From Candidatus Polarisedimenticolia bacterium (GTDB taxonomy: Bacteria > Acidobacteriota > Polarisedimenticolia > Gp22-AA2), in the NCBI GenBank assembly GCA_036001465.1, contig DASYUH010000034.1, positions 1-47,326 of the forward strand: a stretch of 47,326 nt of DNA, written 5' to 3'. A program made the translations under genes and the position numbers. The notes beneath the pieces were generated by a model, which worked only from the letters and a program-made list of their open reading frames with translations, was not told the DNA's origin and searched no databases. Below, piece after piece: positions 1-47,326 of the stretch (the first letter of the stretch is position 1; each line of letters begins with the position of its first letter).

Positions 1-91
1 ACGGCCTGCCCGCTGGCCGGCCCCCAAGCCGGCTGGAGGGAAGAGGCCTCCACCGCGGGTCGTCCGCCTGACGGCGGCGCGACGCCTCTCC

Positions 92-952
92 GTGGCGCGG
101 CGCCGGGCCGCCGCCCGCGGCCGGATCGGCGGTCAGGTCGAGGGGGCCTCGCCGGCGGCACTCGACTTCCACCTCAGCGCCTGCGTCTCCTGCGCCCGCG
201 AGGGGGGTCGGGTCCTGATGGAGTACTGGAACCGGCGCGGCAGCTACCCGATTCACGAAAAGGGGCGCAACGATTTCGTCACCATCGTCGACCGGAAGGC
301 GGAGGAGGCGGTGGTCGGGCTGATCCGGGAGCGATTCCCCGATCATTCGATCATGGCCGAGGAGTCCTCGCCGTCGACCGGCACGAGCGAGTACCGCTGG
401 TACATCGATCCTCTCGACGGGACCACCAATTTCATCCACGGCTACCCCCTGTTCTCGGTGTCGGTCGGCCTCGCCGACGCGGAGGGGATGCGCGCCGCAG
501 CCGTCTTCGATCCACTGCGGAACGAGATGTTCACCGCCGCCCGCGGCCGGGGCGCCTTCCTGAGCGGCGAGCCGATCCGGGTCTCGACGGCCGAGAAACT
601 GACCCAGGCCCTCCTGGTGACCGGTTTTCCGTTCCGCTCGCTCGAGCGCCTGGACGATTTCATCGCCGCGTTCCGCGCCTTCACCCTCGGCGCGTCCGGA
701 ATCAGAAGGGACGGCTCGGCCGCCCTCGACCTGGCGTACGTCGCCGCGGGCCGGTTCGACGGCTTCTGGGAGATGTCGCTGTCCCCCTGGGACATCGCCG
801 CCGGCAGCCTCCTGGTGCGGGAGGCCGGGGGGATGGTCACCGACTTCCGGGGGCGTGACGATTTCCTGAAGACCGGCGACATCGTCGCCGCCAACCTGAA
901 CGTCCACCCCCCGATGCTGCGGGTCCTGCGGGAGTCCGAAGGGAAGGGCTGA
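92..952 (+). CDS. suhB: Inositol monophosphatase family protein (SuhB-like)
   Basis: Predicted Mg-dependent sugar/inositol phosphate phosphatase of 286 residues. The metal-binding signatures are visible: MAEESS near residues 88-93 (first acidic ligands), IDPLDGTTNF at 105-114 (the family hallmark), and SPWDIAAG at 231-238 followed by REAGG at 243-247. These are the residues that bind two or three Mg ions and the phosphate. The start used is a GTG with no clear Shine-Dalgarno sequence, and the frame is open back to the left edge, so the true start could lie outside the window. The basic residues 1-22 precede the normal family start and may not be translated. It is convergent with pdxA, 54 bp away. 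Family assignment is firm; the substrate (inositol-1-P, or another sugar phosphate such as histidinol-P) cannot be told from sequence. Confidence 0.88.
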   Translation: MARRRAAARGRIGGQVEGASPAALDFHLSACVSCAREGGRVLMEYWNRRGSYPIHEKGRNDFVTIVDRKAEEAVVGLIRERFPDHSIMAEESSPSTGTSEYRWYIDPLDGTTNFIHGYPLFSVSVGLADAEGMRAAAVFDPLRNEMFTAARGRGAFLSGEPIRVSTAEKLTQALLVTGFPFRSLERLDDFIAAFRAFTLGASGIRRDGSAALDLAYVAAGRFDGFWEMSLSPWDIAAGSLLVREAGGMVTDFRGRDDFLKTGDIVAANLNVHPPMLRVLRESEGKG

Positions 953-1006
953 CCGCTCCGGGCCGAACCCCCGGGTCAAGCCCGCTCCGCCACCCGATTG
1001 CCCGCT

Positions 1007-2047
1007 TCAGGCCCGGTCCGCCAGCCTGGCGGCCAGCAGGATCGCTTCGACCAGGCTGCCGTGGTCCGCCGTCCCCTTGCCTGCCAGGTCGTACGCCGTG
1101 CCGTGGTCGACGGAGGTGCGGAGAAACGGCAGGCCGAGGGTCATGTTGACGGCGCTGCCGAACGAGCGCGCCTTGACGGGGAGGGTCGCCTGGTCGTGGT
1201 AGAGCGCCAGGACGACGTCGAATTCGCCGCGCGCGGCGCGGACGAACAGGGTGTCGGCTGGAAATGGCCCGGAGGCGTCGATGCCCTCCTGCCGGGCGGC
1301 CGCGATCGCCGGCGCCAGGAGATCGCGCTCCTCGGCGCCGAACATCCCCCCTTCGCCGGCGTGCGGGTTCAGGGAGCACAGGGCGATGCGGGGCTCGTTT
1401 CCGAACCACCGCCTGTGCTCTTGCCGGACCAGCCGCAGCCTCGCCTCGATCCCCCGGGACGTGAGGGAGGCGATCGCCTCCCGGAGCGACAGGTGGACCG
1501 TGGCGAGGGCCACCTTCATCTCGGGGGTGACGAACATCATCGCCACCTCGTCCGGCTCCAGGCCGCAGAGGTCCGCCAGGAGCTCGGTGTGCCCCGGGTA
1601 TCGGACGTTCGCCAGGCGCATCGCCTCCTTGCTGATCGGCGCCGTTGCGACCCCCGAGACGGCGCGGGAGCGGGACAGGGCCACCGCCTGCTTCACGTAC
1701 ATGACCGAGGACCGACCCCCCGCGACCGTCGGTCCGGGGGACGCCGGCGGCTGGGGATGGTCCGACATGTCGTAGATGGCCGGGCCCGAAGCCCAGGTCC
1801 TGACGACGATGTCGTCCCCCTGCTTCGAGCCCCAGGCGAAGGGGGACTTGCTGACCTCGGGCCAGGAGGCCGGGTCCCCCGCCGTCCCGCCGGGGAGGAC
1901 CTGTGCCACCCGGAGGAGGTGATCCCGGTCGCCTATGAGAAGGGGGCGGCAGGCGTCCTGCACCGCCTTCGAGGCGGCGGCCCGGAGACAGATCTCCGGG
2001 CCGACCCCGAACGGGTCGCCGGCGGTGATGGCGATGACAGGCTTCAT
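1007..2047 (-). CDS. pdxA: 4-hydroxythreonine-4-phosphate dehydrogenase PdxA
   Basis: NAD-dependent oxidation of 4-phosphohydroxy-L-threonine in the DXP-dependent pathway to pyridoxal 5'-phosphate. The 346-residue protein matches the family length. It has the N-terminal GDPFGVGPE motif (usually GDPAGIGPE) at 10-18. The three expected metal-ligand histidines are in PGHTE (H153), NPHAGEGG (H229) and LYHDQ (H284), and the C-terminal LGLPFLRTSVDHGTAYDLAG motif follows. Start is ATG at 2047 without an obvious Shine-Dalgarno. It is the last gene of the leftward train and lies 88 bp after the Hfq-like gene. A tetronate-catabolism PdxA2-type enzyme is a weaker alternative, with no supporting neighbours here. 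Confidence 0.93.
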   Translation of the reverse strand: MKPVIAITAGDPFGVGPEICLRAAASKAVQDACRPLLIGDRDHLLRVAQVLPGGTAGDPASWPEVSKSPFAWGSKQGDDIVVRTWASGPAIYDMSDHPQPPASPGPTVAGGRSSVMYVKQAVALSRSRAVSGVATAPISKEAMRLANVRYPGHTELLADLCGLEPDEVAMMFVTPEMKVALATVHLSLREAIASLTSRGIEARLRLVRQEHRRWFGNEPRIALCSLNPHAGEGGMFGAEERDLLAPAIAAARQEGIDASGPFPADTLFVRAARGEFDVVLALYHDQATLPVKARSFGSAVNMTLGLPFLRTSVDHGTAYDLAGKGTADHGSLVEAILLAARLADRA

Positions 2048-2135
2048 CGGGGATTTGGCCCGAAGAGGGTGTCGTTCAGGGGGGGGACGGCGTCGGCACG
2101 GCCCGTCCCCCTCGGCCCAAGGCCCGGGCCGGCTC

Positions 2136-2528
2136 CTAGATCCCGTCGGAGCGGGTCGCCCGGCTCTCGTCCTGCTCCTCGGCCTTGTACATGTACTTGA
2201 TGCAGTCCTTCATCACCATCAGGTTGGGAGCTCCGACCCGGTTGACCTTGATGCAGGTCCGGTCGTACCACTCGATGACCCCGCGCAGCTCCTCGCCGTC
2301 CTTGAGGACGACGACCATCGGAGTCCTGGCGTTCATCTGCTTGAGATAGTAGAACGCCTCCGCGCTGGTCTGGTCGGGGGGGACCTGCTTGCGCCGGGGC
2401 TGCCGCGGCGTCAGCCTGTCCTTCAGATCGGCCAGGTTCGGCCTGATCAGCTTCCGGTTCACCTGGTCTTCCCCCTTCCTGGGGTCGTCCTGTCCCGGGT
2501 CCTCGTTTCCGAAATCAATGCGGCGCAT
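2136..2528 (-). CDS. hfq: Hfq-like RNA chaperone with N-terminal extension
   Basis: Sm-like RNA-binding protein of 130 residues. The Sm1 motif reads MVVVLKDGEELRGVIEWYDR at about 71-90, and the Sm2-like strand NLMVMKDCIKYMYK is at about 102-115. The short helix before Sm1 (SAEAFYYLKQMNARTP) also fits Hfq. Hfq proteins form hexameric rings that pair sRNAs with mRNAs. About 54 charged, Pro/Arg-rich residues precede the Sm fold, which is longer than usual. I chose ATG 2528 because GAGGGG lies 9 nt upstream; the same frame stays open to an ATG at 2624, which would add 32 Arg-rich residues and lacks a ribosome site. The Sm2 motif departs from the classical YKHA, so this is an Hfq-like family member rather than a textbook Hfq. 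Confidence 0.8.
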   Translation of the reverse strand: MRRIDFGNEDPGQDDPRKGEDQVNRKLIRPNLADLKDRLTPRQPRRKQVPPDQTSAEAFYYLKQMNARTPMVVVLKDGEELRGVIEWYDRTCIKVNRVGAPNLMVMKDCIKYMYKAEEQDESRATRSDGI

Positions 2529-2681
2529 GGTTTCGAACCCCTCACGTTCCGCGCGGTCCCGCCCGCGCCACGCTCCGGGCTTTGCTATTGCCGGGGCCCC
2601 GAGCTCCCGGCAGAGATCACGCACCAGATTCGAGTTTCACATAGCCGGCTGGTAGAAATCTGGGGACGCAAGCCTGCATGC

Positions 2682-2711
2682 ATGCTAGCACACGCTTCGT
2701 CCCGCCGACAA
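2682..2711 (-). promoter_or_regulatory. Candidate sigma70 promoter for the Hfq-like gene
   Basis: Reading on the minus strand: TTGTCG, an 18-nt spacer, then TAGCAT preceded by TG one base upstream (extended -10). It lies about 155 nt upstream of the chosen Hfq-like start. A perfect 10-bp palindrome GCATGCATGC (2676-2685) overlaps the -10 region and could be a protein-binding site. Seen by eye only. Confidence 0.35.
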
Positions 2712-2719
2712 CCCGATGT

Positions 2720-3859
2720 TCATTCCGCGTCTCCCGGCTTTTCCGGCGGCGCGACCTCCTCCTTCCCCCCAATCGGGGCCGGGGCCTGACCGCCGGGGCC
2801 CTGCTTCAAGGGGGAGCGCACCAGGAAGTGCTCGTACTTCGGGGAGATCTCGATCTGGTTGTCCTTCCACAGCTTCTTGATATACGTGTTGTAGCGCGGG
2901 CGGAACTTCCCTTCGCGCACCGCCTTGACCGTCGCTTCGCGCGCCTCGTCGATCGTCTTCACCACCCTGTCGGTCTTGCCGACCAGCCGGATCACCAGGT
3001 ACGACCGGCCGGTGTCGATCGGCTCGGAAACCTGGCCAGCCTCGAGCCGGAAGGCGGCCTCGGCGATCGCCGTTTGCAGGTCGGAGGCCGGGAACGGGCC
3101 GAGGAAGCCGCCCGACTCCTTGCTCGGAGCTTCGGAGTGGCGCTGCACCAGCTCCCCGAAGTCGGTCCCCGCGTTCGCTTCGCGCACGATCCCCTGGGCG
3201 CGGGACAGCACCTCCGGCTTCGTGGCGTCCTCGTAGAAGAGCACGATCTCGTTGAAGGTCACGGTCGCGGGCGTTTCCCAGTTCGCCTGGTGATCTTCGT
3301 AGTACTTCTTGATCTCCGGCTCGCTGACGCTGATCTTCCGCCGCACCTCGTAGCTGATGATCTCCTGGGGCACGGCCAGCCGGACGAGCTGCTCTTCGAG
3401 ATCCTGCCGGGTCATTCCCTGCTCCTTGAGGAGCTTGTCCAGGTCCTCGTCGCTCGCGATGTTCTGCTGCTTGCGGAAATCGTCCACCAGGTTCTTGCGC
3501 ACCTTGCTCAGGTCGAGGAGGCTCTCGGCCCGGTCGATGAGCAGGAGCTCGGTGATCATGTTCGCCAGCATGCTCTCCTGGGCATCCACCAGCTCCCGGT
3601 CGAGCTCCGCGCCCGAGTACTGCTGGTAGATCTGCTTCAGGACGTAGCTCCCGCGCTCCTCGAACTCGCTCTTGGTGACGATGCGGTTGTTCACCTTGGC
3701 CACGATTTCCTCGACGATCGCCCCCTCGGCCGGGACGGCGGGCGCCAGGAGGGCCGTCAGGATGGCCAGGGCGGTGGCGGGGAGGAGGCGGGCCCGGGAC
3801 GCGAATCTAGTTCCGGTACTCGCCGGAATACTCGAAGGGGAGGACGGCGCGATTGACAT
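2720..3859 (-). CDS. SurA-type peptidyl-prolyl isomerase, exported
   Basis: Predicted periplasmic chaperone/foldase of 379 residues. A basic N-terminus and a hydrophobic segment (about 24-45, ending PAVPAEGA) make a Sec signal peptide. The SurA N-terminal helical domain follows (about 48-170, starting IVEEIVAKVNNRIVTKSEFE), then one parvulin (rotamase) domain (about 195-290, with FGELVQRHSEAPSKESGGFLG). The C-terminus is Pro/Gly-rich. SurA-family proteins escort outer-membrane proteins. The start overlaps the upstream foldase gene by 53 bp; GGAGGT sits only 2 nt before ATG 3859, so the exact start is uncertain, but the signal peptide needs most of this N-terminus. Only one rotamase domain is visible, against two in E. 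coli SurA. Confidence 0.87.
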   Translation of the reverse strand: MSIAPSSPSSIPASTGTRFASRARLLPATALAILTALLAPAVPAEGAIVEEIVAKVNNRIVTKSEFEERGSYVLKQIYQQYSGAELDRELVDAQESMLANMITELLLIDRAESLLDLSKVRKNLVDDFRKQQNIASDEDLDKLLKEQGMTRQDLEEQLVRLAVPQEIISYEVRRKISVSEPEIKKYYEDHQANWETPATVTFNEIVLFYEDATKPEVLSRAQGIVREANAGTDFGELVQRHSEAPSKESGGFLGPFPASDLQTAIAEAAFRLEAGQVSEPIDTGRSYLVIRLVGKTDRVVKTIDEAREATVKAVREGKFRPRYNTYIKKLWKDNQIEISPKYEHFLVRSPLKQGPGGQAPAPIGGKEEVAPPEKPGDAE

Positions 3860-4823
3860 GGACCTCCGTGTCTTTCTTCAGGTCGGCGATGTAGCGCTCG
3901 AGCGCCTGCTCCCCTTTCTTGCGGAACAACTCCAGCTGGAGCCGGTGCTTCACCTCGGAGAGGTCCGCGTCCATCGGCTCCATCTTGCGCACCAGCTGGA
4001 AAATCAGGTACCTGCCGGAGTTCTCCAGGACGCCGCTGGCCCGCCCCGGCTCGAGCTGGAAGAGAGCCTCCCGCAGCTCGACCGGGAGCTGCTCTTCGGT
4101 GTACGCCCGGGCCTGCCCCTTGTCCGGCGCGACCGAATTCTCCCGCGCCAGCGCCTCGAAGCGCGCCGGCTCCTTGGCGAGCTGCGCCGCCAGCCGTTCG
4201 GCCAGGCTCTTATCATCGATCAGGATCTGGCGCAGGACAACCGATCGAGGAACCCGGGCGGCCTCCGGCTGCTTCTTCAGATAATCTTCGACCTCCCCGG
4301 GGGTGACCTCCACCTTGCTCATCACCGCCTTGTCCTTCACCTTCTGGAGGATGAGGCCCTGGCGGACCTTGTCCCGGAACGCCTCCTTCCCCTCGCCCCC
4401 CGCGACCTCGGCCTCCCCCTCGCTGACGCCTATCTGGGCCAGGTAATCGTCGACCTCGGCCTCGGAGACGGTGACCCCCAGGCCCTTGGCCTGCCGCATC
4501 AGGAGCTGCTCTTCGATCATCTGGTCGAGGAGCCGGCTCCGGATGGCGTTGGTCTGCTCGGCCTCTTCGTCCTCGCTGTCGCCGGAGTTGTCGGCCAGGT
4601 AGCGCTCGAAGGCCTTCATCGGAATCGGCTCGCCGCCGACCGTGGCCACCACCTGGGCGTCGAGCATCGCCTGGGCCCGGCTCGCGCCGGGGGACGTCGA
4701 GGCCCCGGCCGTCGAGTCATCCTTGTGCGAGGTGCACCCCAGGATGGAGGCGCAGGCCAGGAGCAGCGCGCGGGCCACGAAGACCCGCCCGTTTTCCTGC
4801 CTGCCCTGCTTCCGGATTTTCAC
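3807..4823 (-). CDS. Parvulin-type PPIase lipoprotein (PrsA/SurA-like)
   Basis: Predicted membrane-anchored foldase of 338 residues. The N-terminus has a basic stretch, a hydrophobic core and the lipobox ASILGC, so it should be lipidated on that cysteine (about residue 30). A SurA_N-like helical region covers about 60-190, with MRQAKGLGVTVSEAEVDDYL. A parvulin-like domain follows at about 195-290 (FEALARENSVAPDKG, then ELREALFQLEPGRASGVLEN). GTG start at 4823 overlaps the mfd stop by 4 bp (GTGA), which argues for translational coupling. Its 3' end overlaps the next foldase gene by 53 bp. The two neighbouring foldases share architecture but differ in anchoring: this one is lipidated, the other appears soluble. 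Confidence 0.86.
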   Translation of the reverse strand: MKIRKQGRQENGRVFVARALLLACASILGCTSHKDDSTAGASTSPGASRAQAMLDAQVVATVGGEPIPMKAFERYLADNSGDSEDEEAEQTNAIRSRLLDQMIEEQLLMRQAKGLGVTVSEAEVDDYLAQIGVSEGEAEVAGGEGKEAFRDKVRQGLILQKVKDKAVMSKVEVTPGEVEDYLKKQPEAARVPRSVVLRQILIDDKSLAERLAAQLAKEPARFEALARENSVAPDKGQARAYTEEQLPVELREALFQLEPGRASGVLENSGRYLIFQLVRKMEPMDADLSEVKHRLQLELFRKKGEQALERYIADLKKDTEVHVNRAVLPFEYSGEYRN

Positions 4824-7800
4824 CTGTCTCCGTCGGATGGCCCGACCGCGGTGGGCTGTGAAGGCGCGCGCATGCTACCACCCGCCCCGATCGACTTCAA
4901 GAGGTCGATCACCGCCTCGATGCGCGCCAGGTCCGCGGCCGGCCGCGACGTCCCCGTGGAGCCGCCCGGTCCCCGGAGCTCCAGGCGCAGCACGCCCTGG
5001 GGGGACAGGCTGGCCCCCGGACGGGCCGCCGTCACGCGCACCAGCCCTTCCGGGGAGACCGGGGCCCCTTCGACGAAGCGGATCTGCACGCGCCCGGCGG
5101 CGGAATCGATGGCGCGCACGCCCAGGCGGTCCGCCTCGAGGCGCAGGGTCGCCAGCGCCACCAGGTTGACCGCCTGCGCCGGCACGTCGCCGTACCGATC
5201 GCGGATCTCGTCCTGGATGCGTTCCAGCTCCGCCTCGCCCGGGGCGGTCGAGATCCGCTTGTAGAGCACCAGGCGCTCGTTGAAGTCGGGGATCGATTCC
5301 TCCGGGATCTTGATGTCCACGCCCAGGTTGATCTGGGCCCGGCTCTCGGGGCGCGGCGCCTCCCCCTTCATCTCGCGGATCGTCTGGTCCAGGAGGCGGC
5401 AGTACATCTCGAAGCCGACCGCCGCGATGTGGCCGCTCTGCTCCGCCCCCAGGAGGTTTCCGGCGCCCCTGATCTCCAGGTCCATCGCCGCGATTCGGAA
5501 ACCCGATCCCAACTCCGAGAACTCCTGCAGCGCCTTCAGGCGGCGCCTCGCGACCGGCGAGAGCCCCTGGCGCGCCGGCACCAGGAGGTAGGCGTACGCC
5601 CGGCGGTCCGACCGCCCCACCCGGCCGCGCAGCTGGTAGAGCTGCGCCAGGCCGAAGCGGTCGGCGCGGTTCACGATGATGGTGTTCACCCGGGGGATGT
5701 CGAGGCCGTTCTCGATGATGGTCGTCGCCAGGAGGACGTCGAACTCGCCGTTCAGGAAGGCGATCATCGTGCGTTCGAGCATCCCCTCGCCCATCTGGCC
5801 GTGGGCCACGCCCAGGCGCGCCTCCGGCACCGTCCGTCGCAGGAAGCCGGCCATCGAGGCGATCGACTCGACGCGGTTGTGCACGAAGTACACCTGCCCG
5901 CCGCGCTTCGTCTCGTTGCGGATCGCCGTGGCGATCACCCCGTCCCGGAACGGCACGATGGAGGTCTGGATCGCCAGGCGGTTCTCCGGGGGGGTCTCGA
6001 TGACCGACATGTCACGGATTCCGGCGAGCGCCATCTGCAGCGTCCGCGGGATCGGGGTGGCGGTGAGCGTCAGGACGTCGACGTCCTTCTTCATCGCCTT
6101 GATCGCCTCCTTGTGGGACACCCCGAAGCGCTGCTCCTCGTCGACCACCAGGAGACCGAGGTCGCTGAACGTCACGTCCCGGGACAAAAGCCGGTGCGTG
6201 CCGATCAGGATGTCCACCTTGCCCGCGGCGACCTCGAGGAGCAGCGCCTTCTGCTCCCGCGGGGAGCGGAAGCGGGAGATCATCTCGATGCGCGCCGGCC
6301 AGGAGGAGAACCGCTCGCGGAACGTGTTGAGGTGCTGGAAGGCCAGGACCGTCGTCGGGCAGAGGACGGCGACCTGCTTCCCCTCCATGACCGCCTTGAA
6401 CGCCGCCCGCATCGCCACTTCGGTCTTGCCGAAGCCGACGTCGCCGCAGATCAGGCGGTCCATCGGCAGGTCCTTCTCCATGTCGGCCCGCACATCGCGG
6501 ATCGCCTTCTCCTGATCGGAGGTCTCCTCGTAAGGGAAGGCGTCCTCGAACTCCTTCTGCCAGGCGGTGTCGGGCGCGAAGGCATGGCCGCGCGCCGCGG
6601 CGCGCGCCGCATAGAGCTGCAGGAGATCCTGGGCCATCTCCTGCATCGCCTTCTTGACCTTCTTCTGGGTGCGCTCCCAGCCCGGACCGCCCAGGCGATC
6701 GAGCTTCGCCTTCTGCCCGTGCACGCCGGAGTAGCGCTGCACCAGGTCGAGCCGGTCGATCGGCACGTACAGCCGGTCGCCCCCTTCGTAGGTCAGGAGC
6801 ATGAAGTCGCGCGCCGATCCGTCCTCGCCCACGCGCGCGATGCCGGCGTACTTGGCGATGCCGTGCTCGACGTGGACCACCAGGTCGCCGACTTTCAAGT
6901 CCCTGAAGCCGGGGCTGAACGCCGCCACCTTGCGACGCCGCCCCTCGCGCTCGGCGTGCTCGCCGAAGACCTCCCGCTCGGTCAGGATCTGAAGTCCGGC
7001 GCGCGGCAGCGTGAACCCCTGCGACAGCCGGCCGGCGGCGATCAGGAGGCCCGGGACCCCCTGGGCGGCCGTCGGGACGCCGGAAGGCGCCGGCGCGTCG
7101 CTCAGGACGGCGGCGGGGAGGTCGTACTCGCCGAGGACCTCCCGCAGCCGCTCGATTCGGCCGGGGCTCTCCATCAGGAAGAGCGTGGTCGTGCGGGGGG
7201 GCGCCTGCCTCAGATCGGCGGCCAGCTCCTGGATGCGGCCCCTGTAGGGCCGCGCCGGCACGCAGGGGACGCGCAAGGGGGCCGTGCGCCCCGCCTCGAG
7301 CGCCAGCTCCGAGAGGCGCACGCGCGCCTGCTTCGCCCTCGGCTCCAGCACCTCGCGCGGCAGGAGCAGATCGCCGGGCGGAGGCATGCCGAAATCCTCG
7401 GACAGATCGTAGGAGGCATGCATCTCGACGTAGACCGCTTCGAGGTCCGAGAGGACCTGGCCCTCCTCCCAGGAGACCAGAAGCGCCCCCGGCGCATAGT
7501 CGAACAGCGACGCGGGGCGCGGCTCCGCCAGCCGGACACAGGCTTCGAGGCCGGCGAAGGACCGGCCCGAGGCGAGCGCCTCGATCCGGGTCAGGAGGTC
7601 GTCCTTGTCGAACCGGTGCCTTCGGGCGGCCGGGGGTTTCCAGGCGGCGTGGCGCGCTTCGAGCGCCGCCCGCAGCCGCTCGAGCGCCGCATTCGACCAG
7701 GGGTACTCGCGCACCGGCGGCGCCTCGGCCGACGGCAGGCGGGCGGTGGAGCGCTGCGTCTCGGGGTCGAAGGTGCGGAGCGATTCCACCTCTTCTCCCC

Positions 7801-8428
7801 AGAACTCGACGCGCAACGGGGCGCCGCCCAGGGGCGGGAAGAAATCGATGATGCCGCCCCGGCGGGAGAACTCCCCCATCGAGGAGACCAAATCGACCCT
7901 TAGGTAGCCCGCTTCCAGAAGGAACCCTGAGAGCTCATCCGGCCGGAGGGGCTGCCGCTCGCTCAGATCGAGGCGGTACGCGTCGAACGTCGCGGGAGGC
8001 GCCAGCGGGTAGATGAGGGCGCGGGTGGGGGCGACCACGATCGCCTCGCCCGGCTCGCGCAGGGAGCGCAGCGCCTGCGCGCGCTCGCACGCGACGCGCA
8101 GGTGCGGCGCCAGCTCCTGGTACGGGTCGGCCTCGAGCGACGGGAAGAGGTGGACCCGGGCGCCGGGCCCGCGCAGCGCGGCGAGGGCGAACGACAGGTC
8201 CGACTTGAACCCCTCCGCCTCCTTCTCGCCCGGGACGATCAGCAGGACCTTGCCGGCGGGGGCCCTCCCGGTCAGGGCCGACACCAGGACCGCCGCCGCG
8301 GCGGGGTTCAGCCCGGCGACCGCGACCCGGCGGCGCTTCGCCTCCCCGGCGTCCGGCAGGGACGCCAGGAGATCGCGGTCACGCGCCGTGAAGTCGAGAA
8401 GAGAACGCAGGATCGATTCCACCGGCAC
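4820..8428 (-). CDS. mfd: Transcription-repair coupling factor Mfd
   Basis: ATP-dependent translocase that removes stalled RNA polymerase from DNA lesions and recruits UvrA. The length of 1202 residues fits the family. In order: a UvrB-like N-terminal module; the RNA-polymerase-interacting CarD-like domain at about 510-580 (VGDLVVHVEHGIAKYAG); the helicase domain with Walker A GDVGFGKTE at about 660-668 and DEEQRFGVSHKE near 762; TATPIPRTL; and RGRVGRSDRRAYAYLL of motif VI. The C-terminal TRCF domain is present. Start is GTG at 8428 or GTG at 8422; neither has a strong Shine-Dalgarno. It is preceded by a short repeat with a hairpin (8431-8455) and followed by the lipoprotein foldase with a 4-bp overlap. 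Confidence 0.97.
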   Translation of the reverse strand: MPVESILRSLLDFTARDRDLLASLPDAGEAKRRRVAVAGLNPAAAAVLVSALTGRAPAGKVLLIVPGEKEAEGFKSDLSFALAALRGPGARVHLFPSLEADPYQELAPHLRVACERAQALRSLREPGEAIVVAPTRALIYPLAPPATFDAYRLDLSERQPLRPDELSGFLLEAGYLRVDLVSSMGEFSRRGGIIDFFPPLGGAPLRVEFWGEEVESLRTFDPETQRSTARLPSAEAPPVREYPWSNAALERLRAALEARHAAWKPPAARRHRFDKDDLLTRIEALASGRSFAGLEACVRLAEPRPASLFDYAPGALLVSWEEGQVLSDLEAVYVEMHASYDLSEDFGMPPPGDLLLPREVLEPRAKQARVRLSELALEAGRTAPLRVPCVPARPYRGRIQELAADLRQAPPRTTTLFLMESPGRIERLREVLGEYDLPAAVLSDAPAPSGVPTAAQGVPGLLIAAGRLSQGFTLPRAGLQILTEREVFGEHAEREGRRRKVAAFSPGFRDLKVGDLVVHVEHGIAKYAGIARVGEDGSARDFMLLTYEGGDRLYVPIDRLDLVQRYSGVHGQKAKLDRLGGPGWERTQKKVKKAMQEMAQDLLQLYAARAAARGHAFAPDTAWQKEFEDAFPYEETSDQEKAIRDVRADMEKDLPMDRLICGDVGFGKTEVAMRAAFKAVMEGKQVAVLCPTTVLAFQHLNTFRERFSSWPARIEMISRFRSPREQKALLLEVAAGKVDILIGTHRLLSRDVTFSDLGLLVVDEEQRFGVSHKEAIKAMKKDVDVLTLTATPIPRTLQMALAGIRDMSVIETPPENRLAIQTSIVPFRDGVIATAIRNETKRGGQVYFVHNRVESIASMAGFLRRTVPEARLGVAHGQMGEGMLERTMIAFLNGEFDVLLATTIIENGLDIPRVNTIIVNRADRFGLAQLYQLRGRVGRSDRRAYAYLLVPARQGLSPVARRRLKALQEFSELGSGFRIAAMDLEIRGAGNLLGAEQSGHIAAVGFEMYCRLLDQTIREMKGEAPRPESRAQINLGVDIKIPEESIPDFNERLVLYKRISTAPGEAELERIQDEIRDRYGDVPAQAVNLVALATLRLEADRLGVRAIDSAAGRVQIRFVEGAPVSPEGLVRVTAARPGASLSPQGVLRLELRGPGGSTGTSRPAADLARIEAVIDLLKSIGAGGSMRAPSQPTAVGPSDGDR

Positions 8429-8430
8429 CT

Positions 8431-8455
8431 TAGGAGCTGGTCCGAGTCTCGGACC
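8431..8455. repeat. Divergent copy of the dispersed TAGGAGCCTGTCCGAGT repeat, with hairpin
   Basis: TAGGAGCTGGTCCGAGT (8431-8447) matches the copies at 19080 and 42424 with two mismatches to consensus. Its right half forms a perfect 7-bp inverted repeat, GGTCCGA/TCGGACC with a 3-nt loop (8439-8455). It occupies nearly all of the 37-bp gap between rfaE2 and mfd, so it would lie in the leader of mfd on the minus strand. Confidence 0.5.
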
Positions 8456-8465
8456 GCCCGGGCGA

Positions 8466-8966
8466 TCAGCCGCGAAGCACGGGCGGGCGGAGGACCCGCC
8501 GGATCAGGCCTGATGTGGAGAGCCCGCGCCGCAGCGGCACCCGGACCACCCGGCCGCCCAGGGCCTCGACCGTGTCGCGGCCGACGATCTCCCTCTTGCG
8601 GTAGTCCGATCCCTTCACCAGGACGTCCGGGCGGAGCCGGGAGATCAGGCGGGCGGGCGTCGCCTCGCCGAACCCCACGACGCAATCCACCGCGCGGAGC
8701 GCGGCCAGGATCTCCATCCGCTCAGGCAGCGGGACGATCGGGCGCCCCGGCCCCTTCAGGCGCCTCACGGAGCGATCGGAATTGACGCCCACCACCAGGA
8801 AATCGCCGTGCGCCCGCGCCGCTTCCAGGAGCTCCACGTGCCCCGCGTGCAGCAGGTCGAAGCAGCCGTTGGTGAACACCACCACCCGCCCGCGCCGCTG
8901 CAGACGGCGCGCCAGGGCGACCGCCCGGGCGGCCGTCAGGGCCTTCCGCGCCCGCGAGACCCTCAT
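8466..8966 (-). CDS. rfaE2: D-glycero-beta-D-manno-heptose 1-phosphate adenylyltransferase (HldE C-terminal domain type)
   Basis: Stand-alone nucleotidyltransferase of 166 residues that activates heptose 1-phosphate to ADP-heptose for lipopolysaccharide core. The cytidylyltransferase-type motif FTNGCFDLLHAGH is at about 31-43. VVGVNSDRSVRRLKGPGRPIVP follows, then RPDVLVKGSDY. The C-terminal STSGLIRRV carries the TS found in this enzyme family. ATG 8966 overlaps the stop of the upstream glycosyltransferase by 4 bp (ATGA). No kinase domain is fused, so the HldE activities are split in this organism. It implies a heptose-containing outer-membrane or surface glycolipid. A different sugar-phosphate nucleotidyltransferase substrate cannot be excluded. 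Confidence 0.88.
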   Translation of the reverse strand: MRVSRARKALTAARAVALARRLQRRGRVVVFTNGCFDLLHAGHVELLEAARAHGDFLVVGVNSDRSVRRLKGPGRPIVPLPERMEILAALRAVDCVVGFGEATPARLISRLRPDVLVKGSDYRKREIVGRDTVEALGGRVVRVPLRRGLSTSGLIRRVLRPPVLRG

Positions 8967-9751
8967 GTCCGGCGATCCGCGGCGGCCGGCTGCCGCCCCA
9001 GCGCGCCATATCGGCCGAGGCGGTCGCGCAGCACCACCCACACGATGTCCTTCAGCATGTCGAGCGGATCGACCAGTGGATTCACCTTGCTCCCCGCGGC
9101 GTTGCGCCACAGGACCGGCACCTCCGCCACGCGGATCCCGGTCTTCCTGGCCAGGTAGAGGATCTCGACGTCGTAGGCGAAGCGCTCGATGCGCGCGGCG
9201 CGAAACAGGGGCAGGACGTCCTGCCGCCGCATCAGCTTGAAGCCGCACTGCGTGTCCCGGAAGGGGAGCCCGGTGAGGGAGCGCACCAGGCGGTTGAAGC
9301 CGCGCCCCATCGCTTCGCGCCACGCCGCCTGGTGGATCTCCACGCGCGACTCCGCGAGCGCTCGCGAGCCGATGGCGATCCCGTATCCCTCCGTCTCGAC
9401 CGGCCGGAGGAGGAGCGGCAGCTCCGCGATCGGCGTCGAGAAATCGGCATCCGAGGTCAGCACGAGGTCCCCCCCGGCCAGGAGCACTCCGTGCTTGATG
9501 CTGTATCCCTTGCCGCGGTTCCTGCCGTTCTTCAGGAGTCTCACGGTCGGCGGGACGCCGGGCGGACGGGAGGCGGCGAACGCCTCGACGAGGGCGGCCG
9601 TTCCGTCGGCGCTGCCGTCGTCCACCACCAGGATTTCCGCATCGGGGGCGCTGGCGGCGAGGTAGTCGGCCGCCGTCTGCAGGCTCGCGCGGATGCGCGC
9701 GGCCTCGTTGTAGGCGGGGATGACGATCGAGAGTCGGGACCGGGGCTGCAT
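8963..9751 (-). CDS. GT2 glycosyltransferase (dolichyl/polyprenyl-phosphate glucosyltransferase-like)
   Basis: GT-A fold glycosyltransferase of 262 residues. SIVIPAYNEAARI opens the protein, DDGSADGT carries the UDP-sugar-binding acidic residues, SDADFSTPIAELPLLL is the DXD-like segment (DAD), and TQCGFKLMRR is the acceptor-side motif typical of the Alg5/DPG-synthase branch. There is no transmembrane tail. ATG 9751 has GAGG 6 nt upstream. It sits 40 bp after atpC and overlaps rfaE2 by 4 bp, so it is probably co-transcribed with rfaE2 and may add sugars to a lipid carrier used in surface glycan assembly. The true donor and acceptor are not visible. Confidence 0.85.
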   Translation of the reverse strand: MQPRSRLSIVIPAYNEAARIRASLQTAADYLAASAPDAEILVVDDGSADGTAALVEAFAASRPPGVPPTVRLLKNGRNRGKGYSIKHGVLLAGGDLVLTSDADFSTPIAELPLLLRPVETEGYGIAIGSRALAESRVEIHQAAWREAMGRGFNRLVRSLTGLPFRDTQCGFKLMRRQDVLPLFRAARIERFAYDVEILYLARKTGIRVAEVPVLWRNAAGSKVNPLVDPLDMLKDIVWVVLRDRLGRYGALGRQPAAADRRT

Positions 9752-9791
9752 GGTGGTCCTCGCCGGCCCGCGGCCGGGGCGTCCCGATGCG

Positions 9792-10220
9792 CTAGGACGG
9801 CTCGTTCGGCCCGACGCCCTCGCTGATCTGGAGGCGGATGATCGCCTTCTGCATCGCCACCTGGGCGCGCTTGAAGTCGGTGTCGGGCGATCGCCCCGCA
9901 AGACGGGCCGCGGCGCGATCGCGCGCCTTCAGGGCTCGATCGCGGTCGATCCCCTCGGCGCTCTCGGCGATCTCCGCCAGGATGCTCACGCGGTCCGGCA
10001 GGACCTCGGCGAATCCCCAGGCGATCGCCACCCGGTGCCGGGAGGCCCCTCGCCGGTACATCAGCTCGCCGATCCCGAGGGTCGTCAGGAGCGGCGTGTG
10101 GCCGGGAAGGACGCCGAGCGAACCCTCGCTCCCGGGCAGGACCACCTCGTCCACGACCTCGTTGGCCAGGCGCTGCTCGGGCGTGACGATCTCCAGGTGG
10201 ATCGACTCCGGTAGCGGCAT
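9792..10220 (-). CDS. atpC: ATP synthase F1 epsilon subunit
   Basis: Central-stalk subunit of F1, 142 residues. The N-terminal beta-sandwich begins IHLEIVTPEQRLANEVVDEVVLPGSEGSLGVLPGHTPLLTTL, the epsilon signature. The C-terminal helical part (about 88-130) is Ala/Arg-rich, as in the regulatory hairpin. GAGGAG lies 3 nt before ATG 10220, and the gene follows atpD after 7 bp. It closes the atp cluster. Confidence 0.95.
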   Translation of the reverse strand: MPLPESIHLEIVTPEQRLANEVVDEVVLPGSEGSLGVLPGHTPLLTTLGIGELMYRRGASRHRVAIAWGFAEVLPDRVSILAEIAESAEGIDRDRALKARDRAAARLAGRSPDTDFKRAQVAMQKAIIRLQISEGVGPNEPS

Positions 10221-10227
10221 GGTCTCC

Positions 10228-11673
<1,446 letters not shown>

Positions 11674-12309
11674 CTAGACATCGCGGCCGCAGAAGCGGCA
11701 CACCTTGGCGCGGGCCTTGATCCGCTCCGCGCAGAACGGGCACTCTCTCGTCTCGTGGCCGGGGCCCGCGGCGTCCGGCGCGCCGCCCCTGCGATCGTCG
11801 GCCGCGCCGGCCCCGCCCGCCGCTCCGCGCGGATCGTCTCCCGGCCGGTAGCGGCCCCGCTGCTGGCGCTCGAGAATCGCCTCCTTCACCTCCATCGGTC
11901 GCGCGACGTGTTCGATCGTCGTGGAGCCGGCTTCCGCGGCGGTCTGGATGTTAAGCGTCCCGAATCCCAGCATCCGTCCCAGGAGCGACTGGCTGCACGC
12001 GACGTTGTGGATCTTGTCGAGCGGGCTGTCCACGGCCCGCAGCGACAGCACGCCCGCCTCGTCGATCACGCGCTCCGACGTGATCGCCCAGAGATCGCAG
12101 CGCCACTCGAGCCAGCGCCAGCCCGCCCACAGGGCGGCCGCCGCGAGCGCCGCGCCGGCCGCCGGTGCGATCCAGGGCCTCTTGATGAACCACGCCCCGA
12201 TCAGGCACCCGAGCAGGAACAGCGCCGCCGCGAAGGGACCGCTCAGCACCACCCAGTGGCGGCGCACCATCGCCACCAGCTCCTCGCCCGGCCTCAGCGG
12301 CGTCCTCAT
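11674..12309 (-). CDS. PH-like (bPH2/DUF304) membrane protein with C-terminal zinc ribbon
   Basis: Unknown function, 211 residues. Two hydrophobic segments form a probable membrane hairpin (about 18-40 and 47-62). A bacterial PH-like domain follows (about 65-145), with the family features WAITSERVIDEAGVLSLRAVDSPLDKIHNV and GFGTLNIQTA. A low-complexity Gly/Asp/Arg linker leads to a zinc ribbon near the C-terminus, CPFCAERIKARAKVCRFCGRDV (two CxxC pairs). It sits between atpG (13 bp upstream) and atpD (30 bp downstream) on the same strand, so it is almost certainly co-transcribed with ATP synthase. A role in assembly or membrane association of F1 is only a guess from position. Confidence 0.82.
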   Translation of the reverse strand: MRTPLRPGEELVAMVRRHWVVLSGPFAAALFLLGCLIGAWFIKRPWIAPAAGAALAAAALWAGWRWLEWRCDLWAITSERVIDEAGVLSLRAVDSPLDKIHNVACSQSLLGRMLGFGTLNIQTAAEAGSTTIEHVARPMEVKEAILERQQRGRYRPGDDPRGAAGGAGAADDRRGGAPDAAGPGHETRECPFCAERIKARAKVCRFCGRDV

Positions 12310-12322
12310 CGGATCGAGCCCG

Positions 12323-13192
12323 CTACTTCAGCGCCTCGGCGCCGCTGACCACCTCGAGGATCTCCTTGGTGATGGACGCCTGCCGGATCTTGTTCATCTG
12401 CAAGGTCAGGGAGTCGATCATCTCCCCCGCGTTCCGCGTGGCGTTCTCCATCGCCGTCATGCGGGCGCCGTGCTCGGCAGCGACCGATTCCAGGAGCACC
12501 CGGTGCACCTGGATCATCACGTGCTTCGGCAGGAGCGCCGCGAACAGGCTCTCCTGGTGCGGTTCGTAGAGGTAGTCCTCGGGCTTCCCGGCCCCGGCCA
12601 GAAACGCGGCCTGCGGGATCGGCAGGAGCGGCTCCACCACGACGCGCTGCTGCATGACCGACTTGAACTCGTTGTAGACCAGGTACACAGAGTCGAGCTC
12701 GCCGCGCGAGAAGAGATCGATGAGCGGGCCGGCGACGTCGCGCGCCTCCTCGAAGGTGACGTCCCTGAAGATGTCGACGACGGTGCGGCGCACCCCGTAG
12801 TCGCGCCGCCGGAACCAGTCCCGGGCCTTCTTTCCGATGATGTCGACCTGGACCATGCCCGCGGCCCGCCCCCGCCGCTCGTCCAGGAAGACCCGCGCGC
12901 GATTCAGGATGTTGGTGTTGAACGAGCCGCACAGCCCCTTGTCGGCGGTGATCACGACGACCAGGACCTTCTCCTCCGGGCGCCGGCTCAGGAGCGGGTG
13001 CTTCTCGGGGTGGGCGCGTGTGGCGAGGGACGACAGGACCTCGAGCATCTTGCGGGCGTAGGGCCGCGCCGAGAGGATCCGGTCCTGCGCCCGGCGCAGC
13101 TTGGATGCCGACACCAGCTTCATGGCGCGCGTGATCTGCTGCGTGCTCTTGACGCTGCGGATGCGGGTGCGGTAGTCGCGGACGTTGGCCAT
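12323..13192 (-). CDS. atpG: ATP synthase F1 gamma subunit
   Basis: Rotor shaft of F1, 289 residues. The N-terminal coiled coil reads MANVRDYRTRIRSVKSTQQ then ITRAMKLVSASKLRRAQ. The central VVITADKGLCGSFNTNIL matches the Rossmann-like domain, and the C-terminal helix contains ENATRNAGEMIDSLTLQMNKIRQASITKEILEVVSGAEAL, the most conserved gamma region. ATG 13192 is 15 bp after the atpA stop. Confidence 0.97.
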   Translation of the reverse strand: MANVRDYRTRIRSVKSTQQITRAMKLVSASKLRRAQDRILSARPYARKMLEVLSSLATRAHPEKHPLLSRRPEEKVLVVVITADKGLCGSFNTNILNRARVFLDERRGRAAGMVQVDIIGKKARDWFRRRDYGVRRTVVDIFRDVTFEEARDVAGPLIDLFSRGELDSVYLVYNEFKSVMQQRVVVEPLLPIPQAAFLAGAGKPEDYLYEPHQESLFAALLPKHVMIQVHRVLLESVAAEHGARMTAMENATRNAGEMIDSLTLQMNKIRQASITKEILEVVSGAEALK

Positions 13193-13207
13193 GGGACCTT
13201 GGCGCCC

Positions 13208-14734
<1,527 letters not shown>

Positions 14735-14797
14735 GCGGCGTTCTCCTAGAAATGGTTCGTCAAACCCCAGGGTGAACGGCGGCCCGGGTCCGACCGT

Positions 14798-15394
14798 TCA
14801 TCGCGCGCCCACGAGCCGGCCGCGCAGGGTCTCCAGCTTGTGCCTCAGCGTGCCGTCGTAGACCTTCGACCCGATGCGGGTGCGCGCCCCCCCCAGCACG
14901 GAGGGGTCCACGAGGTGCGTGACCTTCACGGACCGGCCGGTCAGGCTCTCCAGCGCCGCATGCAGGCGCTTCGCCTCGGCCGCCGTGAGGGGCCTCGCCG
15001 TCGTCGTCTCCGCCGAGACGATGCCGATGCGCTCGTCCTTGATCGAGGCGAACGCGTCCCGGACGGCGCCGATCATCCCGAGCCGCCGGTTGGCGACCAG
15101 GACCAGCAGGAATCTCCGTACCGAGTCGCCGAGCTTGCCGTGCTTCGCCAGCGCGTCGATCGCCGCCCGCTTCTCCTCCTGGCCGATGGCGGGATCCGCG
15201 AAGAAGCGCTGGAACATGAGGTCGGCGCCCAGCACGCGGGCGGCCAGGTCCAGTTCGTCCGCGACCGCCTGCAAATCCGGTGTGGTGTTGTGGCCGGCCC
15301 GGGCGGGCTTGCCCCTCCCGCCCCGCATCCCGGCCCCGTCGACATGGTCGGCGAGGGCCCGCGCGTACCGCTTCGCGACGACGACTGGCTGCAC
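14798..15394 (-). CDS. atpH: ATP synthase F1 delta subunit
   Basis: Peripheral-stalk subunit of F1, 198 residues. It begins MQPVVVAKRYARALADHV (OSCP/delta start), has FFADPAIGQEEKRAAIDAL in the middle, and ends with SLTGRSVKVTHLVDPSVLGGARTRIGSKVYDGTLRHKLETLR, the conserved C-terminal delta motif. GTG 15394 was chosen because GGAG lies 7 nt upstream and the protein then starts at the family position; the frame is open another 66 codons upstream without homology. It is the first gene of the atp cluster; no atpB, atpE or atpF is adjacent, since the next gene upstream is an HNH protein. Confidence 0.93.
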   Translation of the reverse strand: MQPVVVAKRYARALADHVDGAGMRGGRGKPARAGHNTTPDLQAVADELDLAARVLGADLMFQRFFADPAIGQEEKRAAIDALAKHGKLGDSVRRFLLVLVANRRLGMIGAVRDAFASIKDERIGIVSAETTTARPLTAAEAKRLHAALESLTGRSVKVTHLVDPSVLGGARTRIGSKVYDGTLRHKLETLRGRLVGAR

Positions 15395-15588
15395 CCGAGT
15401 TCTCCGGACAGGGAAGGGCCGGCGGCCGGGACCGGAAGGACGCCGGGAGGCATCATAAGACCCCGCACGCGCCGCCTGCCCGTGGCGCCGCCGGGAAACC
15501 CTCTTCGGAACGGCGGAACGTAGCACACGCCCCGCCGAAGTGTCAACGATCGCGGGGCTTAGGCGGGAGAGGAACCGCGGACGCATCG

Positions 15589-17625
15589 TCATTCAACGCT
15601 CTCCATCCCCGGCTTCCTCAACGCTTTTCCCCACCGGACGTCTTCGATGAATCGCTCCAGCGGCCTACCCTCCAGTCGCCGTCCCAGCGCCCAGGCGAAA
15701 AGACCGCCCGGCAGCGCATGACACCGCAGTCGGCTCGCGTGGAACCCCTGATGGTGATGCGTGGCGCAGATGGTCACCAGGTTCTCCCCCTCGTCGTCGC
15801 CGCCCTGCGAACGGTAGAAGATGTGGTGCGCGTTGAGGTTCCGGCGGGAGGAGCAGCCGGGGACCCGGCAGCGCCAGCCGTCCCGTTCGTAGATGAGATA
15901 ATTTCGCTGCCAGTCTGCGCCGTCAGTTACCTCCCATGTCTTCCTGAAAGACGACAGCATCGACTCGACGCATTCCCAATCCTGCAGAGCGCTGCCTGCG
16001 ACAAGACGGCAGACTTCGATCGCGTGACGCCAGAGGCGGGCGACATCGTCCGGAGCCCAGAAGCGGACCGTCCCCCATGACGCCCACGTTTGCACCCCGG
16101 CCTCGGCGGCCTGCGGTTCTTCGACGCTCCGCGCACACGTTTGCACCCCGCTCCACGGTCCGAGCCGTGGAGATCGCGGCTCGATTTCTCCCGAGGGAGT
16201 CATCCCCGCCGGCTGCAAGCCTCCCGCTCGAACGCCAGGGTCCCCGGCCCGGCCGGCGGCAATATTGACCTCATCACGCAGACGCCGGACGGTGACGGAC
16301 GTTGCGAGCCGCACCCAGGCCTCTTCGGACTGCCGATCCGCCACGCGGACCACGCTCGAAGCCTGGACCCACGAGAGATCGCCCCCTCGGTACGCGTCGG
16401 CGATGCGCGGCAGGCCGGTGAGCCGACGATCGAGGGCTATCAGCTGCCGCGCCCGCCGCAAGCCGAAGCCAACGCGCTCACGACAATAACTCTCGAAGGA
16501 CAGAAACCCGATCTCCCGGTGGAGTCCGAGCGCAACAAGCGTGCGGAGCAGGCGCCCCTGTTGCCAGGCCAGGTTCTGGCGGAGGCGGATCAGGGCCCGC
16601 AGTCTGTCATCCAGATCCCGGGGCCCATCCGCCGGATCGTCTCGCACATCATCCGGCAGGATAACCTCCGGATTCTCCGGCGGCGCCCACCGGTTGGAAC
16701 CGTGCCTCCTCTCGTAGGTCGCGAGCACTTCCTCGAAGAGATCGACGCCGTCATCCTGTCCGCAGGGCGACTTTCCCGCCGGGCAAGGATCGTCCTCGGT
16801 TAGGGGATCATCGAATTCGGTCTCCGAGGCAGCCCCGTCCTGGCAGCCACGCGCAAGCATCGAGGGAAGATCCGGCACTCCGGCAAGAAAATCTGCGGCA
16901 ATGTACTCGGCGCACTGCCAGGCCGGGGCATCGCTTCCCGCCGACGCCCGGCAAATCTCAAGCGCATACTCCCACCGACCCCGGATTTGCTCCGGGCATC
17001 TGAAGCTCTCCCATCGCCCCTCCCTTTCTTCATCGATCGGCGCTGTGGTGGCCGCCGGGGTCGCGGTCGCATCGGCAAGCGTGGCGCTCGCCGCTTCACG
17101 CGCCGCCGCTTGGATTTCCTCCTGGAGAAGCCGCACCGTGACGCTCCTGGCCCTCCCCACCCATCGGGCCTCCGTGTCCGGTGTCACGATCCGAAGCAGC
17201 AGTCGGAGCTGGCTGTGCGTGATTGACCCAGCCCTGTATGCTTCTGCCGTGACCGGCAGATCCTCCAGGCCCGCATCGATCTGAAGGAGCACCTGCATCC
17301 GCCGTGCCGACATCCCGAGGCGCTCGGTCACGTAGTCGGCCAGCCTAGCGAAGCCAAGCTCCAGATACCCCGACGACGCTCGCAACCGTGCCAGCAGCCG
17401 ACCAAGGCGCAGCTCGAGAGGACTGCGCATACAGGACAGGCGCCGGAGATGACGGTCGAGGAGGAACGCCGCGAGGCCACGCACGATTTGACGGCCTTCA
17501 CCCCCCGACGCAAGATCGAGAAGCGCTTCGGGCACGTACGTCGCCTTCGGCTCCAGACGGATCGCCTGTGCCGCAGGCCCCATGGGCCCGGCGAAATCCT
17601 TGTCCTGAGAGACCATCCCCTGCAA
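15589..17625 (-). CDS. HNH endonuclease family protein with two DUF222-like modules
   Basis: Protein of 678 residues. Residues about 60-180 and 335-455 are two copies of the same helical module; compare GYLELGFARLADYVTERLGM with GFLSFESYCRERVGFGL, and LTGLPRIADAYRGGDLSWVQ with LEDLPVTAEAYRAGSITHSQ. Each is followed by a related segment, WEYALEICRASAGSDAPAW and WRHAIEVCRLVAGSALQDW. The C-terminal HNH nuclease fold (about 570-640) has CRVPGCSSRRNLNAHHIFYR, GENLVTICATHHH. TTG 17625 is preferred because GAGGTG lies 5 nt upstream; an ATG is available at 17616. It has its own promoter (17718-17746). The target is unknown; the family is often chromosomal and multi-copy. A paralogue lies at the right edge. 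Confidence 0.85.
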   Translation of the reverse strand: MQGMVSQDKDFAGPMGPAAQAIRLEPKATYVPEALLDLASGGEGRQIVRGLAAFLLDRHLRRLSCMRSPLELRLGRLLARLRASSGYLELGFARLADYVTERLGMSARRMQVLLQIDAGLEDLPVTAEAYRAGSITHSQLRLLLRIVTPDTEARWVGRARSVTVRLLQEEIQAAAREAASATLADATATPAATTAPIDEEREGRWESFRCPEQIRGRWEYALEICRASAGSDAPAWQCAEYIAADFLAGVPDLPSMLARGCQDGAASETEFDDPLTEDDPCPAGKSPCGQDDGVDLFEEVLATYERRHGSNRWAPPENPEVILPDDVRDDPADGPRDLDDRLRALIRLRQNLAWQQGRLLRTLVALGLHREIGFLSFESYCRERVGFGLRRARQLIALDRRLTGLPRIADAYRGGDLSWVQASSVVRVADRQSEEAWVRLATSVTVRRLRDEVNIAAGRAGDPGVRAGGLQPAGMTPSGEIEPRSPRLGPWSGVQTCARSVEEPQAAEAGVQTWASWGTVRFWAPDDVARLWRHAIEVCRLVAGSALQDWECVESMLSSFRKTWEVTDGADWQRNYLIYERDGWRCRVPGCSSRRNLNAHHIFYRSQGGDDEGENLVTICATHHHQGFHASRLRCHALPGGLFAWALGRRLEGRPLERFIEDVRWGKALRKPGMESVE
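16084..16150 (-). repeat. Two in-frame copies of a CACGTTTGCACCCCG repeat inside the HNH gene
   Basis: CACGTTTGCACCCCG occurs at 16085-16099 and 16136-16150, 51 bp (17 codons) apart, in the linker before the last module. On the coding strand they encode GVQTW and GVQTC. A closely related 15-nt repeat occurs twice in the paralogous gene at 47180-47275. Confidence 0.75.
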
Positions 17626-18074
17626 AGAGACACCTCGCCTGGGGCGTTGGATGGAGCCACCTTCGTTGGGACGAAGCGCGCGCGGCGGGGGCGGGCAGTG
17701 CCGTTCACGCTGGGTGTAAGATACACCTATGCATTGCGCGAGTCAAGCACAATCTTCAAAAAATTGTTGAGGGCTTCCTTACAGGATGCGCCGGACGATC
17801 TCGTCGGTCTTCTCAAGCCTGCCCGACGTCGCCAGAACCTTCACTCACCAGGGACCGGTCGTTCCACGGACGTCCCAGACACCTGACTGTCAGCCTCTCA
17901 TGTTCCCTCGCCAAGCGCTCGAGATCGCTCAGCAGGTCGCTGCGAAGCCCCGATCACATTTCCGTCGCCGGCGCGATCGTGTCGTTTGAGCCTTGACATC
18001 CGCCCCCGCCACGCAAATCTTCTGATCCAGGGATCGTCCTGGCAGGCGCGGCAACTTCGGTCGAGGGATGGCGC
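17626..18074. other. Intergenic region between the HNH gene and the HD-GYP regulator
   Basis: 449 bp between divergently transcribed genes. It holds the HNH promoter (17718-17746) and an AT-richer patch (about 17741-17775). A weak rightward candidate promoter, TTGACA at 17993-17998 with AAATCT at 18015-18020 (16-nt spacer), lies about 55 nt before the HD-GYP start. Short open frames are present, but none has a ribosome site together with recognisable protein features. I see no RNA gene or terminator. Confidence 0.6.
17718..17746 (-). promoter_or_regulatory. Sigma70-type promoter of the HNH gene
   Basis: On the minus strand TTGACT (17746-17741), a 17-nt spacer, then TATCTT (17723-17718). Predicted transcription start is near 17710, giving a leader of about 85 nt before TTG 17625. 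Strong match to the sigma70 consensus in GC-rich surroundings. Confidence 0.65.
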
Positions 18075-19082
18075 ATGTCTTCCGAGCGGATTCTCGTGGT
18101 GGATGACGAGCCGGAGAACCGGAGGCTGCTGCGCGAGCTCCTGGACCCTCTCGGCTACCAGGTCGAGGAAGCGGGGGACGGCGAGGAGGCGCTGGCGTCG
18201 ATCGCCGATCACGTTCCCGATCTCGTGCTTCTCGATCTCGTGATGCCCCGGCGCGATGGGTATGACGTGTGCCGCGAGCTGAAGAACGATCCGCGCACGC
18301 GGCTCGTCCCGGTCATCGTGCTGACGACCCTCGATCTGTTGCCCGACAAGATCAAGGCGATCGAACTGGGGGCCGACGATTTCCTGAACAAGCCGTTCGA
18401 CACCGTCGAGCTGACCACTCGCGTCCGCTCGCTTCTATCTTTGAAGCATTTCACGGACGAGTTCGAGCACGCCTCGAACGTCCTGAAGAGCATCGCGCTG
18501 GTCGTCGAGGGGCGCGACCGCTACACGGGGGATCACTGCAAGCGGCTCGGGCAGTACGCGGTGCGCATCGGGAAGACCCTCGGCCTGGGGCAGGAGGATC
18601 TCGAGACGCTCTGGCTGGGGGGGATCTTCCACGATCTCGGCAAGATCGCGGTGTCCGACTCGGTCCTGAACAAACCGGCCCCCCTGACGCCGGAAGAGCT
18701 CACCGTGATGCGCACCCACCCCGTCGTCGGCGCCAATCTGTGCAAGGCGATGCGCACCATGGAGCGCGTCCTGCCCCTCATCAGGCACCATCACGAGAAG
18801 CTCGACGGCTCCGGCTATCCCGACCATCTGGCGGGCAAGGAGATCCCGCTCCTGGTGCGGATCATCACCGCGGTCGACGTCTACGACGCCCTGGCCACCG
18901 CCCGGCCCTACCGCAAGGCGCTGCCCCACGAGACGGTGATGACCATCATGCGGGAGGAGGTCGCCAAGGGCTGGTGGGACAGGGAGATCGTGGACATGCT
19001 CGACCCCGCGCGGTCGATCTCGCCGGCGGTGGACGAGCCGGTCCCGGCCGTCTCGGGGAGCCGGCGGCGGGGCAGGCCCTAG
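18075..19082 (+). CDS. HD-GYP response regulator (RpfG-like cyclic-di-GMP phosphodiesterase)
   Basis: 335 residues. The N-terminal receiver domain (1-120) has acidic D10-D11, phosphoacceptor D54 in LLDLVMP, T84 and K106 (NKPF). The output domain is HD-GYP (about 130-312) with HDLGK at 186-190 and HHHEKLDGSGYP at 238-249, so the catalytic histidines and the GYP loop are intact. Such proteins degrade cyclic di-GMP under control of a sensor kinase; no kinase gene is adjacent. ATG 18075 has GAGGGA 6 nt upstream. The stop TAG is the first three bases of a dispersed repeat (19080-19096). A PilZ receptor gene lies at 46021-46392. Confidence 0.92.
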   Translation: MSSERILVVDDEPENRRLLRELLDPLGYQVEEAGDGEEALASIADHVPDLVLLDLVMPRRDGYDVCRELKNDPRTRLVPVIVLTTLDLLPDKIKAIELGADDFLNKPFDTVELTTRVRSLLSLKHFTDEFEHASNVLKSIALVVEGRDRYTGDHCKRLGQYAVRIGKTLGLGQEDLETLWLGGIFHDLGKIAVSDSVLNKPAPLTPEELTVMRTHPVVGANLCKAMRTMERVLPLIRHHHEKLDGSGYPDHLAGKEIPLLVRIITAVDVYDALATARPYRKALPHETVMTIMREEVAKGWWDREIVDMLDPARSISPAVDEPVPAVSGSRRRGRP

Positions 19083-19096
19083 GAGCCTGTCCGAGT
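19080..19096 (+). repeat. Dispersed repeat TAGGAGCCTGTCCGAGT, copy between convergent genes
   Basis: TAGGAGCCTGTCCGAGT starts with the stop codon of the HD-GYP gene and fills most of the 27-bp gap before the end of the bactofilin gene. It is 16/17 identical to the copy at 42424-42440, which likewise begins with a TAG stop codon. Confidence 0.65.
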
Positions 19097-19109
19097 ATGG
19101 CGCCGGCTG

Positions 19110-19556
19110 CTAGTTCGTCGAGCTGTGCTTCCTGATCGGCTCTATATCGCCTTCTTTGTGCGGGACGTCGCGGGCGTCCTTCTTCTTGCCGGCGTTCATG
19201 TCGATGTTACCCTCGAAGATCCCCCCCTCGTGGATCACGAGGTTCGGCTTCTCCAGGGTGACGTCGCCGAGGACCCGGCCGGTGGGGTGAATCTCGAGCT
19301 TCTCGCGCACGTGGATCGTGCCGGTCACCTTGCCGCTCACCGACAGGATGCCGACTTCCACGTCCGCCTCCACCTCTCCCGACTCGCCGACCACCAGCTC
19401 CCTCTCGGAGAGGATCTTTCCGCCGATCTTCCCGTCCACGCGGAGGACGTCCCGGAAACGGACTTCGCCGTGGATCTCCGTCCCCTCCGCCAGAAACCCG
19501 CTGATGTCGTCCGGGGACACGTGATCCCTGAGCAGGGCCTCCTTGCTGAATGGCAT
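19110..19556 (-). CDS. Bactofilin family cytoskeletal protein
   Basis: 148-residue polymer-forming protein. The central part is a run of right-handed beta-helix repeats (GTEIHGEVRFRDVLRVDGKIGGKI, then GEVEADVEVGILSVSGKVTGTI and IHPTGRVLGDVTL), the bactofilin (DUF583) pattern. The N-terminus MPFSKEALLRD and the Lys/Asp-rich C-terminal tail are disordered. GGGAGG lies about 8 nt before ATG 19556, which fixes the start against longer frames. Bactofilins scaffold cell-wall enzymes, stalks or chromosome-segregation proteins. Its position next to parB on the same strand matches arrangements where a bactofilin works with ParABS, but that link is inference. Confidence 0.9.
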   Translation of the reverse strand: MPFSKEALLRDHVSPDDISGFLAEGTEIHGEVRFRDVLRVDGKIGGKILSERELVVGESGEVEADVEVGILSVSGKVTGTIHVREKLEIHPTGRVLGDVTLEKPNLVIHEGGIFEGNIDMNAGKKKDARDVPHKEGDIEPIRKHSSTN

Positions 19557-19612
19557 GACAAATCCTCCCTTCATCGTCTCCGCTCCCCCCTGCGGCGAGG
19601 CGGCTGACGAAG

Positions 19613-20491
19613 TCAGTGCCCCTTCTCCGCGGTCAACAGGAACTCGTACAGCCGCTGCAGCTCCTCGTCCGAGTAGAACTCGATCTCGATCCGCCCGCGA
19701 CCGCCTCGCTGGGCGATCCGGACCTTCGTGGCCAGCGCCCGCGTCAGGCGCTCGGCGGCGGCGGCGACGTTCGGGTCGACTCCCGAACCGTCGGCCGCAT
19801 CCTTCCGGGGTTTCTTCCCCCTCCGGGGCGCCGCGGCCGCATTCCACTCCGCCACGCGCTGCTCGGTCTCCCGCACCGACAGCAGGTCGCGGGCGACCTC
19901 CCCGGCGAGCTTAATCTGTGTCTCGGCGTCGAGAATTGCCATGATCACTTTGGCGTGGCCGATCGACAGGCTTCCTTCCCGCAGGTAGTCTTGTACGACT
20001 GCTGGTAACTTCAATATACGCAATGAGTTAGATATAGACGAGCGCTCCCTGCCGACGCGCCTGGCGACGTCGGCATGGGAGAGCTTCATCTCGTCGAGGA
20101 GGACCTCGTACGCCCTGGCCTCCTCGATCGGATTCAGCTCCTTCCTCTGGATGTTCTCGATCAGGGCGAGTTCGAGCACGCGGTCGTCGGCCACCTTCCG
20201 CACGATGGCCGGGATCCTCTCCATCCCCGCGATCTGGGCTGCGCGCCAACGCCTCTCGCCGGCGATGAGATGGAAGCCGTCGTCCTCCTGCCTCACGATC
20301 ACCGGCTGGACGATGCCGTTCTCACGGATGGAATCGACCAGCCCCTCGAGGCCGCCGAAGTCGGATCGGGGCTGGTGGCGGCTCGGCTTGATCCGCCTCA
20401 CCTCCAGCATCATCAGTCCCCCTTCCGGCCGGAGATGCGCCGGCTCAGGGATGAGGCTGCTCAGTCCTTTGCCGAGTGCCTGTCTTTTCAT
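19613..20491 (-). CDS. parB: Chromosome partitioning protein ParB (CTP-dependent clamp)
   Basis: 292 residues. It begins MKRQALGKGLSSLIPE, the classical ParB start (the ParA-stimulating peptide region). The ParB/Srx CTP-binding domain follows (about 27-115) with HLIAGERRWRAAQIAGMERIPAIVR and LIENIQRKELNPIEEARAY. The helix-turn-helix (about 135-165) has LSHADVARRVGRERSSISNSLRILKLP, and the C-terminal dimer domain ends FYSDEELQRLYEFLLTA. AGGAG lies 2 nt before ATG 20491. The gene overlaps parA by 47 bp. Codons around 19990-20038 are strikingly A/T-ending compared with the rest of the gene. Two matching parS sites lie just past parA. Confidence 0.96.
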   Translation of the reverse strand: MKRQALGKGLSSLIPEPAHLRPEGGLMMLEVRRIKPSRHQPRSDFGGLEGLVDSIRENGIVQPVIVRQEDDGFHLIAGERRWRAAQIAGMERIPAIVRKVADDRVLELALIENIQRKELNPIEEARAYEVLLDEMKLSHADVARRVGRERSSISNSLRILKLPAVVQDYLREGSLSIGHAKVIMAILDAETQIKLAGEVARDLLSVRETEQRVAEWNAAAAPRRGKKPRKDAADGSGVDPNVAAAAERLTRALATKVRIAQRGGRGRIEIEFYSDEELQRLYEFLLTAEKGH

Positions 20492-21245
20492 ATCTCCTGA
20501 TCACCTCACGGGCCAGGTTCAGGTACGACTCCGAGCCCTTGGAACGGATGTCGTACAGCATGATCGGCTTGCCGAAGCTGGGCGCTTCGCCGAGCCGGAC
20601 GTTGCGCGGCACGATCGTCCGGAAGACCCTTTCCTTGAAAAATGAGCGGATGTCGGCGACGACCTGGCGGGACAGGTTGGTGCGCTCGTCGAACATGGTG
20701 AGCAGAACCCCGTCGAGCTCGAGGGTCTGGTTCACCGAGGCGCGGATCCGGTACAGAGTCTCGACCAGCTCCGACACCCCCTCCAGGGCCAGATACTCGC
20801 ACTGCACAGGGATGAGGATTCCGTCGGCCGCGGCGAGGGCATTGATGGTCAGCAGTCCGAGCGACGGAGGGCAGTCGACCAGGATGTACTGAAACCGGTC
20901 GCGGACCAGGGCGACCGCCTCCCGCAGGCGGTACTCGCGTCCCTGGACTCCGGCCAGCTCCACCTCGATCCCCACGAGGTCGCGGCTCGCCGGCGCGACG
21001 GTCAGGCATTCCAGCTCGGTCGGCACGAGGATCTGGTCCAGCCGCACTTCGCCGGACAGGACGCTGTACATCTCTCCGCCCGGGTTTGGCTTCAGTCCCA
21101 GCCCCTTGGTCGAGGAGGCCTGCGAATCCATGTCGATCAGGAGGGTCGATCGCTCGGCGATCGCCAGCGCCGCCGCCAGGCTGACCGCCGTCGTCGTCTT
21201 ACCGACCCCACCCTTTTGGTTGGCGATGGCGACGATTCGTCCCAT
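20445..21245 (-). CDS. parA: Chromosome partitioning ATPase ParA (Soj)
   Basis: 266 residues. It starts MGRIVAIANQKGGVGKTTTA with the deviant Walker A (signature Lys at position 11, KGGVGKT). STLLIDMDSQASSTKGLG is the A' motif, and YILVDCPPSLGLLTINAL holds Walker B. The ATPase dimerises on the nucleoid and moves ParB-parS complexes. I took ATG 21245 from the family start; the frame continues upstream through the antisense strand of rsmG without homology. No clear Shine-Dalgarno is seen. parS sites lie 58-105 bp upstream of the start. Confidence 0.96.
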   Translation of the reverse strand: MGRIVAIANQKGGVGKTTTAVSLAAALAIAERSTLLIDMDSQASSTKGLGLKPNPGGEMYSVLSGEVRLDQILVPTELECLTVAPASRDLVGIEVELAGVQGREYRLREAVALVRDRFQYILVDCPPSLGLLTINALAAADGILIPVQCEYLALEGVSELVETLYRIRASVNQTLELDGVLLTMFDERTNLSRQVVADIRSFFKERVFRTIVPRNVRLGEAPSFGKPIMLYDIRSKGSESYLNLAREVIRRYEKTGTRQRTEQPHP

Positions 21246-21302
21246 GTGCGGCGAAGGGTAGCACAGCCGCGTGAGATTAGGTGCCACACGACGGCCCCGA
21301 AA

Positions 21303-21318
21303 TGTTCCACGTGGAACA
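21303..21318. promoter_or_regulatory. parS site 1 (ParB-binding palindrome)
   Basis: TGTTCCACGTGGAACA, a perfect 16-bp palindrome and match to the bacterial parS consensus; flanking A and T extend the palindrome to 18 bp. It lies between parA and rsmG, in the parA leader region. Confidence 0.92.
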
Positions 21319-21334
21319 TCGGGGGGCCGCTGGA

Positions 21335-21350
21335 TGTTCCACGTGGAACA
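21335..21350. promoter_or_regulatory. parS site 2 (ParB-binding palindrome)
   Basis: A second identical TGTTCCACGTGGAACA with the same flanking A/T. Its centre is 32 bp from that of site 1, about three helical turns, so both sites face the same side of the DNA. It lies 12 bp past the rsmG stop codon. Confidence 0.92.
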
Positions 21351-21361
21351 TCGGACGGTCT

Positions 21362-22003
21362 TCAGAGAATCGCCGGCTCCAGGATCGCGACCACCGAATC
21401 GGCCCCACCAGGCAAGGGGCGGGTGTCGACCAGGTGCAGCCCCGGAACGGGGAGCCCCCTCAGGGATTCGGCGTCCTCCGCCGACAGGAAGAACAATCCT
21501 CTCCCACCGGGCTCCAGGATCGGGACCGGCCTCCCTTTCAGCACGCGCCGCGCCTGGATTGCCCGCAGTGTCAAGTACTTGCAAGGCAGGATGTCGACCA
21601 GGTCGGTGGTCTCCCGGACGTGGCGGGTCTCGACCCGGGCCTTCTCCAGGCGGAGCCCGCGGAGGACGGCCCAGAGAAAGGAGGACTTCTTCTCGGACGC
21701 TTCGACCAGGATCAGTTCCAGCCGGGGCCTCAGGACCTTCAACGGAATCGCCGGGAATCCATTTCCCGATCCGAGGTCGACCAGCCTTCCCTCCTGTCCC
21801 ACCAAGTCCGAGGCGGCGATCGGCTCCAGAAAGTGCCGGCGAACGAGCGCGTCCATGTCCTTGAGGCCGGTCAGGTTCATCCGCCGGCTCCAGTCCTTGA
21901 GGAGGCGGTAATGGATCGAGAACGCCTCGATCTCTTCCTCGGAAAGTGAGCGGCCCAGCGATTGCGCTCCGGCGAGGAGCCGTTCGCGAAAAGCGGATAC
22001 CAT
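21362..22003 (-). CDS. rsmG: 16S rRNA (guanine527-N7)-methyltransferase RsmG
   Basis: 213 residues. N-terminal helices (IEAFSIHYRLLKDWSRRMNLTG) are followed by the SAM-binding motif LVDLGSGNGFPAIPLKVLRP, then EASEKKSSFLWAVLRGL and the conserved TLRAI segment. It methylates G527 of 16S rRNA; loss in other bacteria gives low-level streptomycin resistance. It sits upstream of parA in the standard rsmG-parA-parB order, separated by the parS pair. ATG 22003 has no good Shine-Dalgarno. It is divergent from the gene at 22040 with only 36 bp between them. Confidence 0.94.
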   Translation of the reverse strand: MVSAFRERLLAGAQSLGRSLSEEEIEAFSIHYRLLKDWSRRMNLTGLKDMDALVRRHFLEPIAASDLVGQEGRLVDLGSGNGFPAIPLKVLRPRLELILVEASEKKSSFLWAVLRGLRLEKARVETRHVRETTDLVDILPCKYLTLRAIQARRVLKGRPVPILEPGGRGLFFLSAEDAESLRGLPVPGLHLVDTRPLPGGADSVVAILEPAIL

Positions 22004-22039
22004 AGATGGCGTACGTTAGCATGAAGGGGAGAGGCAGGC

Positions 22040-22945
22040 GTGAAGCCGCGCGGACGGTTGCTTCTGGTTCTGACGGGCATGGCGTGCGTCGCCTGGGCGG
22101 GGGCATCCATCCCCGTGGCCCGGGGGGTCCCGACGCCGGCGCACACTCCAAGCCCCGGTAAGTTCCCCGCGGCCGCGCCAGCTCCGTCCCCGACTCCGGC
22201 AACGGGGAGCGCCTCCTCCTTCGACCTCGATGCCCTCTTGAAAGATCTCGGGCAGCGGGCCCACGCCTACGAGACCGTCGCGCTCCGATTCGTCTGCATC
22301 GAGACCCTGAAGACGACCGACGATCCGAAGAACGAGCGGCGCTTCGACTACATGTACGTCGAGGCCCAGGAGCAGCGATACCGGCCGTTCCGGCAGGCCC
22401 ACACCGGGCGGCTGGGGAAGACCGTCCCCGAGACGGACATCAATTTCGCGTTCCCCGATGCGTTCTCGTGGACGTTGATGTTCGCGCCCGATCGGCAGAA
22501 GCTGTTCCATTTCCGCTATGCGGGGCAGGAATGGTTCTCGCTACGCCAGGCGCACATCATCGAATTCACCGCACCGTTGCCGTTCACCACGGGGACGACC
22601 ATTTATCAGTGGAGCGGGAAGATCTGGGTGGACATGGAGAACTCCAACATTCTCAAAGTGGAGGCCGAGCCAGGCAACCAGACCGAGCGGCTCAAGGATC
22701 AGCTGAAGGAATACCGCCAGGCTCCCAGGTTTCTCGTCTTCCCGATGGGGAAAAAGCCCCAGGGAAGCAGCTATAACATCACTTTTCTCAATGAATTACA
22801 CAGTCTTTCCCTGCCCGACCAGCTGGAGTTCAAGACGTTTACTCTGAACCTGCAGGGTCAGGAGGAGTGGGACAGCCTGACGGTCCTGAGATACAACGGC
22901 TACCAGTTCTTCGGCGTGGATGTGCGGGAGCTGTTCCAGAAATAA
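22040..22945 (+). CDS. Hypothetical exported protein
   Basis: 301 residues, function unknown. A signal peptide is clear (KPRGRLLLVLTGMACVAWAGAS), followed by a Pro/Ala/Thr-rich spacer (about 30-60). The globular part has many aromatic residues and alternating strands (FDYMYVEAQEQRYRPFRQ, WSGKIWVDMENSNILKVEAEP), which recalls exported beta-rich proteins of the LolA/outer-membrane lipoprotein-sorting type; I cannot name a family. GTG 22040 follows GGGGAGAGGCAGGC. It is the only rightward gene in the leftward parB-rpmH block, and its last 107 bp overlap the 3' end of mnmG on the other strand. Some stretches (near 22780-22800) are less GC-rich than its neighbours. Confidence 0.75.
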   Translation: MKPRGRLLLVLTGMACVAWAGASIPVARGVPTPAHTPSPGKFPAAAPAPSPTPATGSASSFDLDALLKDLGQRAHAYETVALRFVCIETLKTTDDPKNERRFDYMYVEAQEQRYRPFRQAHTGRLGKTVPETDINFAFPDAFSWTLMFAPDRQKLFHFRYAGQEWFSLRQAHIIEFTAPLPFTTGTTIYQWSGKIWVDMENSNILKVEAEPGNQTERLKDQLKEYRQAPRFLVFPMGKKPQGSSYNITFLNELHSLSLPDQLEFKTFTLNLQGQEEWDSLTVLRYNGYQFFGVDVRELFQK

Positions 22946-24872
22946 CCGCGTCTCCGGTGCCGGCGCACGATCCGGCCGGCCGGCCGGATTTCATCAGGTA
23001 GATGTTCATCAGGCTGAGAGCCGCCGGCGTGACCCCCGAGATGCGGCCCGCCTGCGCCAGGGTCTCCGGCCGTGCCCGCGTGAGCTTCTCGACAATTTCG
23101 CTCGACAGTCCGGGGATCCCCTGGTACTCGAAATCGGGAGGGATGTGCCTGCCGTCCTCGCGCCTTAGTCTCTCCAGATCCCTCTCCTGCCGCTCGATGT
23201 AGCCGCCGTAACGCAGCCGGCTGGCCACGTAACGCCGATCGCGCGGCCTCAGGGCCGCCGGCGCGTCCTCCGCCACCAGCCGGAGGAGCGCATCGAGGTC
23301 CAGGTCGCTGCGCCTGAGAAGCCTCGCCGGCGTCGTCGGCTCGACGATGCGGACGCCGAGCGACTCCTCCGCATGGCGCGCGGCCGGGCTGGCGGGCCCC
23401 ATCGTCCGCGATTCGAGGGCACGGCTGAATTCGAGGATGCCGTCCCGCCTGTCCACGAATCGCGCGTAGCGAGCGTCCCCGACGAGCCCGAGGGCGCGGC
23501 CGTGCCCGGTGAGCCGGAGATCGGCGCTGTCCGCGTCGAGCAGGAGCCGGTACTCCGCGCGCGAGGTGAACATGCGGTACGGCTCGGCCGTCCCCTTCAG
23601 GACCAGGTCGTCCACCAGCACCCCGATGTACGCCTCACCGCGCGACAGCACCATGGGCGGCCGGGCCTGGACCATCAGAGCGGCGTTGACGCCGGCGACG
23701 AGCCCGAGCGCCGCGGCCTCCTCGTAGCCGGTCGTGCCGTTGATCTGCCCCGCCAGGAACAGGCCGCGCACCTCCTTCGTCTCCAGCGTGTGTCGGCAGG
23801 CGGTCGGCTGCACGAAGTCGTACTCGACGGCGTAGCCGGCGCGCGCCACCTCGGCCTGCTCGAGGCCGCGGATCGATCGGACCATTTTGACCTGGGCCTC
23901 GCCCGGAAGGCTCGTCGACACGCCGTTCAGGTAGATCCACGGATGGTCGCGCCCCTCGGGCTCGACGAAGATCTGGTGCCTGTCGCGGTCGGCGAAGCGC
24001 ATCACCTTGTCCTCGATCGACGGGCAGTAGCGCGGCCCCACCGACGTGATGCGCCCGGAGTACAGGGGCGACCGGTCGAGGCTGCCCCGGATGATCGCGT
24101 GCGTCCTCGGGTTGGTGAACGTGATGTGACAGTCGACCTGGGGTGTGGTGATGGCGTCCGTCTCGAAGGAGAACGGCACCGGCTCCTCGTCCCCCGGCTG
24201 CCGGTCCATGGCGGCGAAATCGACCGAGTCCCTTAGGACCCGCGGCGGCGTGCCGGTCTTCAGCCGCCCCATCGGCAGTCCCAGGCGCTCGAGGGCCTGC
24301 GACAACCCGACGGAGGTCTTCTCGTGGATCCGCCCGCCGGGACGGTTCTCAAGGCCGATGTGCAGGAGGCCGCGCAGGAACGTCCCGGTCGTGACGACGG
24401 CCGACGCCGCCTCCAGGATCCGGCCGCCGGTCAGGACGACGCCGCGGAGGACGCCGTTCTCGACGAGCAGATCGCGCGTCTCGTCTTCGATGAGCGTCAG
24501 GCGCGGCGTGCACGAGACCACCCGGTGCATCCGGGCGGAATACCCGTCCTTGTCGGCCTGCGCCCGGGGGGCCTGCACGGCCGGGCCGCGGCTCCTGTTG
24601 AGCAGACGGAACTGGATGCCCGTCTCGTCGATCGCCCGGCCCATCTCCCCTCCCAGGGCGTCGATTTCGCGTACCAGGTGCCCCTTGGCGAGCCCGCCGA
24701 TCGCCGGGTTGCACGACATGCGCGCCACGGCGCGCGCGTCGAGCGTCACGAGGGCGGTCTCGCACCCCATGCGGGCCGCGGCCAGGGCCGCTTCGCAGCC
24801 GGCGTGCCCCGCCCCGACGACCACCACGTCGTACATCCTCGCGCCCGCCGCCTGCACGTCGTCCGCCGTCAT
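22839..24872 (-). CDS. mnmG: tRNA uridine-5-carboxymethylaminomethyl modification enzyme MnmG (GidA)
   Basis: FAD enzyme that with MnmE modifies U34 of several tRNAs. It is 677 residues, longer than the usual 620-630. The N-terminal VVVVGAGHAGCEAALAAARMG binds FAD. SCNPAIGGLAKGHLVREIDALGG and TGTPPRV are family signatures, and FTSRAEYRLLLDADSADLRLTG lies in the C-terminal half. The expected end, VTPAALSLMNIYLMK, is followed by about 48 extra Gly/Pro/Cys/Arg-rich residues, most of them encoded antisense to the end of the neighbouring gene. ATG 24872 overlaps the mnmE stop (ATGA), indicating coupling; an inner ATG at 24836 gives the minimal family start. Confidence 0.95.
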   Translation of the reverse strand: MTADDVQAAGARMYDVVVVGAGHAGCEAALAAARMGCETALVTLDARAVARMSCNPAIGGLAKGHLVREIDALGGEMGRAIDETGIQFRLLNRSRGPAVQAPRAQADKDGYSARMHRVVSCTPRLTLIEDETRDLLVENGVLRGVVLTGGRILEAASAVVTTGTFLRGLLHIGLENRPGGRIHEKTSVGLSQALERLGLPMGRLKTGTPPRVLRDSVDFAAMDRQPGDEEPVPFSFETDAITTPQVDCHITFTNPRTHAIIRGSLDRSPLYSGRITSVGPRYCPSIEDKVMRFADRDRHQIFVEPEGRDHPWIYLNGVSTSLPGEAQVKMVRSIRGLEQAEVARAGYAVEYDFVQPTACRHTLETKEVRGLFLAGQINGTTGYEEAAALGLVAGVNAALMVQARPPMVLSRGEAYIGVLVDDLVLKGTAEPYRMFTSRAEYRLLLDADSADLRLTGHGRALGLVGDARYARFVDRRDGILEFSRALESRTMGPASPAARHAEESLGVRIVEPTTPARLLRRSDLDLDALLRLVAEDAPAALRPRDRRYVASRLRYGGYIERQERDLERLRREDGRHIPPDFEYQGIPGLSSEIVEKLTRARPETLAQAGRISGVTPAALSLMNIYLMKSGRPAGSCAGTGDAVISGTAPAHPRRRTGSRCISGPSGCPTPPDPAGSE

Positions 24873-26299
24873 TTGCCGATGCAGAAATTCCTGAAAATGC
24901 GCTCGTAGATGCCGTCGATTCCGACCTCCCCGGTGATCTCCCCCAGACGATCGAGGGCCTCGCGGTAGTCCGGGATCAGATACTCGTCCGGCACGCCGCG
25001 TCCCGCCCCTTCCGAGACGCGCGCCAGCGCCCCGGCCGCCTTCCCGAGCAGATCGCGGTGGCGGACGTTGGTGATGAAGGTCTCCTCGCGCGACGCCGCG
25101 GCCCCCGACGAGACCGTCTCCTCCAGCCCGCGCCGCAGCGCGTCCATCCCGGCCCCGGTCCTGGCGGAGACCTCGTGCGCCCCATGGCGCTTCTTCAGAC
25201 GCAACGCCTCGTCCAGGCCCAGGCCGGATTCCAGATCGATCTTGTTGATCGCGACGAGGGCGCGCGCCCGGTCGAGGTCCGCGAGGAGCGTCCGCTCTTC
25301 GTGAAGGAGCGGCCGCGATCCGTCGAGGACCACGATCACGACGTCGGACGCGGCGATCGCCTCCCGGGCCCGGCGCACCGCCTCGGCGTCCGCCTCGTTG
25401 CACGGAACGTGAAGTCCGGCGGTGTCGCGAAGCGCCACCGGAATGCCGCGGAGATCGAGGGTTTCCTCGAGGATGTCCCGTGTCGTGCCGGCCACGGGGG
25501 TGACGATCGCCCGGTCCTCTTCCAGGAGGCGGTTGAACAGGCTGGACTTGCCGGCGTTGGGAGATCCCACGATGGCGACCGTCGCCCCGTCCCGGACGCG
25601 TCGGCCGCGCTCGAAGGTCCCCGCCAGGTCCTCGATCGCGCCCCGCAGGGAATCGACTTCAGGAAGAGGGCCGCCGTGCGGCATGAAGCGGCCCGCCTCC
25701 CCCTCCTCGGAGAACTCGATCGCCGCCTCGAGCCGGGCGACGACGTCCGCCAGGCGGTCCTTCAACCGGTTCACTTCCAGGGAGATCCGCCCCAGGACCT
25801 GGTCGTGCGCCACCTTCGCCTGGAAGGCGGTGCGTGCCTCGATCAGATCGCGGATCGCCTCGGCCTGCGTGACGTCCATGCGTCCGTTCAGGAAGGCGCG
25901 CAGGGAGAACTCCCCGGGCGTCGCCGGCCGGGCCCCCAGGGCAATCGCCGCCTGCACCAGAAGCCGCAGCGCCGCGGGGCTGCCGTGGGCCCAGAGCTCG
26001 GCCGTCTCCTCGCCGGTGAAGGAGCCGGGCGGACGGAAGGCCGCGAGATACCCGTGGTCGATCGTCTCGCCGGCTTCGTCCACGAAGCGGCCGAAGCGGA
26101 TTCGCGCGTCGTCCGCGACGCGGCCGGCGGGCCGGAATAGTCCGGCGGCGATGGAGAGGGCGCGGGGGCCCGACAGGCGGATGACGCCGATGCCGCCGCG
26201 GCCGGGAGGCGTCGAGATGGCGACGATCGTCTCGGACGCGGGAGCCTGCCGGGCTTCACCGATGCCGTCCGCGGGATTCAGGGGACGAGGTTCGGGCAT
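24869..26299 (-). CDS. mnmE: tRNA modification GTPase MnmE (TrmE)
   Basis: 476 residues. The N-terminal folate-binding domain starts at TIVAISTPPGRGGIGVIRLSG and contains PGSFTGEETAELWAHGSPA and LRAFLNGRMDVTQAEAI. The inserted G domain has GSPNAGKSS (G1), TTRD (G2), DTAG (G3) and NKID (G4). The C-terminus ends FCIGK, the conserved cysteine motif that takes part in tRNA modification. About 22 residues precede the usual start. ATG 26299 is 40 bp downstream of jag. It pairs with mnmG in a 4-bp overlapping arrangement. Confidence 0.96.
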   Translation of the reverse strand: MPEPRPLNPADGIGEARQAPASETIVAISTPPGRGGIGVIRLSGPRALSIAAGLFRPAGRVADDARIRFGRFVDEAGETIDHGYLAAFRPPGSFTGEETAELWAHGSPAALRLLVQAAIALGARPATPGEFSLRAFLNGRMDVTQAEAIRDLIEARTAFQAKVAHDQVLGRISLEVNRLKDRLADVVARLEAAIEFSEEGEAGRFMPHGGPLPEVDSLRGAIEDLAGTFERGRRVRDGATVAIVGSPNAGKSSLFNRLLEEDRAIVTPVAGTTRDILEETLDLRGIPVALRDTAGLHVPCNEADAEAVRRAREAIAASDVVIVVLDGSRPLLHEERTLLADLDRARALVAINKIDLESGLGLDEALRLKKRHGAHEVSARTGAGMDALRRGLEETVSSGAAASREETFITNVRHRDLLGKAAGALARVSEGAGRGVPDEYLIPDYREALDRLGEITGEVGIDGIYERIFRNFCIGK

Positions 26300-26339
26300 G
26301 GGCGACCATCCTGGCGCCGTCCGGCTCGGCCGGCGAAGG

Positions 26340-26873
26340 TCAGCGTCCGTCCGGTTCCCTGTCCTGTTTGGGTTGCCCGGCCGGCACGATGGCGATCTGC
26401 TTGAGGAAGCCGTCGCCGATGCTGCGCGTCTCGACTCCGCCCATCTCGGCCAGGGCGATGTGCACCAGCCGCCGCTCGTAGGGATTGAGCGGGCTCAAGA
26501 CGCACTCCTGGCCGCCGGCCTTCACCTTCTCGGCGGATCGCACGGCGATCTCCACGACCTCGTCCTCGCGCAGCTTGCGGAACCCGCCGCAGTCGACCTG
26601 GATCTTCCGGCCCTTCCGGCCGCGATAGATGATCCGGTTGAGAAGGTACTGCAGGGCGCCGAGCCCTTCCCCCTTGCGGCTCAGGAGGTGCTCGCCGTCG
26701 GGGCCGGCCAGGTCCAGCTGGATCGCCTCCGCCCCGTCTCTCACCGTGGCCTTGATGTCCAGGCCGAGGCCGTGCAGGATGCGCTCCGCCAGGCGCACGA
26801 CGTCGGCCGGGTCGGCGGCCGGCGCTTCGCCTTCCGGTTCCGTCTCCCTGTCGCCTTTTCGCTCGTGACCCAT
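26340..26873 (-). CDS. jag: KH/R3H RNA-binding protein KhpB (Jag)
   Basis: 177 residues. A charged N-terminus leads into a KH-like domain (about 25-90, with VRDGAEAIQLDLAG, KGEGLGALQYLLNRII) and an R3H domain at the C-terminal half (LSPLNPYERRLVHIALAEMGGVETRSIGDG, with the ERRLVH core and the Arg-x-x-x-His spacing). Jag proteins bind RNA and affect cell-wall elongation in Gram-positives. The Jag_N domain seen in Firmicutes is absent. GAGG lies 9 nt before ATG 26873; a further ATG at 26882 is too close to that site. Its place between yidC and mnmE is the conserved origin-region order. Confidence 0.88.
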   Translation of the reverse strand: MGHERKGDRETEPEGEAPAADPADVVRLAERILHGLGLDIKATVRDGAEAIQLDLAGPDGEHLLSRKGEGLGALQYLLNRIIYRGRKGRKIQVDCGGFRKLREDEVVEIAVRSAEKVKAGGQECVLSPLNPYERRLVHIALAEMGGVETRSIGDGFLKQIAIVPAGQPKQDREPDGR

Positions 26874-26925
26874 CCGGTTCATCCTCGGCGATCCGGCCGC
26901 CGGAAAAACGCGTGGCGGGCTGCGG

Positions 26926-28698
26926 TCAATCCGGTTTCTTCTCGGCGGCCGCCGCCTTCTTGTTGATCAGGTACTGCTGCGCGATTCCCAGGAGATTGTT
27001 CACCAGCCAGTATAGCACCAGCCCCGAGGGGAAACTGAGGAAGATCCAGGTGAACATGATCGGCATGAGGTACATGATGCGGCGCTGCGCCGGGTCCGGG
27101 ATCGAGGACGATGTCATCGCCTGCTGGATGAGCTGCGTCCCCCCCATGATGATGGGGGTGACGTAGTACGGGTCCTTGCTCGACAGATCCCGGATCCAGA
27201 GCATGAACGGCGCCCGGCGCAGCTCGATGGCGATCGACAGGATGGTGTAGAAGGCGTACAGGATCGGGATCTGCAGCAGGATGGGCAGGCAGCCTGACAT
27301 CGAGCCGAGAGGATTGATGTCCTCCTCCTTGTAGAGGCGCATCATCTCCTCGTTCATCTCGCGGCGCAGCTTCTGCCGCGCCCCCGCGTGCCCCTTCTCG
27401 ACCTCCTTCTTCTCCAGCTTGTGGTAGCGCTCCCGGAGCGCCTTGATCTTCGGCTGGACGCGTTTCATCTTGTCCTGCATGACGCGCATCTTGATCTGGC
27501 TCTTGTACATGATCGGGAAGAACAGGAGCCTGATGATCACCGTCAGGATGACGATCGCCCAGCCGTAGTTCCCGACGTAGCCGCGCAGGATCTTCATGGC
27601 GTAGAACAGCGGGTGCGCGATGAAGCTGAAGAACCCGAAGTTCAGCAGCTTCTCGAGACCGATTCCGAGTCCCTTGAGGATGTCGTAGTCCTTCGGTCCG
27701 GCGAACAACCGGACCCTGGACTGCCCCGGGAGGCCGAGCGCCATGGAAAGATGGAATTGCTCCCGCCCCTCCTCGACGAGGCGCAGCAGCTCGAAGCGGG
27801 CGCGGCCGTCAGCCGGGCCATCGGGGACGAAGACCGCCGCGAAGTACTTGTCCTCGACGCCGGCCCAGGTCACGCGGCCCTCCTCGAGCCACGGTGCGCC
27901 CGGTTTCATGCCGTGCTGCTGCTTTCGTTCGACGCCGCGCCCCTCCAGGTCGAGAGTGCCCCACACGGCGTCGGCGTACTGCCCCTTCTCGAGGCCGTTG
28001 TGCCCCACGAACCCGGCGCCCCACACGAGAGTCGGGGTCACGCCCTTCCCGCCCGCCTCGGCGGCGAACTGCAGCTCGGCGAGATAGGAGCCGTGCGGCA
28101 TGCGCAGCGTCTTGGTGGCGGCGAGCCCCGCGCCGTCGCTGTACGCGAACGAGACCTCGGTGAACGCGCCGTCCCCTTCCCCGCCCTCCCTGCGGGTGAC
28201 CCGGTAGATCCCTTCCTTCAGCTTCCGGGTCGCATCGGGATCGTCGAGCAGGAACTGCAGAGGCAGATGATCCAGGGAGCGGCCGGCCGGGGAGACGAGA
28301 TCGAGCGGCCGGCCGGCGTCGTCCAGATAGTGCTTCAGGCTCCAGGACGTCACGCGGGCTCCCCGGCTGCTCAGGCGGATGGAGAGCAGAGGCGTGTCGA
28401 TGGGGATCTCCTCCTCGCCTGCCCCCTCGACGCGGGCTCCCGCCGGGATGTCCGGTCGCGCGGCCGACTCCCTCGCCGCGCCACCGAGACCCGACAGGCT
28501 CGGCGATCCTCCCGGCCCGCGGGAACCTGGGCCGGGCGACCCCGCGGGTCCCGGAGCCGAAGGCGACGGGGCGGTCTCCTGACCCGGCGGCGCCACGGGA
28601 GCGGCCGGCTTCGGGGGCGCCTGCGGGGGAAAGAGGATCCACCAGACGATCAGGAAGGCCGCCGAGAGGACGACGAAGAGAAGGGTCTTCTTGTCCAT
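26926..28698 (-). CDS. yidC: Membrane protein insertase YidC
   Basis: 590 residues. An N-terminal transmembrane helix (LLFVVLSAAFLIVWWILF) is followed by a Pro/Gly-rich spacer and a large periplasmic beta-domain (about 95-350), typical of diderm YidC. The conserved insertase core (about 375-580) includes NYGWAIVILTVIIRLLFFPIM with the groove arginine, a cytoplasmic hairpin rich in Lys/Arg, LLQIPILYAFYTIL, and IMPIMFTWIFLSFPSGLVLYWLVNNLL. The C-terminal tail is Lys/Ala-rich, which suits ribosome binding. Its ATG overlaps the yidD stop by one base (TGATG). Confidence 0.97.
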   Translation of the reverse strand: MDKKTLLFVVLSAAFLIVWWILFPPQAPPKPAAPVAPPGQETAPSPSAPGPAGSPGPGSRGPGGSPSLSGLGGAARESAARPDIPAGARVEGAGEEEIPIDTPLLSIRLSSRGARVTSWSLKHYLDDAGRPLDLVSPAGRSLDHLPLQFLLDDPDATRKLKEGIYRVTRREGGEGDGAFTEVSFAYSDGAGLAATKTLRMPHGSYLAELQFAAEAGGKGVTPTLVWGAGFVGHNGLEKGQYADAVWGTLDLEGRGVERKQQHGMKPGAPWLEEGRVTWAGVEDKYFAAVFVPDGPADGRARFELLRLVEEGREQFHLSMALGLPGQSRVRLFAGPKDYDILKGLGIGLEKLLNFGFFSFIAHPLFYAMKILRGYVGNYGWAIVILTVIIRLLFFPIMYKSQIKMRVMQDKMKRVQPKIKALRERYHKLEKKEVEKGHAGARQKLRREMNEEMMRLYKEEDINPLGSMSGCLPILLQIPILYAFYTILSIAIELRRAPFMLWIRDLSSKDPYYVTPIIMGGTQLIQQAMTSSSIPDPAQRRIMYLMPIMFTWIFLSFPSGLVLYWLVNNLLGIAQQYLINKKAAAAEKKPD

Positions 28699-28925
28699 CA
28701 GCGCACGGGATCGAGGCCGCCCCGGGTCAACGGGTTGCAGCGCAGCAGCCGCCAGGCGGCCAGGAGGACGCCGCGCGCGAGGCCGTGGCGCTCGATCGCC
28801 GCGGCGCTGTACTCCGAGCAGCTCGGCAGGAAGCGGCAGGCCGGCGGCAGGAGCGGCGACACGAAGCGCCGGTACAGGCGGAGGACTGCGAGGACCGGCG
28901 CGGCCGCGGCGCGCGTGATCGTCAT
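28698..28925 (-). CDS. yidD: Membrane protein insertion efficiency factor YidD
   Basis: 75 residues. It has the diagnostic [30 protein letters not shown] and [16 protein letters not shown] (conserved cysteines and the CNP motif). YidD is a small membrane-associated protein that helps YidC/Sec insertion. ATG 28925 overlaps the rnpA stop by 4 bp (ATGA), and its stop overlaps yidC by one base. Confidence 0.95.
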
Positions 28926-29275
28926 GGGGTCTTCAGGACGAACGGCCGGAGCCGCGCCAGGAGCTCCGACTCCAGGCGCGCGATTCCGGCGCCGGGCAGG
29001 GACGCCCGAACATTCAGCACGATGTCCACGTTCTCGAACTCCCGCTTGTGCCTGCGGAATATCTCGCGCACCAGCCGCTTGGCCCGGTTCCGCCTGACCG
29101 CGCCGCCGACGCGGCGTGTTGCCGTGATGCCGAGCCGCGGCCGACCGAGTCCGTTGCGCATCACGAACAGGACGAAGAGCGCGGAGGGTATCCTCCGCCC
29201 CTGAGCGTAGATCACCTGGTACTCACTGCGCTTGCGGATGCGATCCTGGGGGCGGAAGCGGGCGTCGCCGGTCAC
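28922..29275 (-). CDS. rnpA: Ribonuclease P protein component
   Basis: 117 residues, basic. It starts [20 protein letters not shown], and the conserved RNR signature [18 protein letters not shown] is in the middle. It binds the RNase P RNA and helps mature the 5' ends of tRNAs. GTG 29275 overlaps the rpmH stop (GTGA); the frame remains open further upstream only as antisense-free overlap with rpmH in another phase, so the family start at 29275 is used. Confidence 0.94.
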
Positions 29276-29406
29276 ACGGTCAGACGCTTGCGACCCTTGG
29301 CCCGTCTGCGTTTCAGAACGAGTCGTCCGTTCTTGGTGCTCATCCGGGCCCGGAAGCCGTGCGTCTTCCTGCGGCGGCGGTTGTTCGGCTGAAAGGTGCG
29401 CTTCAT
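29272..29406 (-). CDS. rpmH: 50S ribosomal protein L34
   Basis: 44 residues, translated by hand: [17 protein letters not shown], then [27 protein letters not shown], which is L34 throughout. GGAG lies 8 nt before ATG 29406. Overlaps rnpA by 4 bp. It heads the leftward operon rpmH-rnpA-yidD-yidC-jag-mnmE-mnmG and has a good promoter at 29435-29464. Confidence 0.97.
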
Positions 29407-29434
29407 GAGCTTGTCTCCGTTGCAGGAAGGGCGG

Positions 29435-29464
29435 ATTATGTCCCCGGCGGAGCGCGTCTGTCAA
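29435..29464 (-). promoter_or_regulatory. Sigma70-type promoter of rpmH
   Basis: On the minus strand TTGACA (29464-29459), an 18-nt spacer, then CATAAT (29440-29435), giving a leader of about 22 nt. Near-consensus, as expected for ribosomal protein transcription. Confidence 0.7.
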
Positions 29465-29533
29465 GGAACGGGCTCTTCGTGGCGTGGCACGCCGCTTGAT
29501 GGAAATTTTTTTTCGAAAGAACGCGATTGGGTG

Positions 29534-29564
29534 TTGACAGCTTCGCTTGCCGCGATGCTATAGT
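29534..29564 (+). promoter_or_regulatory. Candidate sigma70 promoter upstream of dnaA
   Basis: TTGACA at 29534-29539 and TATAGT at 29559-29564 with a 19-nt spacer (or CTATAG with 18). The dnaA ATG is about 370 nt further, so the transcript would have a long leader containing the hairpin at 29698-29718, unless a small RNA is made. Confidence 0.45.
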
Positions 29565-29822
29565 CCGCGTCGCCCAGTCAAAGCAAAAGCACAACCGCCG
29601 ACGTGGCCGAAATTTTCCAGGAACATCACCTGGGGGGCGCATGGGTGTCTCCAGAGCAAGTTTCCGATACGCGGACGATCACCGGCGCTCAACATCTGCC
29701 GCCGCGCCTTGCGGCGGCCCCATATCTGGTGGGGGGGAGGAAGGGTTGACATAAGATCGCGGCCCGGTTCGGCTTCGTGTCGAACAAGTGGCGTCCTGCC
29801 ATCAACTTCGCAACAGAAAGAC

Positions 29823-29842
29823 TTTTCCACACCTGTGGAAAA
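29823..29842. promoter_or_regulatory. Inverted pair of DnaA-box-like sequences
   Basis: TTTTCCACA and its inverse TGTGGAAAA flank two C residues, a perfect 20-bp arrangement except for the centre. Each half differs from the DnaA consensus TTATCCACA at one position. Located about 100 bp before dnaA, which fits origin function or dnaA autoregulation. Confidence 0.6.
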
Positions 29843-29940
29843 CCTGTTGAAATGATGAGCGTCGATACGATGCGAGTGGCCGCCAGCAAGGCGTTACAAC
29901 AAATCGATGGCGTCAAACCTTTCCTACGGGCCGAGCGCAC

Positions 29941-31335
29941 ATGACTCTCTGGGATAAAATCCTCTCCAGCCTGCAGCACAAGATCAACCGACACAGTTTC
30001 AACACCTGGCTGAAGCCGACCCACCAGATGTCCCTGGCCGACGGGACGCTCCAGATCGAGGTGCCGAGCCTTCTGTTCGCGGACTGGATCAGCCGCAACT
30101 ACCTGCCGCAGATCCGGGAGAGCGCGAGGGAGATCGAAAGCAGTGATCTCCAGATTCGTTTCATGAGCCGGCAGGCGCCGGCCACGGTGAGGGGCGCGGG
30201 GAATCCCGGTTCCGTTCCCGTCAGCGGCCTCCCGCTCGAGTCGGGGACGGACGGCGCGGGCCGCCATGGCGCCGCGCGCCCGTCGGGCCAGGCCGCGCCG
30301 CCCCAGCCGGCGTGGCTCGGGACCGGCCTGAACCCGAGGTACACGTTCGACTCCTTCGTGGTGAGCTCCTGCAACAATTTCGCGCACGCCGCCGCCATGG
30401 CGGTGGCCGAGCAGCCGTCGAGCGCCTACAACCCGCTGTACGTCTACGGCGGCGTCGGTCTCGGCAAGACCCACCTGATGCATGCCATCGGCAACCGGGT
30501 CCTGCGCAGCAAAGGGGCCGTGCGGCACCTCTACATTTCCACCGAGACCTTCATGAACGAGCTGATCAACTCGATCCGCTTCGAGAAGACCCTCGACTTC
30601 AAGGAGCGCTACCGCAACGTCGACGTGCTGCTCATCGACGACATCCAGTTCCTGGCCGGCAAGGAGCGGACGCAGGAGGAGTTCTTCCATACCTTCAATG
30701 CCCTGTACGAGTCCCAGAAACAGATCGTCATCACCAGCGACTGCCCGCCGCGCGACATCCCGACTCTCGAGGAGCGGCTGCGCTCGCGCTTCGAGTGGGG
30801 GCTGATCGCCGACATCCAGCCGCCCGACCTCGAGACCAAGATCGCCATCCTGAAGAAGAAGGCCGAGGCCGAGAACGTGCAGCTCCCGGAGGACGTGGCC
30901 CACTTCATCGCCGGCCGCGTCCGATCGAACATCCGGGAGCTGGAGGGATCGCTCATCCGCCTGGTCGCATACGCCTCGCTCACGGGACGGCCGATCGACC
31001 TCGGGATGGCCCAGGACACGCTGAAGGACCTGATGGACGACCGCGGCCGCACCGTCACCATCGAGGCCATCCAGAAATTCGTAGCCGCCTATTTCAAGCT
31101 CCGGCCGATCGAGCTCAAGTCCCGAAACAATTCGAAGCACATCTCCTTTCCCCGGCAGGTCGCGATGTATCTCTGCAAGAAACTGACCGACAAATCGCTC
31201 CCGGCCATCGGGACCGCCTTCGGCGGCAAGCACCACACGACCGTCCTCCACGCGGTCCGCAAGATCGAGGCGATGCGCGAGCGCGACAAGGAGTTCGCCC
31301 GGCTCGTGGGAGGCTTCATGGAGTCGTTCAAGTGA
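29941..31335 (+). CDS. dnaA: Chromosomal replication initiator DnaA
   Basis: 464 residues. Domain I (about 1-75, LWDKILSSLQHKINRHSFNTWLKPT) is followed by a Gly/Pro-rich linker and the AAA+ domain, with Walker A GGVGLGKT near 170-177, DVLLIDDIQFLAGKERTQEEFFHTFN and ERLRSRFEWGL. Domain IV carries SFPRQVAMYLCKKL and GTAFGGKHHTTVLHA, the DnaA-box-reading signature. It opens oriC and recruits helicase. ATG 29941 has no strong Shine-Dalgarno. dnaN follows after 238 bp of noncoding DNA. Confidence 0.98.
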   Translation: MTLWDKILSSLQHKINRHSFNTWLKPTHQMSLADGTLQIEVPSLLFADWISRNYLPQIRESAREIESSDLQIRFMSRQAPATVRGAGNPGSVPVSGLPLESGTDGAGRHGAARPSGQAAPPQPAWLGTGLNPRYTFDSFVVSSCNNFAHAAAMAVAEQPSSAYNPLYVYGGVGLGKTHLMHAIGNRVLRSKGAVRHLYISTETFMNELINSIRFEKTLDFKERYRNVDVLLIDDIQFLAGKERTQEEFFHTFNALYESQKQIVITSDCPPRDIPTLEERLRSRFEWGLIADIQPPDLETKIAILKKKAEAENVQLPEDVAHFIAGRVRSNIRELEGSLIRLVAYASLTGRPIDLGMAQDTLKDLMDDRGRTVTIEAIQKFVAAYFKLRPIELKSRNNSKHISFPRQVAMYLCKKLTDKSLPAIGTAFGGKHHTTVLHAVRKIEAMRERDKEFARLVGGFMESFK

Positions 31336-31573
31336 GCCGTCCACAGGATCCTGTGGATTCCGATGACGCTGCCTGTGCACGAACCGTGCACCCGAAAGCG
31401 TCCACAGTCGCGCTCGTCGCCGCCCACAGGTTTGTGCACCGGGCCGGGCCGGCCGGGGCCCGCGCCGCGACGGCCCGGGCGGCGTTTTACGCGCCGTCCA
31501 CAGCCCCTGCTAGTGCTACAATCCCTCCCGATCTCAAAAGAGAGAGAAAGAGCCGATCCCAGTTGGAGGACTT
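31336..31573. promoter_or_regulatory. dnaA-dnaN intergenic region with DnaA-box-like cluster
   Basis: 238 bp. TCCACA cores occur at 31340-31345, 31401-31406 and 31497-31502, a reversed TGTGGA at 31352-31357, and CCCACAGG at 31423-31430; TGTGCAC also appears twice (about 31374 and 31434). The first two form a perfect 18-bp palindrome, TCCACAGGATCCTGTGGA (31340-31357). The density suggests DnaA binding, either as part of oriC or as a regulatory cluster. The first three bases of the full TTATCCACA box are not conserved. Confidence 0.5.
31514..31522 (+). promoter_or_regulatory. Candidate extended -10 promoter of dnaN
   Basis: TGC directly followed by TACAAT (31517-31522), an extended -10 element, about 52 nt before the dnaN ATG. 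No good -35 is visible at 17 nt. It directly follows a DnaA-box-like TCCACAG. Confidence 0.35.
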
Positions 31574-32680
31574 ATGGATTTCGTGACCGCCAAGGACAAC
31601 CTGCTCAAGGAACTCGAGCTGATGCAGGGGATCGTGGAGAAGAAGTCGACCATCCCGATCCTCTCGAACATCGTGATCGATGCGAGGAAGGAGGGCCTCG
31701 AGTTCCGGGCCACCGACCTGGAGGTGGGGATCAGGACGGAATGCGAGGCGAAGGTCGCGAAGCCCGGATCGATCGCGCTGTCCGCGAAACGGCTGTTCGA
31801 CATCATCCGCTACCTGCCCGACGCGGAGGTCCGGCTGAAATCCGACGAGGGGAACGCGGCCCAGATCACCTGCCAGAAGGCGCGCTTCCGGATCATGGGC
31901 CTGTCGCCCGACGACTTCCCGGCCATCCCGACGTTCGATTTCGGCAAGGGGATCGCCATCGAGCGGGCGCTGCTGACCGACCTGATCTCGAAGGTCATTT
32001 TCGCCATCACTACGGACGAGACCCGGTACCAGATCAACGGCACGCTCATGATCCTGAACAAGCGGAATCTGACCCTGGTGGCGACCGACGGCCACCGCCT
32101 CGCCTACGTGAGCGGGCGGCTGGAGAAGGGAGCCTCCGAGGAGCGCATCGAGGTCATCGTGCCGCGCAAGGCGTTCCAGGAGGTGTCGCGGTTCGGGTCG
32201 GGCGAGGGAGAGATCGTGTTCGGGCACAAGGACAACCATGTGTTCTTCAAGGCCGGAAAAACGGTCTTGAGCTCGACGATCGTGGCCGGCAAATTCCCGG
32301 AGTATGAGAAGGTCATACCGGAGGGAAACGACCGGCTGCTGAAGATGGAGAGCACGGCATTCGCCGAGGTGGTGCGGCGCGTGGCGCTCCTTTCGAGCGA
32401 GCGCTCCCGGGCGGTCAAGATCAGCCTCAGCAAGGGAAGCGTCGAAATCTCCTCCAATAACCCGGAGGTCGGCGAGGCGGCCGAGACCGTGGACATCGAT
32501 TATGCAGGCAGCCCGCTCGAGGTCGGATTCAACGCCAAATACCTCCTCGATTTCTTCCAGGCGATGGGTCCAGGGCAGGTGATCCTGGCCCTCAAGGACG
32601 AGGCGACCCAGGGTCTTCTGAGGCCGGTCGGACAGGAGGGGCGGGATTACCGCTACGTGGTCATGCCGATGCGGATCTGA
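31574..32680 (+). CDS. dnaN: DNA polymerase III beta sliding clamp
   Basis: 368 residues, normal length. It begins MDFVTAKDNLLKELELMQGIVEKKSTIPILSNI, continues with EFRATDLEVGIRTECEA and TLVATDGHRLAYVSGRL (the three-fold repeated clamp domains), and ends DYRYVVMPMRI, the conserved clamp C-terminus. GGAGG lies 5 nt before ATG 31574. The ring tethers the replicase to DNA. recF, which usually follows, is not present before gyrB. Confidence 0.97.
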   Translation: MDFVTAKDNLLKELELMQGIVEKKSTIPILSNIVIDARKEGLEFRATDLEVGIRTECEAKVAKPGSIALSAKRLFDIIRYLPDAEVRLKSDEGNAAQITCQKARFRIMGLSPDDFPAIPTFDFGKGIAIERALLTDLISKVIFAITTDETRYQINGTLMILNKRNLTLVATDGHRLAYVSGRLEKGASEERIEVIVPRKAFQEVSRFGSGEGEIVFGHKDNHVFFKAGKTVLSSTIVAGKFPEYEKVIPEGNDRLLKMESTAFAEVVRRVALLSSERSRAVKISLSKGSVEISSNNPEVGEAAETVDIDYAGSPLEVGFNAKYLLDFFQAMGPGQVILALKDEATQGLLRPVGQEGRDYRYVVMPMRI

Positions 32681-35441
<2,761 letters not shown>

Positions 35442-35446
35442 GAACG

Positions 35447-37993
35447 ATGGACGAGACCCAGCAGGCCGCTCCGGATCACTCCAGGATCAGCATCGAAGCC
35501 GAGATGCGGAGGTCCTACCTCGATTACGCCATGAGCGTGATCATCGGCAGGGCCCTGCCCGACGTGCGGGACGGCTTCAAGCCGGTGCACCGCCGCGTGC
35601 TGTTCGCCATGCACGAGGCGGGAAACAGCCACGACAAGCCGTACAAGAAGGCGGCCCGCATCGTCGGAGACGTGATGGGAAAATTCCATCCGCACGGCGA
35701 CACCGCCATCTACGACACCATCGTGCGCCTGGCGCAGGACTTCTCGATGCGCTACCCGCTGGTGGACGGCCAGGGAAACTTCGGCTCGATCGACGGCGAT
35801 GCCGCGGCCGCCATGCGGTACACCGAGGTCCGGATGTCGAAGCTGGCGCACGAGATGCTGGCCGACATCGAGAAGGAGACCGTCGATTTCGGCCCGAACT
35901 ACGACGGCCAGCAGCAGGAGCCCCTGGTCCTCCCGAGCCGCTTCCCGAACCTCCTGGTGAACGGCTCGTCCGGCATCGCGGTCGGCATGGCCACCAACAT
36001 CCCGCCGCACAACATGGGGGAGGTGGTGGACGCCGTCATCGCCCAGATCGAGAACCCGGACATCACCATCGACGAGCTGATGCAGCACGTCAAGGGCCCC
36101 GACTTCCCGACGTCCGGGTACATCCTCGGCAGGGAGGGGATCGTCCAGGCCTACCGGACCGGGCGCGGCATCATCGTGATGCGCGCCCGGGCCACCGTCG
36201 AGGAGGGGGGGAAGCGCGGCAAGGACCGCATCGTCATCAGCCAGATTCCCTACCAGGTCAACAAGACGAGGCTGATCGAGCAGATCGCCTCCCTGGTCAA
36301 CGACAAGAAGATCGACGGGATCACCGACATCCGCGACGAGTCCGACCGCGACGGCATCCGCGTGGTCCTCGACCTGAGGCGGGACGCCGTGCCCAAGGTC
36401 ATCCTGAACAACCTGTACAAGCACACCCAGATGCAGGAGACCTTCGGCGCCATCTTCCTCGCCATCGTCAACAACCGGCCCCAGGTGTTGAACCTGAAGG
36501 CGATGATCGGCCATTTCATCGAGCACCGCCGCGAGGTGATCACCCGCAGGACGGTGTTCGAGCTGGCCAAGGCCGAGGAGCGGGCCCACGTCCTCGAGGG
36601 ACTCAAGATCGCGCTCGACAACCTGGACGAGATGGTGGCGCTCATCCGCGCCGCCAGGACGCCCGACGACGCCCGGCAGGCGATGCGCCTGCGCTTCAGG
36701 CTGTCGGACATCCAGGCCCAGGCGATCCTCGACATGCGCCTGCAGCGCCTGACCGGCCTGGAGCGCCAGAAGATCGTCGACGAGTACACCGAGACGCTGA
36801 AGCAGATCGCCCGCCTCAAGGAGATCCTGGCCAACGAGAGGCTGGTGTACGGCATCGTCACCGACGAGCTGAAGGAGATCCGCAAGGGGTACGCCGACGC
36901 GCGGCGCACCGAGATCATCCCGATGGCCGGCGAGATCTCGGTCGAGGACATGATCGCCGAGGAGGACATGGTGATCACGGTCTCGCATGCCGGCTACATG
37001 AAGCGCAACCCCCTGACCCTGTACCGCAGCCAGAGGCGCGGCGGCAAGGGGAAGATCGGCATGACGACGCGCGAGGAGGACTTCGTCGAGCACCTGTTCG
37101 TCGCCTCGACGCACGCCTCGATCCTGATCTTCACCACGCGCGGGCGCGTCCACTGGCTGAAGGTGCACGAGATCCCGCAGATCGGCGCGGCCGGCAAGGG
37201 GAAGAACATCGTCAACTTCGTGGAGCTGACGCCGGAGGAGAAGGTCGCCTCCCTGGTCCCCACCAAGGAGTTCGGCGAGGACCGCTACGTGGTGTTCGCG
37301 ACCCGCAAGGGGACCATCAAGAAGACCGCCCTGTCGGCCTACGCCAATCCGCGCGCGGGGGGCATCATCGCCGTCGGCGTGGACGAGGGGGACGAGCTGC
37401 TGTCGGTCAAGCTGACGGACGGCAAGCAGGTCCTCTTCATGGCCACCGCCCAGGGGCAGGCGATCCGCTTCCAGGAGGCCGACGTCCGGCCGATGGGCCG
37501 GGGCGCCCACGGGGTGATCGGCATGCGCCTCCAGGGGGACGACGTGATCGTCGAGATGGACTCCCTGTCTTCGCGGCAGGGGAGCACCATCCTGACGGTC
37601 ACCGAGAAGGGCTACGCCAAGCGCACGGAGGTGGAGGAGTACCGGCTGCAGGGGCGCGGCGGAACGGGGATCATCAATCTCAAGGTGACCGACAAGACCG
37701 GGCCGGTCGTCCAGGTGATGGAGGTCGCGGTGGACGACCAGGTCGTGGTGATCACCGAGTTCGGCAAGATCATCCGGACCAACGTGCGCGACATCTCCCT
37801 TCTCGGCCGCCCCACCCAGGGCGTGCGCCTCATCCACCTCGACGAAGGGGACTCGGTGGTGGCGGTTGCCCGGGTGGCGGAAGGCGATGCGGACCCGCCC
37901 GGGGAGGCGGTCGGCGGGACGGCGGGAACGGCGGGTGGATCCGGGGTGGCCCCCGCGGGCGGGAACGGAGCGGACCGGGAGGAGGCGGAATGA
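35447..37993 (+). CDS. gyrA: DNA gyrase subunit A
   Basis: 848 residues. The catalytic tyrosine is Y125 in [10 protein letters not shown]. The quinolone region [23 protein letters not shown] is intact, with Thr and Ile where E. coli has Ser83 and Asp87 flanks. The GyrA box QRRGGKG near 529-535 identifies a wrapping C-terminal domain, so this is gyrase rather than topoisomerase IV. The last 35 residues are Gly/Ala-rich ending in acidic residues. The stop overlaps the next gene's ATG by 4 bp (ATGA). Confidence 0.97.
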
Positions 37994-38655
37994 AGATCTT
38001 TCTGGACACGGCGAACATCGACGAGATCCGCGAGGCGCATTCGTGGGGCGTCCTGGACGGGGTCACGACCAACCCCTCGCTGGTGGCGAAGGAGGGCAAG
38101 GATTTCCTGGACGTCGTGCGGCAGATCTGCGCGATCGTCCAGGGGCCGGTCAGCGCCGAGGTGGTCTCCACGACCGCGGACGAGATGATCCGCGAGGGAC
38201 GGGAGATCATGCGCAAAGTCGGCGCCCCGAACGTGGTGATCAAGATCCCGATGATCCGCGAAGGGCTGCGGGCGATCCGGTCGCTGTCGTCGGAGGGGAT
38301 CCGGGTCAACACGACCCTCATTTTTTCGGCGCCGCAGGCGCTCCTGGCGGCGAAGGCCGGCGCCGCGTACGTCAGCCCGTTCATCGGTCGGCTGGACGAC
38401 ATCAGCCACGTCGGCATGGACATCGTCAAGGACATCCGGATCATCTTCGACAATTACGAGTTCCCGTGCGAGATCCTGGCGGCCAGCATCCGCAATCCGC
38501 TCCACGTGGTGGACGCCGCCAAGTTCGGCGCCGACGTCGCCACCATGCCGTTCGGAGTTCTCGAGGCGATCATCAAGCACCCCCTGACCGACATCGGCCT
38601 GCAGAAATTCCTGAAGGACTGGGAAAAGCTGCCGCAGCAGATGCGGAAAGGGTGA
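37990..38655 (+). CDS. fsa: Fructose-6-phosphate aldolase / transaldolase-like protein
   Basis: 221 residues, the short transaldolase class. [31 protein letters not shown] is the family start, and the Schiff-base lysine is K85 in NVVIKIPM, the same position as in E. coli [13 protein letters not shown] and [33 protein letters not shown] follow. It may be a transaldolase of the pentose phosphate pathway or cleave fructose 6-phosphate; sequence does not decide. GGAGG lies 4 nt before ATG 37990. It overlaps gyrA by 4 bp and shares one base with the next gene (TGATG). Confidence 0.93.
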
Positions 38656-40199
38656 TGAAGGACCGGCTGGAGGAGCTGAAGCGCCGGAACAGCGAAGCCG
38701 AGGCCGGGGGAGGCCCCGAGAGGCTGGCGCGCCAGAAGTCCGAGGGCAAGCTGTCCGCCCGCGAGCGTCTCCATCTGCTCCTCGACCCCGGCACCTTCGA
38801 AGAGCTCGACCGGTTCGTGGTCCATCGCAGCCACGATTTCGGCATGGAGGTCCAGCGCATCCCGGGGGACGGCGTGATCACCGGCCACGGGCGGGTCGAC
38901 GGGCGCGCGGTCTTCGCGTTCGCCCAGGACTTCACGGTGTTCGGCGGGTCCCTGAGCGAGACCTACGCCGCCAAGATCTGCAAGATCATGGATCTGGCGA
39001 TGAAGGTCGGCGTGCCGATCGTCGGGCTGAATGACTCGGGCGGGGCGCGCATCCAGGAAGGGGTCGTGTCGCTGGGCGGCTACGCCGACATCTTCCTGCG
39101 CAACACCCTGGCCTCCGGAGTCGTCCCGCAGATCTCCGCAATCATGGGCCCGTGCGCCGGAGGGGCCGTCTACTCCCCGGCGATCACCGACTTCAACATC
39201 ATGGTCGAGGGAACGTCCTACATGTTCATCACCGGCCCGGACGTGATCAAGTCGGTGACGCATCAGGAGGTCACCAAGGAGGAGCTGGGCGGCGCCATGA
39301 CGCATGCCTCGGTGAGCGGCGTGGCGCACTTCGCCGCCCCCGACGACGCGGCCGCGATCGCCCTGATCCGCGAGCTGCTCTCCTACCTGCCCTCCAACAA
39401 CATGGAGGACCCGCCGCGCCGCGCTCCGGCGGACGATCCCTGGCGCGAGGACGAGCGGCTCGACCGGCTCGTGCCGGAGGACCCGAACAAGCCGTACGAC
39501 ATGAAGGAGATCGTGAAGCGGACCGTCGACGAGGGCGTCTTCCTCGAGGTGCACGAGCATTACGCCAAGAACCTGGTCGTCGGCTTCGCCCGCATGGACG
39601 GGGCGCCTGTGGGCCTCGTGGCCAACCAGCCGATGGCCCTGGCCGGCACCCTCGACATCGACGCCTCGCTCAAGGGGGCGCGCTTCGTGAGGTTCTGCGA
39701 CGCATTCAACATCCCGATCGTGACCTTCGAGGACGTCCCGGGGTTCCTGCCCGGGACCGACCAGGAGTACCGGGGCATCATCAAGCACGGCGCCAAGCTC
39801 CTGTTCGCCTATGCCGAGGCGACCGTCCCGAAGGTCACGGTCATCACCCGCAAGTCCTACGGCGGGGCCTACTGCGTCATGGGATCGAAGCACATCCGCA
39901 CCGATTTCAACTTCGCCTGGCCGACGGCGGAGATCGCGGTGATGGGCCCCGAGGGAGCGGTGAACATCCTGTACCGGCGCGAGCTGGCCGCGGCCGACGA
40001 TCCCGATGCGCTGCGCCGGAAGAAGATCGACGAGTTCCGGGACAAGTTCGCCAACCCGTATGTCGCCGCGGAGCGAGGCTACGTCGACGAGGTCATCGAG
40101 CCGCGCCAGACGCGCCGCCGGATCATCGCGGCTCTCAGGCTGTTGAAGACGAAGCGGGACACCACGCCCCCCAAGAAGCACGGCAACATTCCACTCTAG
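38655..40199 (+). CDS. pccB: Acyl-CoA (propionyl-CoA type) carboxylase, carboxyltransferase beta subunit
   Basis: 514 residues. Two crotonase-like carboxyltransferase halves: the N-terminal half has [21 protein letters not shown] and [18 protein letters not shown] (carboxybiotin and oxyanion site); the C-terminal half has [18 protein letters not shown] and [17 protein letters not shown], with [21 protein letters not shown]. It ends KKHGNIPL, like PCCB. The residue that is Asp in typical propionyl-CoA carboxylases (AYDVM) is Cys407 here, so substrate preference is open between acetyl-, propionyl- and other short acyl-CoA. The gene shares one base with fsa and is followed by matching biotin carboxylase and carrier genes. 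Confidence 0.92.
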
Positions 40200-40365
40200 A
40201 ACGGTCTCGAAGCCGCCGCGCGCGGGCGTGGCGGCGAGCGGGCCGGAGGCCATCCCCGCCATGCGCCCTGGGTCGAAGGTCAGGAAGTCGCCGCCGCGGG
40301 CGGCGTCCCGGGAGCGCACGTCCCCGTCCCGGCCGCGCCGGCGGGCGCCCGAAGAGGTCCGGCCG

Positions 40366-41895
40366 ATGGGCCGCGTCCTGATCGCCAACCGGGGAGAGAT
40401 CGCCCTGCGCGTCCTGCGCGCCTGCCGCGAGGCGGGCCTGTCCCCGGCGATGGTCTACTCGGAGGCCGATCGCGACACCCTGCCGGTGCGCCTGGCGGAC
40501 GTCTCGTACTGCATCGGCCCCGCCGCCGCGACCGCGTCGTACCTGGACATCGAGGCGATCCTCAAGGCGGCACGGCAGGCGGGGGCCGACGCCGTCCACC
40601 CGGGCTACGGTTTCCTCGCCGAGAACCCCGAGTTCGCGCAGGCCGTGGGCGACGCGGGGCTGGTGTTCATCGGTCCGACCGCCGAGGCGATGCGCCTGGT
40701 GGGGGACAAGGTCGAGGCGCGGCGATTGATGAGCCGGCGCGGCGTGCCGGTCATCCCCGGGCTGCTCGATCGCGCCGGGGACACGTCCGCGATCGCCGCG
40801 TTCGCCCGCGGCAACGGCTACCCGATCATCCTGAAGGCGGCCGCCGGAGGGGGCGGCAAGGGGATGCGCGTGGTGCGCTCGGAAGCGGATCTCGAGGCGG
40901 CCGTCAGGGCCGCCCGCTCCGAGGCGCGCTCCGCCTTCGGCGACGACGGGGTGTACGTTGAAACGTTCATGGAGAACGTGCGGCACGTCGAGATCCAGGT
41001 CCTGGCGGACCACCACGGCGCGGCCGTGCACCTGGGCGAGAGGGAATGCTCGGCGCAGCGCCGGCACCAGAAGCTGGTGGAGGAGGCCCCCTCGATCGCC
41101 CTCCGCCCGGCCACCCGCGACCGGATGGGCGCCCTGGCGCTCGAGGTGGTCAGGGCCTGCGGCTACCGCAACGCCGGCACGATCGAGTTCCTCCTCGACG
41201 GAGAAGGCCGGCCGCACTTCATGGAGGTCAACGCCCGGATCCAGGTCGAGCACCCGGTCACCGAGATGGTGATGGGCATCGATCTCGTCCGGGCGCAGAT
41301 CGAGATCGCCCGCGGCCGGCCGCTGGGCCTCGAGCAGGAGGACCTGCAGCCGCGCGGCTGGGCGATCGAATGCCGCGTGCTGGCTGAGGACCCGGCGAAC
41401 GGCTTCCGGCCGTCCCCCGGGCGCGTGGCGGCCCTGCGCATCCCGTCCGGTCCCGGCATCCGCGTGGACACCGCCCTGCAGCCGGGGGACGAGATCCCCC
41501 TGCACTACGACGCCCTCATCGCCAAGCTGATCGCCTGGGGGCGGGACCGCGACGAGGCGCTGGCCCGCCTGCGCCGGGCGGTGGACGAGTTCGTCGTCGC
41601 GGGGCCCGGGATCCGCACGACCCTGCCGTTCCACCGGGAGCTCCTCGGCCATCCCGACTTCACGGCGGGCCGTCTCGACATCGGCATGGTCGATCGCCTC
41701 ATGCCGCGCCTGGCGCCCGCCTTCCTGGAAGCGGGCCCGGAGGCCGAGTTCGCCGCCATCGCCGCCGCCATCAGGGCCACCGAGGAGCTGGATCGCCCGG
41801 CGCTCAGGGAGGCGGGCCAGGGCCTGAACCCGTGGGTCGCCGTCGGCCGTCGCTCGTTCATGGACGGCCGCCTGGTGCGGCGGCCGGAGGCCTGA
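40366..41895 (+). CDS. accC: Biotin carboxylase subunit of acyl-CoA carboxylase
   Basis: 509 residues. It begins MGRVLIANRGEIALRVLRACREAGL, has the ATP-grasp loop ILKAAAGGGGKGMRVV, ERECSAQRRHQKLVEEAPS, and the catalytic MEVNARIQVEHPVTEMV. DIEAILKAARQAGADAVHPGYGFLAENPEFA is also typical. The enzyme carboxylates the biotin carried by the next gene's product. GAGG lies 8 nt before ATG 40366; the frame is open back to a GTG at 40228, but those residues are Arg/Pro-rich and outside the family. The 166 bp before it hold no gene I can support. About 55 residues beyond the standard length of 450 lie at the C-terminus. Confidence 0.95.
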   Translation: MGRVLIANRGEIALRVLRACREAGLSPAMVYSEADRDTLPVRLADVSYCIGPAAATASYLDIEAILKAARQAGADAVHPGYGFLAENPEFAQAVGDAGLVFIGPTAEAMRLVGDKVEARRLMSRRGVPVIPGLLDRAGDTSAIAAFARGNGYPIILKAAAGGGGKGMRVVRSEADLEAAVRAARSEARSAFGDDGVYVETFMENVRHVEIQVLADHHGAAVHLGERECSAQRRHQKLVEEAPSIALRPATRDRMGALALEVVRACGYRNAGTIEFLLDGEGRPHFMEVNARIQVEHPVTEMVMGIDLVRAQIEIARGRPLGLEQEDLQPRGWAIECRVLAEDPANGFRPSPGRVAALRIPSGPGIRVDTALQPGDEIPLHYDALIAKLIAWGRDRDEALARLRRAVDEFVVAGPGIRTTLPFHRELLGHPDFTAGRLDIGMVDRLMPRLAPAFLEAGPEAEFAAIAAAIRATEELDRPALREAGQGLNPWVAVGRRSFMDGRLVRRPEA

Positions 41896-41898
41896 GCG

Positions 41899-42426
41899 AT
41901 GCGCTACCTGGCCCGCGTCGGACGACGGGAATGGAGCATCGAGATCGAGAGGCGGGGCGCCGGCCGCTTCGCCGTCACGCTCGACGGCGCTCGCCGCGAG
42001 GTGGAGCGCCGGGGGGACGGCGCGTTCGTCGTCCTGTCGCTCGCGGACCGGACGCGCGAGGCGGCGGTGGTGCGCGAGAACGGCCCGGCGAGCGGCGAGG
42101 GAAGTGCCGGCGGAGAGACGCCGTACGGCGTCGTCGTCGGAGGCCGCCACTATGCCGTGCGCCTGCTCGATCCCCTGAAGCGCGTCCTGGTGGCCCGGCC
42201 CGCGCGCGTGGGCCCGGTCGAGGTGCGCGCCATCATGCCGGGGAAGATCAGGGCCCTCCTGGTGCGCGAGGGGGATCCGGTTCAGGGCGGGCAGGGCGTC
42301 GTCGTGGTCGAGGCGATGAAGATGGAAAACGAGATCCCGGCTCCGAAGTCCGGGCGCCTCACCCGCGTGCGCGTGCGGCCGGGGGACACGGTGGAGGCGG
42401 GAGCTGTCCTGTTCACGGTGGAGTAG
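41899..42426 (+). CDS. accB: Biotin carboxyl carrier protein of acyl-CoA carboxylase
   Basis: 175 residues. The C-terminal biotinyl domain (about 105-175) has VEAMKMENEIPAPKSG with biotin-accepting K141, and MPGKIRALLVREGDPVQGGQ before it. The N-terminal 100 residues are a divergent spacer with charged strands, as in carriers of propionyl-CoA or acyl-CoA carboxylases. GGAGG is about 8 nt upstream and the gene starts 3 bp after the biotin carboxylase stop. Its TAG stop starts a dispersed repeat. Confidence 0.92.
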   Translation: MRYLARVGRREWSIEIERRGAGRFAVTLDGARREVERRGDGAFVVLSLADRTREAAVVRENGPASGEGSAGGETPYGVVVGGRHYAVRLLDPLKRVLVARPARVGPVEVRAIMPGKIRALLVREGDPVQGGQGVVVVEAMKMENEIPAPKSGRLTRVRVRPGDTVEAGAVLFTVE

Positions 42427-42440
42427 GAGCCTGTCCGAAT
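42424..42440 (+). repeat. Dispersed repeat TAGGAGCCTGTCCGAAT
   Basis: TAGGAGCCTGTCCGAAT, 16/17 identical to 19080-19096. The first three bases are the stop codon of the biotin carrier gene. It lies between convergent genes, as the copy at 19080 does. Confidence 0.65.
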
Positions 42441-42483
42441 CTTCGGCCGGGCCGCGCGCGGCCGGATGCCGGCGCGGAAGCAG

Positions 42484-42521
42484 AAAGGGCGATGCCCCCG
42501 CGCCGGAGACACCGCCCTTTT
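42484..42521. terminator. Intrinsic terminator-like hairpin between accB and HU
   Basis: Stem AAAGGGCG (42484-42491) pairs with CGCCCTTT (42513-42520), 21-nt loop, followed on the plus strand by T and a pyrimidine-rich stretch. It lies between two convergent genes and could end transcription from either side; the U-tract is short. Confidence 0.5.
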
Positions 42522-42550
42522 CGTCTCAACCGATTGAGTTCAGGTGGACC

Positions 42551-42823
42551 TTAGCGGATGGAAGCCGCGAGTTCCTTGCCCGGACGGAAGCGCGCCACCT
42601 TGCGCGCCTTGATCTCGATCTGCTCGCCGGTCTGCGGATTGCGGCCCACGCGAGCCTTGCGCTTGGAGACCGTGAAGGTCCCGAAGCCGACCAGGGCGAC
42701 CCGATCGCCCTTCTTGAGGGCCTTGGTCACGCCGTCGACCAGCGAGTCCAGCGCCTTGCCGGAGGCGGTCTTGCTGATTTTCGCGTCCTTGGCGATCTTG
42801 TCGATCAGATCCGCCTTGTTCAT
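42551..42823 (-). CDS. hup: HU family DNA-binding protein
   Basis: 90 residues, full length. It starts [21 protein letters not shown] and has the DNA-contacting arm [41 protein letters not shown] with the conserved RxGRNPxTG motif. HU bends and compacts DNA and supports DnaA action at oriC. GAGGAGGTG lies 4 nt before ATG 42823, a very strong ribosome site. It is transcribed from 42892-42921. Confidence 0.96.
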
Positions 42824-42891
42824 GCGACACCTCCTCGAGGTAAATGCGTTGTGGTGAAACGAAGCGAGAACCCATCCCTTGACGTGACGGG

Positions 42892-42921
42892 CTTATACCA
42901 GAGTCCTCGAATTCTTGTCAA
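42892..42921 (-). promoter_or_regulatory. Sigma70-type promoter of the HU gene
   Basis: On the minus strand TTGACA (42921-42916), an 18-nt spacer, then TATAAG (42897-42892). Leader of about 60 nt. Near-consensus, which fits an abundant protein. Confidence 0.75.
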
Positions 42922-42999
42922 TACATGGTGGACGCGGGCTTCGCAGAAGGGCTCCCCGGGAAGTGTCATCCGCCGGGGATTTGAGGGAACTCTGCCAAC

Positions 43000-44475
43000 A
43001 TGGTGACTGCGAGGGGTTCCGGGACGCCCGGCGCCGCAAGCCTTGCGGCCCAACTGCTTCACGCGATCGCACTGGAGGCGCTCGCCGCCTGCGATCCGGC
43101 CGCGGCCATGCGCCGCGTCGTGCACGTCCGACCCGAGCACCTCGGTCTCTGCGGCCGCGCCATCGCCATGGGAAAGAAGGGCCGCCTGCTGCTCGTGGCC
43201 TACGGCAAGGCGGCCCCGGCGATGACCGCCGGCTTCCTCCAGAGGTTCAACGAGGCGGGCGGCAGGAGAATGCTCGACGCCCTGGTCGTCCATCCCCGCC
43301 GCGAGGACGCGAGCCGCAAGGGGGGCGCTGCCGTGCCGCCCGTCCTGCAGGCGGCCCTGGACGGCGTGCGTCTCCCGGCCTCCCGCTGTCGCGTGAAGAC
43401 GATCGCCGCCGAGCATCCGGTCCCGCTGAAGCACTCGTTCCTCGCCGGAAAGACCACCCTGCGCTTCGCGTCCCGGGCGGGGGCCCCGGACGAAATCGTC
43501 TTCCTGGCCTCCGGCGGCGGGTCGGCGCTTCTGGCCGCGCCGCTCCCGCAGCTGATGAAGGAAGCCGACAAGACCGCCCTGCACCGGGCGCTCCTGACGT
43601 CGGGCGCCCCGATCACGGCGATCAACACGGTGCGCAAGCATCTCTCGGCGATCAAAGGCGGGCGCCTGGCGCATGCCGCCCGCCGGGCCGCCGGCCAGTC
43701 CACGCTGGTGATGTGCGACGTCGACCCCGACCGCTTCGACGAGGTGGCGTCGGGACCGTCGCTGCCCGACCGCACGACGCTGGACGACATGATCCGGACC
43801 ATCGACCGCTACGGCATCGCCCCCGCGCTGCCGGTGAAGGCGCTCGAGGCGCTGCGCGCGGGGAAGATCCCCGAGACATTCAAGCCGCGCGATCGGGTGT
43901 TCCGGCGATCCCGGAACGAGGCGATTCTGTCCAACCGGGACCTGCGCAACGCCGCCGTCCGCGGAGGGCTGACGCGCGGCCTCCCCGCCGAGGCGATCCC
44001 GACCGACATCGTCGGCCCGGTCGAGACCGCGGTCGAGATGATCGCGCGGGCGATCGAGACGGCCCCTCCCGGAACGCGGCTTCTGGTGCTGGGAGGGGAG
44101 GTCGTCACCGCGCCGCTCGTGCCGGGGGAGGGAGGCAGGGCGCAGGAGCTCTCGCTGCGCCTGGCCCTCAGGATGGCCGGGCTCGGGTCGCGTCCCTGGG
44201 CCTTCCTGGCGCTCGGGAGCGACGGCCTGGACGGCAACTCACCGGCGGCCGGCGCGTATGTCGATCAGACGACCCTCGAGAGGGCCCGCCTCGCCCGCCT
44301 CGACCCGGCCCGGACGCTGCGCGAGGCGACGACCTACCGGTTCTTCAGGAAGCTGGGGGATGATTTCACCACCGGACCGACCGGCACGAACGTCCGGGAC
44401 CTCTACCTTCTCCTGACCGGCCCGGCGACGCCCACCAGGAAGACGATCGATCCCCTCCGGTCCCCGGTGGTCTGA
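43000..44475 (+). CDS. Glycerate 2-kinase (DUF4147/MOFRL family)
   Basis: 491 residues. The N-terminal DUF4147 domain has LVAYGKAAPAMTAGFL and VVHPRR, then AEHPVPLKHSF, FLASGGGSALLAAP, INTVRKHLSAIKGGRLA (the family KHLS-IKGG motif). The C-terminal MOFRL part has LVLGGEVVT and FLALGSDGLDGNSPAAGAYVD. These enzymes phosphorylate glycerate, usually to 2-phosphoglycerate, feeding glycolysis. ATG 43000 has GAGGG 12-13 nt upstream, rather far; GTG 43003 is an alternative. It is divergent from HU and convergent with the prenyltransferase gene, 2 bp away. Confidence 0.9.
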   Translation: MVTARGSGTPGAASLAAQLLHAIALEALAACDPAAAMRRVVHVRPEHLGLCGRAIAMGKKGRLLLVAYGKAAPAMTAGFLQRFNEAGGRRMLDALVVHPRREDASRKGGAAVPPVLQAALDGVRLPASRCRVKTIAAEHPVPLKHSFLAGKTTLRFASRAGAPDEIVFLASGGGSALLAAPLPQLMKEADKTALHRALLTSGAPITAINTVRKHLSAIKGGRLAHAARRAAGQSTLVMCDVDPDRFDEVASGPSLPDRTTLDDMIRTIDRYGIAPALPVKALEALRAGKIPETFKPRDRVFRRSRNEAILSNRDLRNAAVRGGLTRGLPAEAIPTDIVGPVETAVEMIARAIETAPPGTRLLVLGGEVVTAPLVPGEGGRAQELSLRLALRMAGLGSRPWAFLALGSDGLDGNSPAAGAYVDQTTLERARLARLDPARTLREATTYRFFRKLGDDFTTGPTGTNVRDLYLLLTGPATPTRKTIDPLRSPVV

Positions 44476-44477
44476 GC

Positions 44478-45416
44478 CTAGGATCGAAGCGCGAGATCGA
44501 GAGCGATCCCCGCCAGGATCAGGAAGCCGACGAACCCGTTCACGGTGAAGAACGCCTGGTTCACGCGGCTCAGGTCATCGGGTCGGACCAGGCGGTGCTC
44601 CCAGGCGAGAAGCGCCGCGGTGCCTGCGACGGCCGCGAAGTAAGGCCAGCCGAGCGACAGGCCGGACGGTGCCAGAAGCAGGAAGAGGACGGTCAGGAGG
44701 TGGAACGCGGAGGAGAGCCGCAGGGCTCCCGCGACGCCGAAGCGGCAGGGGATCGAGTGCAATCGGTGGAGCCGGTCGAACTCGGCGTCCTGGCAGGCAT
44801 AGATGACGTCGAAGCCCGCGACCCAGAAGGTGACCGCCGCCGCGAGCAGGAGGGGGGCCGCGTCCACGGTCCCCCGCACCGCCACCCAGGCCCCCAGGGG
44901 GGCCAGCCCCAGGGACGCCCCGAGATGCACGTGGGTGAGCCACGACACCCGCTTGGCGTAGGAGTACGACAGGATCAGCAGGAGCGCGGGGGCGGCCAGG
45001 AGGAGGGCCAGGCGGTTCAGCATCGCGGCGCTCAGGACGAAAAGGGCGGCGCTCGCGCCCAGGGCGGTCCAGGCGAATCCGAGACCGAGCTCCCCCGTGA
45101 CCAGCGGACGGAACGCGGTGCGCGGGTTCTGCCGGTCGAAATCCAGATCGACGATGCGGTTGAAGATCATCGCCGCGCTCCGCGCCCCCACCATCGCCCC
45201 GAGGATCCAGCCGATCTGCCTGCCGGTCGGCACGCCCCCCGCCGCCAGGATCGCGCCGGCGAAGGCGAACGGCAGGGCGAACAGGGTGTGCTGGAACTTG
45301 ATCATCGACAGCGTGGCGGCGAAGGCGCGCCAGCCGCGGGCCCGCGCCGGCTGGCAGGACCCGGCCAGGCCGCCGGACGACGCGGCGCCGCCGTCCGCGA
45401 TCAGGCCGTTCCCCAT
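44478..45416 (-). CDS. mqnP: UbiA-family prenyltransferase, MqnP-like (menaquinone)
   Basis: 312 residues with about eight hydrophobic helices. The first Asp-rich motif is NRIVDLDFDRQNPRT (NxxxDxxxD), followed by FRPLVTGEL. YSYAKRVSWLTHVHLGASLGLAPLGAWVAV, then GFDVIYACQDAEFDRLHRLHSIP holds the second (DxxFDxxH) motif. DDLSRVNQAFFTVNGFVGF is near the end. This pattern fits the UbiA branch called MqnP in the futalosine menaquinone pathway better than classical UbiA. ATG 45416 overlaps the ubiX stop by 16 bp, so UbiX and the prenyltransferase are coupled. Confidence 0.82.
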   Translation of the reverse strand: MGNGLIADGGAASSGGLAGSCQPARARGWRAFAATLSMIKFQHTLFALPFAFAGAILAAGGVPTGRQIGWILGAMVGARSAAMIFNRIVDLDFDRQNPRTAFRPLVTGELGLGFAWTALGASAALFVLSAAMLNRLALLLAAPALLLILSYSYAKRVSWLTHVHLGASLGLAPLGAWVAVRGTVDAAPLLLAAAVTFWVAGFDVIYACQDAEFDRLHRLHSIPCRFGVAGALRLSSAFHLLTVLFLLLAPSGLSLGWPYFAAVAGTAALLAWEHRLVRPDDLSRVNQAFFTVNGFVGFLILAGIALDLALRS

Positions 45417-46006
45417 CGCTTTCCGAGAGAGTGCGGCAGGTGGAGCAGGTCGAAGATGCGCGCCGTGAAGTGCTCGACGATCTCGTCGAGGCTCTGCGGC
45501 CGGTTGTAGAAGGCGGGAGTCAGGGGGTAGATGATCGCGCCGGCGCGCGCCGCGCGCTCCATGTTCTCGATGTGCACCAGGCTGATGGGCGTCTCGCGGA
45601 ACGCCAGGACCAGGGGCCGCCGCTCCTTGAGAGTCACCTCGGCGGCGCGGTGCACCAGGTTCGCGGACGTGCCGTTCGCAATGGCCGCCAGGGTGCCGCC
45701 GCTGCACGGCACGACGACCATGCCGTCCGCGGGGTACGACCCGCTGCTGACGGCGGCCGCCATGTCCCCCGAGCGATGCAGGACGATCCGCTCGCCGGTC
45801 TCCCCTCCGAGCAGCAGCCGCAGCCCCTCGTCCTCGTCCCGGACCGCCTTGCCGAGCTCCGCGCCCAGGGTCTGCAGGGAGAAGTGGCTCAGGACGACGT
45901 GGACCCGCTCGACCTCCGGATGGCGCGACAGGTGGCGGAGGACGGAGCGGGCGCACAGCGATCCGCTGGCGCCCGTGACGCCGACGACGTATCGCCTCAC
46001 GCGCAC
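45401..46006 (-). CDS. ubiX: Flavin prenyltransferase UbiX
   Basis: 201 residues. GVTGASGS near the N-terminus binds FMN. VVPCSGGTLAAIANGTSANLVHRAAEVTLKERRPLVLAFRETPISLVHIENM is the UbiX core, and AGAIIYPLTPAFYNRPQSLDEIV follows. It makes prenylated FMN for a UbiD-type decarboxylase, which is used in ubiquinone or menaquinone synthesis. GTG 46006 is used; GTG 46000 has a better-spaced GGGAGG (about 8 nt) and is also possible. It follows the PilZ gene by 14 bp. Confidence 0.92.
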   Translation of the reverse strand: MRVRRYVVGVTGASGSLCARSVLRHLSRHPEVERVHVVLSHFSLQTLGAELGKAVRDEDEGLRLLLGGETGERIVLHRSGDMAAAVSSGSYPADGMVVVPCSGGTLAAIANGTSANLVHRAAEVTLKERRPLVLAFRETPISLVHIENMERAARAGAIIYPLTPAFYNRPQSLDEIVEHFTARIFDLLHLPHSLGKRWGTA

Positions 46007-46020
46007 CCCCTCCCAGGCCC

Positions 46021-46392
46021 CTACTTTCCGGAATGCCGTCCCAGGAATTCCAGGAGCAGATTCCGGTCTTCGTCCTCCATGCGGGAGAAGAACAGGGCCA
46101 CGCGGTAGGTGCCGTTGCCCGGCGCCGGCGAGGACGGCTCCGTCCGGACCACGACCGCCTCCCCCTTGACCATCTGGCCGTCGTCGCTCCCGGACAGGGA
46201 GGACTTGTGGCCGGGAAGGACCAGCGACACCGCGAGCTTCGTCATGAGGGGAAGGAAGGCGGGGGCCGTGCAGGAGAGACCGCCGGCGCTGAGGTCGATG
46301 GTCTCAAGCTCCACGGCCTCCCGTGAAGAGGACCGCACCCGGATGCGTTGAGCGACGCGTGGGTGGCGCCGCTTGTCCTGCGTTGGGCTCAT
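46021..46392 (-). CDS. PilZ domain protein (probable cyclic-di-GMP receptor)
   Basis: 123 residues, a single PilZ domain. RRHPR at 8-12 is the RxxxR motif and DLSAGG at 33-38 the (D/N)xSxxG motif, so both c-di-GMP contacts are kept. The centre contains an extended loop (about 60-80). No other domain is fused, so output is probably by protein contact. It matches the HD-GYP phosphodiesterase at 18075 in the same signalling language. ATG 46392 lacks a clear Shine-Dalgarno. It is the first gene of the pilZ-ubiX-ubiA train. Confidence 0.88.
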   Translation of the reverse strand: MSPTQDKRRHPRVAQRIRVRSSSREAVELETIDLSAGGLSCTAPAFLPLMTKLAVSLVLPGHKSSLSGSDDGQMVKGEAVVVRTEPSSPAPGNGTYRVALFFSRMEDEDRNLLLEFLGRHSGK

Positions 46393-46518
46393 GCGCTCAC
46401 GTTTGCGTTGGCCATCCTTGAGCGTGCCGTGCCTCTGGCCCTTGGGTGCGGCCGGCCGAAAGGCGCGCGAACACTGACTTTGCGCCGCCCATCGTATGAG
46501 ACCGGGAGGAGCCTGTCA

Positions 46519-46545
46519 AGCGGAGAGTGCGAGAGCGGAGAGTGC
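46519..46545. repeat. Short tandem repeat in the pilZ-HNH gap
   Basis: AGCGGAGAGTGC occurs at 46519-46530 and 46534-46545 (15-nt period). Just upstream, GGAGCCTGTC (46508-46517) resembles the start of the dispersed repeat seen at 19080 and 42424. The rest of the 244-bp gap (46393-46636) holds nothing I can support. Confidence 0.5.
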
Positions 46546-46636
46546 TGGAGTGTCGCGTGGGCCTCTGATGCCCGCGTGACTATGCGGAGGGCGCGCTTCC
46601 GTAGATGCGCTTCCCAAGTTGAAATCGTCGCTCGCG

Positions 46637-47326
46637 TCAACCCGCCTCCTCGAACGCGCAACGCTGGCCCCCGTCGGCGTCTCCAAGGGCTTCCCAGGCC
46701 TCGGTCGTGTCCAGGAGCACCTCCTCTACCGTCGTCATGATTGGTGCGCCGCCAGGGCCGCTGCCGAACTCCCAGCGCAGGTGTCCCTCGCACGAGCCGC
46801 GGCAGCGCAGGCGCCCGGCGTGGATCCCCTGCAGGTGGTGCGTGGCGCACAGCACCGCCAGGTTGTCGTCTTCGTCCCCCCCGCCGTGCGACCGGTAGAT
46901 CACATGGTGGACCTGGAGGTTGCGGCGCGACGAGCAGCCGGGGACCCGGCAGCGCCAGCCGTCCCGCTCGAAGATCCGGTGGTCCCGCCGCCATTTCGGG
47001 TCGCCGCTGATGTCCCAGGTGTGCAGGAACGAGGCGATCATCCGGGCGACGCACTCCCAGTCCCGGAGAGGCCGCCCATCCTCAGGTCCGTTCTCCACCA
47101 GACGGCAGACGTTCAGGGCGTGCTGCCAGAGCGCCGCGACGTCGTCGGGGGCCCAGAACCGTACGCGCGACCGGGAGGGCGCACACATTTGCACCCGGGT
47201 TCCGGCCGTCGCGTGCCCCGCGGACGCGCACGATCGCACTCCGTCGACGGCCGACACGCCCGCACACATTTGCACTCCGCCGTCGCTGCCGGACCAAGGA
47301 GTCCTCCCGGTTCTCCAGGGGGAGTC
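46637..47326 (-). CDS. HNH endonuclease family protein, 5' part cut by the window edge
   Basis: The frame is open to the right edge, so at least 229 residues are seen, corresponding to the C-terminal third of the HNH gene at 15589. It contains RFWAPDDVAALWQHALNVCRL, then DWECVARMIASFLHTWDI, the HNH fold FERDGWRCRVPGCSSRRNLQVHHVIYRSHGG and DNLAVLCATHHLQGIHAGRLRC with all the Cys/His pairs. Compared with the paralogue, the C-terminal tail differs completely (TTVEEVLLDTTEAWEALGDADG). In the N-terminal part are two VQMCA repeats. The start lies outside the window. Confidence 0.85.
   Translation of the reverse strand, partial: DSPWRTGRTPWSGSDGGVQMCAGVSAVDGVRSCASAGHATAGTRVQMCAPSRSRVRFWAPDDVAALWQHALNVCRLVENGPEDGRPLRDWECVARMIASFLHTWDISGDPKWRRDHRIFERDGWRCRVPGCSSRRNLQVHHVIYRSHGGGDEDDNLAVLCATHHLQGIHAGRLRCRGSCEGHLRWEFGSGPGGAPIMTTVEEVLLDTTEAWEALGDADGGQRCAFEEAG
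47180..47275 (-). repeat. Two in-frame copies of CGCACACATTTGCAC in the second HNH gene
   Basis: CGCACACATTTGCAC at 47180-47194 and 47261-47275, 81 bp (27 codons) apart, encoding VQMCA on the minus strand. Counterpart of the CACGTTTGCACCCCG repeats at 16085-16150. Confidence 0.75.

Follow-up and report, generated by a model that had tools for sequence, protein, structure and literature searches.

A bPH_2 membrane protein gene with a C-terminal Cys4 ribbon, retained between atpG and atpD in one bacterial family, and its possible link to F1

What is a gene for a small membrane protein doing between the gamma and beta subunit genes of ATP synthase, and does its position tell us anything about the function of its product? 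The question is raised by the window (that is, the whole stretch of 47,326 nucleotides that was analysed), where a gene encoding a protein with a bacterial PH domain, hereafter the PH gene and the PH protein, is located at this border (Table 1). Proteins with a bPH_2 domain are found widely, for the most part with no settled function; a place between gamma and beta gives them a concrete partner hypothesis. A link to F1, if true, would mean that a lineage-specific accessory had joined a complex with a set of genes commonly regarded as closed, and such a factor would serve a family in which F1 and Fo genes are transcribed separately. Our search of the literature found nothing on an atpG-PH-atpD arrangement.

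Table 1. Positions in the window of the F1 genes, of the PH gene and of the segments encoding parts of its product
Feature	Position	Strand	Evidence
atpC, F1 epsilon	9792..10220	-	Pfam
atpD, F1 beta, 30 bp downstream of the PH gene	10228..11643	-	PF00006, 2.4e-70
PH gene (2-TM bPH_2/zinc-ribbon membrane protein), 211 aa, ATG start	11674..12309	-	ORF, Pfam, orthologues
C-terminal Cys4 ribbon CPFC-x10-CRFC, residues 190-210	11680..11742	-	Cys invariant in 6 orthologues
bPH_2 domain, residues 69-146	11872..12105	-	PF03703, E 6.9e-14
Membrane hairpin, two hydrophobic helices, ~residues 15-64	12118..12267	-	hydropathy; low-confidence model
atpG, F1 gamma, 13 bp upstream of the PH gene	12323..13192	-	PF00231, 8.6e-102
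atpA, F1 alpha	13208..14734	-	Pfam
atpH, F1 delta	14798..15592	-	PF00213 over residues 106-259

The first-pass annotation had described a codirectional gene separating atpG from atpD, 13 bp from one and 30 bp from the other, and a product combining a membrane-hairpin PH-like domain with a C-terminal CxxC...CxxC ribbon. Both descriptions hold: the open reading frame and the Pfam matches of the flanking genes confirm the arrangement, and the PF03703 match of the PH protein (52.3 bits) exceeds the curated cut-off of 22, which is passed also by all five orthologues. The ribbon stays below the Pfam cut-offs for UPF0547 (19.8 of 29 bits) and Zn_ribbon_3 (17.1 of 27 bits), with scores of at most 25 bits in the orthologues, and its Cys4 pattern is invariant. 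Hydrophobic stretches at about residues 15-48 and 45-64 precede the PH domain according to hydropathy, and structure prediction from two sequences, of low confidence (mean pLDDT 51), places helices at residues 7-43 and 49-77; the N-terminus thus matches the two-helix membrane hairpin of bPH_2 membrane proteins. Comparison with solved structures gave no meaningful match. A search of the 4.58 Mb genome returned the PH gene as its sole bPH_2 gene, so that it is not a spare paralogue. That the ribbon might be a tag used widely in this genome was rejected, as a single convincing copy of the motif is present.

The operon encodes F1 only and is found behind parA-parB-like genes both in the window's family and in its sister family. 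The Fo genes atpB, atpE and atpF are located on another contig, after nuoN and together with AtpI/AtpZ-like genes, and for this reason the F1 operon encodes no membrane protein other than the PH protein. The separation of F1 and Fo genes is older than the gain of the PH gene. The listed atpH frame carries about 100 extra N-terminal residues ahead of the OSCP domain; its N-terminus is probably too long and the true start internal. Directly upstream of atpH, and overlapping it by a few bases, is a 678-aa gene (15589-17625) with an HNH-endonuclease-like end, as judged by eye; among the fetched family loci it is present only in the window and in G002.

That the tight spacing implies one transcript, as had been proposed, is supported by short gaps in every family member and by a scan of the region with an E. 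coli-type consensus, hence a weak one, in which no promoter-like or terminator-like site was found. Judging from the spacing, the PH gene is very likely co-expressed with F1, on the same transcript as delta-alpha-gamma and beta-epsilon. atpD has its own ribosome-binding site (GAGGAGA), and a strong site is kept in this position after the insert in most family members. No clear ribosome-binding site precedes the PH gene itself, whose expression may thus be low or coupled.

Our family sample comprised eight genomes, and those with the complete stretch represent three genera (four genomes from one genus and one each from two others). The order atpG-PH-atpD is intact in all six genomes holding the whole stretch; in the seventh (G002) atpG and the PH gene, 9 bp apart, are present up to the contig end, and the eighth (G007, 63% complete) yielded no atpG and no atpD. 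Across the family the gaps measure 6-31 bp before the PH gene and 13-76 bp after it. The six orthologous proteins, encoded in the same frame, share 54-75% identity with a pN/pS of 0.39-0.68, which points to purifying selection and identifies the PH gene as a real gene; the corresponding values are 0.25-0.48 for gamma, 0.11-0.22 for beta and 0.27-0.56 for epsilon, all from simple Nei-Gojobori counts in which synonymous sites are partly saturated. The PH protein changes faster than gamma and beta. Its invariant positions include, besides the four Cys of the ribbon, the stretch QTAAE.GSTT and many residues at the start of the PH domain (DLWA.T..RV.DE.G.L); the linker, rich in Ala and Gly, varies. 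Since the six PH sequences cluster together, and since the closest pair (G001-G003) is the same in gamma and beta, the PH gene has descended together with the operon. Synteny across the family extends also to the wider surroundings (epsilon, glycosyltransferase, mfd), so that the position of the PH gene could persist by inheritance alone. The F1 gamma of the family differs from that of the sister family in two loops of variable length, with 289-315 aa in all; a change in gamma accompanying the gain of the PH gene was considered and set aside, because loop lengths vary inside the family and no clear link was seen.

Outside the family, 48 genomes of the class and phylum were compared, and in none of them does a PH gene separate atpG from atpD. 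The spacing of the two genes in these genomes is 13-117 bp, with one exception of about 287 bp (locus L141 of genome G073), the longest among the non-family genomes. In the sister family, of which four genomes were searched, about 28 bp separate atpG from atpD, and these genomes yielded no bPH_2 gene at all. An ancient operon member is ruled out by the adjacency of atpG and atpD in the 48 genomes, and the comparison indicates that the family acquired the PH gene, by gain or by relocation, before it radiated, as a clade-specific addition that was then fixed. The first-pass annotation had suggested that a chance insertion would be betrayed by relatives with adjacent atpG and atpD and the PH gene elsewhere. 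Such adjacency is indeed the state outside the family, but the sister family, instead of carrying the PH gene elsewhere, lacks it. Conservation in relatives, which it had proposed to check, proved to be fixed inside the family; a one-off chance insertion is thereby ruled out in favour of a lineage-specific gain that has been kept.

Where could the gene have come from? A profile built from six family orthologues matched 59 of 396 genomes of the phylum, the window's family included, and at the non-family loci L097-L119 no atpG or atpD was found within about 1.5 kb on each side. In a tree of the core the family forms one clade (support 0.99), with the sequences of f66 as sister group (0.94). This is also the closest group outside the family: two of its members (L152 5332-6033 and L100) share the complete series of hairpin, PH domain and ribbon with the family's proteins, at 44-45% identity, whereas the other two of its four sequences (L098 and L099) are without ribbon, so that the ribbon was gained or lost within one family. 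Of the two f66 members with a ribbon, the one with full context stands outside the ATP synthase operon, between a gatD-like and a peptidase-like gene, and a homologue in f16 adjoins sucCD and ndk. Many relatives found with the profile end in a SHOCT-like tail (tails and neighbours were named by eye) and others in a ribbon; the tail is therefore exchangeable. The form with a ribbon is probably older than the relocation to the atp operon. Two further neighbourhoods were noted: an alanine racemase-like gene stands beside the PH relative of L098, and L080 (G025:C159, 21-1532), outside the atp context, holds a short PH-ribbon protein beside a class D beta-lactamase-like ORF.

Among known systems, the YdbS-type bPH_2 proteins (PF03703, former DUF304) likewise consist of an N-terminal two-helix hairpin followed by one bPH_2 domain, whereas the window's protein adds a tethered C-terminal Cys4 ribbon and is encoded in the F1 operon. 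The gene for the multi-PH partner YdbT normally adjoins ydbS (PMC8657885), but here no such partner is adjacent and the genome has only one bPH_2 locus. PuhB, a photosynthetic complex assembly protein (NF040894), gave a weak match of 75 residues, which takes in the second helix and some of the PH domain. Membership is ruled out (16.1 bits against a cut-off of 110), and PuhB offers at most an analogy for a bPH_2 protein serving a bioenergetic membrane complex. Small membrane proteins that are encoded alongside ATP synthase genes without being subunits are also known in AtpI and AtpZ; however, no sequence relation to them was seen, they sit with the Fo genes, and genes resembling them by eye are separately present in the window's genome.

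The explanation that we favour, with a probability of about 0.45 as a whole, combines an ancestral insertion, co-transcription and a membrane adaptor with F1 as its preferred partner. In the ancestor of the family, as the comparison shows, a gene for a two-helix membrane protein was inserted at the atpG|atpD border of an F1-only operon, and it has been inherited since. The product would be a membrane-anchored protein-protein adaptor: the hairpin would hold it in the membrane, the PH domains on the cytosolic face may form a ring or platform, and the Cys4 ribbon, on its variable flexible linker, would capture the partner. Bacterial PH domains can form rings and are without the eukaryotic lipid site, and PHb domains have been proposed as oligomeric end pieces of membrane-associated complexes, binding proteins and not lipid (PMC2817789). 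F1, or an F1 intermediate, is the favoured partner because the PH protein is the only membrane protein from the F1 operon and the Fo genes lie elsewhere. Intact retention in every complete copy suggests a role with ATP synthase, and a physical role with F1 is plausible. More tentatively, the protein may be an ATP synthase accessory that belongs to the bPH_2 class and is peculiar to this clade, forming a platform in the membrane with a ribbon arm that would dock, assemble or regulate F1. The conserved location in the atp operon that is looked for in an accessory factor was found within one family only.

Nearly as likely as an F1-linked adaptor is a co-transcribed hitchhiker: an ordinary YdbS-like bPH_2 protein with an unrelated role in the envelope or in stress, inserted at a tolerated border of a constitutively transcribed operon, where selection would hold the protein and its expression and not a contact with ATP synthase. 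The two come so close because the sister family lives without the PH gene and homologues sit elsewhere. The sister family has the same F1-only operon and no bPH_2 gene, so F1 assembly does not need the PH protein there, and homologues in the phylum occupy unrelated places, such as those in f66 and f16 described above. Moreover, the atpG|atpD junction is a known split point of the locus in other phyla (chlorobi, bacteroidetes, cyanobacteria and aquificae; PMC4154653), and PHb2 proteins of the YdbS/YdbT type have in other bacteria been linked to unrelated functions, for example bacteriocin transport (PMC8657885). The close spacing on either side in every member, and the lack of a second bPH_2 gene, speak for the adaptor, but they do not decide against a passenger. 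Weighing against the adaptor, besides the state of the sister family, are the synteny of the surrounding genes, the faster change of the PH protein relative to gamma and beta, and the lack of a clear ribosome-binding site ahead of the PH gene.

It is improbable that the insert matters mainly through expression, by altering the spacing of gamma and beta, their translational coupling and dosage, with the protein being secondary. The PH gene does stand between the genes of a 1-copy and a 3-copy subunit, and the strong atpD ribosome-binding site has been retained behind it in most members; however, purifying selection acts on the protein itself, with invariant residues in the PH domain and the Cys4 ribbon. 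An assembly artefact or a wrong gene call is scarcely credible: although the compared genomes are mostly fragmented assemblies, nothing specific points to an error, and the same junction recurs, with diverged sequence, in seven separate assemblies, so that the orthologues refute it.

It should be noted that G002 contains, besides its atpG-PH pair, a second and divergent alpha-gamma-beta set without PH gene (L091, G002:C248, 9218-12996). Its subunits are 68% (alpha), 42% (gamma) and 79% (beta) identical to those of the family, and it is joined to an epsilon gene, a glycosyltransferase gene and mfd of the family type, representing either a chimeric contig or a real replacement.
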